Assembly (NCBI RefSeq): GCF_019636155.1
Contig: NZ_JAHBYB010000006.1
Location: 1 to 64,000 of the forward strand
Length of the DNA: 64,000 nucleotides
DNA from: Brevundimonas sp.
GTDB lineage: Bacteria; Pseudomonadota; Alphaproteobacteria; Caulobacterales; Caulobacteraceae
Direction of reading: 5' to 3'
Positions within the stretch are counted from its first letter, which is position 1. Every line of letters starts with the position of its first letter. The position numbers and the translations under genes are program-made. The notes under the pieces are model-generated. The model did no database searches. It saw only the letters and a program-made list of their open reading frames with translations, and was not told where the DNA came from. This document shows positions 1-64,000 of this stretch, in pieces.

Positions 1-215
1 TTCTGACCTAAGCATGACAGTCCGAAGACCGTCTGGCATTAGTTCTACGTATTCTTGACGAGATCCCACGTTCACCGATCCGAAGATCGGTTACATGGTA
101 TGTCTTTTCAAAAAGACCGCAGATGTCAGTGTCGAGATAACCTCGAAGGGTTATCGCCAGGACACCGCCGCCTGCGTTTCTCTTTCCAGATCAACGATTT
201 CAAAGACCTCAGGAA
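1..215 (-). promoter_or_regulatory. rRNA operon leader (upstream of a 16S gene beyond the left edge)
   Basis: Read leftward, this is the transcribed leader between rrn promoters and a 16S rRNA gene that would begin beyond base 1. It contains a boxA-like antitermination element (GGTCTTTGA on the minus strand, within 193-209) and several stable hairpins: 136-155 (GATAACC/GGTTATC), 74-91 (ACCGATC with a CGAA loop) and 15-32. No protein-like reading frame makes sense here, and open frames through it are chance products of GC-rich sequence. The assignment rests on promoter plus boxA architecture, since the 16S gene itself is not in the window. Confidence 0.75.
193..209 (-). promoter_or_regulatory. 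boxA-like antitermination element
   Basis: On the minus strand the sequence reads AGGTCTTTGAAATCGTT. This resembles the bacterial rrn boxA core (TGCTCTTTA/GA) bound by NusB-S10. It lies about 55 bases downstream of the nearest -10, as expected for a 16S leader. Confidence 0.6.
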
Positions 216-264
216 CCGCCGGAGCGGCCCCACCGTTTAGCGCCCGGTTGCGGCGGAGGCGGCG

Positions 265-292
265 ATGTAGTCGCCTCGGTTTTCCGTGTCAA
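265..292 (-). promoter_or_regulatory. rrn promoter, copy nearest the 16S gene
   Basis: The minus strand has a perfect -35 TTGACA (287-292) and, 16 bases on, CTACAT (265-270) as the -10. It is followed by a G/C-rich start region and the boxA leader. It is one of three near-identical tandem units. Confidence 0.7.
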
Positions 293-350
293 GCGATCCT
301 TCCGAAGAAGTTTCCCTTTTCACGACCCCGCCCGGAAGCGAGGGAGGCGC

Positions 351-378
351 TGTTTAGCGCCCCGGATTTCCTAGTCAA
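351..378 (-). promoter_or_regulatory. rrn promoter, middle copy
   Basis: The minus strand has -35 TTGACT (373-378), a 16-base spacer and TAAACA (351-356) as the -10. It lies 86 bases upstream of the first copy with the same flanking GC-rich pattern. Confidence 0.65.
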
Positions 379-441
379 GCCGTTCTTTTCAGAAAAGAAC
401 TTCTCGGTTCGGAACCGCCCCGGAGGGCGGCGGAGGCGGCT

Positions 442-469
442 ACCTAAAGAGGCGGCCTCTCCGTGTCAA
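442..469 (-). promoter_or_regulatory. rrn promoter, distal copy
   Basis: The minus strand has -35 TTGACA (464-469), a 16-base spacer and TTAGGT (442-447) as the -10. It is the third tandem unit, about 91 bases upstream of the middle copy. Confidence 0.65.
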
Positions 470-606
470 CCGGGCCTTTCGACCTTTCTGCGTTCGTTGA
501 GGCCAGAGCCTCCAGACCGCAAAAAACCACCGCAGGAAGCCGGAGGGGCTTCCCTCAGTTCGTCTCGAACGATTCGATTGAAGCGCGGAGACTAATCGGA
601 CGGCCC

Positions 607-639
607 GCGAAAATCAAGAGGCGAACCTCGGATTTTCGC
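607..639. terminator. Strong hairpin between the CBS gene and the rrn promoters
   Basis: Outer stem GCGAAAATC/GATTTTCGC (607-615 and 631-639) encloses GAGG-CGAA-CCTC (618-629). It lies downstream of the leftward CBS-domain gene and upstream of the rrn promoters, so it may insulate them. There is no classic T-run, so terminator function is inferred. Confidence 0.4.
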
Positions 640-798
640 CGAGAAATCGGGGCCGCCGTGGCCGTCCCGGTTTCGTCGCCGCCCGTCCCCGAGCGAGGCG
701 TCGATATAGGGGGACGCTTCCGGCCCCGCAAGCGGCTTTTTCATGGCCGCGCGTTTTTCCGGATCCGGACCGCCCGAGGCCCCGAAACCCGGCCCGGA

Positions 799-1227
799 TC
801 AGCCCGCGGCGATATAGGTGCGCAGGCTCTCGGCCTCCTGGGCGGCCTCGGCGATCTGGCATTTCACCACATCCCCGATGGACACCACCCCGCACAGACG
901 CTCTTCGTGCAGCACCGGCAGGTGGCGCACCCGGCGATCAGTCATCCGCTCCATCAGCAGGTCGACGCTCTCGGCCGGCTGGGCGAACACCACCTCGCGA
1001 GTCATATAGGCCTCGGTAGGCTGCTCCAGGGCGGCCTGGCCGTCGCGCGCCACCGCCCGCACCACGTCCCGCTCGGACAGGACGCCCACCACCCGGTCGG
1101 CGTCGCAGACGATCAGGGCGCCGACCCGGCGCGTGTCCAGTTCGCGGCAGGCCTCGGCCAGGGTCGTCGCCGGCGCGATGGCGAAGACCGCATCGCCCTT
1201 GGATTTCAGAATCTCGGTGACCAGCAC
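799..1227 (-). CDS. CBS-domain-pair protein
   Basis: A 142-residue protein made almost entirely of two CBS motifs (about residues 7-60 and 72-128). CBS pairs form a Bateman module that binds adenine nucleotides or other ligands. Stand-alone CBS proteins of this size are common in alphaproteobacteria and their targets are mostly unknown. Segments such as GALIVCD, GVLSERDVVRA and GVVSIGDVVK are typical of the family. The start is GTG with GGGAG eight bases upstream. No catalytic or membrane domain is fused. It is transcribed toward the rrn promoters and separated from them by a hairpin. Confidence 0.85.
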   Translation of the reverse strand: MLVTEILKSKGDAVFAIAPATTLAEACRELDTRRVGALIVCDADRVVGVLSERDVVRAVARDGQAALEQPTEAYMTREVVFAQPAESVDLLMERMTDRRVRHLPVLHEERLCGVVSIGDVVKCQIAEAAQEAESLRTYIAAG

Positions 1228-1441
1228 GACGTCGCTCCCTCTCTCTATGTATAGGGCGCGGCCGCGGCACGGCCGCTGTCAGGGGGCCAGCCTCGCCCAG
1301 ACCGGCCGACGAATCAAATCCCGGACGCGCGATTCGATCCGCGCGCGGCCCGGAACCGGCCCCGCGATCTCAAGCGCTTCTTAATAACCTTAACGGAGAT
1401 TGGCCCATCGACCGGCTGAGAAGATAGGGAGCGCCCCAGCC

Positions 1442-1888
1442 ATGAGTCCGGCCATCACAGCCCTGAGCGGCGCCGTCGCGGCCCTGGCCGTCCTGGCGTT
1501 CGCCGACGCCGCGGCCGCCCAGTCGGCCCAGGCCGCCGGGTCCGCGGGCGCCGGCGCCTTCCAGGCCGGATACGGCGCCTCGCGCTACACCACCGCCCGC
1601 CAGGCTACCGGGTCGACCCGCGACGCCAGCGGCAACCGCCTGATCATCGACGGCATCATCCAGACCGGCGCCTCCAGCTATTCCAGCGCGTCCGGCGGCG
1701 TCGCCAGCGTCTATTCCGGCGCCGGCGGAAACCGCGGAACCCAGATCGGCGGCGCCTCGGCCGTCGGCAACAGCCTGAACGTGGTGGTCCAGGGCGACCA
1801 CAACACGGTGATCGTCAACTCCACCCAGACCAACACCGGCGACATCACGGCCGGAACGGCGCTGAACGGGACGCTGAAGCTTCCATGA
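1442..1888 (+). CDS. hfaA: Holdfast attachment protein HfaA
   Basis: A 148-residue exported protein. An N-terminal signal peptide ending near AAAAQ is followed by a Ser/Gly/Ala-rich region and a C-terminal stretch rich in N, V and T (NSLNVVVQGDHNTVIVN), which looks like a curlin-like or amyloid-type strand repeat. In Caulobacter, HfaA with HfaB and HfaD anchors the polysaccharide holdfast to the outer membrane at the stalk or pole tip. The identification rests mainly on the following CsgG-like hfaB and the large hfaD in the known order. The ATG at 1442 is preferred over an upstream ATG because it places the signal peptide at the N terminus. Its stop overlaps the hfaB start by four bases (ATGA). 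Confidence 0.85.
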   Translation: MSPAITALSGAVAALAVLAFADAAAAQSAQAAGSAGAGAFQAGYGASRYTTARQATGSTRDASGNRLIIDGIIQTGASSYSSASGGVASVYSGAGGNRGTQIGGASAVGNSLNVVVQGDHNTVIVNSTQTNTGDITAGTALNGTLKLP

Positions 1889-2877
1889 CCGCTCGTCCGC
1901 TGCGATTCGGCGCCCTGACGGCGTCCCTGGCCCTTCTGGCCGGCTGCGTCAGCCCGACCGCCGGGCCGTCGGGCCTCTACGCCGCCCCCATCGGCAATGC
2001 GCCGGTGACCGCCAATCCCACTCCCTATTCGGCGGCCCTCTACTGCCTGGCCGACTACGCCCGGCGCTACAATCTGCCGTCGCCGCGAATCGCGGTGGGC
2101 CGGATCAGCGACTACACCGGCACGGTCTCGGCCGACGGCGGACGCCAGGTGACCGGCGGCGCCTCTCTGATGGCCTATTCGGCCCTGGCCAAGGCGGGCG
2201 CGCGAATCGTCGAACGCTTCGACACCTCGGTGTCGGAACTGGAGCTGCGCTACGCCAACAACAAGCTGATCGGCGAACCGGCCGGGGCCGAGGAATCCCA
2301 ATACCGCCGCATCCTGGCGGGCCAGGTGCCGGGGTCGGACTTCTATATCGTCGGCGGCATCACCGAGGTGAACTACAACATCCGCTCGGCCGGCTTCGAC
2401 GCCGGCATGGGCGAGGTGGACACCAACCGGGGCGGCTCGGGCGTCATCACCGGCAAGGTGTTCGTGATGAACATCGCCATGGACCTGCGCCTGGTCCAGA
2501 CCACCAGCCTGGAGGTGGTCGACGTCATCTCCTACCAGAAGCAGATCATCGGCCGCGAGGTCTCGGCCGGGGTGTTCGACTTCCTGAACGGCAACGTCTT
2601 CGACGTCTCGGCCGGCCAGGGCGGTTTCGAGCCGGTCCAGCTGGCGGTCCGGGCCATGATCGAGCGGGCCACGGTCGAGATGATGGCCAACCTCTATGGC
2701 GCGCCGGGGCCGGAAGCCTGCCTGAACGCCGCCAACGACCCCCTGGGCACGGTGGGCCCGACCGGCGGCTACTATGCGGCCTATCCCAACACGGACAGCA
2801 ACAATGGCCAGACCCGCGCCGACCCATCTCGCTGGCATGATCGCCGCGACGGCGATGTGCGCCGCAGCCGCTACTGA
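1885..2877 (+). CDS. hfaB: Holdfast attachment lipoprotein HfaB (CsgG family)
   Basis: A 330-residue outer-membrane lipoprotein. The lipobox LLAGC lies near residues 18-22 and the body is of the CsgG/curli-secretion type. In Caulobacter, HfaB stabilises HfaA and HfaD and is needed to bring them to the surface; by family it probably forms an oligomeric secretion channel. Recognisable parts are the IAVGRISDYTG strand, the SDFYIVGGITEVNYN segment and the variable Asp/Gly-rich loop that follows. It starts inside the hfaA stop (ATGA), so the two are probably translationally coupled. Its C-terminal 25 codons overlap the start of hfaD in another frame. Confidence 0.9.
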   Translation: MTARPLRFGALTASLALLAGCVSPTAGPSGLYAAPIGNAPVTANPTPYSAALYCLADYARRYNLPSPRIAVGRISDYTGTVSADGGRQVTGGASLMAYSALAKAGARIVERFDTSVSELELRYANNKLIGEPAGAEESQYRRILAGQVPGSDFYIVGGITEVNYNIRSAGFDAGMGEVDTNRGGSGVITGKVFVMNIAMDLRLVQTTSLEVVDVISYQKQIIGREVSAGVFDFLNGNVFDVSAGQGGFEPVQLAVRAMIERATVEMMANLYGAPGPEACLNAANDPLGTVGPTGGYYAAYPNTDSNNGQTRADPSRWHDRRDGDVRRSRY

Positions 2878-4054
2878 GGCCGCCGCGCAGACGCCTCCGG
2901 GCTCACTCGTCCTGAACGAACAGCTTCAGCTGGGCGACGTCGTCGCCGGCGAGGTGCTGAACGTCGTCGACGCCCAGGATCAGGTCACCGTCACCACCAC
3001 GGCCCGGGGCAACGAGATTTCCGGCGCGGTCCAGAACGACAGCCTGACCGCGACCTCGCGCCAGACCCTGCGCGGCTCGACCACGGCCTCCACCAGCCTG
3101 ACCCTGGGCGGCGACACGGCAGGGACGGTCACCGCCGTCACCCAGGCGCGGGGCAACTATCTGGCCGCCGGGGCCTATGACGCCAACCTGGAGCTGTCGT
3201 CCCGCCAGGACGTCGATGACGTCTATGTCGGCGCCGCCAGCGAGATCACGGGCGAAGAGGCGCGCCTGCTGGGCGGCGGCTCGGTCCAGGCGGCGGCCAT
3301 CGCCAACACCACCGCCATCGGCGGCGAAACCGCCGTCATCGCCGCCGACATCGACCAGACCTCGGCCGCCACGGTCCGGGCCGAGAATTTCATGGGCAGC
3401 CGCTATGTCCCTGGGTCGGCCGAGTTTTCCAGCCAGGCCCTGGCCAACGCCGCCGCCTCGAACGGCGACCTGGCCTCGGGCCAGGCCCTGACCGTGCGCC
3501 AGCGGTCCAGCGGCGAAAGCGTCGAGGCGGACACCAGCGCCAACGCCGCCAACGCCTGGGACCTGGCCGGACGCGCCAACGCCGGCGCCAACCAGGCGGT
3601 CTTCTACAACCAGGGCGGCGCCCTGGTCGTGGCCTCGGACCAGGGCAACGCCGGCCGCGTCTCGGCCTCCGGGGTGGTCACCGCCTACGACTTCGGCGCC
3701 GCGACGGTTCAGGCGCGCGGCGTCGGCAACGAGCTGTCGGCCGGAAACAACGACATCTATCTGGAGATCGACAACGTCCAGCTGAACAGCGGCCCGATCG
3801 ACGCCTCGGCCCAATTCTCGGGCGGCAATGGCTATGACGTCTATGTCGGCGCCGACGCGGCGGGCAATGTGGTGACCGGCTACGCCTGTTCGGAATGCCA
3901 GGGGGTGATCGACGCCCGCAACAGCCAGACCAACGCCGCCTCGGTCACGGCCGTGGCCGGGGCCACGGTCCAGGGCTCGGCCCGCGCCGTGGTGGCGGGC
4001 TCAAACGCCGTGGGCAATTCGGCCACCTTCTACGTCTCCCGGCCGGCGAACTGA
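2804..4054 (+). CDS. hfaD: Holdfast attachment adhesin HfaD
   Basis: A protein of about 416 residues with a signal peptide ending near AAAQ. It continues as a long low-complexity chain rich in Ala, Gly, Asn, Thr and Ser with repeating strand-like segments (ARGNEI, ARGNYL, ARGVGNEL), consistent with a surface beta-structured adhesin. In Caulobacter, HfaD is the large surface subunit of the holdfast anchor exported with HfaB. The ATG at 2804 overlaps hfaB by 74 bases. An alternative ATG at 2837 would still leave a signal peptide, and neither has a clear ribosome-binding site. Two cysteines (CSEC) occur near the C terminus. No hfaC-like gene follows. Confidence 0.85.
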   Translation: MARPAPTHLAGMIAATAMCAAAATEAAAQTPPGSLVLNEQLQLGDVVAGEVLNVVDAQDQVTVTTTARGNEISGAVQNDSLTATSRQTLRGSTTASTSLTLGGDTAGTVTAVTQARGNYLAAGAYDANLELSSRQDVDDVYVGAASEITGEEARLLGGGSVQAAAIANTTAIGGETAVIAADIDQTSAATVRAENFMGSRYVPGSAEFSSQALANAAASNGDLASGQALTVRQRSSGESVEADTSANAANAWDLAGRANAGANQAVFYNQGGALVVASDQGNAGRVSASGVVTAYDFGAATVQARGVGNELSAGNNDIYLEIDNVQLNSGPIDASAQFSGGNGYDVYVGADAAGNVVTGYACSECQGVIDARNSQTNAASVTAVAGATVQGSARAVVAGSNAVGNSATFYVSRPAN

Positions 4055-4073
4055 CGCAGCCGCGCCCACGCTT

Positions 4074-4255
4074 CCCTCTCCCATTGGGAGAGGGCTTAAG
4101 CGCCCAAGAGCCCGTCAGGGCGATTGGCCTTGCGCGAAAGGGTGAGGGTCGGCTCGTCGAGATCAGCGCGCGATGGGCCACATCCGCCCCTCACCCTTTC
4201 GCCTTGCCGATCGCTACGCTCCCGGAGGCTCAAGCCCTCTCCCAACAGGAGAGGG
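4074..4255. repeat. Long imperfect inverted repeat (intergenic element)
   Basis: The left arm (4074-4150) and right arm (4187-4255) are imperfect reverse complements. Both contain CCCTCTCCCA...GAGAGGG mini-palindromes and GAAAGGGTGAGG/CCTCACCCTTTC. It fills most of the 313-base gap between hfaD and the M16 peptidase gene. It looks like a dispersed palindromic repeat and could also fold as a terminator for the hfa operon. Nothing else is visible in this gap. Confidence 0.7.
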
Positions 4256-4367
4256 ATCGAAGGGGCCATCCCCGATGTCGATTGAACCTAGCCGCGACGC
4301 GCGCCGGTGGGATACGGTCCGGCCGGCGACGCCTGTCGCCGTCTCCCCTGCCCTGCCGGAGTCTTTC

Positions 4368-7208
4368 ATGCGCCGTTTCCGCCGCCTGCTTCTCGTCGCC
4401 GCATCCGGCCTTGCCCTCGGTGCGGGCGCCGGCCTGCCCGCCCTGGCCCAGACGCAAGCTCCGGCGGCCTGGTCGCATGAGGCCAGCGACCTGGCGCCCG
4501 ACGCGGCGGTGCGGTTCGGCCGCCTGCCCAACGGCATGCGCTACGCCCTGATGCACAACGCCACCCCGCCGGGCCAGGCGTCCCTGCGCCTGCGGATCGA
4601 CGCCGGAACCCTGATGGAGACGGACGACCAGAAGGGGCTGGCCCACTTCACCGAACACATGGTTTTCAACGGCTCGGACGACATTCCGGAGAACGAGCTG
4701 CTGCGGATTCTCGAACGGCTGGGCCTGGCCTTCGGGGCCGACACCAACGCCACCACCGCCCCGGACGAGACGGTCTACAAGCTGGAGCTGCCTCGCACCG
4801 ACGACGAGACGGTGGACGCCAGCCTGCGGATCCTGCGCGAAATGATGTCGGACGCCCTGATGGCCACGGCGGACATCGACGCCGAACGCGGCGTCATCGT
4901 CGGCGAGGACCGCAGCCGCGACACCCCTGGCCGCCGTTCCGCGGTGGCCCAGCTGGGCCTGCTGGCCCAGGGTCAGAGGCTGGCCTCGCGCCTGCCCGAC
5001 GGGGACAACACCATCGTCCAGACCGCACCGGCCCAGAGCTTCATCGACTTCTACCGCGCCTGGTATCGGCCCGAACGGGCGACCCTGGTCGCTGTCGGCG
5101 ATTTCGACCTGGACGTCATGGAGGCCAAGATCCGCGCCGCCTTCGAGTCCTGGCGCGGCGAAGGGGCGGCCGGCGCCGATCCCGACCTGGGTCAGGTCGC
5201 CGAGCGCGGCCCCGAGACCCGCATCCTGGTCGAACCCGGCGTCCAGTCGACGCTCCAGCTGAACTGGGTCCGCCCGCCGGACCTCAGCCCCGACACGGCC
5301 GACCAGCGCAAGCAGAAGACCCTGGCCAGCCTGGGCCTGGCGGTGCTGAACCGCCGCCTGGGCGAGATCGCGCGCGCGGACAACCCGCCCTTCCTGGGCG
5401 CCGGCGCCTCGACCGGCGATCTGTTCGACAGCGTCGAGATCGGCACGGTCTCGGCGGCCTTCAATCCGGGCCAGTGGGCCCGCGCCCTCGAGACGATGGA
5501 GCAGGAGCAGCGTCGCCTGGTCCAGTTCGGCGTGACCGAGGCCGAGCTTCAGCGCGAGATCGCCGACACCCGCACCGCGCTTCAGAACGCCGCCGCCGCC
5601 GCCGCGACCCGCTCAACCCCCGCCCTGGCCGGCGCCCTGGCCGGCAGCGTCAACGCCGACCGCGTCTTCACCAGCCCGGCGGCTAATCTGGCCTTGTTCG
5701 AGGCCCTGACGCAGGGGCTGACCCCGGCCCAGGTCGACGCCGCCGTGCGCCAGGCCTTCGAGGGCCAGGGGCCGGTCATGCTGGTCGTCAGCCCCGTCCC
5801 GATCGAGGGCGGAGAGGCGGCGGTCACGGCCGCTCTGGAGGCCTCGCGCCAGGTCCCAGTCGCGGCCCGCGCCGCCGACGCGGCCCTGGACTGGCCCTAT
5901 GCCGATTTCGGCCCGGCGGCCCAGCCGGTCGACCGGACGGAGGTCCAGGATCTGGGCCTGACCCTGTTCCGCTTCGCCAACGGGGTGCGGCTGACGGTCA
6001 AGCCGACCGATTTCCGCGACGACCAGATCCTGGTCAGCGTCCGCACCGGCATCGGCGACCTGGCCCTTCCGACCGACCGCGTGACCGAGGGCCAGCTGGT
6101 CGACAACGTGCTGGTCGCCGGCGGCGTCGGCCGCCTGACCCTGGATCAGATGACCCGGGTGCTCAGCGGCCGCACCTATAATGTCAGCGCCGGCATGGGC
6201 GCCGACGCCTTCCAGTTCACCGGCGCCACCACCCCGGCCGACCTGACGCTGCAGATGCAGGTGATGGCGGCCTATCTGACCGATCCGGGCCTGCGCGCCG
6301 CCCCCTTCGACCAAATCAAGTCGGCCTTTCCGCAGATGATGGGACAGATCCTGTCCACTCCGGGCGGCGCCTTCGCGGTCAAGTCGGCCGAGCTGCTGGC
6401 CGGCGGCGACCGCCGCGCCGCCTTCCCGACCGAGGCCGAGGTCGCGGCCATGGACCTGGACGCCCTGCGCCAGATTGTCCGCCAGGGCCTGGCCCAGGGG
6501 CCGATCGACATCGTCATGGTCGGGGACGTGACGCCGGAAGACGCCGTCGCGGCGGTGGCCGCCACCTTCGGCGCCCTGCCCGCCCGCGCGCCGGCCCTCG
6601 CCCCCGCGCCGGGCGCGGACCAGCGGCGCTTCCCCGACCCGACCGCCACCCCCGTCCGCCTGACCCACAACGGCCAGCCGGGCCAGGCCCTCGGCTATGT
6701 CGCCTGGCCGACCACCGACGCCGTCGGCGACCGCACCGAGGCGCGTCGGGTCAGTCTGCTGTCGGACGTGCTTCAGCTGCGCCTCAACGCCGTGATCCGC
6801 GAACAGATGGCCCTGGCCTATTCGCCCCGCGCCGGGGCCAGCGCCTCCAACACCTTCCCCGGCTACGGCTCCATCGCCGTCACCGCTGAGGTTACGCCCG
6901 ACGACCTGCCGCGCCTGTTCGAGACCATCGACCAGATCGCCGCCGACCTGCGCGACACGCCGATCGAGGCCGACGAACTGATCCGCGCCCAGCGGCCCAC
7001 GGTCGAAGCCCTGAAACGCAGCCGCAACGACAACGCCTACTGGCTGGGCCAGCTTCAGGACGCCCAGAAGACCCCCGCCAGCCTGGACGAGATCCGCAAC
7101 CACCTCGCCGACCTGGAATCGGTCACCCCGGCCGACATCCAGGCCCTGGCCCGGACCTATCTGCGTCCCGACCGCGCCTGGCGCGCCGAGGTCGTCCCGG
7201 CCGAATAA
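4368..7208 (+). CDS. Secreted M16 family zinc metallopeptidase
   Basis: A 946-residue M16 (pitrilysin/PqqL-type) peptidase with a signal peptide ending ALAQ near residue 28. The inverted zinc motif HFTEH is at 93-97, and the third ligand is in the ERGVIVGE segment around residue 173. The rest follows the two-half layout of the family, with an active N-terminal M16 pair and a degenerate C-terminal half. The family cleaves peptides in the periplasm. The ATG at 4368 was chosen because it gives a clean signal peptide; the frame is open much further upstream through the repeat, but that part is not protein-like. It is probably a single-gene unit ending at the hairpin at 7213. Confidence 0.9.
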   Translation: MRRFRRLLLVAASGLALGAGAGLPALAQTQAPAAWSHEASDLAPDAAVRFGRLPNGMRYALMHNATPPGQASLRLRIDAGTLMETDDQKGLAHFTEHMVFNGSDDIPENELLRILERLGLAFGADTNATTAPDETVYKLELPRTDDETVDASLRILREMMSDALMATADIDAERGVIVGEDRSRDTPGRRSAVAQLGLLAQGQRLASRLPDGDNTIVQTAPAQSFIDFYRAWYRPERATLVAVGDFDLDVMEAKIRAAFESWRGEGAAGADPDLGQVAERGPETRILVEPGVQSTLQLNWVRPPDLSPDTADQRKQKTLASLGLAVLNRRLGEIARADNPPFLGAGASTGDLFDSVEIGTVSAAFNPGQWARALETMEQEQRRLVQFGVTEAELQREIADTRTALQNAAAAAATRSTPALAGALAGSVNADRVFTSPAANLALFEALTQGLTPAQVDAAVRQAFEGQGPVMLVVSPVPIEGGEAAVTAALEASRQVPVAARAADAALDWPYADFGPAAQPVDRTEVQDLGLTLFRFANGVRLTVKPTDFRDDQILVSVRTGIGDLALPTDRVTEGQLVDNVLVAGGVGRLTLDQMTRVLSGRTYNVSAGMGADAFQFTGATTPADLTLQMQVMAAYLTDPGLRAAPFDQIKSAFPQMMGQILSTPGGAFAVKSAELLAGGDRRAAFPTEAEVAAMDLDALRQIVRQGLAQGPIDIVMVGDVTPEDAVAAVAATFGALPARAPALAPAPGADQRRFPDPTATPVRLTHNGQPGQALGYVAWPTTDAVGDRTEARRVSLLSDVLQLRLNAVIREQMALAYSPRAGASASNTFPGYGSIAVTAEVTPDDLPRLFETIDQIAADLRDTPIEADELIRAQRPTVEALKRSRNDNAYWLGQLQDAQKTPASLDEIRNHLADLESVTPADIQALARTYLRPDRAWRAEVVPAE

Positions 7209-7212
7209 AAAG

Positions 7213-7238
7213 ACCCCGGCTCATCACGAGCCGGGGCC
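7213..7238 (-). terminator. Rho-independent terminator between convergent genes
   Basis: A perfect stem CCCCGGCTC/GAGCCGGGG with a five-base loop. On the minus strand it is followed by a T-rich run (TCTTTTTATT), so it best fits the leftward secreted-protein gene. It may also stop transcription from the M16 gene. Confidence 0.8.
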
Positions 7239-7313
7239 AGGTCCATGGTCGACGGAGGATCGACACGGACAAATCTTGCGCCGCGCCGCCTGACCGGCGG
7301 CTGAACGGCGGGT

Positions 7314-8186
7314 TCAGAACACCCGGCCGCCGACCCCGCCGTCCAGCATCATGCTGGCGCCCGAAATGGCCACGCCGGACCGTTCGACCACCTCTTCGCG
7401 GTATTCGACATATTCCTCTTCGCGGATCAGGGTCAGGATCTTGATCCCCGCCCCATAGCGCCGCAGCAGCGAGCGTTCGTTGCAGTCGCGCTCGGCCTTC
7501 TGGACCCGGCATTCGACGCGGCCGCCGCGGCCGTGCCACAGGGCCTCGCCCTTGCGGCAGGCCAGGGTCTCGCCGTGGTCCCAGCTGATCTCGCCATTGT
7601 AGTCGGCGATGGTGGCCTGCAGCCAGGTCCCGGCGAGGCAGCGATAGATCTCGCCCTCATAGTCGCCGTCCACGTCCCGGTCGGGCCGCACCTGCGAGGC
7701 CGGATGCGGACGGGCGCGGTCGTCGATGCAGACGGCCTGGATCACCACCCGCTTCTCCATCCGGCGACGCGAGGTGAAGGGGGTCCGCACCGTCTCGCGC
7801 ATCCGCGCGCCCTCGACGTTCAGTCCCTGGATGACGGTGGGATAGGGCTGTTCAACATTGATGTAGGCCGAACCGCCGCCCTGGACATAGACCGATCCCC
7901 CGGCGCGGGCGTTGATCGCCGCCCGCGCGCCAGCCGCGGCGCCGGCGTTCGCATTGACGTTGACGTTCACATTGACACTGCCCGACCCACAGCACGGCGG
8001 CGCGGGCGGCGCCTCGCAGCACCCGCTTGGGGGCGGCGGCGGGGGCGGCGGGGGCGGCGGCTGGCAGCACGGCGGCGGGGGCGGTTCGCAGCCCTGATTG
8101 CACTGGGCCGCGGCCTTGTCGGCGAAGGCCGTCAGGGCCAGGAAGCCCAGGGCCGCCGGCAGCCAGGTCTTGATGCTCAGCCGCAT
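7314..8186 (-). CDS. Secreted Pro/Cys-rich protein of unknown function
   Basis: A 290-residue exported protein with a signal peptide ending near AAAQ. Residues 30-70 hold an unusual Pro/Cys block with runs of up to eleven prolines broken by Cys pairs. A VNVNVNVNAN strand repeat and an Ala/Gly-rich segment follow. The C-terminal half is charged and has several more cysteines (CIDD, CLAGTW, CRKGE, CRVQ, CNERS), suggesting a disulfide-bonded extracytoplasmic domain. Start at ATG 8186 is supported by GGAGGG eight bases upstream. I do not recognise a family. It is divergent from the PAS gene at 8299. Confidence 0.75.
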   Translation of the reverse strand: MRLSIKTWLPAALGFLALTAFADKAAAQCNQGCEPPPPPCCQPPPPPPPPPPPSGCCEAPPAPPCCGSGSVNVNVNVNANAGAAAGARAAINARAGGSVYVQGGGSAYINVEQPYPTVIQGLNVEGARMRETVRTPFTSRRRMEKRVVIQAVCIDDRARPHPASQVRPDRDVDGDYEGEIYRCLAGTWLQATIADYNGEISWDHGETLACRKGEALWHGRGGRVECRVQKAERDCNERSLLRRYGAGIKILTLIREEEYVEYREEVVERSGVAISGASMMLDGGVGGRVF

Positions 8187-8298
8187 GGGCCGGCCCTCCA
8201 TACAGGTCGTCAGCCTGCATCAGACGGGAAAACCCTTGCATTTCCGTTTCCCTGATCACGGCGCGGCCCTTGCGCCGAGGCGGTCGGAGGGACCGACG

Positions 8299-8820
8299 AT
8301 GTTCCATCGTGGCACACAGACGCTGATCGACGCCTGGAGCCTGCTGCCGGGGGCGCAGCGCATCCCGTCGCGTCTGTCGGTCGATCCCGCCGCCTTCGGG
8401 CCCCTGCTGCCGCAGGTGTTCGTGGCGAACCGCACCGGCGAGGGGGCGAAGGTGCGGTTCGCCGGCGGTTGGATCGAGGGTTTTCACGACCGATCCCTGG
8501 CGGCGCGCCCCTGGCTGGACCTCTGGGCCGCCGACAGCCGCCCCCTGGTCGCCTCGGCCCTGATCCAGGCCTTCCGCGAGGCCCGCCCGGTGGTGGTCGT
8601 GGCCGCCGCCGGCGCCGAGGGGCTGGAGATCGCCCTGGCCCCCCTGCGCGGCCCCGACGGCCGGCCTGACCGGCTGATCGGCCTGTATCAGCCCCTGGGC
8701 GCCCTGGCCCGGGATCTGCGCGGGGTCGAGGCCCTGAACGCCCGCGTCTCCATCGGCGTCGGCCCTATCCGCCCCGCCCCCGTGGCCCTGGCCTGCCTGG
8801 ACGGCCGCCGGGTCGCCTAA
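8299..8820 (+). CDS. Small PAS-domain protein (PF07310-like)
   Basis: A 173-residue protein of the alphaproteobacterial single-PAS family (PAS_5/PF07310 type). These are short soluble proteins with a PAS-like fold and no output domain. Typical features are the N-terminal DAW/LPG segment, [19 protein letters not shown] and the central IEGFHDRSL...WLDLW region. Related Caulobacter proteins link signals to cell-cycle or motility regulators, but the ligand and partner here are unknown. Its stop overlaps the convergent gamma-carbonic anhydrase gene by four bases. Confidence 0.7.
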
Positions 8821-9344
8821 ATCTCCTTCAGCCCCGTCGCATAGCGGCGCCAATTCTCGACATAGTGGCGGGCCGAGGCCTTCAGGGCCTCGATCTGTCC
8901 CGGCTCAAGCTCGCGGACCACCTTGCCCGGCTGGCCCATCACCAGGCTGTTGTCCGGGATGATCTTGCCTTCGGTGATCAGGGCGTTGGCGCCGATCAGG
9001 CAGTTGTTCCCGATCCTGGCCCGACCCAGCACCACCGCCCCGATGCCGATCAGGCAGTTGTCGCCGATCTCGCAGCTGTGCAGCATGGCCATGTGCCCGA
9101 CCGTGACCCCCCGCCCGATGGTCAGGGGCTCGCCGGGGTCGGAATGCAGGACGCTGCCGTCCTGGATATTGCTGTCGGCGCCGATGGTGATCGGGTCGTT
9201 GTCGCCGCGCACCACCGCCCCGAACCAGACGCTGGCCCCCGGATGCAGAATCACGTCTCCTGTGACGACAGCGTTCGGCGCCACCCAGTATTCGCCCTGG
9301 GGCGGCAGCTGCGGTTTCTTGTCCGCCAACGCATAAATCGTCAT
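8817..9344 (-). CDS. Gamma-class carbonic anhydrase-like hexapeptide protein
   Basis: A 175-residue left-handed beta-helix protein of the YrdA/PaaY/CaiE gamma-carbonic anhydrase-like family. Hexapeptide repeats run from about residue 20 to 130. The expected zinc-site histidines are visible in [21 protein letters not shown] and neighbouring strands. Members are trimeric and bind metal; not all have proven CO2 hydratase activity. It is probably a monocistronic cytoplasmic enzyme. It is convergent with the PAS gene and divergent from phoH. Confidence 0.88.
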
Positions 9345-9638
9345 AAGACCATCACCTTATTAAAGAAAACGAGCGCTTTAAGCTCTCGTAAACCACGCTA
9401 GCATCACAGTGTAAGTGCGATTCGAGGCTCTGTTTTCGCCCCGGATCAGAAGCCGGATCAAGCCCGGTCCGGTCAGTCCACGGAGAACGCGCGTGCTGCG
9501 TTCCGGTCGGCGGGTCATCCCGCTGAGCATTGAACCCGCAGACGACCCCGGTGGTCGCGTCGCGCCCCTTCTCCCGTTCATCCTCGTTCGAGGCGATGCC
9601 TTTCCGGCGTCGCCTTTTTTCATGCCCTGGAGGCGTCC

Positions 9639-10412
9639 ATGACCAAGCGTGCGGCACTCAAGCGTCAGGCCCGTGAGTTCGGTGTTCTCGACACCCGTCA
9701 GTTCGTCGAGGACGCCAAGGTCCGGCAGATGCCGCGTAACGCGGGGGGCGGCTGGTCGCCCTATCCGTCGAATGACGAACGCGACCAGGCCTATCTGAAG
9801 ACGCTGAAGCCCAAGTCGGAGGGCCAGGCCGAACTGATGGCGGCCATGGACACCCACAATCTGGTCATGGCCCTGGGCCCGGCGGGTACGGGCAAGACCT
9901 ATCTGGCCGTGGCCAAGGCGGTCGAGGCGCTGGAGGCCGGGCGCGTCGGCCGTATCGTCCTCAGCCGCCCGGCGGTCGAGGCGGGCGAATCCATCGGCTT
10001 CCTGCCCGGCGACATGGAGGACAAGCTGGCTCCCTATCTGCGGCCCCTCTACGACGCCCTGTCGGACCGGCTGTCGATGAAGCGCGTCAAGGCCCTGATG
10101 GCCGAGGGGCTGATCGAGATCGCCCCGATCGGCTACATGCGCGGCCGCACCCTGAACAACGCCTTCATCGTGGTGGATGAGGCCCAGAACTGCACCTACG
10201 TCCAGCTGAAGATGCTGCTGACCCGCCTGGGTTGGCACTCGACCATGGTGGTCACCGGCGACCCGCACCAGTCGGACCTCCTGCCCGGCGTCTCGGGCCT
10301 GTCCGACATCTCGGAGCGGCTGGAACAGGTGCCGGACATCGCCGTGGTCCGCCTGGCCGAACGCGACATCGTCCGCCACCCCCTGGTCGCCTCGATGATC
10401 GGGGTGCTGTAG
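9639..10412 (+). CDS. phoH: PhoH family P-loop ATPase
   Basis: A 257-residue PhoH-type protein. Walker A GPAGTGKT is at residues 80-87, and the Walker B segment FIVVDEAQN and the helicase-like TGDPHQSDL motif follow. PhoH proteins are RNA-associated ATPases; in alphaproteobacteria one member lies next to ybeY and another stands alone. The absence of ybeY next door suggests this is the stand-alone type. The roughly 290-base upstream region contains no gene and no promoter that I could identify with confidence. It is convergent with the antiporter gene nine bases away. Confidence 0.9.
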   Translation: MTKRAALKRQAREFGVLDTRQFVEDAKVRQMPRNAGGGWSPYPSNDERDQAYLKTLKPKSEGQAELMAAMDTHNLVMALGPAGTGKTYLAVAKAVEALEAGRVGRIVLSRPAVEAGESIGFLPGDMEDKLAPYLRPLYDALSDRLSMKRVKALMAEGLIEIAPIGYMRGRTLNNAFIVVDEAQNCTYVQLKMLLTRLGWHSTMVVTGDPHQSDLLPGVSGLSDISERLEQVPDIAVVRLAERDIVRHPLVASMIGVL

Positions 10413-10421
10413 CCCTCTGGA

Positions 10422-11660
10422 TCAGGCCACGTCGCGCACGGTCGGGGGGGAGGCGGCCGGAGCCTTCGCGCCTTGGGGCGCCGGGCGGGCGCCCATCCGG
10501 TCGATCAGGCCGAAGACGAAGGGGTGCAAGGAGATCGACAGCAGGGCGCCGGCCAGGATCAGGTCGCGCGTCTCGGCCCGCATCACCCCTTCCTGCAGGC
10601 CCAGGGCCGCCAGGATGAAGCTGAATTCCCCGATCTGGGCCAGACTGGCCGCGACGGTCAGGCCGGTCGCCCTGTCCAGCTTGAAGTGATGGGTGATGAC
10701 CAGGGCCGCCAGCGACTTGCCGATGATGATGATGCCCAGCACCCCGACCACCGCCAGGGGCCGGCTGACCAGGATGGCCGGATCGAACAGCATCCCCACC
10801 GAGACGAAGAACAGCACGGCGAAGGCGTCGCGCAGCGGCAGGGACCGCTCGGCCGCATTGTGCCCCAGGGGCGATCCGTTCAGCACCAGCCCCGCCAGGA
10901 AGGCGCCCAGGGCGAACGAGTGGAACAGCGCATAGGCCACCCAGGCGATGCCCAGGGCGATGGCCAGAACCCCCAGGGTGAACAGTTCCCGCGACCGGGT
11001 ATGGGCGATCCGCACCAGGAGCCAGGGCATGACCCGCCCGCCCAGCACCAGCATGACGGCGACGAAGGCCACGACCTTCAGAACGGTCCAGCCGACGCTG
11101 AACGCCAGGGCGGTCCCGTCCACCGCCTCTCCCGGACGGACCAGGATCATGGGCAGCATGACCAGGGCGATGACGATCACCAGGTCCTCGACGATCAGCC
11201 AACCGACCGCGATCCGTCCGATCTCGCCCTTGCTCTGCTTTCGCTCCTCCAGCGCCCGCATCAGCACGACGGTGGAGGCCACGGACAGGGAGAAGCCCAT
11301 CAGGGTGGCTTCCAGATCGCTCATCCCCAGCAGGAACCGGCCCAGCAGCCAGCCCATGCCGGTCGCGGCGGCGATCTGGGCCAGGGCGCCGGGCAGCGCG
11401 ACCTTTCGCACCTGCATCAGGTCGCGCGGCGAGAAATGCAGCCCGACCCCGAACATCAGCAGGATGACGCCGATCTCGGCCAGCTGGGGCGCCAGATGGG
11501 TGTCGGCGACGAACCCCGCCGTGTGCGGCCCCGCCACCACCCCCGCCACCAGATAGCCCACCAGGGGCGACAGCTTCAGCCGATTGGCGATCATGCCGAA
11601 CACGAAGGCCAGGACGAAGGCCCCGACCAGGGTGACGATCAGGCTGTCGGCATGGGGCAT
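10422..11660 (-). CDS. Monovalent cation:proton antiporter (CPA2 family, YbaL/KefB-like)
   Basis: A 412-residue integral membrane protein with about 12 predicted membrane helices and the CPA2 signature segments (LKLSPLVGYLVAGVVAGPH, ASTVVLMRALE, FALGAFLAGLVL, FFVSVGMLFDP, LAQIGEFSFILA). The family exchanges K+ or Na+ for protons, often under stress. It ends after the membrane domain and lacks the cytoplasmic TrkA-N/RCK domain found in KefB, KefC and YbaL, so it resembles the shortened members. No separate RCK subunit is adjacent. Confidence 0.88.
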   Translation of the reverse strand: MPHADSLIVTLVGAFVLAFVFGMIANRLKLSPLVGYLVAGVVAGPHTAGFVADTHLAPQLAEIGVILLMFGVGLHFSPRDLMQVRKVALPGALAQIAAATGMGWLLGRFLLGMSDLEATLMGFSLSVASTVVLMRALEERKQSKGEIGRIAVGWLIVEDLVIVIALVMLPMILVRPGEAVDGTALAFSVGWTVLKVVAFVAVMLVLGGRVMPWLLVRIAHTRSRELFTLGVLAIALGIAWVAYALFHSFALGAFLAGLVLNGSPLGHNAAERSLPLRDAFAVLFFVSVGMLFDPAILVSRPLAVVGVLGIIIIGKSLAALVITHHFKLDRATGLTVAASLAQIGEFSFILAALGLQEGVMRAETRDLILAGALLSISLHPFVFGLIDRMGARPAPQGAKAPAASPPTVRDVA

Positions 11661-11778
11661 CGGCGCTCCGCGTCAGCGAAAGGTCGGAATCGGGGTTCCG
11701 GTCTAGATGGCGGTCGCGGCGTCCTTCGACAAGGCGGGCAGCGGATATGCCGCACGAAAACCCGCGTTCGGATTCGCC

Positions 11779-12579
11779 CTAACGCGGATCGACCGACTGG
11801 GCGAGGCGCTCGGCCAGGACGCGGTCGGCCCCGTCCACGCTGGCGACCCAGACGTGGATTTCGCGCGGTGCGGCGTCACGCTGGAACAGGTGCTCCAGGG
11901 CCAGGCGTTGTCCCTCCTCCGTCACCACAACCGAGGTGCGGCCGGCCGCCTGGACCTGCTGGCCGTCATAGATCGGAAACTGCGAGGCCGGCCCGGCATA
12001 GATCATGGCCAGGGTGCGGCCGGCCTTGCGGACCGACCAGATGCGGAAATCCGGCCCCGGCCGGGCCGCCGTGATCGTCGTTCCCGCCGGCAGGTCGACA
12101 CGGAAGGGCAGGGCCGCGATGGCGGCGGCGTCCAGGGGGGCGGGCTCCGGCTCGGGCGCGGGCTCGGCCGTCGTTTCGGGCGTCGGCCCCGGGGGCGCTT
12201 CCGTCGTCGACCGCGGCGTCGCGGCGGGTGAAGAGGCGGGCGCGGTCGCCGGGCGCGTCTGGGCCTGAGCTGGTCCCTGCGCCTGAGCCGGGGCGGGAGT
12301 GGTCTGGGCCTGCGGCGCCTGGGCCCGAGGGGGCTGGACCGCCGGGGTCCGGGCGGGCTCGATGGCCGGCGCCGCAACGGGCCGGGTGCTGACCTGGTCC
12401 TCGTCGCGCGGGGTGGCCGGGGCCATGGCCGAAGGCGGCGCCTGGTTCAGCGACCGGGTGATGGCCGAACTGCTGGTCGACTGTCCCCCCGCATTCTGGG
12501 CTTGGGTCTGGGCCTGGGCCGATGCGGCGGGAAGGGCGACGGCCGCCGCGGCGACGGCGAGAAGGGTAAGGGATTTCAT
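11779..12579 (-). CDS. Secreted protein with a long Pro/Ala-rich linker
   Basis: A 266-residue protein with a signal peptide (AASAQAQ near residue 24), then roughly 120 residues of Pro/Ala/Gln/Thr-rich disordered linker. A compact C-terminal domain (about residues 160-266) contains PFRVDLPAGTTI and EIHVWVAS segments. The linker suggests a domain held away from the membrane or wall. I do not recognise the C-terminal domain. It lies downstream of the histidine kinase gene on the same strand (61-base gap) and could share its transcript. Confidence 0.7.
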   Translation of the reverse strand: MKSLTLLAVAAAAVALPAASAQAQTQAQNAGGQSTSSSAITRSLNQAPPSAMAPATPRDEDQVSTRPVAAPAIEPARTPAVQPPRAQAPQAQTTPAPAQAQGPAQAQTRPATAPASSPAATPRSTTEAPPGPTPETTAEPAPEPEPAPLDAAAIAALPFRVDLPAGTTITAARPGPDFRIWSVRKAGRTLAMIYAGPASQFPIYDGQQVQAAGRTSVVVTEEGQRLALEHLFQRDAAPREIHVWVASVDGADRVLAERLAQSVDPR

Positions 12580-12640
12580 GGTCCGACCTTCGCCCCGGAA
12601 AGCGACGATCGCAAGGCGCCGGGAACCGCGCGTGACGGTA

Positions 12641-14344
12641 TCAGGCGGCGGGCATCTCGACCCAGAACGCGGAGCCCTCGCCCACGGTCGAACGCACCCC
12701 GATGGTCCCGCCCTGCAGTTCGGTCAGCCGCTTGGCCAGGGCCAGGCCGATGCCGTGCCCCTCGACCGACGACCGCTCCAGACCCAGACGATTGAAGGGC
12801 TCGAACAACTGGGCCTGTTTCTCAGGCGACAGACCCGGCCCCTGGTCGATCACCTCGATGCGGACCACGCCGCCCGCCCGTCGGGCGTGCAGCCGAACCT
12901 TGCCGCCGGTCCCGCCGTATTTGACGGCGTTGCTGCCCAGGTTGGCGACGATCTGGTTCAGCCTCTGGGAATCCGCCAGGGCCACCAGGGACTCGCCTTC
13001 GGCCTCGATCTCGATCTCCACCCCCGCCGCCTCGGGCCGCAGGACCAGGGCGCGCCGCACATCCTCCAGAAGACCCCGCACGTCGGTGGGCCGCAACTCC
13101 ACGCGCACGGCGCCCGATTCCGCTCGCGCCACGTCCAGCAGGTCGTGCGACAGGCTCTCGACCTGGCGGGCGGTCTTGACCAGCATCTCGGCCATCTCGG
13201 CCTGGGTCGGGCTGACTGGCCCCAGCTGGCCGCTGGTCCACAGCTGGCCGATGCCGATGATCCCCCCGACCGGGCTCTTGATCTCGTGCGCCACATTGGC
13301 CAGCAGCCGCGACTTGGCCTCGGACGCCAGTTCGGCGCGCCTCTGGCCCGCGCGGGCGCGTTCGGCCAGGGCGTCGCGCTCATCCAGCAGCACCGCGACC
13401 AGCATGATCGGCAGATAGCCGAACAGGACCAGCAGCTGGGCCATCATGGCGGCCTGCGCCGGCTCGAACCTCAGGGCGTAGGGGCCGTTGCCCATCATCG
13501 ACCCGCCAACCGCCGTGATCGCCACCACCATCAGGGCCGCCGTCGCGCCCAGCACCCGCAACCGCGCCGCGATCAGCAGCAGGAAGGGCAGAAGGGTGAA
13601 GGTTATGGGCAGGTTCAGGGTCGAGAAGGTCAGGACGCACAGGGCGCCCAGGACGGCGAACAGGCCAGCCGCCTCGACCATCCGCCACGGACGCGCGAAC
13701 ATCGCCAGCCGCCTCGGCGTCAGGGCCAGGCCGAAACCGCCCACGACCGCCATGCCCAGGGCGTGCCCGAACCACCAGGTCTGGAACGCCGGCGCGGGGT
13801 CGGCCCCGGTCATGACCTGCAGCATCAGGGCGGCGAAGGCGGCGGCCGGCAGGGGCGCGACCACACCCGCGCTCAGCAGGAATCGCGCCGCGCCTTCGAC
13901 GGTGGACAGGTTCGCATCGGGCGCGAAACGGCGCACCAGCACCACCGCCGCGACGATCTCGATCATGTTGGCGGCGGTGAACATCAGGCTCAGGGCCGGC
14001 GGATTGCCGACCAGGAACTCGGCCGCCAGCACCCCGGCCGTCATCAGCCCGCCGAAACACAGGTCGTAGGCGACGCCCCGGCCGCTGCGCAGCCACACCG
14101 CCACGGCCAGGCCGCCTGCGCCCCACAGCGCCGAGACCAGGCCCGCGGACCGGGCGAACAGGATGCTGACGACGATCAGCCCGGCCACACCCACCGCCGT
14201 CAGGATCGGGGCCAGGGGCTGGGCGAACAGGGCCGAGGCGCTGTTCCGCGCGCCCGCCGGGGCGGCGGCGCGCGCCGGCTGCATCGGCGCCGTCGGTCGG
14301 ACGGGCCGGGCCTGGGGGTCGGAGGTGAGCACGCGGCTCGTCAT
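12641..14344 (-). CDS. Membrane-bound sensor histidine kinase (MASE1-like input)
   Basis: A 567-residue kinase. An N-terminal region with about eight to nine hydrophobic helices (residues 40-325) resembles a MASE1 integral-membrane sensor. A coiled segment, HisKA (H-box NVAHEIKSPVGG, about residue 350) and HATPase_c follow, with an N-box near GSNAVKYGG, G1 DQGPGLSP and G2 GHGIGLALAKRL. It autophosphorylates on the H-box histidine and should pass phosphate to a response regulator. No response regulator gene is adjacent, so it is an orphan kinase here. The signal is unknown. Confidence 0.88.
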   Translation of the reverse strand: MTSRVLTSDPQARPVRPTAPMQPARAAAPAGARNSASALFAQPLAPILTAVGVAGLIVVSILFARSAGLVSALWGAGGLAVAVWLRSGRGVAYDLCFGGLMTAGVLAAEFLVGNPPALSLMFTAANMIEIVAAVVLVRRFAPDANLSTVEGAARFLLSAGVVAPLPAAAFAALMLQVMTGADPAPAFQTWWFGHALGMAVVGGFGLALTPRRLAMFARPWRMVEAAGLFAVLGALCVLTFSTLNLPITFTLLPFLLLIAARLRVLGATAALMVVAITAVGGSMMGNGPYALRFEPAQAAMMAQLLVLFGYLPIMLVAVLLDERDALAERARAGQRRAELASEAKSRLLANVAHEIKSPVGGIIGIGQLWTSGQLGPVSPTQAEMAEMLVKTARQVESLSHDLLDVARAESGAVRVELRPTDVRGLLEDVRRALVLRPEAAGVEIEIEAEGESLVALADSQRLNQIVANLGSNAVKYGGTGGKVRLHARRAGGVVRIEVIDQGPGLSPEKQAQLFEPFNRLGLERSSVEGHGIGLALAKRLTELQGGTIGVRSTVGEGSAFWVEMPAA

Positions 14345-14415
14345 TCGATCATTCTCGGTCGGACGTTCCGAACCGGAATAACCAGAGGTCTCCTAATATC
14401 CCCTGAAGCGCGAAT

Positions 14416-15069
14416 TCAGCCGGCCAGGGCCCGGTTCAGGGCCGCCACCCCCGCCGCCGGCCCTCCGGGATGGGCCCAGACCCCGGCGCTGACGGCCACG
14501 AAGTCGGCCCCCGCCTCGGCCAGAACGCGGGCGTTGTCGGCCGTGATCCCGCCTATGGCCACGCAGGGGATTTCCATCGCCGCCTGCCAGGCGTTCAGCA
14601 GTTCGGGCTCGACCCGCTGCACCGCGTCCTTGGTCGTGGTCGGGAAGAAGGCGCCGAAGGCCACATAGTCCGCCCCTCCCTCGGCCGCCTCCATCGCCAG
14701 GTGATAGCTGCCGTGACAGGTGACGCCGATCATGGCGTCCGGCCCCAGGGTCCGGCGCGCCTCGGCCAGGGAGGCGTCCCCCTGGCCCACATGGACCCCG
14801 TCGCAGCCCAGTTCGCGCGCCAGATCGGGCCGGTCGTTCAGGATCACCGCCACCCCCCGCGCCTGGGCGATCGGCGCCAGCCGCCGCACGGCCGCGCGGA
14901 TCGCCTCGTCCGGGGCGGGCTTCAGCCGGATCTGCAGGGCCGCGACCTCGCCCGCGTCCAGCGCCGCCTCCAGGTCGGCCGCGAAGGCCTCCAGGTCCGC
15001 GATCTGCGGCGGGGTCAGCAGATACAGGCGGCACGGCGGGCGCGGCGGGGTGGTCGGGGATCTGGCCAT
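14416..15069 (-). CDS. thiE: Thiamine-phosphate synthase
   Basis: A 217-residue TIM-barrel ThiE protein. It joins HMP pyrophosphate and thiazole phosphate to give thiamine monophosphate. Family motifs visible are [40 protein letters not shown](T)TK and VAIGGIT. The canonical Lys in the QxRxK segment and the GxFxTxTK loop are present. No other thiamine gene is beside it. It is divergent from bfd. Confidence 0.9.
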
Positions 15070-15146
15070 GGCCCGCCATCCCGCTTCCCGCCGCCCGCGT
15101 CAATCCGCCAATCTGAGAATGAATTGCACTCGCCGACGATCCTGCT

Positions 15147-15371
15147 ATGGAGAACCATTCGCAACGCCTCCCGAGCTCGCCTCCCGTGTATGTCTGCAAC
15201 TGCAACGGCCTGCGCCAGCGCGATGTGGCCCTGGCCATCGAGGCCGGCGCCGCCCGCCCGCGCGACGTGTTCGAACGTCACCAGTGCGCCCCCCAGTGCG
15301 CCAAATGCGTCTGCGAAATGCGTCAGATGATCCAGGAAGGCCGCGACGCCTTCGCCCTGGCCGCCGAATAG
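15147..15371 (+). CDS. bfd: Bacterioferritin-associated ferredoxin
   Basis: A 74-residue Bfd-type [2Fe-2S] protein. The cysteine pattern is C-N-C near residue 17 and CAKCVC near residue 51, matching the four cluster ligands of the BFD-like fold. Bfd reduces the bacterioferritin core so that stored iron is released. Its partner gene bfr follows 125 bases downstream. The upstream A/T-rich stretch (15113-15131) is a weak Fur-like match; the intergenic box before bfr is better. Confidence 0.9.
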   Translation: MENHSQRLPSSPPVYVCNCNGLRQRDVALAIEAGAARPRDVFERHQCAPQCAKCVCEMRQMIQEGRDAFALAAE

Positions 15372-15382
15372 TTTTCGGAAAC

Positions 15383-15401
15383 AATAATCACTCGCATTTT
15401 C
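15383..15401. promoter_or_regulatory. Fur-box-like site between bfd and bfr
   Basis: On the minus strand the 19 bases read GAAAATGCGAGTGATTATT, matching 13 of 19 positions of the classical Fur box GATAATGATAATCATTATC. It stands out as AT-rich in a GC-rich region and lies 96 bases before bfr. In alphaproteobacteria the same type of site can be read by Fur or by Irr. Confidence 0.5.
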
Positions 15402-15496
15402 AATGCAGTGATAAGTGTTCGCAAGTGAACATCGCCCCCTTTCTTCGTGTTATCTGAGCCGGACGCCGACGAATCCGCGGCGCAGGAGGCGACGAC

Positions 15497-15997
15497 ATGA
15501 AGGGCGATCCCGCGATCATCCGCACCCTCAACGCGGTGCTGACCAACGAACTGACGGCGGTGAATCAGTATTTCCTGCACGCCCGGATGTTCGAGAGCTG
15601 GGGCCTCAGCCACCTGGGCCATGTCATCTACGATGAATCGATCGGCGAGATGAAGCACGCCGACATGCTGATCAAGCGCATCCTGTTCCTGGACGGCCTG
15701 CCCAACCTGCAGGACCTGCACAAGCTCAAGGTCGGGGAGGAGCCCATCGAATGCCTGGGCGCCGATCTCCAGCTCGAGATCGACAGCCGGGTGACCACCG
15801 CCGCCGCCGTGACCCAGTGCGAAGAGGCCCGCGACTACGTCAGCCGTGACCTGCTGATGAAGATTCTGGCCGACACCGAGGAGCACATCGACTTCCTCGA
15901 GAACCAGCACAAGCTGATCGAACTGATGGGCGCCCAGAACTATCTGCAGTCGGCGATGAAGGAGATCGTCACCGACGGCGCGGCCACCGGGAACTAG
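15497..15997 (+). CDS. bfr: Bacterioferritin
   Basis: A 166-residue haem-containing iron-storage ferritin that assembles as a 24-mer and oxidises and stores Fe(II). Ferroxidase ligands Glu18, Glu51, His54, Glu94 and His130 and the haem ligand Met52 are in place. The position of E. coli Glu127 is Thr here (DTEEH), with Glu at 128 and 129, so one ligand of the di-iron site appears changed or shifted. AGGAGG lies seven bases before the ATG. It follows bfd with an intervening Fur-like site. Confidence 0.93.
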   Translation: MKGDPAIIRTLNAVLTNELTAVNQYFLHARMFESWGLSHLGHVIYDESIGEMKHADMLIKRILFLDGLPNLQDLHKLKVGEEPIECLGADLQLEIDSRVTTAAAVTQCEEARDYVSRDLLMKILADTEEHIDFLENQHKLIELMGAQNYLQSAMKEIVTDGAATGN

Positions 15998-16040
15998 GCC
16001 CGCCCCCGCTCATTCCCCCTCCCACAGCCAGGAGGGCCGG

Positions 16041-16595
16041 ATGACCGATATCGACGACGCCATCGACGAGGTGCGCGACCGCGCCGCCGACCTGCTGAAC
16101 GCCGAAGGGCGCAGCCTCGGCCATGTCCTGATGGGCGTCGCCCTGACCGCCGGATTCGCCCTGGCGGCTGCCGCCCTGGCGCGCGGAACCCTGCATCCCC
16201 GCCCGCCGAGGCTTCAGGATGCGCGAGAAGGCGACGCACCGATCACCGAACGGCCGCGCGGCGCCTTCAGCCTGATCCTGCCCGCGGTCTTTTCGGCCAC
16301 CACCCTGTCGGCGGTGCGGGTCTGGAACGCCCCGGCCCGCCCGGAACGCACCCGCGCCATGGCCCTGTGGGCCGTGGCCCAGTCCCTGAACGCGGTCTGG
16401 ATCGCCCTGCGGCCCGCCAGCCGGACGCTCCAGGTCGCCGCCGCCATGTCCACCGCCGGCATGGCCGCGGCCTTCGCCCATGAGGCCCGCAAGCTGGACC
16501 CCGGCGCCGGCAAGCTGGCCGCCCCGACCGGCGCCGGCGTCCGCCTGGCCAACCGCATCGACCGCAAGGCGGGCACGGAGCACACCCTGCATTGA
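16041..16595 (+). CDS. Membrane protein with TspO/MBR-like features
   Basis: A 184-residue protein with several hydrophobic helices (about residues 27-47, 75-92, 107-123, 128-146). The C-terminal half shows the spacing of TspO/MBR proteins: a W..AQSLNAVW helix start, a long hydrophobic helix, then P.AG.L..P and a final helix ending near LANRI, like the TspO Q..LN..W and P...LN signatures. TspO binds porphyrins and is linked to tetrapyrrole handling, which would fit the neighbouring haem-ferritin. The similarity is remote and read by eye. Confidence 0.45.
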   Translation: MTDIDDAIDEVRDRAADLLNAEGRSLGHVLMGVALTAGFALAAAALARGTLHPRPPRLQDAREGDAPITERPRGAFSLILPAVFSATTLSAVRVWNAPARPERTRAMALWAVAQSLNAVWIALRPASRTLQVAAAMSTAGMAAAFAHEARKLDPGAGKLAAPTGAGVRLANRIDRKAGTEHTLH

Positions 16596-16621
16596 GATCT
16601 TAGGGATGGTCGGACACGAAA

Positions 16622-16647
16622 AGGGGGCGACCGCGCGGTCGCCCCCT
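16622..16647 (-). terminator. Terminator at the end of the ftsZ transcript
   Basis: A perfect 13-base-pair palindrome, AGGGGGCGACCGC/GCGGTCGCCCCCT. On the minus strand it is followed by TTCGTG after the stem, and it lies 27 bases past the ftsZ stop. It also separates the convergent TspO-like gene. Confidence 0.75.
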
Positions 16648-16673
16648 AATTCCTAACCCCTAAGCCCTACTCC

Positions 16674-18260
16674 CTAGTTCGCCAGTCGGCGAAGAAAGGA
16701 GGGGATTTCGAGGTCGTCGTCGGCCTGGCCCGTCTGGGGCGACTCGATCTCCGGCTCGGCCGGGACGGCGGCCGAGGCGCGTGGGCCGGGGCGGGCGCCG
16801 TAGGTTGGGGCCGGGGCGGCGCGGCGGCCGCGACCGAACAGGCTCCAGCCCGACTTGCGGTGATGATCGCCGTCGTCGGCCGGATAGTCGTCGGCCGCCC
16901 CGGTCTCGGGCGCGGCGACCGGGGCGGCCCGGTCCATGTAGAGGTCGCCCTGGACCGTCGGGGCGGCGGCGCGGGCGGCGGCGGGCTCGCCGGCTTCATA
17001 GGCCTCGACCCAGGGATCGATGATCGGCTCCAGGGTGCGCGGCGCCTCGGCGGCGTGGATCACCGGCTCGGCCCGGGTCTCGGCGGCCGTGGCGGGCGCG
17101 AAGGTCGGCTGGACCACCGGCGCCTCGGCGCGGGCGGCGGGGGCCGGACGGGCCGGAGCTTCGGCGCGGACCGGCTCGGCGCGCGCGGCCTCGTAACGGG
17201 TCGGGACGGGTTGAGGCGCGGCGGCCTGGGGCGCGCCCGGGCGGCGGATGTCGCCGGGACGGGCGGCCGGGGTCGGCTCGATCTTCTGCATCGAGGCCTC
17301 GTCCATGCCGGTGGCGACCACCGAGACGCGGATCTTGCCGTCCAGGGCCGGATCGAAGGCGGCGCCGAAAATGATGTTGGCGTCGGCGTCGACTTCCGCC
17401 GAGATGGCGTTGGCGGCCTCATCGACCTCCAGCAGGGTCATGTCCATGCCGCCGGTGATGTTGACCAGGACGGCCTTGGCGCCCTTCAGGCTGGTCTCGT
17501 CCAGCAGGGGATTGGCGATGGCGTTCTGGGCCGCCAGCAGGGCGCGGTCCTCGCCCTCGGCCTCGCCGGTGCCCATCATGGCCTTGCCCATTTCCGACAT
17601 GACGGCGCGGACGTCGGCGAAGTCCAGGTTGATCAGGCCCGGCAGGATCATCAGGTCGGTGATCGAGCGCACGCCCGAGTGCAGCACCTGGTCGGCCATG
17701 CCGAAGGCGTCGGCGAAGGTGGTGCGCTCATTGGCGACGCGGAACAGGTTCTGGTTCGGAATGACGATCAGGGTGTCGACGTAGCGCTGAAGCTCGGCGA
17801 TGCCCGCGTCGGCCAGCCGCATGCGGTGGCGGCCCTCGAAGGTGAAGGGCTTGGTCACGACGCCGACGGTCAGGATGCCGCGGTCGCGGGCGCATTTGGC
17901 GATGATGGGGGCCGCGCCCGTGCCGGTGCCGCCGCCCATCCCGGCGGTGATGAAGATCATGTGCGCGCCTTCCAGGTGCGCGTGAATCTCGTCGGCGGAT
18001 TCCTCGGCGGCGTTCATGCCGACTTCCGGATGCGCCCCCGCCCCCAGGCCTTGGGTGATCGTCTCGCCCAGTTGGATGCGGCGGTCGGTCTTGGCGAACG
18101 ACAGGTGCTGGGCGTCGGTGTTGGCGACGACGAACTCGACCCCTTCAAGGCCGGCGTCGATCATGTTGTTGACGGCGTTGCCGCCCGCCCCGCCCACGCC
18201 GAAGACGACGATGCGAGGCTTCAGTTCCGTGGTTTCCGGACGCACCAGAGAAAGAGACAT
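16674..18260 (-). CDS. ftsZ: Cell division protein FtsZ
   Basis: A 528-residue tubulin-like GTPase that forms the Z ring. The GTP-binding loop GGGTGTG is at 109-115, the T7-loop segment NLDFADV is present, and the globular core ends near residue 320. A long Pro/Ala/Glu-rich linker (about 320-515), longer than in E. coli and typical of Caulobacterales, ends in the conserved C-terminal peptide [14 protein letters not shown], which binds FtsA and other partners. It is the last gene of the dcw cluster, 192 bases after ftsA. That gap carries CtrA-type and GANTC sites, so ftsZ very likely has its own promoter. Confidence 0.98.
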
Positions 18261-18310
18261 GTAAGTTCCGACCTTCCGACCCTGCCCTGTCCGCCCCGCG
18301 AAATCCCGCC

Positions 18311-18384
18311 GATTCGCCAGTGGTTACGGGCGTCTTAAGGAAACGCCGGGAGCGTTAAGGGAAGGTTACCGGATAGCTTGAGTC
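18311..18384 (-). promoter_or_regulatory. ftsZ upstream control region: two CtrA-like boxes flanked by two GANTC sites
   Basis: Between ftsA and ftsZ are TTAC-N7-TTAA (18324-18338) and TTAA-N7-TTAC (18355-18369), each matching seven of eight positions of the CtrA box TTAA-N7-TTAA. GANTC sites lie outside them at 18311-18315 (GATTC) and 18380-18384 (GAGTC). In C. crescentus, ftsZ is repressed by CtrA and its promoter needs CcrM methylation. The same arrangement is visible here. Confidence 0.7.
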
Positions 18385-18452
18385 GGACCCCCGCGAAGGG
18401 GTTTCGTTAACCTTGGCCGCAAATTTTCCGTGCCCGGATGGGGCGTTCGGGG

Positions 18453-19778
18453 TCAGAGGTTGTCACGCAGCCAGCCGGCGGCGCGCGCGACCAGGTTGCC
18501 GCGATGCACGCGCGGGGCGTCGGCGGCGCCGATCTGGCGCGACATCAGCTTGCGCGCCGAGACCGCCTCGCGCGGGCCGTAGGCGGCGCGCAGCAGCACC
18601 CCGGCCGAGGCGCAGAAGGCCGGACCGGAGGCGGCGTCGGCCAGGTGGGGCGCGCGCTGGGGCCGGCCCAGGCGCACGGGCCGGTCGAAAATGCGGACGG
18701 CCAGTTCGCGCACGCCCGTCAGCTGGCTGCCGCCGCCGGTCAGGACCACTCCGGCGCCAGGATCGATCAGGGCGCCCTTTTCGCGCAGGCGGTCGCGCAG
18801 CAGCTCCAGCGTCTCCTCGACCCGGGCCGAGATGATGGTCTTCAGCATGGCGCGCGGCACCACGACCGGGCCGGCGGAGGGGTCTTCGCCGCGCGGGGGC
18901 GCCTCCAGCATCTCGCGGTCCTCGTTGGCCGAGGCCATGGCCGAGCCGTGCAGGGTCTTCAGACGCTCGGCGCCCGAACGGCTGGTCGACAGGGCGCAGG
19001 CGATGTCGGAGGTGATGTGGTCGCCTCCGACGCCGACGCTTTCGACATGGATCAGGGACCGGTCGCGCCAGACGGCCGCGGTGGTGGCCCCGCCGCCCAT
19101 GTCGATACAGACGCAGCCCAGGTCCATCTCGTCCTCCTCCAGCGCCGCCAGGGAGGAGACGACGGGGGCCGAGACGACGCCCTGGAGGTCCAGATGGGCC
19201 AGCTCCAGACAGTGGCTGAGGGCGCCGAAGACGCTCTCGGCCATCGACACCACCAGCAGGTCCAGGCCCAGGGCGCCGCCGCGCATGGCGCGCGGGTCGC
19301 GCACCCCGCGGGCGCCGTCGACCGACCAGGCGACGGGCAGGACATGGATGGGCCGGCGGTTGGGCAGTTTGAGCCTGGCCAGGGCCAGGCCGATGGCGCG
19401 GGCCAGGTCGGCGTCGTCGATCGGCCGGGCGCCCAGGGAGACCTCGGCGCGGATGCGGTGGCTGGCCATCTGGCCGATCGGGGTGGTGACGATGACGCCC
19501 GAGACCGCGGCCCCGGCGGCCCGTTCGGCCCGTTCGACAGCGTGGCCGATGGCGCCGGCGGCCTCGTCCATGTTGACGATGGCCCCGCCCTTGATCCCCT
19601 TGGCCTGGACATGGCTGGCCCCGGCGACGCGGATGGTGCGGTCGGCGTGGCGCACCCCGTCCGGCTTCATGATGAAGCAGGAGACCTTGGAATGGCCCAG
19701 GTCCAGGGCCGCGACCACGGGCGCGCGCGCGGCGCCCAGGGCGGCGGTCTTCGGATTGTCACCCACGCGTCCGGCCAT
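18453..19778 (-). CDS. ftsA: Cell division protein FtsA
   Basis: A 441-residue actin-family ATPase that tethers FtsZ to the membrane. The phosphate-1 loop DLGHSKVSC is near residue 26 and the phosphate-2 region CIDMGGGATT near 224. Adenosine-site VVLTGGGSQL and the C-terminal membrane-targeting amphipathic helix (GNLVARAAGWLRDNL) are also clear. It follows ftsQ by 20 bases. The gap to ftsZ contains the ftsZ promoter region. Confidence 0.97.
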   Translation of the reverse strand: MAGRVGDNPKTAALGAARAPVVAALDLGHSKVSCFIMKPDGVRHADRTIRVAGASHVQAKGIKGGAIVNMDEAAGAIGHAVERAERAAGAAVSGVIVTTPIGQMASHRIRAEVSLGARPIDDADLARAIGLALARLKLPNRRPIHVLPVAWSVDGARGVRDPRAMRGGALGLDLLVVSMAESVFGALSHCLELAHLDLQGVVSAPVVSSLAALEEDEMDLGCVCIDMGGGATTAAVWRDRSLIHVESVGVGGDHITSDIACALSTSRSGAERLKTLHGSAMASANEDREMLEAPPRGEDPSAGPVVVPRAMLKTIISARVEETLELLRDRLREKGALIDPGAGVVLTGGGSQLTGVRELAVRIFDRPVRLGRPQRAPHLADAASGPAFCASAGVLLRAAYGPREAVSARKLMSRQIGAADAPRVHRGNLVARAAGWLRDNL

Positions 19779-19798
19779 ACGCCCGCGACTCCTTCAGA

Positions 19799-20680
19799 TC
19801 ACGCATCACCGCCGTCGGAGGGCCGGACGGCGATCTCCTCGGGCGTTCTCAGGTCGACCCGGGCGAAGCCCAGGTCCAGCAGGCGCTCGCGCTGGTCCAG
19901 GGCGTCCAGCCGGATCAGGGCGGCATCCTGGCCCAGGGCCGGCAACTGGATCAGCGACCCGTCCTTGAGCCGCAGGTCCCAGCGGCGCTCGTCCACCCGC
20001 ACCAGGGCGTCGACGCGGCCCATCAGGCGCGGGCGCTGGGCCAGAAGCGGCAGGATGTCGGCGGCGGCCTGGTCGGCGCCCTTGCCGACCACCAGGGGCA
20101 GCTGGGGATAGCGGGCCGCCTGGGCGCCGGGAATGACCGCCCCGTCGCCGTCGATGACCCAGGCGCGGCCGGCGTTCTGCCACACGGCCAGGCGGTCGTG
20201 CTCCTGGACCTCGACGATCAGAGTGTCGGGCAGCAGGCGGACCACGCGCGCCTCGCGCACCCAGCCGACGGCCTCGACCTGGCGGCGCAACTGGTCCAGG
20301 TCCAGGCCGATGATGGGCATGCCGGACTGAAGCGCCAGCGCCTGCTGGATCGCCGGCTGGGCCTCGGCCGAGGCGCCGGTGACATGGACGCGGCGCAGCT
20401 TCAGCCCCATGCCGGTGGTCACACCGTCGACCCCGTGGGAGACCGAGGCGCCGATGCGTTCGGCCCGGCCGCCGGTGGCCAGGACGGCGACCAGGACCAG
20501 GGCGCCGGCCGCCATGCTGAGCATCACCGCGCGCGGCGACAGGTCCAGCCGGCCCAGGGCCGCGACCTTGGCCGGGGTGGCCGGGGCGTTGCGGGGCGCG
20601 CGGCCGCGCCCGGCGCCCGAGCCGCCGCGTCCGCCCGCCGGCGCGCCCTGACGTCTGCCGCCGCGAACTACCGCCGGCAT
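19799..20680 (-). CDS. ftsQ: Cell division protein FtsQ
   Basis: A 293-residue bitopic divisome protein. It has an Arg/Gly/Ala-rich cytoplasmic tail (about 50 residues), one membrane helix (about 51-71), a periplasmic POTRA domain beginning [11 protein letters not shown] and a beta domain ([17 protein letters not shown]). FtsQ recruits FtsB and FtsL. The ATG at 20680 is chosen over one at 20701 because GGAGG lies about nine bases upstream. It overlaps the end of ddl by 13 bases. Confidence 0.92.
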
Positions 20681-21606
20681 GAGGCGTCCTCCACCATCCA
20701 TCGAACCAGGGCCGGGTAGTCCATTCCCGCGTGCGCGGCCTGTTCGGGCACGAGCGAGGTCGGGGTCATTCCCGGCTGGGTGTTGACCTCCAGCAGGACG
20801 AGATCGTCCTTAACATCGTCATAACGGAAGTCGGCGCGCGACACCCCGCGGCAGCCCATGGCGGCGTGGGCGCGCTCGGCCTGGCGCAGGCAGCGCTCGA
20901 ACACCGCCGGCGGCAGGGGGGCCGGCAGGACGTGGACCGAGCCCCCGGGGGCGTATTTGGCCTCATAGTCGTAGAAGCCCTTGACCGGGGTGATGTCGGT
21001 CACGGTCAGGGCGCGCGGGCCGGACGCCTCACCCAGGACGGCGACGCACAGTTCGCGCCCGGCGATGAAGGGCTCGACCATCACCTGTTCGCCATAGGTC
21101 CAGTCGTCGGCGCCGACGGCGGTCTGGGGGGCGTTGGCGCCCTCGGGCACCAGGAAGACACCGACGGACGAGCCCTCGGCGTTCGGCTTGATCACATAGG
21201 GCGGGGCGATGACGTGGCGGCGCGCCACCTCATGCCGGTCGAACAGGCCGCCGCCCGGAACGGCCAGGCCGGCGGCCGCCAGCACGGCCTTGGACTTGTC
21301 CTTGTCCATGGCCAGGGCCGAGGCCAGGACGCCGGAATGGGTGTAGGGAAGGGCCAGGGTCTCCAGCACCCCCTGGACGCAGCCGTCCTCGCCCCAGACG
21401 CCGTGCAGGGCGTTGAAGGCGACGTCGGGCTTCAGCGCGGCCAGCACCTGGGCCAGGTCGCGGCCGGCGTCGACGCGGGTGACGCGATAGCCGACCGTCT
21501 CCAGGGCCGCGGCGCAGCCTTCGCCGGACGACAGGGAGACCTCGCGCTCGGACGACAGCCCGCCCATCAGGACGGCGACGTGCATGTCTTGGGGACGGCG
21601 GGTCAT
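20668..21606 (-). CDS. ddl: D-alanine--D-alanine ligase
   Basis: About 312 residues with an ATP-grasp fold. It makes the D-Ala-D-Ala dipeptide added by MurF. Motifs visible are the start [24 protein letters not shown], the Lys-bearing [14 protein letters not shown] loop, SRADFRYDD and [22 protein letters not shown] 21606 gives the usual short N terminus; a GTG at 21633 is also possible. It is the first gene of the ddl-ftsQ-ftsA group and is separated from murB by a repeat-containing gap. Confidence 0.93.
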
Positions 21607-21717
21607 GCGGAACTCGAAACGGGCGCGAGCCACCTTGATCGCCGAAGGTTGGTTTACGCCGGGTTTACTAAGAGCCGATCTCGACGAGTCTTCTCTCCTC
21701 GAGGGAGAGGCCGCAGT

Positions 21718-21860
21718 CGTCTCCTCCCCATTTCATGGGGAGGGGGACCGCCGCAGGCGGTGGAGGGGATCTTCAGGGGCGCCAAGACAGAACCCCTCCG
21801 TCTCGTCGGCTGTCGCCGCCGATCCACCTCCCCATCGCTGCGCGACAGGGAGGAGACGGG
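21718..21860. repeat. Two-module dispersed repeat (order B-A) between ddl and murB
   Basis: Module B (21718-21770) contains CCTCCCCATTTCATGGGGAGG and the ACCGCCGCAGGCGGT palindrome. A 15-base linker and module A (21786-21860) follow, starting GACAGAACCCCTCCGTC and ending GGGAGGAGACGG. The same two modules recur at 25006-25137 in opposite orientation and in the other order. Nothing else is visible between murB and ddl. Confidence 0.8.
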
Positions 21861-21872
21861 AAGGCAGGCCTT

Positions 21873-22799
21873 TCAGCCGGGCCGCCCGATCCGCCGGATC
21901 TCCCAGTCCAGCTGGACGCCGGTCTTCTTCAGGACATCGGCGCGCACGGCCTCGCCCAGCGCCTCTATGTCGGCGGCGGTGGCCTCGCCGGGGTTGATCA
22001 TGAAGTTGGAATGCAGGTCGCTGAACATCGCCCCGCCGCCCCCAAAAGGAAGTGGCGCGGCGTGAAGCCGGCCGCGCCAGCCCGCCTCGTCCACCAGTTT
22101 CCATGACGAATGGCCGGGCGGGTTCTTGAAGGTGGAGCCGCCGGTCTTTTCGCGGATCGGCTGGGTCTGTTCGCGGCGGGCGGTGATCTCGTCGATCCGG
22201 GCCTGGACGGCCTCGGGCGCGTCGGGCGTCCCGCGATAGACGGCCTCGACCCAGATGATGTCGGCGGGGGCCTTTGAATGGCGGTAGGTGTAGCCGAAGT
22301 CGGCCAGGGCGTAGTCGACCCGTTCGCCCGCCCGGTTCAGCCCCCAGGCCGAGACCAGCACATCCTTGGTCTCCGACCCATAGCAGCCCGCGTTCATGGT
22401 CAGGGCGCCCCCGACCGCGCCGGGAATGCCGGCATAGAACTCCAGCCCCGCCAGGCCCGCCCTGGCGCTGGCGCGGGCCACCATGCTGTCCAGCGCCCCG
22501 GCCCCGGCGGTGATCGTATCGCCATCAGCGTTCACCTGACCCCAGGCGCGGCCGGCCAGGCGGATGACCACCCCCTCGATCCCGCCGTCGCGGACGATGA
22601 CGTTGGAGCCGACGCCCAGCACCGTCACCGGGACCGCCGGGTCCAGCGCCTTCAGGAAGTCCGCCAGATCGTCGGCGTCGGCCGGAATGAACAGCACATC
22701 CGCCGCCCCGCCCACCCGAAACCAGGTGTAGGGCGCCAAGGGCTCGTCCCGCAGCAGCTTGCCGCGTGTGGGGGGAAGGTGGTCGCGCCAGGTCATCAT
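21873..22799 (-). CDS. murB: UDP-N-acetylenolpyruvoylglucosamine reductase
   Basis: A 308-residue FAD enzyme that reduces UDP-GlcNAc-enolpyruvate to UDP-MurNAc with NADPH. FAD-binding segments are [11 protein letters not shown] and [14 protein letters not shown]. The substrate region is [22 protein letters not shown], and the catalytic-serine segment is [14 protein letters not shown]. An eight-residue insertion ([11 protein letters not shown] 22038-22061) sits just before this segment. The start overlaps the vapC stop (ATGA), so murB translation is probably coupled to the toxin gene. Confidence 0.95.
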
Positions 22800-23191
22800 G
22801 CGGGCTCGATATCGGTGCGGGTGAAATCGTCGTCCTTGTAGAGCATGGGCGCATTTGCCTGGCGCGCGCAGGCATAGGCGAAGCAGTCGCCGAAATTCAG
22901 CGCGGCGGGATGACGGCCCTTGCCATAGCGGGCGTGGGCGGCAAGCGCCCCATGTCGCACTTCGGCCGGAACGGCCAACACCTCGACGCCGAACGCCTTG
23001 AGAAACGCCTCGACCGCGGTCTCGCTGTCATCGAGGTCAAGCCTGAGGCGACGGGCCACGGCCAGGGTCGCCTCCCACACGGCCAGGGGCGAGGTGATCC
23101 GACGTGGGTAGGTTGCCATGCGCGCGAACAGATGGCGCGCATCATCCTCGTCCGTGAGGATCGCCGTGATCGCCGAAGCGTCCAGGAACAT
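22796..23191 (-). CDS. vapC: VapC-type PIN-domain ribonuclease toxin
   Basis: A 131-residue PIN-domain protein. The acidic quartet for metal binding is visible as Asp4 (MFLDAS), Glu40 (AVWEA), Asp102 (NFGDCFAYA) and Asp120/121 (YKDDDF). VapC toxins cut specific RNAs, often initiator tRNA or rRNA, and are neutralised by VapB. Its ATG overlaps the vapB stop by one base (TGATG) and its own stop overlaps the murB start. All catalytic residues are intact, so it is likely functional. Confidence 0.92.
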
Positions 23192-23436
23192 CAGGACTCC
23201 TCATAAAGGCCGTCGATCCAGGCCTTATCCACCGGCTGCCCGCCTTCCCGATCGCCCCGTGCGATCAAGGCGCGCGTAAAGGCCACCCCGCGCTCGACGA
23301 AATCGGAGGGCGTTTCAACCTGGTCCAGCTCGCGGCGCAAGGCGCGGCGGACCGCCTCGGTCTTGCTGATGCGGCCGATACGGCTCAGGCGCTCGGCCAT
23401 CTGATCGACTTCCGGATCTTTCACGTAAAGAGCCAT
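23191..23436 (-). CDS. vapB: VapB-type antitoxin
   Basis: An 81-residue antitoxin of the Rv0623/PF07704-like VapB group. The N-terminal DNA-binding part (MALYVKDPEVDQMAERLSRI, then SKTEAVRRALRREL) is ribbon-helix-helix-like. The acidic C-terminal tail should wrap around VapC. Upstream lies an AT-rich palindromic operator where the VapBC complex could repress its own promoter. It lies 93 bases after murC in the same direction. Confidence 0.9.
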   Translation of the reverse strand: MALYVKDPEVDQMAERLSRIGRISKTEAVRRALRRELDQVETPSDFVERGVAFTRALIARGDREGGQPVDKAWIDGLYEES

Positions 23437-23480
23437 GGTATATCCTCAGCGGTATATAGATATATTATCGCATGGATATA
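23437..23480 (-). promoter_or_regulatory. vapBC operator/promoter region
   Basis: An unusually AT-rich stretch immediately before vapB carries GGTATAT at 23437-23443 and 23451-23457 and GATATA at 23459-23464 and 23475-23480. These are partly inverted with respect to each other. This fits an autoregulatory VapB operator over a -10 region. The exact promoter elements cannot be fixed by eye. Confidence 0.5.
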
Positions 23481-23529
23481 GGGTTGTCGCCCTCTCGATG
23501 AAACGGGACAGGCGCGAGGGCCGCAAGGC

Positions 23530-24957
23530 TCAAGCCAGGGCCTCCAGCTGGGCCGGAAGGGCATAGGCCCACTGGGTGATGTCGCCGGCGCCCAGAAGGA
23601 CCACCAGGTCGCCGGGCCGGGTTTCGGCCGCGATCGCCTGGGCCAGGGCGGCGGGGCCTTCCAGCGCCTGGACCTGACGATGGCCGAAGCGGCGCACCCC
23701 TTCGACCAGGGCGTGTTTGTCGACCCCCTCGATCGGCGCCTCTCCGGCCGGATAGACGTCGGCGACCAGCACCGAATCCGCCTCGGAGAAACAGGTCGAG
23801 AAATCGTCCATCAGGTCGCGCAGGCGGGTGAAGCGGTGCGGCTGGACCACGGCGACCACGCGGCCGCCGGCGTCCTCGCCCTGGACCACCTCGCGCGCGG
23901 CCTTCAGCACGGCGGCGATCTCGACCGGGTGGTGGCCGTAGTCGTCGATGATCCGCACCCCCCGGGCCACCCCGGTGGTGGTGAAGCGGCGGCGGACCCC
24001 GCCGAACCCGGCCAGGCCGGCGCGGATGGCGTCGTCGTCCACCTGAAGCTCACGCGCCACGGCGATGGCGGCCAGGGCGTTCGACAGATTGTGGGCCCCG
24101 GTCATGGGCAGGCGGACGCCCTCGATCCGGTGCGCCTCGCCGTTCTGGATGACCACGTCGAACCGGGCGCCGTCGGCCCCCATGGTCACGTTCTCGGCCC
24201 GGACCATGGCCTGGGGGTTCAGGCCATAGGTGACCAGCCGCCGGTTGTCGATGCGCGAGACCAGGCGCTGGACCTCCGGATGGTCCAGGCAGACCACGCC
24301 GAAGCCGTAGAAGGGAATGTCCTCGATGAAGTCGCAGAAGGCCTTACGCACCGCGTCGAAGTCGCCGTAGTGGTCCAGGTGTTCCGGGTCGATGTTGGTG
24401 ATGATGGCGACGGTGCATTTCAGGCGCAGGAAGCTGCCGTCGCTTTCGTCCGCCTCGACCACGATCCAGTCGCCGTCGCCGACTTTCGCATTCGTGCCAT
24501 AGGCGTTGATGATGCCGCCGTTGACCACGGTCGGGTCCATGCCGGCGGCGTCCAGAAGGCTGGCGACCATGGAGGTGGTGGTGGTCTTGCCGTGGGTGCC
24601 GCCCACACCGATCGAGAACTGCAGCCGCATCAGCTCGGCCAGCATCTCGGCCCGGCGGACCAGGGGAATCCGCCGCCGGCGCGCCTCGACCAGTTCGGCG
24701 TTGTCGGCCTTGACCGCCGTGGAATAGACGACGGCCGAAACCCCCTCGCCGACATGTTCGGCGTCGTGGCCGATGAAGATGCGCGCGCCCAGCCGCTCCA
24801 GCCGTTCGGTGTTTGCGCTGGCCTTGGCGTCGGACCCCTGAACCCGATAGCCGATCTTCAGCATGATCTCGGCGATGCCGCTCATGCCGATGCCGCCGAT
24901 GCCCACGAAATGGACGGGGCCGAGGTCGAAGGGGACGGGGCGTAGGCGAGCGATCAT
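23530..24957 (-). CDS. murC: UDP-N-acetylmuramate--L-alanine ligase
   Basis: A 475-residue ATP-dependent Mur ligase that adds L-Ala to UDP-MurNAc. It has the N-terminal Rossmann motif [14 protein letters not shown] (18-31), the P-loop [10 protein letters not shown] (119-128), the EADESDGSF segment, [13 protein letters not shown] and the C-terminal [10 protein letters not shown]. Length is normal. It is the first gene of the murC-vapBC-murB group and is divergent from ccrM across a 247-base region with repeats, unlike the usual murG-murC adjacency. Confidence 0.97.
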
Positions 24958-25005
24958 TGAGGCGTCTTAGCGGGGTCGATGATCGAATGCACGAGGGCGC
25001 GACAA

Positions 25006-25137
25006 GAACCCCTCCACCGCTTCGCGGTCCCCCTCCCCACGCCGTGGGGAGGAGACATGGCGACCGTCTCCTCCCTGTCGCGCCAGCGATGGGGAGGTGG
25101 ATCGGCGGCGTAGCCGACGAGACGGAGGGGTTCTGTC
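25006..25137. repeat. Two-module dispersed repeat between murC and ccrM
   Basis: This carries the reverse complement of module B (25006-25056) followed by the reverse complement of module A (25064-25137). Read on the minus strand the order is A then B, whereas the copy at 21718-21860 reads B then A on the plus strand. Both modules match the other copy closely, differing mainly in the small loops. The pair brackets murC-vapBC-murB. Confidence 0.8.
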
Positions 25138-25140
25138 AAG

Positions 25141-25170
25141 GAATCAACCCCGCCTTAACCGTAAGGATTC
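25141..25170 (+). promoter_or_regulatory. ccrM upstream region with a CtrA half-site and two GANTC sites
   Basis: GAATC (25141-25145) and GATTC (25166-25170) flank TTAACC (25155-25160), which is a CtrA half-site (TTAA-N7-GATT, second half poor). The coding start is 34 bases downstream. In C. crescentus the ccrM promoter is CtrA-activated and its leader GANTC methylation lowers expression. The parts seen here are consistent with that logic. Confidence 0.5.
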
Positions 25171-25186
25171 ACCGTGGCGGCCCTGA

Positions 25187-26282
<1,096 letters not shown>

Positions 26283-26284
<2 letters not shown>

Positions 26285-26314
26285 CGGGCGCCAGCTTGGC
26301 CTTAAGCGCCCGTC
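26283..26314 (+). terminator. Hairpin terminator after ccrM
   Basis: GACGGGCGC (26283-26291) pairs with GCGCCCGTC (26306-26314) and is followed by TTCACGTTTG. The left arm overlaps the ccrM stop codon. It separates ccrM from the glycosyltransferase gene. Confidence 0.5.
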
Positions 26315-26412
26315 TTCACGTTTGAAATTCGGCGTCCGGCGCGCGGAACCGGGGTCGCTCCGGAGGATTGAGGGAGCAGCGCGGACATGTGTCCCGCGCC
26401 GGAGTTTCCCAC

Positions 26413-27528
26413 ATGAAAATCGCCCAGGTCACGCCCCTTTATGAAGCCGTGCCGCCCAGACTGTATGGCGGCACCGAACGCGTCGTCGCCCATCTGACCG
26501 AAGCCCTGGTCGACCTGGGGCACGACGTCACCCTGTTCGCCAGCGCCGACGCCCAGACGCGGGCGCGGCTGGCCCCGGTGCGCGACCAGGCCCTGAGGCT
26601 GGACCCGGCGCCGCTGAAGTCGGACCTGGCGGCGCACATGACCATGCTGGCCCAGGTGATGGACCGGGCGGACGAGTTCGACATCATCCATTTCCACACC
26701 GACATGGTGCATTTCCCCTTCTTCCGGCGCTGGGCCGACAGGACGGTGACGACCCTTCACGGGCGGCTGGACATGAAGGACTTGCCCCAGGTGTACGACC
26801 GCTGGTCCCAGTTCGGCCTGGTGTCGATCTCGGACGATCAGCGCCGGCCCCTGCCCCGCGCCAACTGGAAGGCGACCGTTCATCACGGCATGCCGGGCGA
26901 CCTTTATCGGTTCTCCTCGAAGTCGGACGGCTATCTGGCCTTCCTGGGCCGGATCTCGCCGGAGAAGCGGCCGGATCGGGCCATCGAGATCGCGGCCAAG
27001 CTGAACAGGCCGCTGAAGATGGCGGCCAAGGTCGACGCCGCCGACAAGGTCTATTGGGAGACGGTCATCAGGCCGATGGTCGAGGCCAGTCCCCTGGTCG
27101 AATTCGTCGGCGAGATCGGCGACCATCAGAAGTCGGCCTTCCTGGGCGGGGCGGAGGCCCTGCTGTTCCCCATCGACTGGCCCGAGCCGTTCGGCCTGGT
27201 GATGATCGAGGCCATGGCCTGCGGGACGCCGGTGGTGGCCTTGCGCTGCGGCTCGACGCCCGAGGTGATCGAGGACGGCGAAACCGGCTTCCTGGTCGAT
27301 ACGGTCGAACAGGCGGTGGCGGCGGCCGGTCGGGCCCATTTGCTGGACCGGCAGGCGATCCGGGCCCGGTTCGACCTGCGCTTCTCGGCCACGGCCATGG
27401 CCCGGCGGTATCTCGATGTGTATGGCGACATCCTGGCGCGCAAGCCCTTCGCCGAGGCGCCCATGCCCGAGGTGGTGGCGCCGATCCGGCCTCTGGACGA
27501 GGCGCGCAGCTTCGCCGTCCCGGCCTGA
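26413..27528 (+). CDS. GT4-family glycosyltransferase
   Basis: A 371-residue retaining glycosyltransferase of the GT-B fold. The N-terminal glycine-rich start MKIAQVTPLYEAVPPRLYGGTERVV and the nucleotide-sugar region (FLGRISPEKRPDRAIEIA, then LFPIDWPEPFGLVMIEAMACGTPVVAL with the E-x7-E motif) match family GT4. The acceptor is unknown. ATG 26413 was chosen because the family N terminus begins there. It is followed 104 bases later by a debranching-enzyme gene; this pairing suggests a role in alpha-glucan or compatible-solute metabolism. Confidence 0.88.
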   Translation: MKIAQVTPLYEAVPPRLYGGTERVVAHLTEALVDLGHDVTLFASADAQTRARLAPVRDQALRLDPAPLKSDLAAHMTMLAQVMDRADEFDIIHFHTDMVHFPFFRRWADRTVTTLHGRLDMKDLPQVYDRWSQFGLVSISDDQRRPLPRANWKATVHHGMPGDLYRFSSKSDGYLAFLGRISPEKRPDRAIEIAAKLNRPLKMAAKVDAADKVYWETVIRPMVEASPLVEFVGEIGDHQKSAFLGGAEALLFPIDWPEPFGLVMIEAMACGTPVVALRCGSTPEVIEDGETGFLVDTVEQAVAAAGRAHLLDRQAIRARFDLRFSATAMARRYLDVYGDILARKPFAEAPMPEVVAPIRPLDEARSFAVPA

Positions 27529-27632
27529 GCGCTGAACCGACCGGGGGTCTTGTCCATTAGCGTACCAATGTGACCGCGATGGCGCCGCATTGAAGGGCGA
27601 GTCTGATCGCCGACGCCGACGACGGAGCCTTC

Positions 27633-29783
27633 ATGGACGACGCCTACAGCGTGAACCTGGCTATGCCCGACACGACCGACGCCGGCGGCTCGGTCGAGCA
27701 GCTGATGGCGCTGAAGGACGGCGACCTGTTCCTGGTCGCCGACGGCTGGGGCGACCTGAGGGGCGGGGCCGACGGCCTGTTCGCCAACGACACCCGGATG
27801 CTGTCGCGCCTGATCCTGACCATAGGCGGGGCGCGGCCGTCGCGGCTGAGTTCGGGCGTGTCGCAGGACAATGTCTATTTCACCTGCCATTCGACCAACC
27901 GCGCCCTGCCGCCGATGGGCGAGCACCGCACCCCGGCGGGAGTCATGCATGTCGAGCGGCGGCGCTTCGTCTGGCAGGGCCGGCTGTATGAGCGGGTGCG
28001 GCTGACCAACCACGGGATCGAGGACCTGTGGGCGCCCCTGGCCTTCGATTTCGCGGCCGATTTCGCCGATATCTTCCAGGTGCGCGGCACGCCGCGGCTG
28101 AAACGCGGGACGGCCGAGCCGCCGACGCACGACGGGCGGCGGGTGACCTTCCGCTATCGCGGCCTGGACGCGGTGGAGCGGGTCAGCTGCCTGGCCTTCT
28201 CCGAGCCGCCGCACCGGCTGAACGGCGGCCGGGCCGAGTTCATGGTCACCCTGCCCCGGGGCGGGCGGCACGACCTGTATCTGGAGTGCGGGGTGGATCG
28301 CTGCGAGGCGCCGGACGCGGATCGGTTCCGGCGGGCGGCGGTGCAGGCCCAGTTGCACATGCGGGCCAAGCGGCGGCGCGGCGCCTCGGTGCGGGGACCG
28401 CGCAGCCCGCGCTTCAACGACTGGCTGGACCAGAGCCGTGCGGACGTGGCGCTTCTGACCACCGACCTGCCGACCGGACCCTATCCCTATGCCGGGACGC
28501 CCTGGTTCTCGACCCCGTTCGGGCGCGACGGGATCCTCTGCGCCTGGCAGATGCTGTGGCTGGATCCCAGCCTGGCCAGGGGGGTGCTGACCTATCTGGC
28601 GTCGCGCCAGGCGACCGAGGTCTCGGCCTTCATGGACGCCCAGCCGGGCAAGATCATGCACGAGACGCGCGGGGGCGAGATGGCGGCCCTGAAGGAGGTG
28701 CCGTTCGGCCTGTACTACGGGGGCGTGGACACCACCTGCCTGTTCGTGGCCCTGGCCGGCGCCTATGCGAAGCGGACAGGGGATTTCGAGTTGATCCGGC
28801 GGCTGTGGCCCCATCTGGTCGCGGCGGCGGACTGGATGCGCGACTATGGCGACAGCAATGGCGACGGCCTGATCGACTACGCCCGCGCGGCCGAGACAGG
28901 GCTGTCGAACCAGGGCTGGAAGGATTCCGAGGATTCCATCTTCCACGCCGACGGCCGCTTTCCCAAGGGACCGGTCGCCCTCTTGGAGGTCCAGGGCTAC
29001 GCCTGGGCGGCGTGGCGGGCCATGGGCGACCTGGCCGAGATCATCGGCGATCCGCGCCGGATGGAGTGGGACGAGCGGGCCGACGCCCTGTGCCACCGGG
29101 TCGAGACCCGGTTCTGGATGGAGGACGAGGGTTTCTACGCCATCGCCCTGGACGGCGACGGGGAACCGTGCCGGTCGATCGCCTCCAACGCCGGCCATCT
29201 GCTGTTCACCGGCCTGCCGTCGCCGGAGCGGGCGGCGCGGGTGGCGCACCGGCTGCTGGGCGCCGAGTTCCGGTCCGGCTGGGGCCTGCGGACCCTGGCG
29301 ACGGGCCAGGCGCGGTTCAATCCGATGAGCTATCACAACGGCTCGGTCTGGCCGCACGACACCGCCCTGGCCGCCGCCGGCATGGCGCGATACGGAGAGC
29401 GGGACGCGGTGGCCCTGCTGCTGGGCGAAATCTATGCGGCGGCGATGCATTTCCACCTGCGGCTGCCGGAACTGTTCTGTGGCTTCGAGCGCCAGCCGGG
29501 CGAACCGCCGATCGCCTATCCGGTCGCCTGCCTGCCCCAGGCCTGGGCGGCGGGGTCGGTCTTCCTGATGCTGCAGGCGGCGCTGGGGGTCCGTATCGAC
29601 GCGGTCGAGGGGGTGATCGAGGTCGACGACCCCGTCCTGCCCGCCGGGATCGACAGGCTGAACGTCACCGATCTTCAGGTCGGAGAGGCGCGCATCGATC
29701 TTAATTTCCAACGCATCGACGGCCACACGGTGGTGATGCCCGAAAACCGGCGCGGAAAGGTGGCGGTGCGATCGAACCGCTAG
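27633..29783 (+). CDS. Amylo-alpha-1,6-glucosidase-like (glycogen debranching) enzyme
   Basis: A 716-residue protein. The N-terminal domain (about residues 20-215) is of the bacterial glycogen-debranching N-terminal type, with LFLVADGWGDLRGGADGLFANDTRML typical of it. A C-terminal (alpha/alpha)6-barrel follows (about 265-690) with GTPWFSTPFGRDGI, DSNGDGLIDYA, NQGWKDSEDS and SYHNGSVWPHDTAL motifs, as in GH63/GH133-related amylo-1,6-glucosidases. It has no signal peptide, so it is cytoplasmic. It overlaps the convergent mutY by four bases. The natural substrate is not fixed by sequence. Confidence 0.88.
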   Translation: MDDAYSVNLAMPDTTDAGGSVEQLMALKDGDLFLVADGWGDLRGGADGLFANDTRMLSRLILTIGGARPSRLSSGVSQDNVYFTCHSTNRALPPMGEHRTPAGVMHVERRRFVWQGRLYERVRLTNHGIEDLWAPLAFDFAADFADIFQVRGTPRLKRGTAEPPTHDGRRVTFRYRGLDAVERVSCLAFSEPPHRLNGGRAEFMVTLPRGGRHDLYLECGVDRCEAPDADRFRRAAVQAQLHMRAKRRRGASVRGPRSPRFNDWLDQSRADVALLTTDLPTGPYPYAGTPWFSTPFGRDGILCAWQMLWLDPSLARGVLTYLASRQATEVSAFMDAQPGKIMHETRGGEMAALKEVPFGLYYGGVDTTCLFVALAGAYAKRTGDFELIRRLWPHLVAAADWMRDYGDSNGDGLIDYARAAETGLSNQGWKDSEDSIFHADGRFPKGPVALLEVQGYAWAAWRAMGDLAEIIGDPRRMEWDERADALCHRVETRFWMEDEGFYAIALDGDGEPCRSIASNAGHLLFTGLPSPERAARVAHRLLGAEFRSGWGLRTLATGQARFNPMSYHNGSVWPHDTALAAAGMARYGERDAVALLLGEIYAAAMHFHLRLPELFCGFERQPGEPPIAYPVACLPQAWAAGSVFLMLQAALGVRIDAVEGVIEVDDPVLPAGIDRLNVTDLQVGEARIDLNFQRIDGHTVVMPENRRGKVAVRSNR

Positions 29784-30799
29784 CCCAGGGCGCGGTCCAG
29801 GGCTTTGCGGAAGACGGTCGGCAGGGCGCGGCGGGCCTGGGCCGGGTCGGTCCAGATCAGGTCCGACGCCGGGGCGCGGGCGGTCAGGACGTCCAGGGTC
29901 AGGGCGAAATGGGTGAAGACATGCTCGACCGAGCCGGCCGCGCGCCAGTCGGCGGCGAGGGGCGGCCGCGTCTCGGCAGGGGCCGCCGACCAGTCGGAGG
30001 TCGGCAGGCCCAGCATGCCGCCCAGCAGGCCCCGCTCGGGACGGCGGACCAGGCCGACGCGGCCCTGAGTGTCGATGACGACCCAGGCCACCCCCTGACG
30101 GCGGGGGCGGTCGGCCTTCGGTGTCTTCAGCGGATAGCGGGCGGGGTCGCCGGTCCTGCGGGCCTGGCAGAAGGCCGAAACGGGGCATTGGCCGCACAGG
30201 GGCGACCGGGGCCGGCAGAGGGTCGCGCCCAGGTCCATCAGCGCCTGGGCCCAGTCTCCGGGCCGGTCGTCGGCAACCAGGGACCCGGCCAGGCGGCGCA
30301 GTTCGGGCCGGGCCTTCGGCAGAGGCGTCTCCACGGCGAAGAGCCGAGCCATGACCCGCCCGACATTGCCGTCCACCACATTGGCGGGCCGGTCGAAGGC
30401 GATGGCGGCCACGGCGGCGGCGGTATAGGCGCCCACCCCCGGCAGGGCCAGCAGCCCAACCTCGGTGTCGGGAAAGACGCCGCCGTGATCGGCCGCCACG
30501 GCGCGGGCGGCCTTCAGCATGTTGCGCGCGCGGGCGTAGTAGCCCAGGCCGGCCCAGGCGGCCATGACGTCCGCGTCGTCCGCCCCCGCCAGGTCGGCGA
30601 CCGTGGGCCAGCGGCCGGTGAAGGCGTGGAAATAGGGGGCGGCGTGCGGAACCGTCGTCTGCTGCAGCATCACCTCGGACAGCCAGACGCGATAGGGATC
30701 GGTTCGGCGTCCCGACCCGGGCGGCGCGCGCCACGGCAGAGCCCGCGCCTGGGCGTCATACCAGTCCAGCAGGGCGGCGCGCAGCGCGGGGATGTCCAT
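29780..30799 (-). CDS. mutY: A/G-specific adenine glycosylase MutY
   Basis: A 339-residue DNA repair enzyme that removes adenine mispaired with 8-oxoguanine. The HhH-GPD core shows the catalytic Glu in SEVMLQQTTV, LPGVGAYTAAAVAAIAF and the Asp in NVVDGNVGRV. The [4Fe-4S] cluster ligands are C-x6-C-x2-C-x5-C in CRPRSPLCGQCPVSAFC. The C-terminal part is the Nudix-like 8-oxoG recognition domain. It is the only minus-strand gene in the ccrM-smc block. A palindromic repeat separates it from the divergent DUF721 gene. Confidence 0.96.
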   Translation of the reverse strand: MDIPALRAALLDWYDAQARALPWRAPPGSGRRTDPYRVWLSEVMLQQTTVPHAAPYFHAFTGRWPTVADLAGADDADVMAAWAGLGYYARARNMLKAARAVAADHGGVFPDTEVGLLALPGVGAYTAAAVAAIAFDRPANVVDGNVGRVMARLFAVETPLPKARPELRRLAGSLVADDRPGDWAQALMDLGATLCRPRSPLCGQCPVSAFCQARRTGDPARYPLKTPKADRPRRQGVAWVVIDTQGRVGLVRRPERGLLGGMLGLPTSDWSAAPAETRPPLAADWRAAGSVEHVFTHFALTLDVLTARAPASDLIWTDPAQARRALPTVFRKALDRALG

Positions 30800-30814
30800 C
30801 GCGCCCCTCATACT

Positions 30815-30948
30815 CCGTCATCCTCGGGCTTGTCCCGAGGACCCATGGCGACCGGGCCCTGATCGCGGACGATCAGAGTCTCCGGAAGGATCATCACGCT
30901 TCGAGAACGCACAACGATGGGTCCTCGGGACAAGCCCGAGGATGACGG
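30815..30948. repeat. Perfect 32-bp inverted repeat with a 70-base spacer
   Basis: The left arm (30815-30846) begins CCGTCATCCTCGGGC and ends GAGGACCCAT. The right arm (30917-30948) is its exact reverse complement. It fills nearly the whole mutY/DUF721 intergenic region and resembles the dispersed palindromic repeats of Caulobacterales. Confidence 0.85.
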
Positions 30949-30961
30949 CTATCATGGTCCC

Positions 30962-31504
30962 ATGCGCCGCCCCCTGCCCACCGAAGCCGAGGCCCGCGAG
31001 ATCCTGGCGCGGCGACGCACCCGCCCGGCGCCGCGGCCCGCGCCCAAGGCCGGTCGGCATCTGCAGAAACTGGTGAAGGGTCTGGACGATCAGTTCGGGC
31101 GCGGGGCGGGCGCGCTGGAGCCGCGCTGGCGCGAGATCGTCGGCGACCAGCTGGCGCGCGTCACCCGGCCGCAGAAACTGTCCAAGGGCCGGGGCGGAAG
31201 CGGCGGGGTGCTGGAACTGCGCGTCGCCGGGCCGGCGGCCCTGCTGGTCCAGCACCAGTCGGCGGAGATCCTGAGCCGGGTGAACCTGTTCCTGGGCGCC
31301 GGATCGGTCGAGAAGCTGAGGATCGCCCAGGGACCGGTCAAACCCCTGACCGAGGCGGCCGCCAAGCCCCGCCGGTCCGCCAGGCCCCCGCCCCTGCCCG
31401 CCGAGACCGAGGCGGAACTGGCCAGGGCGGTTGAACCGGCGCCGGAGGGGCTGAAGGCGGCGTTGAGGAAGCTGGGGCGGGCGGTGCTGGGGGGCGGCGG
31501 CTAG
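30962..31504 (+). CDS. DUF721/DciA-like protein
   Basis: A 180-residue protein whose middle (about residues 25-120) matches the DUF721 fold: LQKLVKGLDDQFG, W..IVGDQLARVTRPQKL, LELRVAGPAALLVQHQSAEILSRVN. DUF721 includes DciA, the ancestral loader of the replicative helicase. Alphaproteobacterial members of this gene neighbourhood (mutY, dsbA, smc) are usually listed as DUF721 with unproven function. The charged N and C termini look flexible. It is followed directly by a small membrane-protein gene. Confidence 0.8.
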   Translation: MRRPLPTEAEAREILARRRTRPAPRPAPKAGRHLQKLVKGLDDQFGRGAGALEPRWREIVGDQLARVTRPQKLSKGRGGSGGVLELRVAGPAALLVQHQSAEILSRVNLFLGAGSVEKLRIAQGPVKPLTEAAAKPRRSARPPPLPAETEAELARAVEPAPEGLKAALRKLGRAVLGGGG

Positions 31505-31807
31505 ATGTCCGGCCTCGACCCTCTGGCCATGGCCTTCGGCCGACGGCTGCCCCGGCCGGTCAATATTGTGGTCAACCTGGTATGGTGGCCGGTGTTTCTG
31601 CTGACGGCAACGTCGCTGAACGCGGCGCTATACGCCAGGCTGGAAGGATATGCGGCGCAGGCGTGGGGAATCCATCGGCTGCCAACCTACTTCGAACTGT
31701 TTCCCGTGATGTTCCTCCTGGTGGGCGCGCAAACCCTGCATGGCATGGCCATCAAGAGGCGGGACGAACTGTCGCCGCCCGTGATCCGCAACAACCCTTT
31801 CCGTTGA
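31505..31807 (+). CDS. Small membrane protein of unknown function
   Basis: A 100-residue protein with two hydrophobic segments (about residues 18-45 and 64-80) and a charged C terminus. Its ATG follows the stop of the DUF721 gene with no spacer, so it is likely co-translated with it. No motif is recognised. Its coding status rests on position and hydrophobic pattern. Confidence 0.55.
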   Translation: MSGLDPLAMAFGRRLPRPVNIVVNLVWWPVFLLTATSLNAALYARLEGYAAQAWGIHRLPTYFELFPVMFLLVGAQTLHGMAIKRRDELSPPVIRNNPFR

Positions 31808-31903
31808 CAAAAAGTCGCCATCCCTGTTCTCGACTGTGGGAACCTTGAGCGCGCGCGTCCGTGGGGGAATCGCGCGATGATCCGCAAAACCCGAGGAAGA
31901 CCC

Positions 31904-32551
31904 ATGACCCGATATGCTTCGATGAGCCGCCGCGCGGCGATGACGGCCGCGGCCCTGGCGGCGATGGCGACCCTGTCGGGATGCGGCGGCGGCAAGGCCG
32001 GCGGCGCGGCCGAGGGCGACATGGCCCTGGGCGCCGCCGAGGGGGCCAAGGTCACGGTGGTGGAATACGCCTCGGTCACCTGCCCGCACTGCGCCGCCTG
32101 GCAGGAGAACACCTGGCCCCAGTTCAAGGCCCAGTTCGTGGACAACAACAAGGTCCGCTATGTCTTCCGCGAACTGCCGACCCCGCCGGTCGAGGTGGCC
32201 ACGGCCGGCTTCCTGGTCGCGCGCTGCGCCGGCAAGGACAAATATTTCGACGTGGTGCACCAGCTGATGGCCACCCAGCAGGAGATGGTGGCCGGCAGCG
32301 GCGGGCCGCGCGGCTGGCTGCTGCGGACGGCCAACGCCGCCGGGCTGAGCGACCAGCAGTTCGAGGACTGCGTGCGCGACGCCGACGCCATCAAGGCCAT
32401 GGAAGGCCGCATCCGCGAGGCCCAGGCGGCCGGGGTGACCGGCACTCCCGCCTTCTTCGTCAACGGCGTCCAGGTGGTGACCCCCGGCGGCGAGGGCGCG
32501 TCCATCGAGGACCTGACCAAGGCCATCGAGGCCGAGCTGGCCAAGGGCTGA
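31904..32551 (+). CDS. DsbA-family thiol:disulfide lipoprotein
   Basis: A 215-residue periplasmic thioredoxin-fold protein. An Arg-rich N terminus and the lipobox TLSGC predict lipid anchoring. The redox motif is CPHC in EYASVTCPHCAAW, and the cis-Pro is in [12 protein letters not shown]. DsbA-like proteins of this type introduce or shuffle disulfides. The start ATG 31904 puts the signal directly at the N terminus. It is followed six bases later by a second DsbA-like gene, then by smc. Confidence 0.9.
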   Translation: MTRYASMSRRAAMTAAALAAMATLSGCGGGKAGGAAEGDMALGAAEGAKVTVVEYASVTCPHCAAWQENTWPQFKAQFVDNNKVRYVFRELPTPPVEVATAGFLVARCAGKDKYFDVVHQLMATQQEMVAGSGGPRGWLLRTANAAGLSDQQFEDCVRDADAIKAMEGRIREAQAAGVTGTPAFFVNGVQVVTPGGEGASIEDLTKAIEAELAKG

Positions 32552-32556
32552 TCCCG

Positions 32557-33177
32557 ATGCGGACGCTGGCGCGCATCCTGGCCACGGCGGCGGTCCTGAT
32601 CGGGGCCGGCGCCATGACGCGCCAGGACGCGCCGGTCGCCCCCGTGCCGGCGGTCCACGCCAACGACCGCGTCATGGGCCGGGACGATGCGCCCGTGACC
32701 GTGATCGAATACGCCAGCTTCACCTGCCACGTCTGCGGCGACTGGCACGCCCTGGTCTGGCCCGAGTTCAAGCGCCGCTTCATCGACACGGGCCGGGTCA
32801 GGATGGTGATCCGCAACATGCCGACGCCGCCGGCCGAGCTGTCGATCCCGGCCGCCGCCCTGGCGCGGTGCGCGGCGCCCGAGCGGTTCTTCGACACCGC
32901 CGACGCCCTGTTCGACGGCCAGCCGGCCATCCTGCGCGGCGGGGACCAGGGCGCCTGGTTCGACGCCGCCGTGGCCGCCAGCGGCCGCACCCGCGCCCAG
33001 ATCGACACCTGTGTGGCCCGCCCCGAGATCAAGACCTTCCTGGAGGCCGAGATCGCCGCCGGCGCCGCGGCGGGGGCGACCACCACCCCGGCCTTCTTCG
33101 TCAACGGGCGGCGGGTGCACGACCGCTCGCTGGGCGGGCTGGAGATCGCCATCCGCACCGCCGAGGAAGGGCGGTAA
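32557..33177 (+). CDS. Second DsbA-family protein
   Basis: A 206-residue exported thioredoxin-fold protein with a signal peptide (residues 1-20) but no clear lipobox. The redox motif is CHVC in [13 protein letters not shown] and the cis-Pro is in [12 protein letters not shown]. It is a clear paralogue of the gene just upstream, with the same EYAS.TC and PTPP segments, pointing to tandem duplication. The CxxC middle residues differ (PH versus HV), which usually alters redox potential. Confidence 0.9.
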
Positions 33178-33187
33178 GAGGGCTGGG

Positions 33188-36100
33188 ATGCAGTTCCAGC
33201 GCCTGAGGCTCGTCGGCTTCAAATCCTTCGTCGATCCGACCGAGGTGCATATCGAGCCGGGCCTGACCGGGGTGGTCGGCCCCAATGGCTGCGGCAAGTC
33301 GAACGTGCTGGAAAGCCTGCGCTGGGTCATGGGCGCCAACTCGGCCAAGGCCATGCGCGGCCAGGGCATGGACGACGTCATCTTCGCCGGCGCCTCGGGC
33401 CGCCCGCCGCGCAGCCACGCCGAGGTCCAGCTGACCATCGACAACGCCCAGAGGCGGGCGCCGCAGCCGTTCACAGATGCGGCGGTCCTGGAGGTGTCGC
33501 GCCGCATCGACCGGGGCCAGGGCTCGACCTATCGCATCAACGGCAAGGAGGTGCGGGCGCGGGATGTGCAGCTGCTGTTCGCCGACGCCTCGACCGGCGC
33601 CAACAGCCCGGCCCTGGTGCGGCAGGGGCAGATCAGCGAACTGATCGCCGCCAAGCCCCAGAACCGCCGTCGCATCCTGGAAGAGGCCGGGGGCGTGGCC
33701 GGCCTGCACACCCGGCGGCACGAGGCGGAACTGCGTCTGCGGGCGGCGGAAACCAATCTGGAACGGCTGGACGACATCGGCCGCGAACTGGAGACCGCGC
33801 TGGGCCGGCTGAAGCGCGAGGCGCGCCAGGCCGAGAAATACAAGAAGATCAGCGCCGAGATCCGCGCCTTGCAGGCGGCGCTGCTCTATGTCCGCTGGAA
33901 CGACGCGCGGGTGGCGGCCGAGGCTGCGGCGGACGAATTGCGTGCGGCGGATACAGCGGTGGCCGAGACGGCCAAGGCCTCGGCGGCGGCCCAGACGGCG
34001 GCCCTTAAGTCCCAGGAGGCGCTGAAACCCGCGCGGGAAGAGGATGCGGTGGCGGCCGCCCTGCTGCACCGCGCGTCGCTGGAACGCGACCGGCTAGACA
34101 TGGCCGAACAGGCGGCGCGGGCCGAGATCGAACGACTGGGCGCCGAGGCGGCCCGCATTAACGCCGACATCGAACGCGAAACCGGCATGGCCGCCGATGC
34201 GGAAGGTGAGCTGGCGCGCGTCGCCGCCGCCCTGGAGGCCCTGAACGCCGAGATCGCCGCCGCCCCCGAACGCGGGCCCGAACTGGAGGCCGCCCTCAAT
34301 GCGGCGGAAGACGCCCGCCGTGCCGCCGACGCCGAGGTCGAACGGGTGGCCGGGGCCGTGGCGGCGGTCGAGGCGCGGGTCTCGGCCGAGACGGCCCGCA
34401 AACGCGACGCCGAGGCGCGGGTGACGCGGGCGGAACAGGCGCTGACAAACGCCCGGCGCGAGCGCGAGGCCCTGGGGCCGCTGGAGACGCCCCAGATCGC
34501 GGCGGCGCAAAAGGCGCTGGAAGCGGCCCAGGCCGATCTGGCGGCGGCGCGGGCGGCGGTCGAGGCGGCGGAGGCGGATCGCGGCGACCGGGCGCGGGCC
34601 GAGGCCGAGGCGCGGCAGGCGGCGCGGGCGGCCGAGGACCGGCTGGGCCGGTTGCAGACCGAGGCGCGGGGCCTGGCGCAACTGCTGGTCACCGCACGGC
34701 GCGAGCACGCCCCGGCGCTGGAAAGCGTGGCGGCGGACAAGGGTTATGAGGCGGCATTGGCCGCCGCTCTGGGCGACGATCTGGACGCGGCCCTGGACGC
34801 CAGGGCGGCGGCCTATTGGGCGGGGGCGACGGTCCCGACGCCGGACTGGCCCAAGGGGGTGACAGCGCTGTCGGCCCATGTGCGGGCGCCGGATCAATTG
34901 GCGGCGCGCCTGGCCCTGTGCGGGGTTGTGGCGCGGGATGCGGCGGCGGGCTTGGCCAGGAGCCTGCCGGTCGGGGCGCGCCTGGTGACGGTCGAGGGCG
35001 ACCTCTACCGCTGGGATGGCTTCGTCCAGCGGGCCGAGGCGCCGCGGCCGGCGGCGGTGCGCCTGGCCCAGCGCACACGGCTGGCGGAACTGGAAAGCGA
35101 GATCGACACGGGCAAGCCGGCGCTGGAAACGGCGCAGGCCGCGATGAAGGCGGCGGTCGAGGCCCTGCGCGCCGCCGACGAGGCGGTGAAGACCGCCCGC
35201 GCGGCCCCCTTCCCCCTGGACAAGGCCGTCGGCGCCGCGCGCGACCGGCTGGAGGCCCTGACGCGGGACCAGGCGCGGAAAGAGGCGCGGGCCCAGGCCC
35301 TGGACGACGCCCTGGCGCGCCTGAGCGAAGAGGCCGAGGCGGCGCAGGCCGCCCTGGACGAGGCGTCGGGAACCGAGGCGCCGTCCGAGACGCTGGACGC
35401 CCTGCGCGGTGAATTGGCAGCTGCGCGCCAAGGCGCCGAGACGGCCCGCGCCGCCGCCGCGGCCGCCCGCGCCGAACGCGACGCCGAGGCGCGGGAGGGG
35501 GCGGCGCGCCAGTCGCGTCTGGACGGTCTGACCCGCGAACGCGACGGCTGGTCCAACCGCGCCCGCGACGCCCGCGTCCGCATCGGAACGCTGGAAAAGG
35601 ACGCGGAAAAGACCGCCCAGCAGAAGACCCAGGCCGAGACGGCGCCCGCCGGTTTCGCCGAACAGCGCGCCCGCCTGCTGGATACGCTGACCACGGCCGA
35701 GACGCGCCGGTCGGCCGCGGCCGACGCCCTGTCGGTCGCCGAGGGGGAAGCGGGCGAGGCCGACCGCGCCGCCCGCGCCGCCGAGGCCGCCGCCGGCCAG
35801 GCGCGCGAGGCCCGCGCCGGTCTGTCGGCCCGCGCCGAGGCCGCCGCCGAGCGCCTGCTGGACGCCGCCAATCAGGTGCGCGAGACGGCCCAGATGTCGC
35901 CCGAGGAACTGGGCCAGAAGCTGAACGACGACGCTATCGCCCGCCCGCCCGACGCCGCCGGGGCAGAAAGCCTGCTGTACGGCCTGGAGCGCGAGCGCGA
36001 GGCCCTGGGCGCCGTCAACCTGAGGGCCGAGGAAGAGGCGACGGAATACGGCGACCGCCTGAACGCCATGCGCGAGGAGCGCAGCGACCTGACCCAGGCC

Positions 36101-36628
36101 ATCGCCAAGCTGCGCGACGGCATCGACGAACTGAACGCCGAGGGGCGCGAACGTCTGATCGCCGCCTTCGACATCATCAACGACAATTTCAAGGCCCTGT
36201 TCGAGGCCCTGTTCGGCGGCGGCCAGGCCGAGCTGAAACTGGTCGAGTCGGACGATCCGCTGGAGGCCGGGCTGGAAATCTACGCCTGCCCGCCGGGCAA
36301 GCGGCTGTCGGTCATGAGCCTGATGAGCGGGGGCGAACAGGCCCTGACGGCGGCGGCCCTGATCTTCGCGGTCTTCCTGGCCAACCCCGCCCCCGTCTGC
36401 GTGCTGGACGAGGTGGACGCACCACTGGACGACGCCAATGTCGACCGCTTCTGCCGCATGCTGGACGAGATGCGAAAGCGCACCGATACCCGCTTCATCG
36501 TCATCACCCACAATCCGGTGACCATGAGCCGGATGGACCGCCTGTATGGCGTGACCATGCCCGAGCGGGGGGTGTCGCAACTGGTCAGCGTCGATCTGAG
36601 CCAGGCCGAGCGGATGGTGGAGGCGTGA
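33188..36628 (+). CDS. smc: Chromosome partition protein Smc
   Basis: A 1146-residue condensin ATPase. Walker [10 protein letters not shown] is at 31-39, followed by long Ala/Glu/Arg-rich coiled coil (about 170-510), a hinge (about 515-640), a second coiled coil and the C-terminal ABC signature [14 protein letters not shown] with Walker [16 protein letters not shown]. Smc dimerises, associates with ScpA and ScpB and compacts and aligns the chromosome arms. The ATG at 33188 begins [14 protein letters not shown], the family start. It is the longest gene of the window. The next gene overlaps its stop by four bases. Confidence 0.97.
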
Positions 36629-37059
36629 TCGCCCTGGTGGTCGCGGCAGCCCTGGTCCAGGCCACGCCGCAGCTGGTGCTGACCGGGGTCGGGCGCTGGG
36701 CCATGTTCGCCGACGCGGCCTCGATCACGGCCGACGGCGAGGGCGCGGTGCGGATGCGGTCGCTGCAGGTCGCGGACGCGGACTTCACCGCGGGCGACAA
36801 ATCCTATTGGGGCGGCTGGTCCTGGTGGCGGTTCGACTGCGAGGCGCGAACGGGGCAGAGACTGGATTTCGCCGCCCTGGCCGCGGACGGGGCCGAGGGG
36901 CCGATCACCCCCGTCAACGGCGCGCCCGAACCCCTGGCGCCCGGCGGGGATGCGGCGGAACTGGCCGCCGTCGCCTGCGCCGCCGCGCCACCCGCCGCGG
37001 ACGCCGCCACCGCCGAGGCGGCGGTGCGGCTGGGCCGGGCGCGTCTGGAGGCCCGCTGA
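36625..37059 (+). CDS. Secreted protein resembling surface-adhesin E domains
   Basis: A 144-residue protein with a short hydrophobic N terminus. The body ([23 protein letters not shown]...W..FDCEA) has the layout of the Surface_Adh_E-like family of small exported domains. The match is read by eye. It begins with GTG inside the smc stop (GTGA), so it is translationally coupled to smc, although a link to chromosome partition is not apparent. It is convergent with murG eight bases away. Confidence 0.65.
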
Positions 37060-37067
37060 TCCAAGGA

Positions 37068-38168
37068 TCAGCCCGCCGTCGCCTCGACCAGATCGGCCAG
37101 GCGCCGCGCGGCGTCGGGGATGGCGGCGGACCGGGCGGCGGCGGACATGGCCGCCAGTCGCGCCGGATCGGACAGCAGGGGCGCCAGGGTCTCGGCCAGG
37201 CGTGCGGGCGTCAGGTCATCCTCGGCGATGACCACGGCGGCCCCGGCCTCCACCAGGGCGCGGGCGTTCAGCGTCTGGTGGTCGTCGGTGGCGATCTTCA
37301 GCGGGACCAGGACCGAGGGCCGGCCCGCCACAGCCAGTTCCGAACAGGTCGAGGCCCCGGCCCGGCCGATCACCAGGTGGGCGGACGCCAAAAGACCCGC
37401 CATGTCGCGGAAGAAGGGGGCGACCTCGGCCTGGACCCCCGCCTCCAGATAGGTCTGGCGCGCGGCCTCCATGGCGTCGGGGCGGCTTTGCTGGCGCACC
37501 TTCAGCCGGGCGCGCAGATCGGGCGGCAGTTGCGCCAGGGCGGCGGGCACGGCCTCGGACAACAGGCGGGCGCCCTGGCTGCCGCCGGTGACCAGCACTT
37601 CGATCGGGCCGTCCGGCGCGGGCGGGGCGTATGCGCGGTCCATCAGGGCGGCGATCTCGGCGCGCACCGGGCTGCCGACCACCTGGGCGCGGGCCACGAC
37701 GGCCGGGGCGGCGCGGCCCAGGGTCGAGAAGGAGGAGGCCACCGCCCTGACCCGCGGCGCCAGCATCCGGTTGGTCCGGCCCAGCACCGCGTTCTGCTCA
37801 TGGATCACCGTGGGCAGGCCATCGACCAGGGCGGCGACCAGGGCCGGGGCCGACGGATAGCCGCCGAAACCGACGACGACGCCCGCGTCCAGGCGCCGGA
37901 AGGCCCGGCGCGCCTGGGTCACCCCCTTCAGGATCGCCAGACCGGCCTTCACCAGGCCGAGGGAGCCCGAGCCGGTGGCGGCGTCCAGGGCCAGTCTTTC
38001 CTCGGCCGGAAAGGCCTGGGCGTAGCGTTCACCGCGCGCATCGGTGGCCAGCACCACGCGCCAGCCGCGCGCCGCCATCTCGCGCGCCAGGGCCTCGGCC
38101 GGGAACATATGACCGCCGGTGCCCCCGGCGGCGACGATGCAGAGCTTGGACGGCACGGGGCTCCTCAC
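37068..38168 (-). CDS. murG: UDP-N-acetylglucosamine--MurNAc-pentapeptide transferase MurG
   Basis: A 366-residue GT28 glycosyltransferase that converts lipid I to lipid II on the inner membrane face. It has the N-terminal GGTGGH motif (residues 15-20), GGYPS, HEQNAVLG(R)TNR, VTGGSQGA and the C-terminal IGRAGASTCSEL and DHQTLNA segments. The start is GTG inside the ftsW stop (GTGA). It is the last gene of the mraZ-murG run; murC, the usual neighbour, is about 12 kb away. Confidence 0.97.
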   Translation of the reverse strand: MRSPVPSKLCIVAAGGTGGHMFPAEALAREMAARGWRVVLATDARGERYAQAFPAEERLALDAATGSGSLGLVKAGLAILKGVTQARRAFRRLDAGVVVGFGGYPSAPALVAALVDGLPTVIHEQNAVLGRTNRMLAPRVRAVASSFSTLGRAAPAVVARAQVVGSPVRAEIAALMDRAYAPPAPDGPIEVLVTGGSQGARLLSEAVPAALAQLPPDLRARLKVRQQSRPDAMEAARQTYLEAGVQAEVAPFFRDMAGLLASAHLVIGRAGASTCSELAVAGRPSVLVPLKIATDDHQTLNARALVEAGAAVVIAEDDLTPARLAETLAPLLSDPARLAAMSAAARSAAIPDAARRLADLVEATAG

Positions 38169-39346
38169 GGGATCAGGCGGCGGCGCGGCGCCAGGGCGGC
38201 GCCCGGTTCATAGGCCCCCGGACGGCGCCGGGTCAGGGCCAGGGCGAACCCCATGGTCAGCCCCATGGCCAGCATGGACGATCCGCCATAGCTGATGAAG
38301 GGCAGGGTCATGCCCTTGGTCGGGATCAGGTTCAGGTTGACGGCGATGTTGATGCAGGCCTGCAGGCCGATCAGGACGAACAGGCCCGCCGCCGCCGTCT
38401 GGGCAAAGGGATCGACCAGCTTCATCGCCCGCCGCATGCCGCGCACCACGATGAAGGCGTAAAGGCCGATCATGGCCAGGGACAGGACCAGGCCGAACTC
38501 CTCGGCGCCGACCGAATAGATGAAGTCGGTGTGCAGGTCGGGGACATAGCGTTTCATCACCCCCTCGCCCACGCCGCGCCCGATCAGGCCACCGGCGCGG
38601 ATGGCCTCGCTGGCGCGGTCGATCTGGAAGGTGGCGTCGGCGTCGGCCGATCCGTGCGCCGCCAGCCGGTCGCGGAAATGGCTGAAGCTGAGGAAGATGC
38701 CGACCAGGCCGGCGGCCCCGGCGGCGGCGATCCCCATGACCCATTTCAACGGCACCCCGGCCATGAAGAAGACGGCCATGAAGGTGGTGGTGATCAACAA
38801 GGTCTGGCCGATATCGGGCTGGATCAGCAGCAGGGCCACGGTCAGGCCCCAGGCGGCGAAGGCGATGGAGACGCCGGGCACCCCCTGGCCTTTCTGCGAT
38901 TCGGCGAACATCCAGGCGGCGAAGACGATCAGACAGGGCTTGGCGAACTCGCTGGGCTGGAGGCTGAACGGCCCCAGGTTCACCCAGCGGGCGGCGCCCT
39001 TCACCGTGTCGCCGATGACCGGCAGCAGGGCCATGACGAAGACCGCCCCCAAAAGGCCCAGGACGGCGATGCGACGCACCCCGCGCGGCGACAGCAGGGA
39101 GGCGGTCAGCATCATCCCCACCCCCGCCGCGGCGAAGACGATCATGCGCCAGGAATAGTGGAAGGGATCCCGGATCGATTCGTCGGCCAGTATGGCCGCG
39201 GGGCTGGAGGCGAAGCTGAGGGCCACCCCCAGGCCGACCAGGGCCAGGGCGGCCGACAGCAGGCCGCGATCGACCGTCCAGAACCATTGGGCGACCAGGC
39301 TCTGGTCATTGCGCGAGAAAGGGTGTGACCAGGACGGGGTGGTCAT
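38165..39346 (-). CDS. ftsW: Septal peptidoglycan polymerase FtsW
   Basis: A 393-residue SEDS-family membrane protein with about ten helices. Family segments include GAARWVNLGPFSLQPSEFAK, the catalytic-loop region LIQPDIGQTLLI, GRGVGEGV, PDLHTDFIYSVGAEEFG and the C-terminal LPFISYGGSSMLAMG. FtsW polymerises lipid II at the septum together with FtsI. Two bases separate it from murD, and its stop overlaps murG. Confidence 0.97.
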   Translation of the reverse strand: MTTPSWSHPFSRNDQSLVAQWFWTVDRGLLSAALALVGLGVALSFASSPAAILADESIRDPFHYSWRMIVFAAAGVGMMLTASLLSPRGVRRIAVLGLLGAVFVMALLPVIGDTVKGAARWVNLGPFSLQPSEFAKPCLIVFAAWMFAESQKGQGVPGVSIAFAAWGLTVALLLIQPDIGQTLLITTTFMAVFFMAGVPLKWVMGIAAAGAAGLVGIFLSFSHFRDRLAAHGSADADATFQIDRASEAIRAGGLIGRGVGEGVMKRYVPDLHTDFIYSVGAEEFGLVLSLAMIGLYAFIVVRGMRRAMKLVDPFAQTAAAGLFVLIGLQACINIAVNLNLIPTKGMTLPFISYGGSSMLAMGLTMGFALALTRRRPGAYEPGAALAPRRRLIP

Positions 39347-39348
39347 GT

Positions 39349-40809
39349 TCAGCCTTCCTCCGGACGGGCGCCCAGGGCCAGGACGGCGGCGCGGAAGGCC
39401 TCGCCCCGGGCCTCGAAGTCCGGATACTGGTCGAAACTGGCGGCGGCGGGACTGAGCAGGACCACCTCTTCGCGGCCGGTGGCGGCGGCGGCCTGGGCCG
39501 CGGCGCGGACGGCGGTCTCCATGTCGCCGCTGATGCGGTGCGGCGTGTCTCCCAGAGCCGCAGCGAACGGCCCGGCCGCCTCGCCGATCAGGAAAGCCTC
39601 GGTCACGCGCGGGAACAGATCGGACAGGTCGTCGATCCCGCCCGCCTTGGCGCGGCCGCCGGCGATCCAGAAGACGCGGTCGTAACTGGACAGGGCCTGG
39701 CGCGCGGCGTCGGCGTTGGTGGCCTTGGAATCGTTGACGAAGCGGACGCGGCCGAGGCGGCCGACCGGCTCCATGCGATGGGCGAGGCCGGGGAAACTGA
39801 GCAGGCCTTTCAGCGCCGTGGCGTGATCGACCCCCAGGGCGCGGGCGGCGGCATAGGCGAAGGCGGCGTTCTGGGCGTTGTGGCGGCCGGGCAGGGATCG
39901 GGCGGCGGAGAAATCGACGGATTCATCATCCACCGACAGGCGACCGGCCGACGCCCTGATCTGGGCCAGAGGCAGGTCGGCGGTCGAAACCATCCGCGCC
40001 CTGGCCCCCAGGGTTTCGGCGATCCCCAGGCCAGCCGCTTCGTCAACGCCGACGAGGGCGGTCGCCCATGGTTTAAGGTTCCGGAATATCCGCGCCTTGG
40101 CCGCGACATAGCCCTCCATGCCGCCATGACGGTCCAGATGGTCGGGGCTGATGTTGGTCAGGATCGCCACATCCGGCGCGAAGGTCGTGGTCAGGTCCAG
40201 CTGATAGCTGGACACCTCGATCACATAGATCGTGTGGGGAGCGCGGACCTCCAGGTCCGCCTCCGGAACGGCCCCCGCGCCGTCGGCGACATGCGGACCA
40301 GGAGGTCCGCGTTCCGGACGCGGAGTCAGGGCCGGCAGGGCCAGGACGCCGATGCCAATGTTGCCGCCGACATGAACCGTCAGCCCCGCCTGTTTCAGCA
40401 CCCAGCCGATCAGGGCGGTGGTGGTCGACTTGCCGTTGGTGCCGGTGATGGCGACCACGCGCGGCCGGCGGTCCTGCGGCAGGGCCGACAGGGCGCGGGC
40501 GAACAGTTCGATGTCGCCGATGACCTCCACCCCCGCGCTCCGGGCCTTATCGACGGTCCAGTGCGGCCTCGGATGGGTCAGGGGCGCGCCCGGCGACAGG
40601 ACCAGGGCGGCGAAGTCGGACCAGTCGGCGGCGGTCAGGTCCTGAACCGCGAACCCCTCGGCCTGGGCCTGCATGCGACTGGAGACGCTGTCGTCCCACA
40701 GCACCGGCTGGGCGCCGCCGGCCTGAAGCGCGCGCGCGGCGGTGATCCCCGACCGTCCCAGGCCGAAGACCGCGACGCGGCGACCCTGGAAGCCGGGGAC
40801 CGGGATCAT
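39349..40809 (-). CDS. murD: UDP-N-acetylmuramoylalanine--D-glutamate ligase with an internal repeat-encoded insertion
   Basis: A 486-residue Mur ligase, against about 440-460 for most relatives. The P-loop GTNGKST is at 123-129, GGNIGIGVL at 148-156, the VIEVSSYQL segment at 197-204 and [11 protein letters not shown] follows. Residues 162-192 have no counterpart in ordinary MurD and are encoded by a palindromic repeat (40234-40326) inserted in frame between the GGNIG and EVSSYQL motifs. Those motifs and the rest of the ligase are intact, and the gene is essential in its family, so the product is probably active. It starts inside the mraY stop (ATGA). Confidence 0.95.
40234..40326. repeat. 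REP/BIME-like palindromic repeat inside murD
   Basis: Two opposed palindromes, GCGGACCTCCAGGTCCGC (about 40243-40260) and GCGGACCAGGAGGTCCGC (about 40293-40310), lie in mirror orientation, each flanked by GGA-type borders, with a G/C-rich linker. The whole is 93 bases (31 codons) and keeps the murD frame open. Confidence 0.8.
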
Positions 40810-41915
40810 CGCAGTTTCAGCGTCGACAGGCCGATCAGGGCCAGCATGGCGGCCACGATCCAGAAGCGGATGACCACGGTCGATTCCGGCCAGCCCAGCT
40901 TTTCGAAATGATGGTGGATCGGGGCCATCAGGAAGATGCGCTTCTTGGTGGCCTTGAAATAGGCGACCTGGATCATGACCGAGGCCGCCTCGACCACGAA
41001 CAGGCCGCCGACGATGCCCAGCACCAGCTCGTGCTTGGTGGCCACGGCGACCGCCCCCAGGGCGCCGCCCAGGGCCAGGGACCCGGTGTCGCCCATGAAG
41101 ATCTTGGCCGGCGGGGCGTTATACCAGAGGAAGCCGACGCCGCCGCCGATGATGGCCGCCAGGAAGATGGCCAGTTCGCCCGCCCCCGGCACATGGTGGA
41201 CGCCCAGATACTGGGCGAAGACGAAATTGCCGACCAGGTAGGCGATCAGGCCGAAGGCGGCCGAGGCCATCATCACCGGCACGATGGCCAGTCCGTCCAG
41301 GCCGTCGGTCAGGTTCACCGCATTGGAGAAGCCGACGATGGTGAAGGCGGCGAAGGCGACATAGAACCAGCCGATGTTCAGCAGCACGTTCTTGAAGAAC
41401 GGAAAGGCGATCGAGGTCTCCAGGTTCGGCGAGGTCGGCGACAGGGTCATCCAGGCCACGGTCATGACGCCGGCGATGATCGCCACCACCGTCTGGGCCG
41501 CCAGCTTCTGTTTCGAGGTCAGGCCCGCCGAGGTCTGTTTGGTCACCTTGGCGTAGTCGTCGATGAAGCCCAGCACCCCGAAGGCCGCCGTCACGAAGCT
41601 GACGATCCAGATATAGGGATTGGTCAGGTCGCCCCACAGGAAGACGGCCACGGCGATGCCGGCCAGGATCATCAGCCCGCCCATGGTCGGGGTGCCGACC
41701 TTGCTGAGGTGGGTGACGGGGCCGTCGTCGCGGATCGGCTGGCCCTTGCCCTGCTTGACCCGCATCCAGGCGATGAAGCGGCTGCCCATGGCGACAGCGA
41801 CGATCATGGCCGTCAGCATGGCCAGGGCGACGCGCACCGTCTGGTACTGGACCAGGTTCAGCAGGGGGTAATCCTGAGCCACGTCGGCGTAGTAGAGATA
41901 GAGCAGATAGAACAT
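40806..41915 (-). CDS. mraY: Phospho-MurNAc-pentapeptide translocase MraY
   Basis: A 369-residue integral membrane enzyme with ten helices that links phospho-MurNAc-pentapeptide to undecaprenyl phosphate, making lipid I. Signature stretches include [20 protein letters not shown] (aspartate-rich catalytic pair), [25 protein letters not shown] and [10 protein letters not shown]. It overlaps murD and directly abuts murF (no spacer). Confidence 0.98.
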
Positions 41916-43358
41916 TCAGACGCTCCCCATCGCGTCGTTCAGGCCATGTCGGCGTTCGAGGTCGGCCCCGAGATTGGCGAGCGCGGCGGCGACCAGGGAG
42001 GCCCTCGACCCGTTCGATCCCTTGACCATGACGATGTCGTTCGGCCGCACCAGATCATCGGCGATCTCGGCCAGATCGGCGGCGGTCTCGCGCCATTCGC
42101 CGCGCCGTTCGGGGGCCACGGCCTGATGCAGCCAGCGCATCTGGGGCCCGGCGGCATGGACCACCTCGATCCCGGCGGCCTCGATCACATCGGCCAGACC
42201 GGCGTGCAGGGCGCGGGCCTGGTCGCCCAGTTCAAGCATGTCGGTCAGGACCACGACGCGGCGGCCGCCGGGCGCGGGGGTGCGGGCGCCCAGGCTCTGG
42301 AACCCCGCGCGCATCGACAGCGGATTGGCGTTGTAGCTTTCGTCGATCAGGGTGAAGGCGCCGCCGGGCACGGTCACCCGCCGCGTCTGGCCCCGACCGG
42401 CCAGGGGCTGGAAGTCGGCCAGGGCCGCCAGGGCCGTCTCGACCGGCACGTCCAGCGCCTCCAGCATCAGGATGACGGCCAGGCTGTTCAGCCCCCAGTG
42501 GAAGCCCGACTGCTTCAGCGGGAAGACATGGGTGCGGCCCCGGATCTCGGCCGTCACCCGGGCGCCGTCAGGGCCGGGGGCGAAGTCGATCAGTCGGGCG
42601 TCGTGGCCGATCTCTGACCCGAAGGTGGAGATGCGGCCCCCGGCCTTCAGCGCCGCCGAGCGCAGCAGGTCGCGCCAGGGGTTGTCGCCATTGACCACCG
42701 CGACCCCGCCGGGGCCCAGGCCTTCGAAGATGGCGGCCTTTTCCCGCGCGACGCCGGCCTCTCCGTCCGAAAACCCCTCGATATGGACCGGGCCGACGGT
42801 GGTGATGCAGGCGGCGTGCGGCAGAACCATCTTCGACAGGGGCGCGATCTCGCCCGGGGCGTTCATGCCGATCTCGAATACGGCGCGTTCGACCGAAGGA
42901 TGCATGCGCGCCAGGGTCAGGGGCACGCCGATATGGTTGTTGTAGCTCTTTATCGAACTGTGGGCCGGGCCGGCCAGGTCCAGGCCCGCCTTGATCGCCT
43001 GGGTCACGCTGGTCTTGCCGACGCTGCCGGTCACGGCGCCGCGGCGGACGTGGGGGGCGCGGTCGCGGGCGGCGGCGCCCAGGGCCTCCAGAGCCTTCAG
43101 CGTATCGGGAACCACGATGCAGGGCCCGCCGTCGACCGGCCGTTCGACCAGGGCGCCGACCGCGCCCGAAGCGAAGGCCCCGGCGGCGAACTCATGCCCG
43201 TCGCGCGCGCCCTTCAGGGCCACGAACAGGTCGCCGGGGACGATCTCGCGGCTGTTGTAGGCGACGCCGGAGGCCTCGAACGATCCGCCTTCGATCCGAC
43301 CGCCGACGGCCAGGGCGATCTCGGGGGCCGTCCACAGCGGGCGATGAGCGTCAGGCAT
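41916..43358 (-). CDS. murF: UDP-MurNAc-tripeptide--D-Ala-D-Ala ligase MurF
   Basis: A 480-residue Mur ligase that adds D-Ala-D-Ala to the tripeptide. It has the P-loop TGSVGKTS(V)TQ, SYNNHIGVPLTL, FEIGMNAPGEI, the C-terminal DESYNANPLSMRA and VLTDMLELGD(Q) segments. It overlaps murE by eight bases. Confidence 0.97.
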   Translation of the reverse strand: MPDAHRPLWTAPEIALAVGGRIEGGSFEASGVAYNSREIVPGDLFVALKGARDGHEFAAGAFASGAVGALVERPVDGGPCIVVPDTLKALEALGAAARDRAPHVRRGAVTGSVGKTSVTQAIKAGLDLAGPAHSSIKSYNNHIGVPLTLARMHPSVERAVFEIGMNAPGEIAPLSKMVLPHAACITTVGPVHIEGFSDGEAGVAREKAAIFEGLGPGGVAVVNGDNPWRDLLRSAALKAGGRISTFGSEIGHDARLIDFAPGPDGARVTAEIRGRTHVFPLKQSGFHWGLNSLAVILMLEALDVPVETALAALADFQPLAGRGQTRRVTVPGGAFTLIDESYNANPLSMRAGFQSLGARTPAPGGRRVVVLTDMLELGDQARALHAGLADVIEAAGIEVVHAAGPQMRWLHQAVAPERRGEWRETAADLAEIADDLVRPNDIVMVKGSNGSRASLVAAALANLGADLERRHGLNDAMGSV

Positions 43359-44820
43359 GGGCGTTCAGGGTCTCGGCAGCCACGGCGGCGTCGTCGAAGG
43401 GATGGGTGGTCCCGCCGACGATCTGACCCTGTTCATGCCCTTTTCCGGCGATGACCACCACATCCCCGTCGCGCATCATCTCGATGGCGGCCGCGATGGC
43501 CGCGCGGCGGTCGCCGATCTCCATGGCCTCGGGACAGCCCTTGCGCACCTCGGCGCGGATGGCGGCCGGGTCTTCGGAACGCGGATTGTCGTCGGTGACG
43601 ATGGCGACGTCGGCCAGCCGCCCCGCCGCCGCGCCCATCAGCGGCCGTTTGACCCGGTCGCGGTCGCCCCCGGCGCCGAAGACGACGATCAGACGGCCGC
43701 TGGCGTGGGGCCGCAGGGCGGTCAGGACGGTCTCCAGCCCATCGGGCGTATGGGCGTAGTCGACATAGACCTCGCCCCGGCCAGGGCCGGGAATGCGCTG
43801 CAGGCGGCCGGCCGCGCCCTGGATCTTCTCCATGGCCGCCACGACCGAGGCGGGGTCTTCGCCCGCCGCGATGCACAGGCCCGCCGCGACCAGGGCGTTC
43901 GAGGCCTGGAAACCGCCCGCCAGGGGCAGCAGCACCTCATGCAGTTCGCCGCGGCAGTCCAGCATCAGCCGCTGGCCCTCGGCGACTGCGCGCCGTTCGA
44001 TCAGGGTCAGGTCGCGCCCGCGTTCGCCCACGCCCATAACCCCCACGCCCGCCATGATCGAGGCCGAGGCGAAGGCGTTGAAGGCGTCGGAATCGGCGTT
44101 CAGCACCGCCGTGCGCCCGCGCGGCAACAGGGTGTCGAACAGCCTGAGTTTGGCCGCGCGATAGGCGGCCATGTCGCCGTGATAGTCGAGGTGATCCTGG
44201 GTCAGGTTGGTGAAGCCGGCGGCCTTCAGCGCCACCCCGTCCAGCCGCCGCTGGTCCACTCCGTGCGACGAGGCCTCCAGCGCCAGGTGGGTGACCCCCT
44301 GCCCGGCCAGTTCGGCCAGCAGGCGGGCGGCGTCTGCGGCGTCCGGGCTGGTCAGGCCGGGGCCGGTCAGGGCCTGGGCCGCCCCCCGACCCTGATAGAC
44401 CACGCCCAGGGTTCCCATGCTGGCGGCCTTGCGGCCCAGGGCGGCCCAGATCTGGCGACAGAAGGCGGCGACCGAGGTCTTGCCGTTGGTGCCCGTCACC
44501 GCCACGCAGGTCGCCGGCTGGGCGCCGTAGAAGCTGCGCGCCGCGATCGCATAGGCCCGGCGCACATCGCCCGAAGTCACCAGGACCGGCGCGGCGCCGT
44601 CCGGGGTGTCGGCGGGAGCCAGGACGGCGGCGGCCCCCTTGGCCAGGGCCTGGGGAATGAAGGCGCGGCCGTCCGACTGGGTTCCCGGCAGGGCCGCGAA
44701 CAGGGCGCCGGGCGCCACCTTGCGGCTGTCGGCGGTCAGGCCGGTGATGACCGGGTCGGCGGCCACGTCCCGGCGCAGCAGTTCGGACAGTTTCAGCGCG
44801 CTTCCGTTCAGGGCCGTCAC
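43351..44820 (-). CDS. murE: UDP-MurNAc-L-Ala-D-Glu--meso-diaminopimelate ligase MurE
   Basis: A 489-residue Mur ligase. It has the P-loop TGTNGKTS, LEASSHGVDQRRLDG, NLTQDHLDYHGDM and the DAP-selecting motif DDNPRSEDP near residue 405, which indicates meso-diaminopimelate rather than lysine. The start is GTG inside the ftsI stop (GTGA). Confidence 0.97.
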   Translation of the reverse strand: MTALNGSALKLSELLRRDVAADPVITGLTADSRKVAPGALFAALPGTQSDGRAFIPQALAKGAAAVLAPADTPDGAAPVLVTSGDVRRAYAIAARSFYGAQPATCVAVTGTNGKTSVAAFCRQIWAALGRKAASMGTLGVVYQGRGAAQALTGPGLTSPDAADAARLLAELAGQGVTHLALEASSHGVDQRRLDGVALKAAGFTNLTQDHLDYHGDMAAYRAAKLRLFDTLLPRGRTAVLNADSDAFNAFASASIMAGVGVMGVGERGRDLTLIERRAVAEGQRLMLDCRGELHEVLLPLAGGFQASNALVAAGLCIAAGEDPASVVAAMEKIQGAAGRLQRIPGPGRGEVYVDYAHTPDGLETVLTALRPHASGRLIVVFGAGGDRDRVKRPLMGAAAGRLADVAIVTDDNPRSEDPAAIRAEVRKGCPEAMEIGDRRAAIAAAIEMMRDGDVVVIAGKGHEQGQIVGGTTHPFDDAAVAAETLNAHA

Positions 44821-46595
44821 AGGGCGCCCTCCGCGCGCTGGGCGACCTGGGCGTCCTGCGGCAGGGCCTTGCCGTCCAGGCCGCGCCAGCGGTCGGCCCG
44901 ACGCTCCACCCCCAGGAAGGGGGCGATGCGGTCGGCGATGCGGCCCACGGCCGGGGCGGCCACGAAGCCGCCGGTGCGCGGATAGTGGGCCGGCTCGTCC
45001 ACCAGGATGAAGATGGCGTAGCGGCGCGCCGTCACCGGCCCGTCGGCGGGGAAGACGGCGGCGAAGGAGCCCACCGCGTGGGTCGGGTCATAGCGGCCGT
45101 TCACCAGTTTGTTGGCCGAGCCGGTCTTGCCCCCGACGCGCAGGCCCGGCGCCTCGGCCCGGCCGCCCGATCCGCGCACGACGTTGCGGCGCATCAGGTC
45201 CAGCATGGTCAGGGAGGTCTGTTCCGACACCACCTGGCGGATCTGGGGATTGCGCGCCCCGCCCTTGCGCAGGCTGAGCGGCACATAGCGGCCGCCGTTG
45301 GTCAGGGCGCCGTAGGCGGCGACCAGTTGGGCCGGGGTGATCATGGCGCCATAGCCGAACGACAGGGAGGCCAGGGTGGAATCGTCCCAGCGGCGCGGCA
45401 CGGTCGGGCGGGCGCTTTCCTTCAGCTCCATCGGGGCGGCGTTCAGCAGGCCCAGACGCTGGAAATAGTTGCGCATCACGTCCGGCCCCATCTCGACCGC
45501 CAGGCGCGAGGTGCCGATGTTGGACGAGTGGAGATAGACCTCCTCCAGCGTCATCACCTTGTTCTGGGCGTGGAAGTCGGTGATGCGGCGATTGCCGATC
45601 ATGAAGGGCTGGGAGGCGTCGAACAGGGTGTCCATGTCGGCCCGGCCGGTATCCAGCCCCGCCGCCACGGTGAAGGATTTGAACACCGATCCCATCTCGT
45701 AGTGGGCCGAGGTGAAGCGGTTCAGGGTCGCCCCTTCGGGCGCCGCGCCGCGCCGGTCGCGGTCGAAGGTGGGCCAGGAGGCCATGCCCAGCACCTCGCC
45801 CGTGTGGACGTCGGTGACCACCCCCACGGCGCCCCGCGCCCCATTCTCCAGTGCGGCGGCGGCCAGTTCGTTCTCAAGCACCCCCTGGACCCGCAGGTCT
45901 ATGGACAGGACGAAGTCCTGGCCCGCGCGGCCGGCGGCGCGGATTTCATCGTTGAAGGCCAGCTCGGCGCCGGAGACCCCCTCCCCGCCGGTGTCGGCGA
46001 GGCCGATCAGATGCTCAGCCGAGGTTCCCAGGGGATAGACGCGCCGGTCCTCCGGCTCGAAGGTCACCCCGCCCAGCGCCAGGGCGTGGACGGAGGCCTT
46101 CTCGGACGGGGTCAGGCCGGGCATGACGATCAGGCGGCGCTCGCCGTTCAGCACCCGGTTCAGGCGCGACCAGGACACGCGCGGCAGGGCGCGCTTGATC
46201 TGGCGGGCGGCGGCGGCGCGGTCCCAGACCTCGGCCGGGTCGATGTAGAGACCGTAGTGGGTGATGTTGGTGGCCAGCAGGCGGCCGTCCCGGTCCACCA
46301 GGTCGCCGCGCACCAGGGCGTTGGGATTGGCCCCGCCGGCGAAGCGCCCGCGGTCGGCCAGGAGGGCCGCATGGGCCGCGCCCAGGGCCAGGCAGACGAA
46401 GACCGCCGAGAAGACGCTCATGATCAGGAAGATGCGGACGCGGGTGTCCTCTTCCGGCCGGGCGTCGGCGCGGGCGCGTTCGAAGGCGTGCTCCAGCCGC
46501 CAGATCAGTTCGGCGATCCAGCGCCAGCCGGGCGCCAGCCGCCGCGGCGCGGGGTTGGACACGGGCGGCCAGGCGTGGGGATCGTGCACGCTCAT
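44817..46595 (-). CDS. ftsI: Septal transpeptidase FtsI (PBP3)
   Basis: A 592-residue class B penicillin-binding protein with one N-terminal membrane helix (about 53-77). The active-site motifs are Ser303-V-F-Lys306, S-S-N at 357-359 and K-T-G at 490-492. It cross-links septal peptidoglycan with FtsW. ATG 46595 overlaps the ftsL stop (ATGA); the frame is open further upstream, but that part overlaps ftsL and is not protein-like. Confidence 0.97.
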   Translation of the reverse strand: MSVHDPHAWPPVSNPAPRRLAPGWRWIAELIWRLEHAFERARADARPEEDTRVRIFLIMSVFSAVFVCLALGAAHAALLADRGRFAGGANPNALVRGDLVDRDGRLLATNITHYGLYIDPAEVWDRAAAARQIKRALPRVSWSRLNRVLNGERRLIVMPGLTPSEKASVHALALGGVTFEPEDRRVYPLGTSAEHLIGLADTGGEGVSGAELAFNDEIRAAGRAGQDFVLSIDLRVQGVLENELAAAALENGARGAVGVVTDVHTGEVLGMASWPTFDRDRRGAAPEGATLNRFTSAHYEMGSVFKSFTVAAGLDTGRADMDTLFDASQPFMIGNRRITDFHAQNKVMTLEEVYLHSSNIGTSRLAVEMGPDVMRNYFQRLGLLNAAPMELKESARPTVPRRWDDSTLASLSFGYGAMITPAQLVAAYGALTNGGRYVPLSLRKGGARNPQIRQVVSEQTSLTMLDLMRRNVVRGSGGRAEAPGLRVGGKTGSANKLVNGRYDPTHAVGSFAAVFPADGPVTARRYAIFILVDEPAHYPRTGGFVAAPAVGRIADRIAPFLGVERRADRWRGLDGKALPQDAQVAQRAEGAL

Positions 46596-46981
46596 TGGCC
46601 GGCCTCCGGCTCGGTCGGGGCGGCGGGGGCGGGGGCGACGGCGCGCACGGCCGGATCGGGGGCCAGTTCGGTCAGGGCGGCCTCGCCGGCCTGACGCCGG
46701 GAATCCAGCGGCGCCATGCCGATGCCGCGCGACAGGGCCTCCAGCCGGGCCGGCTGCTCCAGCCGGGTCACCTCGGCGCGCAGGAGGCGGACGCGCTCGC
46801 GGTTGGCCGAGATTTCGCGCTGCAGGTCGCCGATGCGGGCGCTTTCGCGGGCGGCGGCGGCCTTGGCCACATAGACCGACAGAATCATCAGGGCGACGCA
46901 GACCACGCCGATGATCTCGACCCAGCGGACGCCGCGGATCTTCCAGTCGAACAGGCGCTGGACGGGGTTCAGGGCGCTCAT
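46592..46981 (-). CDS. ftsL: Cell division protein FtsL
   Basis: A 129-residue bitopic protein. A short cytoplasmic part is followed by a membrane helix (about 22-42), then a coiled-coil heptad region (about 43-78) and a Pro/Ala-rich tail. FtsL partners FtsB and FtsQ in the divisome. Sequence conservation in FtsL is always low, so the call rests on position between rsmH and ftsI, size and topology. Confidence 0.9.
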
Positions 46982-47928
46982 GCCGCCGCCCTCCAGGCCG
47001 GGGCGTCGGTGCGGACGGCGGCGCGCAGCCGGGCCGAGCGGGCGCGGGGATTGACGGCGCGTTCCGCCTCTCCGGCCTCTCTCGCGCCCTTGAACTGCAG
47101 GGTGAAGCTGGGCCGGCGGGTGTCGACGGCGACCGGGGCATGGCGCGAGCCGCCGGGCGTATTGCCGGTGCGTTCGGTCAGGAACTGTTTGACGATCCGG
47201 TCTTCCAGCGAATGGAAGGTGACGACCGCCAGCCGCCCGCCGGGCGCCAGGGTCGCCTCGGCCGCCTGAAGCCCGCGCGTCAGCTCGCCCAGTTCGTCGT
47301 TGACCGCGATGCGCAGAGCCTGGAACACGCGGGTGGCCGGATGGATAGGCGCGCCGCGACGGCCGCCGACGGCCTTTTCGATGGTTTCCGCCAGATCCAG
47401 GGTGCGGGTGAAAGGCGTCTCGGCCCGGCGGCGCAGGATGACGCTGGCGATCCGGCCCGACTGCCGCTCTTCGCCATACAGTTTGAAGATATGGGCCAGG
47501 GGGCCGTGGTCCCAGCCGTTGACGATGTCGGCGGCGCTTTCGCCTTCACCGGACATCCGCATGTCCAGAGGCCCGTCGCGCAGGAAGGAGAAGCCCCGCT
47601 CGGCCTGGTCCAACTGCATGGATGAGACGCCGATGTCGAAGACGGCGCCGTCCAGCCGCGCCTGGCCCGTCCCGGCGAAGGCTTCGGACAGGCCCGAGAA
47701 GGGGGTGCGGACCAGCTGGAATTTGCCCGGGAAGTCTGCAGCCACGGCCTCGGCGTGCGGCTGGACCGTCGGGTCGCGGTCCAGGGCGATGACGGTGGCC
47801 CCGGTCGCCAGGATGGCGCGGGTATAGCCGCCGGCGCCGAAGGTGGCGTCGATCATCACATCGCCTGGCGCGGGGGCCAGGGCCTGGATCACCTCGGCCA
47901 GCAGGACGGGGGCGTGGGGGCCGCTCAT
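46978..47928 (-). CDS. rsmH: 16S rRNA (cytosine-1402-N4)-methyltransferase RsmH (MraW)
   Basis: A 316-residue SAM-dependent methyltransferase. It has [10 protein letters not shown] at the start, the SAM motif [10 protein letters not shown] (about 27-36), [25 protein letters not shown], the DMRM segment and [14 protein letters not shown] near the C terminus. It modifies C1402 of 16S rRNA at the P site. Both ends overlap neighbours by four bases (mraZ stop and ftsL start). Confidence 0.97.
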
Positions 47929-48413
47929 TGCCCGCCCCCCTCGACCTTCAGCTGGGCCGCCAGGCGCAGGGCGCCCAGCTGGGCCATGCCGTCCTTGGCC
48001 GCCTGACGCTGTTCGGCGCGGCGAGCCGCCCATTTGTCGCGGTTCCAGATCTGGAACCGGTCGCCCAGGCCGACGATCATCACCGTCTCGCCCAGCCCTG
48101 CCTCGGCGCACAGGCCTTCCGGCAAGGTGATCCGTCCGCCGCCGTCGAAGGCCAGTCGCGTCTGTTCGCCCAGCACCTGCCATTCCAGGGACGACCGTTC
48201 CTTGGACCCGAACGGCAGGCCGCGGATCATTTCCAGATAGGTGGCCAGCAGGTTGTCGCCGCCCGCCTCCAGGCAGTCGGCCTCGATGGAGGGGAAGCAG
48301 AAGATGCGGGCGTCGGCGCCATTGTCTGCGGTCCGGAACTCCTGGGGGATCAGGAGCCGGCGCTTGCCGTCCAGCTGTTTCTCGAAGGTCGAGAAAAACA
48401 CGCCCTGCCCCAC
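47925..48413 (-). CDS. mraZ: Transcriptional regulator MraZ
   Basis: A 162-residue AbrB-like double-domain protein with two SpoVT/AbrB folds ([20 protein letters not shown] and [17 protein letters not shown]). MraZ binds direct TGGG repeats in front of its own operon and represses it; four such repeats lie at 48482-48515. The start is uncertain: GTG at 48413 (preceded by GGGAG) or GTG at 48401, which would give MFFSTFEKQ as in relatives. It is the first gene of the dcw operon. Confidence 0.95.
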
Positions 48414-48481
48414 CGGGCCGCCCGGCCCGCTCCCTTCAGAATCCCGTCGTCAGATGGCGACGCAGCCCCAGTTCATGAGAC

Positions 48482-48515
48482 TGGGATAGCATGGGATCAA
48501 ATGGGTCTCAATGGG
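48482..48515. promoter_or_regulatory. MraZ operator: four TGGG repeats at 10-base period
   Basis: TGGG occurs at 48482, 48492, 48502 and 48512, exactly ten bases apart, on the strand opposite mraZ. This matches the TGGGN-N5 direct repeats described for MraZ binding upstream of mraZ in other bacteria, though those differ in number and position. Confidence 0.85.
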
Positions 48516-48579
48516 AATGGTTGACGCGATTTAACCAAGATTGGGCTGTGGCGGACTGGTCACGCCCGGCGCTATACTG

Positions 48580-48594
48580 GAACAAACATGGAAC
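48580..48594. promoter_or_regulatory. LexA-box-like site GAAC-N7-GAAC between rnpB and mraZ
   Basis: GAAC (48580-48583), seven bases, GAAC (48591-48594): an exact match to the alphaproteobacterial SOS box (GTTC-N7-GTTC on the minus strand). It touches a TATA-like hexamer (48573-48578) and lies about 170 bases before mraZ. Read with the rest of the region, it could serve the dcw operon. No small ORF on either strand looks convincing as an alternative target. Confidence 0.5.
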
Positions 48595-48690
48595 ATTGAA
48601 GTATTCACACCCTGTGGAGCGATCATGCGCCGCCTTGTCGCCCAAGGGGTTAACGGGCGCCGCGCCTGGGGATGGGATGGGGAGGAAAAT

Positions 48691-49103
48691 GCCAGACGGC
48701 CTGTAAGCCGGGTTCTGTTCCGTTCCGAAAAACGGCGACGATCATTCCTCTGGGCCGGCCCTTGCGGACCGGCTCTCGCGACCAACCCGGGCGTCTCGGG
48801 CGGTGAACCCTGCGGACCGAAGCCCGCGCGACGCCCCTATTCGGTCTTGCTCCAGGCGGGGCTTGCCATGCCGGTCGCGTTGCCGAGACCGCGGTGGGCT
48901 CTTACCCCACCCTTTCACCCTTGCCCGCGCCGAAGCGCCGGCGGTTTGCTTTCTGTGGCGCTATCCCTCGGGTCGCCCCGGGCGGAAGTTATCCGCCGCC
49001 TCTTCACCGTGGAGCCCGGACTTTCCTCCCTCCTTCGCCGAGGCCTCGGAGGGCAGGCCCTGCGTAGCTTCAGCGGAGCAGGGCGACCGCCCGGCCGTCT
49101 GGC
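48691..49103 (-). ncRNA. rnpB: RNase P RNA (rnpB)
   Basis: The catalytic RNA of RNase P, which trims tRNA 5' ends. On the minus strand the universally conserved segments occur in order: GAGGAAAGTCCGGGCTC (about 49011-49027), AGAAAGCAAACCGCC (about 48940-48955), AAGGGTGAAAGGGTG with GGTAAGAGCCCACC, and near the 3' end ACAGAACCCGGCTTA (about 48704-48718). The P1 helix is formed by GCCAGACGGCC at 49093-49103 and GGCCGTCTGGC at 48691-48701, which fixes both ends to within a few bases. The 3' end is followed by ATTTTCC. Open reading frames across this stretch are spurious. Confidence 0.97.
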
Positions 49104-49109
49104 GCGCGA

Positions 49110-49138
49110 CAGATGCGCCCGAGGCCCGCCCAGGTCAA
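49110..49138 (-). promoter_or_regulatory. rnpB: rnpB promoter
   Basis: The minus strand has -35 TTGACC (49133-49138), a 17-base spacer and CATCTG (49110-49115) as the -10. It ends seven bases before the rnpB 5' end inferred from the P1 helix. Confidence 0.65.
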
Positions 49139-49195
49139 CCGGGGTCGTCAGGCGGCGTCAGTGGCGGCGGATCGGCGTTCGGCTAGGCTGATCTC

Positions 49196-49741
49196 ATGAT
49201 CCCGTTCGTCGCCGCCCTTCTGCTGGCCGCCGTCCAGACTCCCGCCGACGAGGCGCGGATGCAGCGGATCGGGCCGCATGTGTCCGCCTGCATCCGGGGC
49301 CAGGCCGCGCAGGGCGAGCTGATCGAGGCCTGCGCCGAGCGGCTGGCCGCCCGCGCCGAGGTCGTCGCCGCCCGCCGCGCCGAGGAGGAAGCCGAGGCTC
49401 TGCGCCTGTGGGGCGAGCCCTGCGACCCTCTGGACGAGGTGACCGGCCATTGCCCGGCCGAGAAACGCATGGCCAGCCACGCCCGCGCCTGCATCGACCG
49501 CCGCCCCGACGATCAGACCCTTCAGGACTGCGTCGCCGGCCGCGAGGCGGCGGGCGAACGCTATGACCACTGGGCCGAGAGTGTTCAGGCCCGGCGGCAG
49601 GCCGAGGCCGCGCGGGCCGAACCCGAGCCGGATCCCGACCCGGCCGCCGACCGAAACGGCTGCCGCCGCGAACGGGTGATCAGCCCGGACGGGCAATCCG
49701 TCTCCTATTCCTTCGCCTGCAACCGCTCCTGGACCCGCTGA
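49196..49741 (+). CDS. Small secreted Cys-containing protein (paralogue of the next gene)
   Basis: A 181-residue protein with an N-terminal hydrophobic signal (MIPFVAALLLAAVQT) and a helical Ala/Arg/Glu-rich middle with the motif LIEACAERLA. A C-terminal block CRRE...SPDGQSVSYSFACN follows. The same two motifs recur in the gene ten bases downstream, so the two are tandem paralogues. I do not recognise a family. It lies just upstream of, and divergent from, rnpB. Confidence 0.7.
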   Translation: MIPFVAALLLAAVQTPADEARMQRIGPHVSACIRGQAAQGELIEACAERLAARAEVVAARRAEEEAEALRLWGEPCDPLDEVTGHCPAEKRMASHARACIDRRPDDQTLQDCVAGREAAGERYDHWAESVQARRQAEAARAEPEPDPDPAADRNGCRRERVISPDGQSVSYSFACNRSWTR

Positions 49742-49750
49742 GGCCTGCCC

Positions 49751-50236
49751 ATGCTGATCTCGATCCTGACCCTGACGGGATTCATGGCGCTGCAGGAGCC
49801 CGCGCCCGCCGCTGCGCCGGCGACCGAGGCCGAGAGGGCCGCCGACCTGCGCGCCCGCGCCGTGGTCCGCTGCCAGACCACTCCGCGCGGCCAGGGCGAA
49901 AGCGTCGAAGCCTGCGCCGAGCGGCGGGTAGCGGCCCTGATGGGAACCTATGGCACGACCGCCGGGGCCCTGGCCGCCACCGCCGGCTGGGTTACGAATG
50001 AGGCGGGCCCGGCGAGGGGCCCTTTGGGCTTTCCCACGCTGGCCGACGGCCTGGCGCCGGAGAGGCGGGCGTTTACCCCGCCCGACCGGACCTATCAGCC
50101 GCCGCAGCCGCGCTGCCGCCGGGAATCGACGCGTAGCGAGGACGGCAGCTCATCCTCCAGCACCCTGATCTGCGGCAACGGCGGGGCGGCCGAAGAGGCG
50201 GCGCGGCGCATGCTGGACAATGTAATGGGGAACTAG
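49751..50236 (+). CDS. Small secreted Cys-containing protein (paralogue of the previous gene)
   Basis: A 161-residue protein with an N-terminal hydrophobic segment and the motif SVEACAERRVAAL. A Pro-rich middle (QPPQPR) is followed by a C-terminal CRREST...EDGSSSSSTLICGN, matching the block in the preceding protein. The four conserved cysteines could form two disulfides. It overlaps the convergent amidase gene by four bases. Function unknown. Confidence 0.7.
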   Translation: MLISILTLTGFMALQEPAPAAAPATEAERAADLRARAVVRCQTTPRGQGESVEACAERRVAALMGTYGTTAGALAATAGWVTNEAGPARGPLGFPTLADGLAPERRAFTPPDRTYQPPQPRCRRESTRSEDGSSSSSTLICGNGGAAEEAARRMLDNVMGN

Positions 50237-50994
50237 AGAACCCCGGTCGTGCTCTCGGCGCTGGCCAGTTGCAGCAGGCCGACCAGGCGGGCGCGGGTCT
50301 CGCCGTCGGCGATCCCGTCGATGTTGGACGGCCGCCAGTGGCGCTGGAAGGCGGTGACGGTCAGGCGCGTTTCCTCGTCATAGTCGCCGCCCGGCTTCAG
50401 CCCATAGCCCAGCCGGTGCAGGCCCGCGCGCAGCACGATCACCCCCATCCCCTCGTCGCCCGGCGACAGGGGGGCGCCTAGGGCGGCGACGCGTTCGGCC
50501 GCCGGCTCGAACCACAGGCCGTGCCCCGCCCCCGCCAGCTGCTTCCACGGAAACAGTTCGCCGGGGTCCTGCTTGCGCTCGGGCGCCAGGTCGGAATGGG
50601 CGATGATGCGGGCGTCGGGGATGGTCCACCGCGACCGGATGTCGGCGACCAGGGCGATCACCGCCTCGATCTGATCGTCCGGGAAGGGGCGATAGCCGAA
50701 CGCGTGGCCGGGATTGACGATCTCAATGCCGATGGAGGCGGCGTTGCAGTCGGTCTGCCCCTGCCAGGCGCCGCGCCCGGCGTGCCAGGCGCGCCTTTCC
50801 TCGGCCACCAGCCGCAGGATCGAGCCGTCCTCGTTGACCACATAGTGGGCCGAGACCTTGGCGTCCGGGTCGCGCAGCCGGGCCACGGCCTCATGGCCCG
50901 TCTTCATGCCGGTGTAATGCAGCACCAGCATGTCCGGCGGCGCGCGCCGCTGGTCGAAATTGGGCGACGGGGCCTCGAGGAGGGTCGGAGCCAT
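50233..50994 (-). CDS. N-acetylmuramoyl-L-alanine amidase (amidase_2 plus peptidoglycan-binding domain)
   Basis: A 253-residue AmpD/AmiD-type zinc amidase that cleaves the bond between MurNAc and L-Ala. Zinc ligands are His26 (LVLHYTG), His133 (AHSDLAPERKQDPG) and Asp143, with Glu91 as a likely catalytic residue. A C-terminal PG_binding_1 domain (about 180-248, FQRHWRPSNIDGIADGET) is the AmiD layout. No signal peptide is visible from ATG 50994, so location (cytoplasmic AmpD-like or exported) is open. Confidence 0.9.
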   Translation of the reverse strand: MAPTLLEAPSPNFDQRRAPPDMLVLHYTGMKTGHEAVARLRDPDAKVSAHYVVNEDGSILRLVAEERRAWHAGRGAWQGQTDCNAASIGIEIVNPGHAFGYRPFPDDQIEAVIALVADIRSRWTIPDARIIAHSDLAPERKQDPGELFPWKQLAGAGHGLWFEPAAERVAALGAPLSPGDEGMGVIVLRAGLHRLGYGLKPGGDYDEETRLTVTAFQRHWRPSNIDGIADGETRARLVGLLQLASAESTTGVL

Positions 50995-50998
50995 CGGC

Positions 50999-51319
50999 TC
51001 AGCGCGACTGGCGGTCCCAGCCGTAGGCGACCCAGGTCCCGCCCACCTTCTGGGCCTCGATGACGTCGGCGTCGCCGGCGCGGCGGCGCGGCTGGGCGTT
51101 GCGGCGCGCGCGCAGGGCCAGGCCGGCGAAGAAGACCACCACACCGGCGCACAGGGCGAAGACGGCCACGGCGGCGGCGGTGAAGACGGCCAGGACGGCG
51201 CCGAAGACCAGGGCGGCGGCCGAGGCGACCAGTCCGGCCAGCCAGACGAACGGCGCCAGCAGGCCCGAGGGCCGGCGGCCGGCCATGCCGATCCGGACGA
51301 AACCGTCAGACTGGGTCAT
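50999..51319 (-). CDS. Small membrane protein of unknown function
   Basis: A 106-residue protein with two adjacent hydrophobic helices (about 21-42 and 45-70) and a basic C-terminal tail ending WVAYGWDRQSR. GGAGG lies a few bases upstream of ATG 51319. It directly precedes the amidase gene on the same strand (four-base gap), so they are likely co-transcribed. No family recognised. Confidence 0.65.
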   Translation of the reverse strand: MTQSDGFVRIGMAGRRPSGLLAPFVWLAGLVASAAALVFGAVLAVFTAAAVAVFALCAGVVVFFAGLALRARRNAQPRRRAGDADVIEAQKVGGTWVAYGWDRQSR

Positions 51320-51426
51320 CACGCCTCCTTCATGGCGTCGGGGAGAACGCCTGAACCCGCAATGTCGGTCCTTGAACCTGAACGGTCAATGGAGCGCCCC
51401 TTCACAGGCGAGTGTGTCGCAGGCCC

Positions 51427-53205
51427 TCAGAACGGCTGGTCGGCCAGGACCGTGGCCCCCTGCCCGCGCGCCCGGTCGGCCTGGACCTGGCGCAGGGCCG
51501 CCTGGGCGGTCGGGTCGCGCGTCACGGCGCCCAGCATGACCAGGGCGCGCGCCGCCTCGGACTGGACGCCGAAGGCCTGGGACAGGGCCTCCCACGGCGA
51601 CAGGGCCTTGGGATAGCGTTTGAACCGGACGGACTCGGTCTCGGGGATATTGGCCAGGGCGCGGGCGCGGCCGATGGCCTCCTCCAGCCCGCCCAGGTGG
51701 TCGACCAGGCCCAGGGCCTTGGCCTGGGCGCCGGTCCAGACGCGGCCGCGCGCGATCTCGCGCACCCGGGCGGCCGGGATGCGGCGGCCGGTCGAGACGC
51801 GGGCGACGAACTCGTCATAGGTGCGGTCCATCGAGGCGGAGAAGGCGCGGCGCTGTTCCGGGGTCCAGGACTGACCGGGCGAGAAGGCGTCGGCATAGTC
51901 GCCGCCGATCGACAGGCCGCGCATGTCCACCCCGAACCGGCCCAGGGCGTTGGCCAGGACGAATTTGCCGCCGAACACCCCGATGGAGCCGGTCAGGGTC
52001 GAAGGCTGGGCCACGATCTCATTGGCCTCGGAGCTGATCCAATAGCCGCCCGAGGCGGCGTAGGCGCCCATGGAGACCACCACCGGCTTGCCCGCCGCCT
52101 TGGCCGCGCGCACCGCGGCCAGGATCTGTTCTGAGGCTTCCGGAGACCCGCCGGGCGAGGAGACGCGGAAGACGATGGCCTTCACGTCCTTGTCCTTGAT
52201 GGCGTCGTAGAGGGCCTCGGCCGTGTCGTCAGAACGGATGGACGAGCCCGAACCGAACGGGTCGGCGCCGACGCCGCGGCCGGTCATGATCGCCCCCTCG
52301 CCGCCGACGATGGCGATGGCGCTGCGGCCCGATCCGGCGCGCTCGCCCCTGGCCGTGGCGTAGTCGCCGAACGCGACGATGTCGGCATTGCGGCCGGCGC
52401 GGCGTTTGGCCTCGGCCTCAGCCTCCTCGACCTGGCCGATCCGGTCGATCAGCTTGCGTTCCAGGGCCTGATCGGCGGTGTAGGGACCGACCTCTATCGT
52501 CGCCTTCAGGGCGGCGGCGGTGGTCTTGCGGTCCTGGGCCGCGCTGGCCAGGGCGCTGTCGTAGATGGAGGTCATCCAGGCCCGCATCGCCTCGCGGTGC
52601 GGCTCGGTGAAATCGCTCTGGGTGTAGATGTTGACGGCGTTCTTGTATTCGTAGCGCTGCTCGAACTCGGCGCGCACGCCGTATTTGTCGAAGGCCCGGC
52701 CCAGGAAGACCTCGTCGGCCGAGAAGCCCGTGGCCTGGAAGGAGGCCGTGTTCTGCATCCACAGTTCGGACGCCGAGGCCCCGACCATATAGCTGGAGAC
52801 CACCGCCCCGACGGGCTGGAAGCCCTGGGAATGGGCGATCACGGGCTTGCCCGCGGCGCGGAAGCGGCGGATGGCCTGGCGCACCTCGTCGGCGGCGGCC
52901 GGGGTCATGCCCGCCTCGGGCAGGCGCACCAGCAGCACCTTCACATGGGCGTCCTTCTCGGCCTGGGCCAGGGTGTCGACCACCTGGATCACCGACAGGC
53001 CCGAGCCGCCGAAGCTGGCGAAGGGGTTGGACGGCGCCTGGTCGGTCAGGCCGCCGCGCAGGTCCAGCTCCAGCACCGCATTGGCCGGGGTCGCCGGCTT
53101 GGACGAGGCGCCGGCCGCGGCCATGATCAGCACGATCGGCACGACGATCACGAACAGGATCAGGCCCGCGAAGACGCCCAGAAGCGTCAGGAAAAACTGT
53201 TTCAT
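51427..53205 (-). CDS. sppA: Signal peptide peptidase SppA (67-kDa type)
   Basis: A 592-residue membrane-anchored S49 serine protease that degrades cleaved signal peptides. One N-terminal helix (about 7-30) is followed by two tandem S49 domains. The catalytic Ser is in MGAYAASGGYWISSEAN and the catalytic Lys is probably in YEYKNAVNIYTQ in the N-terminal domain. The family glycine segments (VSSPGGSPEASEQI, LTGSIGVFGGK) are clear. It appears monocistronic. Confidence 0.94.
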   Translation of the reverse strand: MKQFFLTLLGVFAGLILFVIVVPIVLIMAAAGASSKPATPANAVLELDLRGGLTDQAPSNPFASFGGSGLSVIQVVDTLAQAEKDAHVKVLLVRLPEAGMTPAAADEVRQAIRRFRAAGKPVIAHSQGFQPVGAVVSSYMVGASASELWMQNTASFQATGFSADEVFLGRAFDKYGVRAEFEQRYEYKNAVNIYTQSDFTEPHREAMRAWMTSIYDSALASAAQDRKTTAAALKATIEVGPYTADQALERKLIDRIGQVEEAEAEAKRRAGRNADIVAFGDYATARGERAGSGRSAIAIVGGEGAIMTGRGVGADPFGSGSSIRSDDTAEALYDAIKDKDVKAIVFRVSSPGGSPEASEQILAAVRAAKAAGKPVVVSMGAYAASGGYWISSEANEIVAQPSTLTGSIGVFGGKFVLANALGRFGVDMRGLSIGGDYADAFSPGQSWTPEQRRAFSASMDRTYDEFVARVSTGRRIPAARVREIARGRVWTGAQAKALGLVDHLGGLEEAIGRARALANIPETESVRFKRYPKALSPWEALSQAFGVQSEAARALVMLGAVTRDPTAQAALRQVQADRARGQGATVLADQPF

Positions 53206-53410
53206 AGGCGGCGGGCGGGTCCAGGACGCGGCCAGGGTTCGGCGCGGATGAACCTTAGAGACCCAGTCGTAACCGTCAAATGAAGGTCGCGCAACGGGCG
53301 AGCCGCCCTGGCTGCATGGCGGGTTCCTGATCGGGGCGGTGGTGGATGAAGCCAGCGGCTTGACGCGCGGGCGCGTCGGCGGTCCCCTGTGAGCCCGATG
53401 GGAGGGTTAG

Positions 53411-54160
53411 ATGATGCGTGTGGGTGTTTGCGCCGGTCTGGCGATGGGCCTGGCTATTTCGGCGTGTGCCCCCGCATGGGCCCAGGACGCCGTGGCGGAC
53501 CGGCCCTCGATCGTAGTTAGTGGTGTCGGCACCGTCGAACGCGCGCCCGACCTGTTCCGGGTCCACGTCAATCTTGAGGGCAGAGGAGCCGACCAGGTTT
53601 CGGCCCTGCGCGCCCTGGCCCAGGTCCAGTCGCGTGTAAACGAGCGGCTGGGCGGTCTGCCTAATCTACAGCGGCTCAGGATCTCAACGTCCGGAGTGAT
53701 GGTGAAGCCTGCCTATGAAAGCGATTGCCCCACATACAGCGAAATGAACTGCGCCTTGGCTGGCTATGTCGCCTCGATCCAGCTGAGAGTGGAGGGGTCG
53801 CCCTCCAACCTCGCAGGAAACATAGTGTCCGTCGCATCGGAGGCGGGGGCCGCTCGCGCTTCGCTGGAGGGATTCAGCGTGGATGATCAGTCCGCTCTAC
53901 GCGCCGAGGCGAGCCGGCTGGCCATCGAGAGCGCCCGACGCCAGGCGACAATCATCGCCGACGCCTCGGGCCTGCGCCTGGTTCGCGTCCTGAAGATTCA
54001 GGAACCCGGAAGCTCGACGGCCATGGGCGTTCAGTTCGAGGATGCGGTGTTGGTCGATCTCGAAGGCGTCAATGGCGCCAACGCGGCGGTCGAACTATCG
54101 ACCAATCCGACACCCGTCCAGGTGACCAGCCGCCTCAGCGTCGTGTTCGAGGTTGAGTAG
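53411..54160 (+). CDS. SIMPL-domain (DUF541) periplasmic protein
   Basis: A 249-residue exported protein with a signal peptide ending near AWAQ. The SIMPL/DUF541 fold is evident: IVVSGVGTVERAPD at the start, a central YVASIQLRVEG and the C-terminal helix EASRLAIESARRQATIIADASGL. Members are linked to oxidative-stress defence and outer-membrane roles but lack a defined reaction. An extra Cys pair (SDCPTY, NCALAG) is present. GGAGGG precedes the ATG. A paralogue lies convergently at 54486. Confidence 0.88.
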   Translation: MMRVGVCAGLAMGLAISACAPAWAQDAVADRPSIVVSGVGTVERAPDLFRVHVNLEGRGADQVSALRALAQVQSRVNERLGGLPNLQRLRISTSGVMVKPAYESDCPTYSEMNCALAGYVASIQLRVEGSPSNLAGNIVSVASEAGAARASLEGFSVDDQSALRAEASRLAIESARRQATIIADASGLRLVRVLKIQEPGSSTAMGVQFEDAVLVDLEGVNGANAAVELSTNPTPVQVTSRLSVVFEVE

Positions 54161-54163
54161 ACC

Positions 54164-54439
54164 ATGACTCGTTCGCTGAAGACGCTGCGCTGGGCGCTGT
54201 TCGGGGGCTATGTGCTGGTCGGGGCCGTGGCGCTGATGGCGGCGACGCCGGCGGGGCTGGCGGCCCTGGGGCTGGGGCAGGTCGATGTCAGCTTCCTGCC
54301 GGCGACGATCCTGGGCCTGCCGTGGAGCCTGCCCCTGTTCCTGTTCGACGACGGGGCGGCGGCGCGGCTGGCCACCCTGGGTATCTGCTATGGGCTGAAT
54401 GTCGGGGTCGGGCTGATGCTGGCCCGCGGGGACAGCTGA
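54164..54439 (+). CDS. Small membrane protein of unknown function
   Basis: A 91-residue hydrophobic protein with about three membrane segments (residues 10-30, 43-60, 67-85). Its start lies three bases after the preceding SIMPL gene, so it is co-transcribed and probably coupled. It ends at a bidirectional hairpin. No family recognised. Confidence 0.6.
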   Translation: MTRSLKTLRWALFGGYVLVGAVALMAATPAGLAALGLGQVDVSFLPATILGLPWSLPLFLFDDGAAARLATLGICYGLNVGVGLMLARGDS

Positions 54440-54446
54440 GGCGGGA

Positions 54447-54476
54447 CAGCCCCGCCGCCGGACGGCGACGGGGCTG
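54447..54476. terminator. Bidirectional hairpin terminator between convergent genes
   Basis: CAGCCCCG and CGGGGCTG arms enclose CGCC-GGAC-GGCG, giving a nearly perfect stem with a GGAC loop, between the two convergent transcripts. Confidence 0.7.
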
Positions 54477-54485
54477 AGGGCGCGA

Positions 54486-55235
54486 TCAGCGCAGGTCGTA
54501 GACACCGGTGATGTCGATCCGCACCGTCAGTTCGCCGGCGGCGACGGGGGTGGAATCGGCCCCGGCCATGGCCATTTCGGCGCGGGCGTACATGACCGGC
54601 GGACGCGGGGTGTAGCCGCCGCCTTCCGACAGGGAGCGGATGCCGCCCAGTTCGACGCCCAGGGCCTGGGCGTAGAGGGCCGCCTTGCCCTGAAGCGCGC
54701 GCACGGCCAGCTGGCGGGCCTGGTTCTCGGCCGCCGAGGGATCCTTCAGGCCGAAGCTGATGCCGTCGATCTGATTGACCCCGGCGGCGACCACGGCGTC
54801 GGCGGTCGTGCCGACCTTGGCCAGGTCCTCGATGATGACGGTGACGCGGTTGTTGGCCTGATAGCCGCGCAGGCGGGGCGGCTCGTTCTGGACATAGTCA
54901 TACTGGGCCGACAGGTTCAGGCCCGAGGTCTGGACGCTGCGTTCCGGGATGCCGGCGCGGCGCAGGGCGGCCATCACCTCGGTCATCCGGGCCGCGTTCT
55001 GGCGCATGGCCTCGGCGGCGGTCGGGGCCTCGGTCACCACGCCGAAGCTGATGCTGGCCATGTCGGGCGCGGCCTTGACCTCGCCATAGGCCGACAGGTT
55101 CAGCGACGGGCGCTCGGTCACCGCCTGGATGGTCAGGGGCGCGCCGCCGTTCGGCTGGGACTGGGCGATGGCGGGGGCCGCGGCGGCGGCGGTCAGGGCG
55201 GCGCCCAGGATCAGGGCGGTGGTCGTGCGGTTCAT
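54486..55235 (-). CDS. SIMPL-domain (DUF541) periplasmic protein, second copy
   Basis: A 249-residue exported protein with a signal peptide ending near AIAQ. Classic SIMPL segments are LNLSAYGEVKAAPDMASISFGVVTEA, RGYQANNRVTV and the C-terminal ENQARQLAVRALQGKAALYAQALG. It is closer to the standard DUF541 consensus than the convergent gene at 53411. The reaction is unknown. Confidence 0.9.
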   Translation of the reverse strand: MNRTTTALILGAALTAAAAAPAIAQSQPNGGAPLTIQAVTERPSLNLSAYGEVKAAPDMASISFGVVTEAPTAAEAMRQNAARMTEVMAALRRAGIPERSVQTSGLNLSAQYDYVQNEPPRLRGYQANNRVTVIIEDLAKVGTTADAVVAAGVNQIDGISFGLKDPSAAENQARQLAVRALQGKAALYAQALGVELGGIRSLSEGGGYTPRPPVMYARAEMAMAGADSTPVAAGELTVRIDITGVYDLR

Positions 55236-55407
55236 GTCGGTCTCCGTCTAGGGGCGGTCGGCCCAGGGTGGCGCGCGACCGTGGCCGGACCTTGGCCTTA
55301 TGGGCCTGAACCCAATGGCCACGCCCGTGTGCAGGTTCCGTTCAGCCTCGCGGCGAAACGGCGCCCTTTTCGCCCGTCCGCGCGCCTGCTAGGCGGGGGC
55401 GTTCGGC

Positions 55408-55480
55408 GGGCGCGTAGCTCAATGGTTAGAGCCGACCGCTCATAACGGTCTGGTTGGGGGTTCGAGTCCCTCCGCGCCTA
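55408..55480 (+). tRNA. tRNA with CAT anticodon (Ile2 more likely than elongator Met)
   Basis: A 73-base cloverleaf. The acceptor GGGCGCG/CGCGCCT has G1-U72 as a wobble. The D stem is GCTC/GAGC, the anticodon stem GACCG/CGGTC with loop CTCATAA, and the T stem GGGGG/CCCTC with TTCGAGT. Discriminator A is followed by CC but not a full CCA. The anticodon is CAT. The short D loop (AATGGTTAGA) and TTCGAGT loop resemble tRNA-Ile2, in which C34 becomes lysidine; elongator Met cannot be excluded. Its last three bases coincide with the stop codon of the convergent beta-helix gene. Confidence 0.92.
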
Positions 55481-56962
55481 CCGACGCCAGAAGCCGCCGC
55501 CGCCGCGCCAGCGGTCGTCGCCGCGATAGCGGTCGTCGCTGATGTAGCGGCCGCCGCTGTCATACCAGCCATAGCCCTGCTGGAACCGATCATAGCCGTC
55601 CAGGACATAGGCGTCGTCGGCGTAGGGCACGCCCAGGCTGCCTTCATCGGCGTCCCACCAGTCGCGCGGATAGGGGCGGTTCTGGCAAGACCAGCCCTGG
55701 TCGCCGCCGCCCCAGGAGGGGGCGTAGCGGTCGCGCCAGCGCGGATCGAAGCGCGGGCGGCAGATGTCATAGCGGGACCAGACGCGGTTGCCGCTGGCCT
55801 CGATCACAGCGCGTTGTTCCGCATAGATGACGTCGCGCACGCCCGAGAAGACGTTGTCGCGGATGACCGCCCGGCCCGAGGCGGCGGCGACCCCGGTCGT
55901 GGCGCGCACCCGGCTGTCGGTCAGGCTGAGTTCGCCGTTGTAGAGGACCAGCCCCTTGTCGGCCTTGCAGACGCGGCTGTTGGACACCCCGACCGAGGCG
56001 CCTTCGACCACCACGCCTTCGACATAGCCGCAGATCTTGGCGTTCTGGACCTCCAGCCGGCCATATTCGCGGGCGGCGCGGACCAGAAGGCCGATGGCGC
56101 GGGGGCCGAAATTGACCGGCTGTTCCGAACCGATCAGGGTCACCGCCGACAGGCTGGACGCCGGGCCGGCGCCGGGCGTCAGCTCCAGCCCCGACTGGGA
56201 TCCGGTGACCGTCAGTTCGTAGGCCGTCAGGGTCGCCCCGTCGGCCACCAGGGCCGGGGACACGGTCTGGGCGTCGATGACGCCGTTGCGGATGTCCAGA
56301 AGGCCCCCGTCGACATAGATCGCCGCCTCGTCCCCCGCATGGCGGAAGCCGACCCGGTTCATGACGATCTCGGCGCCGTAGCCGACCAGACAGGCCGCGT
56401 CGCCCGCGCGCGGCGAGGCGAAGACCATGTCGCGGATCTCGACCCGCACTCCTTGCGCCACGGTGATGCAGGGCAGGCCGTCCGGCGCCTGAAGCGTCGG
56501 CGTCGGGTTGCGGGTCCAGTCGCGCGGATCGAAGCCGCCCTCGCCGATGATGGTCAGGGGCTTGTCGATGTTCAGCCAGCCGACACAGGCGCCGGCGCGC
56601 GCCCGGATGACCAGGGTGCCCCCCGGCCGCACGCGGCGCACCGCGTCCTCGACCGCGCCCGAACCGGGATTGCCCCCGCAGTCGACCAGAACCACCTCCT
56701 GGCCGCCGGGGCCGTATCCGGGGCCGCCGGGCCAGCCGGGGCGCCAGTCGGGCCGATAGCGGCCGTAGTCGTAGCGGCGATGGCTGCGCGGGCGATAGGA
56801 CCGCGTCGGCGGATCCAGCAGGACGCCGAAATTGGGCCGGGTCTGGCTTTCGACCTTGGCGGCGACCTGGGCCTGGGCCTGGGGCGCCTGGGTCGCCACG
56901 CCGGCGGCGACGGTCAGGGCCAGGGCGGCGGCGCCGATCAGGCTGTGACGGGGGCTCATCAT
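55478..56962 (-). CDS. Exported right-handed parallel beta-helix protein
   Basis: A 494-residue protein. The signal peptide (AQAQ near residue 33) is followed by an Arg/Pro/Tyr/Gly-rich segment (about 60-90) and a right-handed beta-helix (about 90-390) with repeating turns (IRDMVFAS, LDIRNGVIDAQ, LEVQNAKICGYVEG, VSNSRVC). A Trp/Tyr/Asp/Gly-rich tail ends it. The fold often binds or cleaves polysaccharide; catalytic residues cannot be assigned. ATG 56962 is preferred because GGAGGG lies about eight bases upstream. It follows the Sel1 gene by 13 bases on the same strand. Confidence 0.75.
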   Translation of the reverse strand: MMSPRHSLIGAAALALTVAAGVATQAPQAQAQVAAKVESQTRPNFGVLLDPPTRSYRPRSHRRYDYGRYRPDWRPGWPGGPGYGPGGQEVVLVDCGGNPGSGAVEDAVRRVRPGGTLVIRARAGACVGWLNIDKPLTIIGEGGFDPRDWTRNPTPTLQAPDGLPCITVAQGVRVEIRDMVFASPRAGDAACLVGYGAEIVMNRVGFRHAGDEAAIYVDGGLLDIRNGVIDAQTVSPALVADGATLTAYELTVTGSQSGLELTPGAGPASSLSAVTLIGSEQPVNFGPRAIGLLVRAAREYGRLEVQNAKICGYVEGVVVEGASVGVSNSRVCKADKGLVLYNGELSLTDSRVRATTGVAAASGRAVIRDNVFSGVRDVIYAEQRAVIEASGNRVWSRYDICRPRFDPRWRDRYAPSWGGGDQGWSCQNRPYPRDWWDADEGSLGVPYADDAYVLDGYDRFQQGYGWYDSGGRYISDDRYRGDDRWRGGGGFWRR

Positions 56963-56975
56963 ACTCACGCCCTCC

Positions 56976-58445
56976 TTAGCGGCGCTGGGAGCGGGACACC
57001 TGGGCGAGGACCGCCTGCAGGCGCGACGCGGAGGGGCCGAAGCCCGACAGCGCCGATTCGATGCGTTGGACCACGGCCTCGGCCTTGTCCTGGTCGGCCA
57101 CCCCGGCGACGCCCAGGGCGAAGAAGGTGGACAGGGCGAATTTGGCCTCGGGGCTGCCCTGTTTGGCGGCCTCGGAATACCAGTGGAAGGCGCGGGCGTA
57201 GTCGGCCGGCACCCCGATGCCCTCGGAATACATGACCGCCAGCACCAGCTGGGCCTCGGACGAGCCGTTGATGGCCGCCAGTTGGATGGCGCGCACCCGC
57301 TCCAGATAGCTGAGGCGGGATTCCATCGGATGGCCCAGCATGGCCTCCAGGATCTCGATCTGGCGCTTGGACAGGTCCTCGGGCCGCTGGACCGCCGTCT
57401 CGGTCACGCCCAGATAGCGCAGGGCCCGCCCGACGTGGATGAAGGGCAGTTCCGTCGCCATCCGCGACAGGGCGTATTCATAGGCGTCGCCGCGCGGCCG
57501 GCTTTCATCCGAGAAGGGCACGCCCGAGGCGGGGGCCTTGTTCGGATAGAATTCGAACGGCGGGGTCCACTGGCGGGCCTTGGCCTCGACGAACCGGCCA
57601 TACTGGCTGCGGCCCGGCGACGACTGTTCGAAGTCCTTCAGCAGGACATAGGCCCCCACGTCGCCGGTCTGGACCGCCAGATAGTTGTAGAGATAGGCGT
57701 CCACGTCATTGCGCTGGAACAGGTTGGTGGCGGCCTGATAGCCGCGCCCGCGGCCGCGCCGGCGGTCGTTGCGGTCGGAGCGGTGACCCGAGGCCTCGCG
57801 CGCCTCCCGGTTGTCGGCCGGTTCGCCGAAGGCGCCGTAGAGGCTGTCGTGCAGCCGGGCCAGGGTGCGATAGCCGGCGGCGTCCTGGGTCGACAGGACA
57901 TAGATGATGCGGTCGCGGACCTGTTCCTGCTCGTCCCGGGTCATCTGACCCAGCAGCCGGTCCAGCCTCTGATAGGCCGTGTGCCGCTCGAAGGCGCGGC
58001 AGTCGTCATAGCGCGACAGCGGCCGCCAGCCGCCGAATCCGCCGCGATCCACGCGGTTGATGGGGGCGTAGCCCTGATCGTTGGCCAGGGCCATGCCGTA
58101 CCAGACGGCGCTCTCGATCGGGTCCTCGATATTCTTGTCGGTGGCGCGCAGGGCCGAATAGCGCGAGCCCAGCTCCAGCTGAGCGAAGAAGTCGCCGCGG
58201 AAGGCCGCGCGGCGCAGATAGCGCAGCCCCGTCTCCTGGGCGTTGAACTCCGGCCCCGTGAAGGACGGCGGGCGCGGACAGGCGTTGGCGGCCGGGTCGC
58301 TGCGCCAGAAGGCCATGCCTCGGTCCTGGCAGCTGGCCATGGTCAGGGCCGCAACGGCCAGGACCGCCACCGCCCCGGCCGCGGCCAGGGGCGCGCGGGA
58401 GCGATTGCGGGCGCGATCCTCGTCCATGCCCTCGCGGTCGCGCAT
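56976..58445 (-). CDS. Sel1-repeat lipoprotein
   Basis: A 489-residue protein. A basic N terminus and hydrophobic segment end in a lipobox-like LTMASC (about residue 38). Sel1/TPR-like repeats are clear: FAQLELGSRYSA near the N terminus and EAQLVLAVMYSEGIGVPADYARAFHWYSEAAKQGSPEAKFALSTFFA near the C terminus. An Arg-rich stretch (RNDRRRGRGRG) lies in the middle. Sel1 proteins act as scaffolds, often in envelope processes. It shares strand and a 13-base gap with the beta-helix gene, suggesting an operon. Confidence 0.8.
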   Translation of the reverse strand: MRDREGMDEDRARNRSRAPLAAAGAVAVLAVAALTMASCQDRGMAFWRSDPAANACPRPPSFTGPEFNAQETGLRYLRRAAFRGDFFAQLELGSRYSALRATDKNIEDPIESAVWYGMALANDQGYAPINRVDRGGFGGWRPLSRYDDCRAFERHTAYQRLDRLLGQMTRDEQEQVRDRIIYVLSTQDAAGYRTLARLHDSLYGAFGEPADNREAREASGHRSDRNDRRRGRGRGYQAATNLFQRNDVDAYLYNYLAVQTGDVGAYVLLKDFEQSSPGRSQYGRFVEAKARQWTPPFEFYPNKAPASGVPFSDESRPRGDAYEYALSRMATELPFIHVGRALRYLGVTETAVQRPEDLSKRQIEILEAMLGHPMESRLSYLERVRAIQLAAINGSSEAQLVLAVMYSEGIGVPADYARAFHWYSEAAKQGSPEAKFALSTFFALGVAGVADQDKAEAVVQRIESALSGFGPSASRLQAVLAQVSRSQRR

Positions 58446-58538
58446 GATCCCCTACCCCTCGACGCGGCCTTGGAATGCAGGCCGCGCGTTAACCATGTTA
58501 CGCCGGGATGGTCCGGTCCAGTGAACTTGCTGTCAAGG

Positions 58539-58553
58539 TTAACGCTTCATTAG
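58539..58553. promoter_or_regulatory. CtrA-box-like site TTAA-N7-TTAG
   Basis: Seven of eight positions match TTAA-N7-TTAA. It lies in the 235-base divergent region between the Sel1 lipoprotein gene and the methionine sulfoxide reductase gene, about 95 bases upstream of the former and 127 bases upstream of the latter. Confidence 0.4.
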
Positions 58554-58680
58554 GACAAAGCGTTGCCGCACAGCGGCCAAAATGTGACTCGGAAGCGGGT
58601 TGCCCCAATCGATCAAGGGCTTGGGCGACGAATCAGGCCGCAGGCTCGCCCTTATCCTTCCACAGGCCTATATCGCGATC

Positions 58681-59178
58681 ATGAGCTATGTCGCCCGAAC
58701 CGACCGTCCCGCCGACAAGGCCGCCCGATATGTGGAGATCGAGGCCGAGATCCTGGCCGTGCTGGAGGGGGAGCCGGACCGGATCGCCCGGATGGCCACG
58801 GTCGCCTCCATGCTGGCGGACGCCTTCCCGGTCTATTTCTGGACGGGATTCTATCTGGTCGATCCCCAGCGGCCGCAGGAACTGGTGGTCGGGCCGTATC
58901 AGGGGACGCTGGGCTGTCTGAGGATCCCGTTTGGTCGAGGCGTCTGCGGCGCGGCGGCGCGCACCGGCCAGACCCAGATCGTCGAGGACGTGGAGGCCTT
59001 TCCCGGCCATATCGCCTGCGACAGCCGGTCCCGGAGCGAGGTGGTGGTTCCGGTGCGCGACGCCTCCGGCGCCCTGATCGCCGTGCTGGACGTGGACGCC
59101 GCCGTCCCGGCCGCCTTCGACGCAGCGGACGCCCAGGCCCTGGAGCGGCTGATGGCGCGGGTTTTCGCCGCCGGTTGA
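58681..59178 (+). CDS. Free methionine-(R)-sulfoxide reductase (GAF domain)
   Basis: A 165-residue GAF-domain enzyme of the fRMsr/MsrC type that reduces free Met-R-sulfoxide. The three conserved cysteines are Cys79 (LGCLRIPFGRG), Cys89 (GVCGAAA) and Cys113 (HIACDSRSRSE), with the family start VYFWTGFYLVD. ATG 58681 gives the normal N terminus. It appears monocistronic. Confidence 0.92.
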   Translation: MSYVARTDRPADKAARYVEIEAEILAVLEGEPDRIARMATVASMLADAFPVYFWTGFYLVDPQRPQELVVGPYQGTLGCLRIPFGRGVCGAAARTGQTQIVEDVEAFPGHIACDSRSRSEVVVPVRDASGALIAVLDVDAAVPAAFDAADAQALERLMARVFAAG

Positions 59179-59231
59179 TCGGCGGCCGCCGCCCATTATG
59201 GTCCGGCGACGTTTTCGAAGGGAGTGCGAGG

Positions 59232-59909
59232 ATGGGCGAGCGGGTCGTGGCGGTCACCGGCGGGCACGGGGTGCTGGGCCGGGCCGTGGTCCAGGCCGCG
59301 CTGGACGGCGGCTGGACGGTCGCTGTGATCGACCATGCGCGCGGCCAGACGGCCCCTGACGGGGTCAAGGAAATCGGCGGCGTGGACCTGACCGATCCGG
59401 CCCAGGCCCAGGCCGCGATCGATGCGGTGGTCGAGACCTTCGGCCGGCTGGACGCCCTTCTGAACATCGCCGGCGGCTTCGCCTGGCAGACCACCGACGA
59501 CGCGGCGCCCGCCTGGGACCGGATGTTCGCCCTGAACCTGACCACCGCCCTGAACGCCAGCCGCGCCGCCCTGCCCCATCTGAAGGCCTCGACCGATGGG
59601 CGGATCGTCAATGTCGGCTCGGCCGCGGCCCTGAAGGCGGGAACCGGCATGGGGGCCTATGCAGCCGCCAAATCGGCCGTGCACAGGCTGACCGAGGCCC
59701 TGGCCGAGGAACTGAAATCGACCTCGGTCACCGTCAACGCCGTCCTGCCCTCGATCATCGACACGCCCCAGAACCGCGCCGACATGCCGGACGCCGACCC
59801 GGCGGCCTGGGTCGCGCCGGAGGATCTGGCCGCCGTCATCCTGTTCCTGGCCTCGCCCGCCAGCCGGGCCATGACCGGGGCCCTGGTGCCCGTGACCGGC
59901 AAGGTGTGA
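59232..59909 (+). CDS. Short-chain dehydrogenase/reductase
   Basis: A 225-residue classical SDR with the cofactor motif TGGHGVLG, NIAGGF (in place of NNAG), catalytic Ser in NVGSAAAL and YxxxK in YAAAKSAVHRL. The substrate is unknown; FabG-like and sugar-related SDRs look alike at this level. It is coupled to the next gene by TGATG, which suggests a shared pathway with the CoA-ester lyase. Confidence 0.88.
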   Translation: MGERVVAVTGGHGVLGRAVVQAALDGGWTVAVIDHARGQTAPDGVKEIGGVDLTDPAQAQAAIDAVVETFGRLDALLNIAGGFAWQTTDDAAPAWDRMFALNLTTALNASRAALPHLKASTDGRIVNVGSAAALKAGTGMGAYAAAKSAVHRLTEALAEELKSTSVTVNAVLPSIIDTPQNRADMPDADPAAWVAPEDLAAVILFLASPASRAMTGALVPVTGKV

Positions 59910-60721
59910 TGCCGGCCCGTTTCCGCAGCGTCCTTTACCTGCCCGCCGACAACGCCCGCGCGGTCGAGAAGGCGCGCGGCCTGGATTGCGACCTGGCCGT
60001 CCTGGACCTGGAGGACGCCGTCGCCCCGGACCGGAAGGTCCAGGCGCGGGCCGACGCCGTGGCGGCCCTGGCCAGCCATCCCTTCGGCGTGCGGATCAAC
60101 GGGCTGGACACGCCCTGGGGGGCGGACGACCTGGCGGCCCTGGCGGGAACCGGCGTCCGGATCGTGGTCGCGCCCAAGGTCGAGAGCCGGTCGACGGTCA
60201 TCGCCCTGGCTGAACGCCTGCCCGAACGCGCCCGCCTGTGGGCCATGATCGAAACGCCCCGCGCGGTGCGCAGCCTGAACGTCCTGGCCGGTTCGGGCGG
60301 GCCGCTGCAGGCCCTGATGCTGGGCGTCAACGACCTGGCCAAGGCGCTGGGGACCGGGCCGTCGCCGGACCGGGAGCCGCTGAAATCGCATCTGGCCGCC
60401 GTGGTCGCCGCCGCCCGCGCCCACGGCCTTCTGGCCATCGACGGGGTGTTCAACCGGTTCCGGGACGCCGAGGGGTTCGCCGCCGAGGCGGCCCAGGCGC
60501 GCCTTTACGGTTTCGACGGCAAGAGCCTGATCCATCCCAGCCAGATCGCCCCCTGCCACGCCGCCTTCGCCCCGACCGAGGCCCAGATCGCCTTCGCCCG
60601 CGCGGTGGTCGCCGCCTTCCAGGCGCCGGCCGCCGGGGACCGGGGCGCGGTCCAGGTGGAGGGCGAAATGGTCGAACGCCTGCACCTGGACCAGGCCCAG
60701 GCGCTGCTGGCGGGGCTGTAG
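59909..60721 (+). CDS. HpcH/HpaI aldolase / CoA-ester lyase family protein
   Basis: A 270-residue TIM-barrel enzyme related to the citrate lyase beta subunit, malyl-CoA lyase and CitE-like proteins. Motifs are SVLYLPADNARAVEKA, LDLEDAVAPDRK, the metal-binding MIETPRAV and FDGKSLIHPSQI. It cleaves or forms hydroxyacyl-CoA or related esters; the actual substrate cannot be fixed. The start overlaps the SDR stop by one base (TGATG), so the pair is likely coupled. Confidence 0.9.
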   Translation: MPARFRSVLYLPADNARAVEKARGLDCDLAVLDLEDAVAPDRKVQARADAVAALASHPFGVRINGLDTPWGADDLAALAGTGVRIVVAPKVESRSTVIALAERLPERARLWAMIETPRAVRSLNVLAGSGGPLQALMLGVNDLAKALGTGPSPDREPLKSHLAAVVAAARAHGLLAIDGVFNRFRDAEGFAAEAAQARLYGFDGKSLIHPSQIAPCHAAFAPTEAQIAFARAVVAAFQAPAAGDRGAVQVEGEMVERLHLDQAQALLAGL

Positions 60722-60744
60722 AGCTTGGCCTACACAGGGCCGGC

Positions 60745-62799
60745 ATGAGGTCCGAAACCGCCCCTTCGAAGACGCCCGCCTGGGTCTGCGCGCCCGGCGT
60801 GCTGAAGGTTCCGTTCCTGGCGGACTTCCTGCCCGAATACGAGCTGCGCCGCCTGCCGGGAGGCGATGTGCGCACCGTCATCGGCTGGGGCATGAAGCCG
60901 ACGGCCGAGGCGGGGCGGCGCTGGGCGGCGGCGAACCGGCGGCCCTATGTGGCGCTGGAGGACGGGTTCCTGCGCTCGGTCGGCCTAGGCGAGACGGGGG
61001 CGACCAGTCTCAGCCTGATCGTCGATGACCTGGGGGTCTATTACGACGCCACCCGGCCCAGTCGGCTGGAGCATCTGATCTGCACCGCCGACGCCTGGTG
61101 CGATGCGGGCCTGCGCGGCCGGGCGCGGGGGCTGATCGACCGCATCGTTGCGGCGAGGATATCCAAGACCAACATGGGCGGGCCGCTGGACCCCGCCATC
61201 CTGAGGCCCGGACGGCGGGTGCTGGTGGTCGACCAGACGGCGGGCGACGCCTCGATCGGCTATGGCCTGGCCGGGCCGGACAGTTTCCGCGCCATGCTGG
61301 CCGCCGCGCGGGCCCAGAACCCGGACGCCCAGATCATCGTCAAGCGCCACCCCGCCGTCGCCGCCGGGCGCAAGCAAGGGTGCATCGACGCCGCCGATCT
61401 GGAGGGCGTGACCCTGATCGACGCCGATGTGCGGCCGGCCGATCTGCTGGCGGCCGTGGACGCCGTCTATTGCGTCACCTCGGCCCTGGGGTTCGAGGCC
61501 CTGTTGCGGGGCCTGCCGGTGTCGTGTTTCGGGGCGCCCTTCTATTCCGGCTGGGGCCTGACGACCGATGCGGTCGACACCGGCCGCCGGGGCGTGGCGC
61601 GCGATATCGAACAGGTCGCGGCCGCAGCCCTGATCGCCTACAGCCGCTATATCGATCCGGTCACGGGTCGGCGATGCGAGGCGGAACAGGCGCTGGAGCG
61701 GCTGATCGCCCTGCGCGACCGGGCGGACCGGCTGGCGGGGGGATGGTCCCTGACCGGCTTCGCCCCGGCCAAGCGCGGCGCCATCCGCCGCCTGCTGAAC
61801 AGCCCCAAGGCCAGCCATCGCTTCGTCGGCTCGCCGCGCGCCGCCGCCCGTCATGCGGCCCAGACCGGCGGGCGATTGGCCTGGTGGGCGGGCAAGGAGA
61901 CCGAGGCGGTGCGCGCCGCCGCCACCGCCTTCGACGGCCCCACGGTGCGGATCGAGGACGGCTTCATCCGGTCCCAGGGCCTGGGGTCCGACTTCTTCGG
62001 CGCCCTGTCGGTCGCCCTGGACGACCTGGGCGTCTATTACGATCCGCGCACGCCCAGCCGTCTGGAGGCCCTGATCCAGACCGGCGATCCGACCCCGGAT
62101 CAGGCGGCCCGCGCCCGGCGACTGTGCAACCGCGTGGTCGAGGCGGGGGTGTCGAAATACAATCTGGCGGGCGCGCCCATCCCGACCGACTGGCCCGGGG
62201 ATCGCGAGCGGGTCCTGGTCGTCGGCCAGGTCGAGAACGACAAGTCCATCCTGACCGGGTGCGAGGCCATCCGCACCAACGCCGGCCTGATCGCCGCCGT
62301 CCGCGCCGACCGGCCCGACGCCTTCATGATCTATCGCAACCATCCCGACGTCCTGGCCGGCAACCGGCCGGGGCGGCTGGATGCCGCGGCGCTGGGGGCG
62401 GTCGATGCGGTGGCCGACGGCCTGGATGTGATCGACTGCATCCAGGCCTGCGACCGGCTGGCCACCCTGACCAGTCTGGCGGGGTTCGAGGCCCTGTTGC
62501 GTGGCAAGGCGGTGTCCACCTATGGGCGGCCCTTCTATGCCGGATGGGGCCTGACCGAGGATCGGCTGACGTTCGCGCGCCGCACGCGCCGGGCCGATCT
62601 GGATGCGCTGATCCACGCCGCCCTGATCGCCTATCCGGTCTATGTCGCCCCGACCGGCTGGCCGTGCGAGGCCGAGGATCTGGTCGAGGCCCTGATCGCC
62701 GCGCGGGGCCGTCCCGCCGCGGCGCCGCCCAACCAGATCGCCCGCTGGTGGAAGGGAATCCGCTCCAGTCTCGACCGGACGCCTCCGCCGTCCTACTGA
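60745..62799 (+). CDS. kpsC: KpsC-type capsular polysaccharide glycosyltransferase
   Basis: A 684-residue protein with two homologous halves (about 10-330 and 345-684), as in KpsC/LipA, which builds the Kdo linker of group 2 capsules. Each half has the ALEDGFLRS or RIEDGFIRSQGLG segment, LDDLGVYYD and the C-terminal GLPVSCFGAPFYSGWGLTTD or GKAVSTYGRPFYAGWGLTED motif. No kpsS, kpsM or kpsT is visible in the window. Its start lies 23 bases after the CoA-ester lyase. Confidence 0.9.
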   Translation: MRSETAPSKTPAWVCAPGVLKVPFLADFLPEYELRRLPGGDVRTVIGWGMKPTAEAGRRWAAANRRPYVALEDGFLRSVGLGETGATSLSLIVDDLGVYYDATRPSRLEHLICTADAWCDAGLRGRARGLIDRIVAARISKTNMGGPLDPAILRPGRRVLVVDQTAGDASIGYGLAGPDSFRAMLAAARAQNPDAQIIVKRHPAVAAGRKQGCIDAADLEGVTLIDADVRPADLLAAVDAVYCVTSALGFEALLRGLPVSCFGAPFYSGWGLTTDAVDTGRRGVARDIEQVAAAALIAYSRYIDPVTGRRCEAEQALERLIALRDRADRLAGGWSLTGFAPAKRGAIRRLLNSPKASHRFVGSPRAAARHAAQTGGRLAWWAGKETEAVRAAATAFDGPTVRIEDGFIRSQGLGSDFFGALSVALDDLGVYYDPRTPSRLEALIQTGDPTPDQAARARRLCNRVVEAGVSKYNLAGAPIPTDWPGDRERVLVVGQVENDKSILTGCEAIRTNAGLIAAVRADRPDAFMIYRNHPDVLAGNRPGRLDAAALGAVDAVADGLDVIDCIQACDRLATLTSLAGFEALLRGKAVSTYGRPFYAGWGLTEDRLTFARRTRRADLDALIHAALIAYPVYVAPTGWPCEAEDLVEALIAARGRPAAAPPNQIARWWKGIRSSLDRTPPPSY

Positions 62800-62871
62800 G
62801 AAGGTTCGCCAAGAGAACGGACCACCCTCAAGCAGCGAGGCCCCGCGGGCCGAGCGATAGGGACTTCAAGA

Positions 62872-64000
62872 ATGCCGAACGCCGTCATCGCCGCCACGGG
62901 TCTGTTCACGCCCGACCAGTCCATCTCGAACGCCGAACTGGTCGGCGCCTACAACGCCTGGGCCGAGCGCTGGAACGCCGAGAACGCCCAGGCCATCGCG
63001 GCGGGCGAGCTGGAGGCGCGCACCCCCTCCTCGACCGAGTTCATCGAGAAGGCCTCGGGCATCAGGTCCCGCTTCGTGCTGGACAAGACCGGGGTGCTGG
63101 ACCCCGCCCGCATGCGGCCGGTCCTGCCCGAGCGCTCCAACGACGAACTGTCGATCCTGGCCGAGATGGCGGTCAAGGCGGCGCAACAGGCGATCGCGGC
63201 CTGGGGCAAGCCGGTCAGCGAGATCGGCGCCGTCCTGTGCGCCGCCTCGAACATGCAGCGCCCCTATCCGGCCATGGCCATCGAGGTGCAGCAGGCCCTG
63301 GGGATCGAGGGGTTCGCCTTCGACATGAACGTGGCCTGCAGCAGCGCCACCTTCGGCATCAAGACGGCGGCGGACTTCATCGCCTCCGGCTCGGTCAAGG
63401 CGGTGCTGATGGTCAATCCGGAGGTCTGTTCGGCCCATCTGAACTACACCGACCGCGACAGCCATTTCATCTTCGGCGACGTGGCCACGGCCGTGATCGT
63501 CGAAGCCGAAGATCAGGCGACCGGCGGCTGGGAGATCCTGGGCTCGCGGCTGAAGACCGTCTTCTCGAACAACATCCGCAACAATTTCGGCTTCCTGAAC
63601 ACCGCCGCCCTGGCCACCGGCGCGGCGCCGGATACGCCCGGCGGACCGACCGACAAGCTGTTCGTCCAGCAGGGCCGGAAGGTGTTCAAGGACGTGGTGC
63701 CCATGGTCGCCGAGATGATCGTGGACCATGCGGCCGAACTGGGCCTGGACCCCGCCGGGCTGAAACGTTTGTGGCTGCACCAGGCCAATATCAACATGAA
63801 CGAGATGATCGGGCGAAAGGTGCTGGGCCGCGACCCAACGCCGGAAGAGAACGTCATCATCCTGGACGACTACGCCAACACCTCCTCGGCCGGGTCGATC
63901 ATCGCCTTCCACCTGCATAACGACGGCTTCGCGCCGGGCGAGGTGGGGCTGATCTGCAGTTTCGGCGCCGGCTATTCGGCCGGAACCGTCTTCGTCAGAA
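62872..64000 (+). CDS. Beta-ketoacyl-ACP synthase III family protein (truncated by the window end)
   Basis: The visible 376 codons are open to the right edge and close to the full family length. The thiolase fold shows the catalytic triad of the KAS III class: Cys156 (NVACSSATFG), His303 (WLHQANINMNEM) and Asn336 (DYANTSSAGS). The insertions and length resemble the StlD/DarB-type ketosynthases (about 370-380 residues) more than FabH (about 320). These condense an acyl primer with a ketoacyl substrate in lipid or resorcinol synthesis. It follows the KpsC gene by 72 bases. Confidence 0.85.
   Translation, partial: MPNAVIAATGLFTPDQSISNAELVGAYNAWAERWNAENAQAIAAGELEARTPSSTEFIEKASGIRSRFVLDKTGVLDPARMRPVLPERSNDELSILAEMAVKAAQQAIAAWGKPVSEIGAVLCAASNMQRPYPAMAIEVQQALGIEGFAFDMNVACSSATFGIKTAADFIASGSVKAVLMVNPEVCSAHLNYTDRDSHFIFGDVATAVIVEAEDQATGGWEILGSRLKTVFSNNIRNNFGFLNTAALATGAAPDTPGGPTDKLFVQQGRKVFKDVVPMVAEMIVDHAAELGLDPAGLKRLWLHQANINMNEMIGRKVLGRDPTPEENVIILDDYANTSSAGSIIAFHLHNDGFAPGEVGLICSFGAGYSAGTVFVR

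Follow-up and report, generated by a model that had tools for sequence, protein, structure and literature searches.

The murD gene of this Brevundimonas genome carries, inserted in its reading frame, a 78-bp element that is very probably a non-autonomous, GGAG-headed REPIN-like dimer, mobilised in trans by a RAYT-like Y1 transposase of the IS200 type. The gene lies in a mur/fts cluster on the minus strand of the window (the whole 64,000-nt stretch of DNA that was analysed), and its product matches the MurD family model TIGR01087 at 343 bits (cut-off 212) as well as the Mur_ligase_M/C domains. The features referred to below are as follows:

39349–40809, minus strand: murD (UDP-N-acetylmuramoyl-L-alanine--D-glutamate ligase), 486 aa, intact (open reading frame and family models)
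40354–40368, minus strand: GGNIG motif, residues 148–152, upstream of the insert (sequence)
40238–40315, minus strand: REPIN-like dimer, 78 bp, two inverted GGAG-headed palindromes plus a 32-nt spacer (covariance model)
40311–40315, minus strand: head of the first palindrome, GGAAC, where the family consensus has GGAGC (sequence against family consensus)
40293–40310, minus strand: first palindrome in coding order, GCGGACCTCCTGGTCCGC, 18 nt (sequence)
40261–40292, minus strand: spacer, 32 nt (alignment of family copies)
40243–40260, minus strand: second palindrome, GCGGACCTGGAGGTCCGC, 18 nt, exactly the family consensus (sequence against consensus)
40238–40242, minus strand: head of the second palindrome, GCTCC on the coding strand and GGAGC on the plus strand (sequence against consensus)
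40198–40218, minus strand: EVSSYQL motif, residues 198–204, downstream of the insert (sequence)

Read in the murD frame, the element encodes 26 residues. It consists of two near-perfect palindromes (GGAGC-GCGGACCTSSAGGTCCGC) that are inverted to each other, which bears out the two mirror-image palindromes (40243–40260 and 40293–40310, 18 nt each) noticed in the original prediction; the 93 bases that were given there as the extent of the element (40234–40326) are slightly too wide, as it spans 40238–40315 (78 nt) with the heads included. Against a covariance model built from 31 family copies, this one among them, it scores 67.7 bits (E = 1.5e-10). The spacer varies in sequence and length from copy to copy. 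A chance palindrome in GC-rich coding sequence might be invoked, given that the genome is GC-rich and that, with up to two mismatches allowed, a loose single-arm pattern matches at 16 further sites, against 38 for its reversed control. However, with up to three mismatches we counted five palindrome matches in the window, four of which were the two murD palindromes read on both strands, against an expected 0.65, and none of 100 shuffles reached five. The paired palindrome pattern occurred in 8 of 131 genomes of the genus, and its reversed control gave no match in any of the 131. Together with the dispersed homologous copies in relatives described below, the shuffles and the reversed-pattern control refute this reading, to which we assign practically no probability.

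Comparison with other MurD proteins of the genus shows how much was added. We sought MurD in 131 genomes and fetched loci from 107 (24 genomes fall outside the sample); 106 were readable across the linker, L151 being the exception. The stretch from GGNIG through SSYQL measured exactly 29 aa in 103 of these 106 proteins and was longer in three, namely in our genome (57 aa), in G046 (54 aa), and in G102 (51 aa). The insert is absent from the 103 and the segment is not conserved; because these have a 29-aa linker, the alignment indicates that the inserted segment is neither ancestral nor conserved and that our gene had a net gain of 28 codons. As predicted, the insert sits between GGNIG and EVSSYQL, with 57 residues there versus 29 in insert-free relatives, and the open reading frame runs uninterrupted across it with the family models and motifs intact; GGNIG as well as E198 and S200–L204 of the EVSSYQL motif are invariant in an alignment of 57 rows. 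The in-frame nature of the addition thus stands, while its proposed size of 31 residues reduces to a net 28, and a MurD thought to be 30–45 residues longer than usual is rather 27 residues longer (486 versus 459 in the nearest insert-free relative). In the AlphaFold model, the insert position is a low-confidence coil.

The near-intact palindromes could suggest that the insert was domesticated. In the protein, it might serve regulation or interaction; in the mRNA, it might form a hairpin that adjusts the expression of murD, for instance by being targeted by a small RNA acting in trans. Both departures from the family consensus, G to A in the GGAAC head and A to T in the first palindrome, are silent in the murD frame, and the mRNA hairpin predicted at the insert is very stable (−56 kcal/mol, z = −5.35). 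There is also a precedent: palindromes in Wolbachia murD are discussed, in the available part of PMC5105140, as the target of a small RNA (WsnRNA-46), and by this analogy, drawn from the description of another palindrome inside an alphaproteobacterial murD, a regulatory role may be entertained. On the other hand, the segment is a low-confidence coil missing from 103 of 106 relatives, intact arms are equally expected of a recent insertion, and there is no second copy in the genome and hence no repeat-bearing partner RNA in sight. We therefore consider a domesticated function improbable, and a transposed REPIN-like dimer, for which no function of the 28 residues is required, the preferred reading.

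The element belongs to a family that is dispersed among relatives. The covariance model retrieved 63 distinct copies (at least 122 matches) in 14 of the 131 genomes, numbers that are a lower bound. For this count, strands were merged by hand, stricter filters lose weak matches, the 31 model copies match by construction, and the pair that flanks a transposase gene in G113 (see below) was left out. Copies were most numerous in G081 (at least 21), followed by G046 (16), G082 (8), G089 (5), G003 (3), and G120 (2, one of which, at 28 nt, is a single collapsed palindrome and no dimer), with one copy each in our genome (G000) and in G056, G063, G083, G101, G102, G111, and G113. A DNA search with the element gave matches in 25 of 131 genomes, short weak ones included, and concurred with the paired pattern and the covariance model on the main carrier genomes. 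In our own genome, the pattern, DNA, and covariance-model searches found no copy besides the one in murD, which is also where the sole covariance-model copy of G102 lies. The expectation that copies should exist outside murD accordingly holds for the relatives, where 53 of 63 copies were not in a gene by our codon test, and fails for the genome in which it was raised. The idea of a repeat-derived in-frame insert is itself upheld by its absence from 103 of 106 MurD proteins, by the dispersal, mostly outside genes, in 14 of 131 genomes, and by the single case where copies flank a Y1 transposase gene.

Beyond the genus, scanning 84,980 species yielded at least 120 stretches with the paired pattern, Reyranella and other Rhodospirillales being frequent among the 80 matches listed; the shared pattern alone does not prove that these form one family. 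Some lay, partly clustered, in contigs labelled Planctomycetota, Flavobacteriales, Acidobacteria, and others (L234, L235, etc.), which points to either binning errors or a very wide spread. A sub-variant arm, GCGGACGTGGACGTCCGC, in L184, L185, L186, L188, L189, L361, L363, L365, and L049 keeps the palindrome through paired changes. The element had no match among phages and a single weak one among plasmids (a Tsukamurella plasmid, 78% over 67% of the query, E = 2e-3), and no MurD relative was confirmed in viral contigs.

A link between the family and a transposase is real, but was seen once. In G113 (contig C61), a 216-aa open frame with the Y1 transposase domain PF01797 (38.5 bits) lies between two inverted copies of the palindrome and runs into both of them, such that the C-terminal end of the protein is repeat-encoded. 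PF01797 occurred in 4 of the 131 genus genomes and in 5 of 14 control genomes, Caulobacter vibrioides included. Used as a query against the 131 genomes, the G113 protein matched nothing but the gene that encodes it and three distant relatives (33–38% identity). The cognate transposase was therefore found in just 1 of 131 genomes, with 13 of the 14 carrier genomes devoid of it; our genome had neither a PF01797 match nor a match to the G113 protein. Mobilisation in trans was not seen where copies are most numerous, because G046 (16 copies) and G081 (at least 21) lack the enzyme. We infer that an enzyme of the G113 type would transpose the element.

How the family should be classified depends on its head. 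REPs are defined by GT(A/G)G plus a palindrome (PMC3686654, in the part available), and a role of GTAG has been reported in vitro (PMC8266576, likewise in part). Here, the tetranucleotide is GGAG, with G, G, A, and G each present in at least 90% of the 31 copies, and the palindrome follows it directly (GCGGACCT..AGGTCCGC) with nearly invariant arms. The consensus GGAGCGCGGACCT also differs from CGTC REPs, which have a terminal CGTC or TGTC/CCTC and AT in the first two stem positions. Two close inverted palindromes able to form one hairpin, as in REPINs, are present; a Y1/HUH gene flanked by copies, as in RAYT-associated repeats, occurs in G113 only (1 of 131 genomes) and no such transposase was found in our genome; and, as in Rickettsia palindromic elements (RPEs), genic in-frame copies (10 of 63) accompany intergenic ones. 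Because the head is GGAG, not GTAG or CGTC, we file the family as REPIN-like and not as a strict REP: it works like a REPIN or RPE but is no textbook REP.

The comparison with known systems follows the same lines. With REPINs and BIMEs moved by RAYTs, the family shares short inverted palindromes, a conserved 5′ tetranucleotide, a variable spacer, a mostly extragenic location, and copies flanking a Y1 gene, whereas it differs from them in its GGAG (not GTAG/GTGG), in having from 1 to at least 21 copies per carrier, and in that 13 of 14 carriers lack the cognate transposase. As far as the available part of PMC3733652 (Di Nocera et al. 2013) extends, GTAG and CGTC REPs can lie within genes as dimers that encode 20–30 residues; the present family resembles these ORF-internal dimers in adding a similar segment and in targeting tRNA synthetase genes, and the same-site case there is recB, in which two Xanthomonas species carry the insert at roughly one position. 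It differs from them in tag and palindrome, in its targets (murD, glyS, carB, gltB, bchH), and in sharing sites with unrelated families. Likeness to the Rickettsia elements, as judged by description, lies in a palindromic repeat that codes in frame within housekeeping proteins; unlike RPE-4 and RPE-6 of Rickettsia conorii, which the same partial source places among CGTC REPs, in a group without a linked transposase, the present family is linked to a Y1 transposase. TIRYT elements, again by description and from that part of PMC3733652, are similar in having a Y1 transposase flanked by inverted repeats without a GTAG tag, some of them self-complementary and dispersed as dimers; part of their terminal repeats share GGGGWSAS and the others are mutually unrelated. 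In the literature searched, which was mostly open-access, we did not find the present insert described, nor anything that joins a REP-associated tyrosine transposase with Caulobacter or that concerns the peptide PAFAGM; PMC12306157 mentions neither Caulobacter nor Brevundimonas. The murD insert is thus a clear instance of a known phenomenon; it looks recent and bears a new tag.

To find copies within genes, we applied to all 63 a codon test that asks for an open, codon-like frame of at least 40 codons on both sides and that may miss copies close to a locus end. Ten were in frame inside genes: three in murD (G000, G046, G102), three in glyS (G113, G083, G081), two in carB (G003, G082), and one each in gltB (G081) and bchH (G046). 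Both carB genes, one glyS, gltB, and bchH were identified by family models, gltB at 1044.5 bits, just below the curated cut-off of 1047, with its ORF cut by the locus ends. The 20 in-gene arms encode ADLQVR, ADLEVR, ADVDVR, RGPPGP, GPGGPR, or close variants; the third possible frame, which would give RTSRS or RTWRS, is used by none of them. Such inserts had been predicted to be rare, which holds less now that the same family is found in frame in glyS, carB, gltB, and bchH of the genus, and REPs inside genes of free-living bacteria were already published in 2013 (PMC3733652).

In murD, glyS, and carB, a single site each was used, so that 8 of the 10 in-gene copies lie at three sites occupied in more than one genome. 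For 10, 20, or 50 equal sites, the seven coincident pairs among the ten copies have P = 0.16, 0.015, and 0.0006, and at least five pairs have P = 0.44, 0.065, and 0.003, values that presuppose independent insertions and are a rough guide. In-gene copies made up 4 of 8 in single-copy genomes and 6 of 55 in multi-copy genomes (Fisher P = 0.017). With our own genome left out, as it was chosen for its insert, the comparison was 3 of 7 versus 6 of 55, and because P then rose to 0.056, a survivor bias toward in-gene copies is only suggestive.

The three murD inserts likely represent two or three independent insertions, as their carriers are scattered on a murD protein tree (106 rows, linker removed; a quick search with SH-aLRT support only). 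Our gene pairs with that of G076, which has no insert (support 97), G046 sits beside the insert-free G119, G081, and G130, and G102 lies elsewhere; branches with support of at least 95 force at least three changes, which may be gains or losses. The insert of G102 would be a separate element because it has a TTC/GAA variant in both arms; its left junction differs too. Those of our genome and G046 may have one origin because both are preceded by GCCCTGACT (9 nt), have the GGAAC head, and lie at the same 8-nt offset, which is why we count two or three events. No target-site duplication could be defined by eye from the empty murD alleles. In glyS, the flanks of each carrier are closer to those of several non-carrier alleles than to those of either fellow carrier. 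The three carriers are scattered on a tree of 30 glyS loci, but branches with support of at least 95 do not require more than one origin.

These data bear on two further explanations. A single ancestral insertion, inherited vertically and lost precisely in most lineages, would account for all three inserts lying in the same linker and frame and for the flank and head shared by our genome and G046, and the changes on the tree may be losses as well as gains. Yet the 103 insert-free linkers are all exactly 29 aa and without remnant, such that many exact excisions would be needed; the tree forces at least three changes; and the arm variant and left junction of G102 are different. We regard this history as highly unlikely. 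Somewhat less unlikely, though still doubtful, is that homologous recombination brought an insert-bearing murD segment into our lineage from a relative with the repeat, for example from the G046 lineage; this would fit a genome with one copy and no transposase and the flank and head common to both. Against it, the 60-nt flanks of our gene and G046 compare at 0.87/0.85, below several empty alleles (e.g., L142 at 0.90/0.95), and the spacers differ in length (32 versus 20 nt) and sequence. The DNA flanking the murD insert showed no shared tract among carriers and hence no sign of a recombination tract.

Unrelated repeats occupy some of the same loops. At the site in the GlyS beta subunit after HQKYFAV (L318–L347), two unrelated palindromic repeat families are found in different genomes: among 30 loci, eight had a different palindromic repeat (CTCCCCC..GGGGGAG type) and three the present family, the rest being short or unrelated. 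These loci are the best 30 of 123 genomes, and inserts are over-represented among them because the query contained the insert. Our own GlyS (L321, L410; G000:C37:69599-70273) has six residues more than empty alleles at this hot site, with no recognisable repeat. At the carB site, other long inserts occur in at least 12 genomes, ours included (within one set of 30 loci, only L368–L371, L374, and L394 were read there). Inverted DNA arms of 18–34 nt were found in 11 of 12 such inserts, and none of the 20 shuffles made for each of these gave arms as long; in the remaining one (L409), the best inverted repeat was 11 nt and no longer than in shuffles. At the position that the present palindrome occupies in G003 and G082, our own CarB (L398, G000:C14:9800-11200) has a different insert, PFPLDGGRVG...SSIEGEG, whose inverted arms measure 32 nt.

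A second MurD loop (residues ~274–290 of our protein, window ~39940–39990) has no repeat in our genome. In the 106 relatives, CGTC-like dimers were assigned in 13 and SP..GEG-type dimers or single units in 19, counts that rest on peptide patterns we set ourselves and on a CGTC-like label, may miss or over-call, and were read in DNA for five. It is filled in L116, L148, L137, L149, L045, and others, and G102 has both MurD sites filled. In G003 (L134), the murD frame ends early near this loop (312 aa) and the remainder is matched separately, which may reflect a sequencing error or a genuinely broken gene. A sequence-specific target is disfavoured as the sole reason for recurrence, given that unrelated repeats share the glyS and carB sites; at the first murD site, where only the present family was seen, it may still apply.

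Taken together, we envisage that a Y1 transposase supplied in trans moved the palindrome dimer into murD. The insertion would have been tolerated because none of the six frames of the arms contains a stop codon, because it added a net 84 nt (28 codons), and because it sits in a coil that separates the GGNIG segment from the EVSSYQL strand; the structural model suggests that the enzyme still folds. This site would be one of few permissive loops, with one each in GlyS and CarB plus the second MurD loop, which would be hit repeatedly by the present family or by unrelated palindromic repeats. That our genome offers no second copy as a source speaks against this origin. Transposase and intergenic copies may have been lost from it or never been there, and the murD copy, which stands alone for that reason, is probably a relic.

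MurD, an enzyme with many inhibitor-bound crystal structures, can accept a loop of 28 extra residues with no visible harm to its motifs. REPs within genes have been published before, listed gene by gene; the newer part is the recurrence in the same loops by unrelated families, the genus providing replicate natural experiments in which the same MurD, GlyS, or CarB loop was filled several times, by the present family and by others. On balance, we lean toward the view that only very few loops in essential enzymes of the genus tolerate insertions, that unrelated palindromes colonise these loops repeatedly and in independent lineages, that in-gene copies outlive the rest, and that the process would typically end in a solitary coding relic, from which new protein segments could arise. 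The repeated filling of the same loops makes it directly testable which loops of essential enzymes accept 20–50 extra residues, and whether it is the coding copies that survive once a repeat population has vanished.
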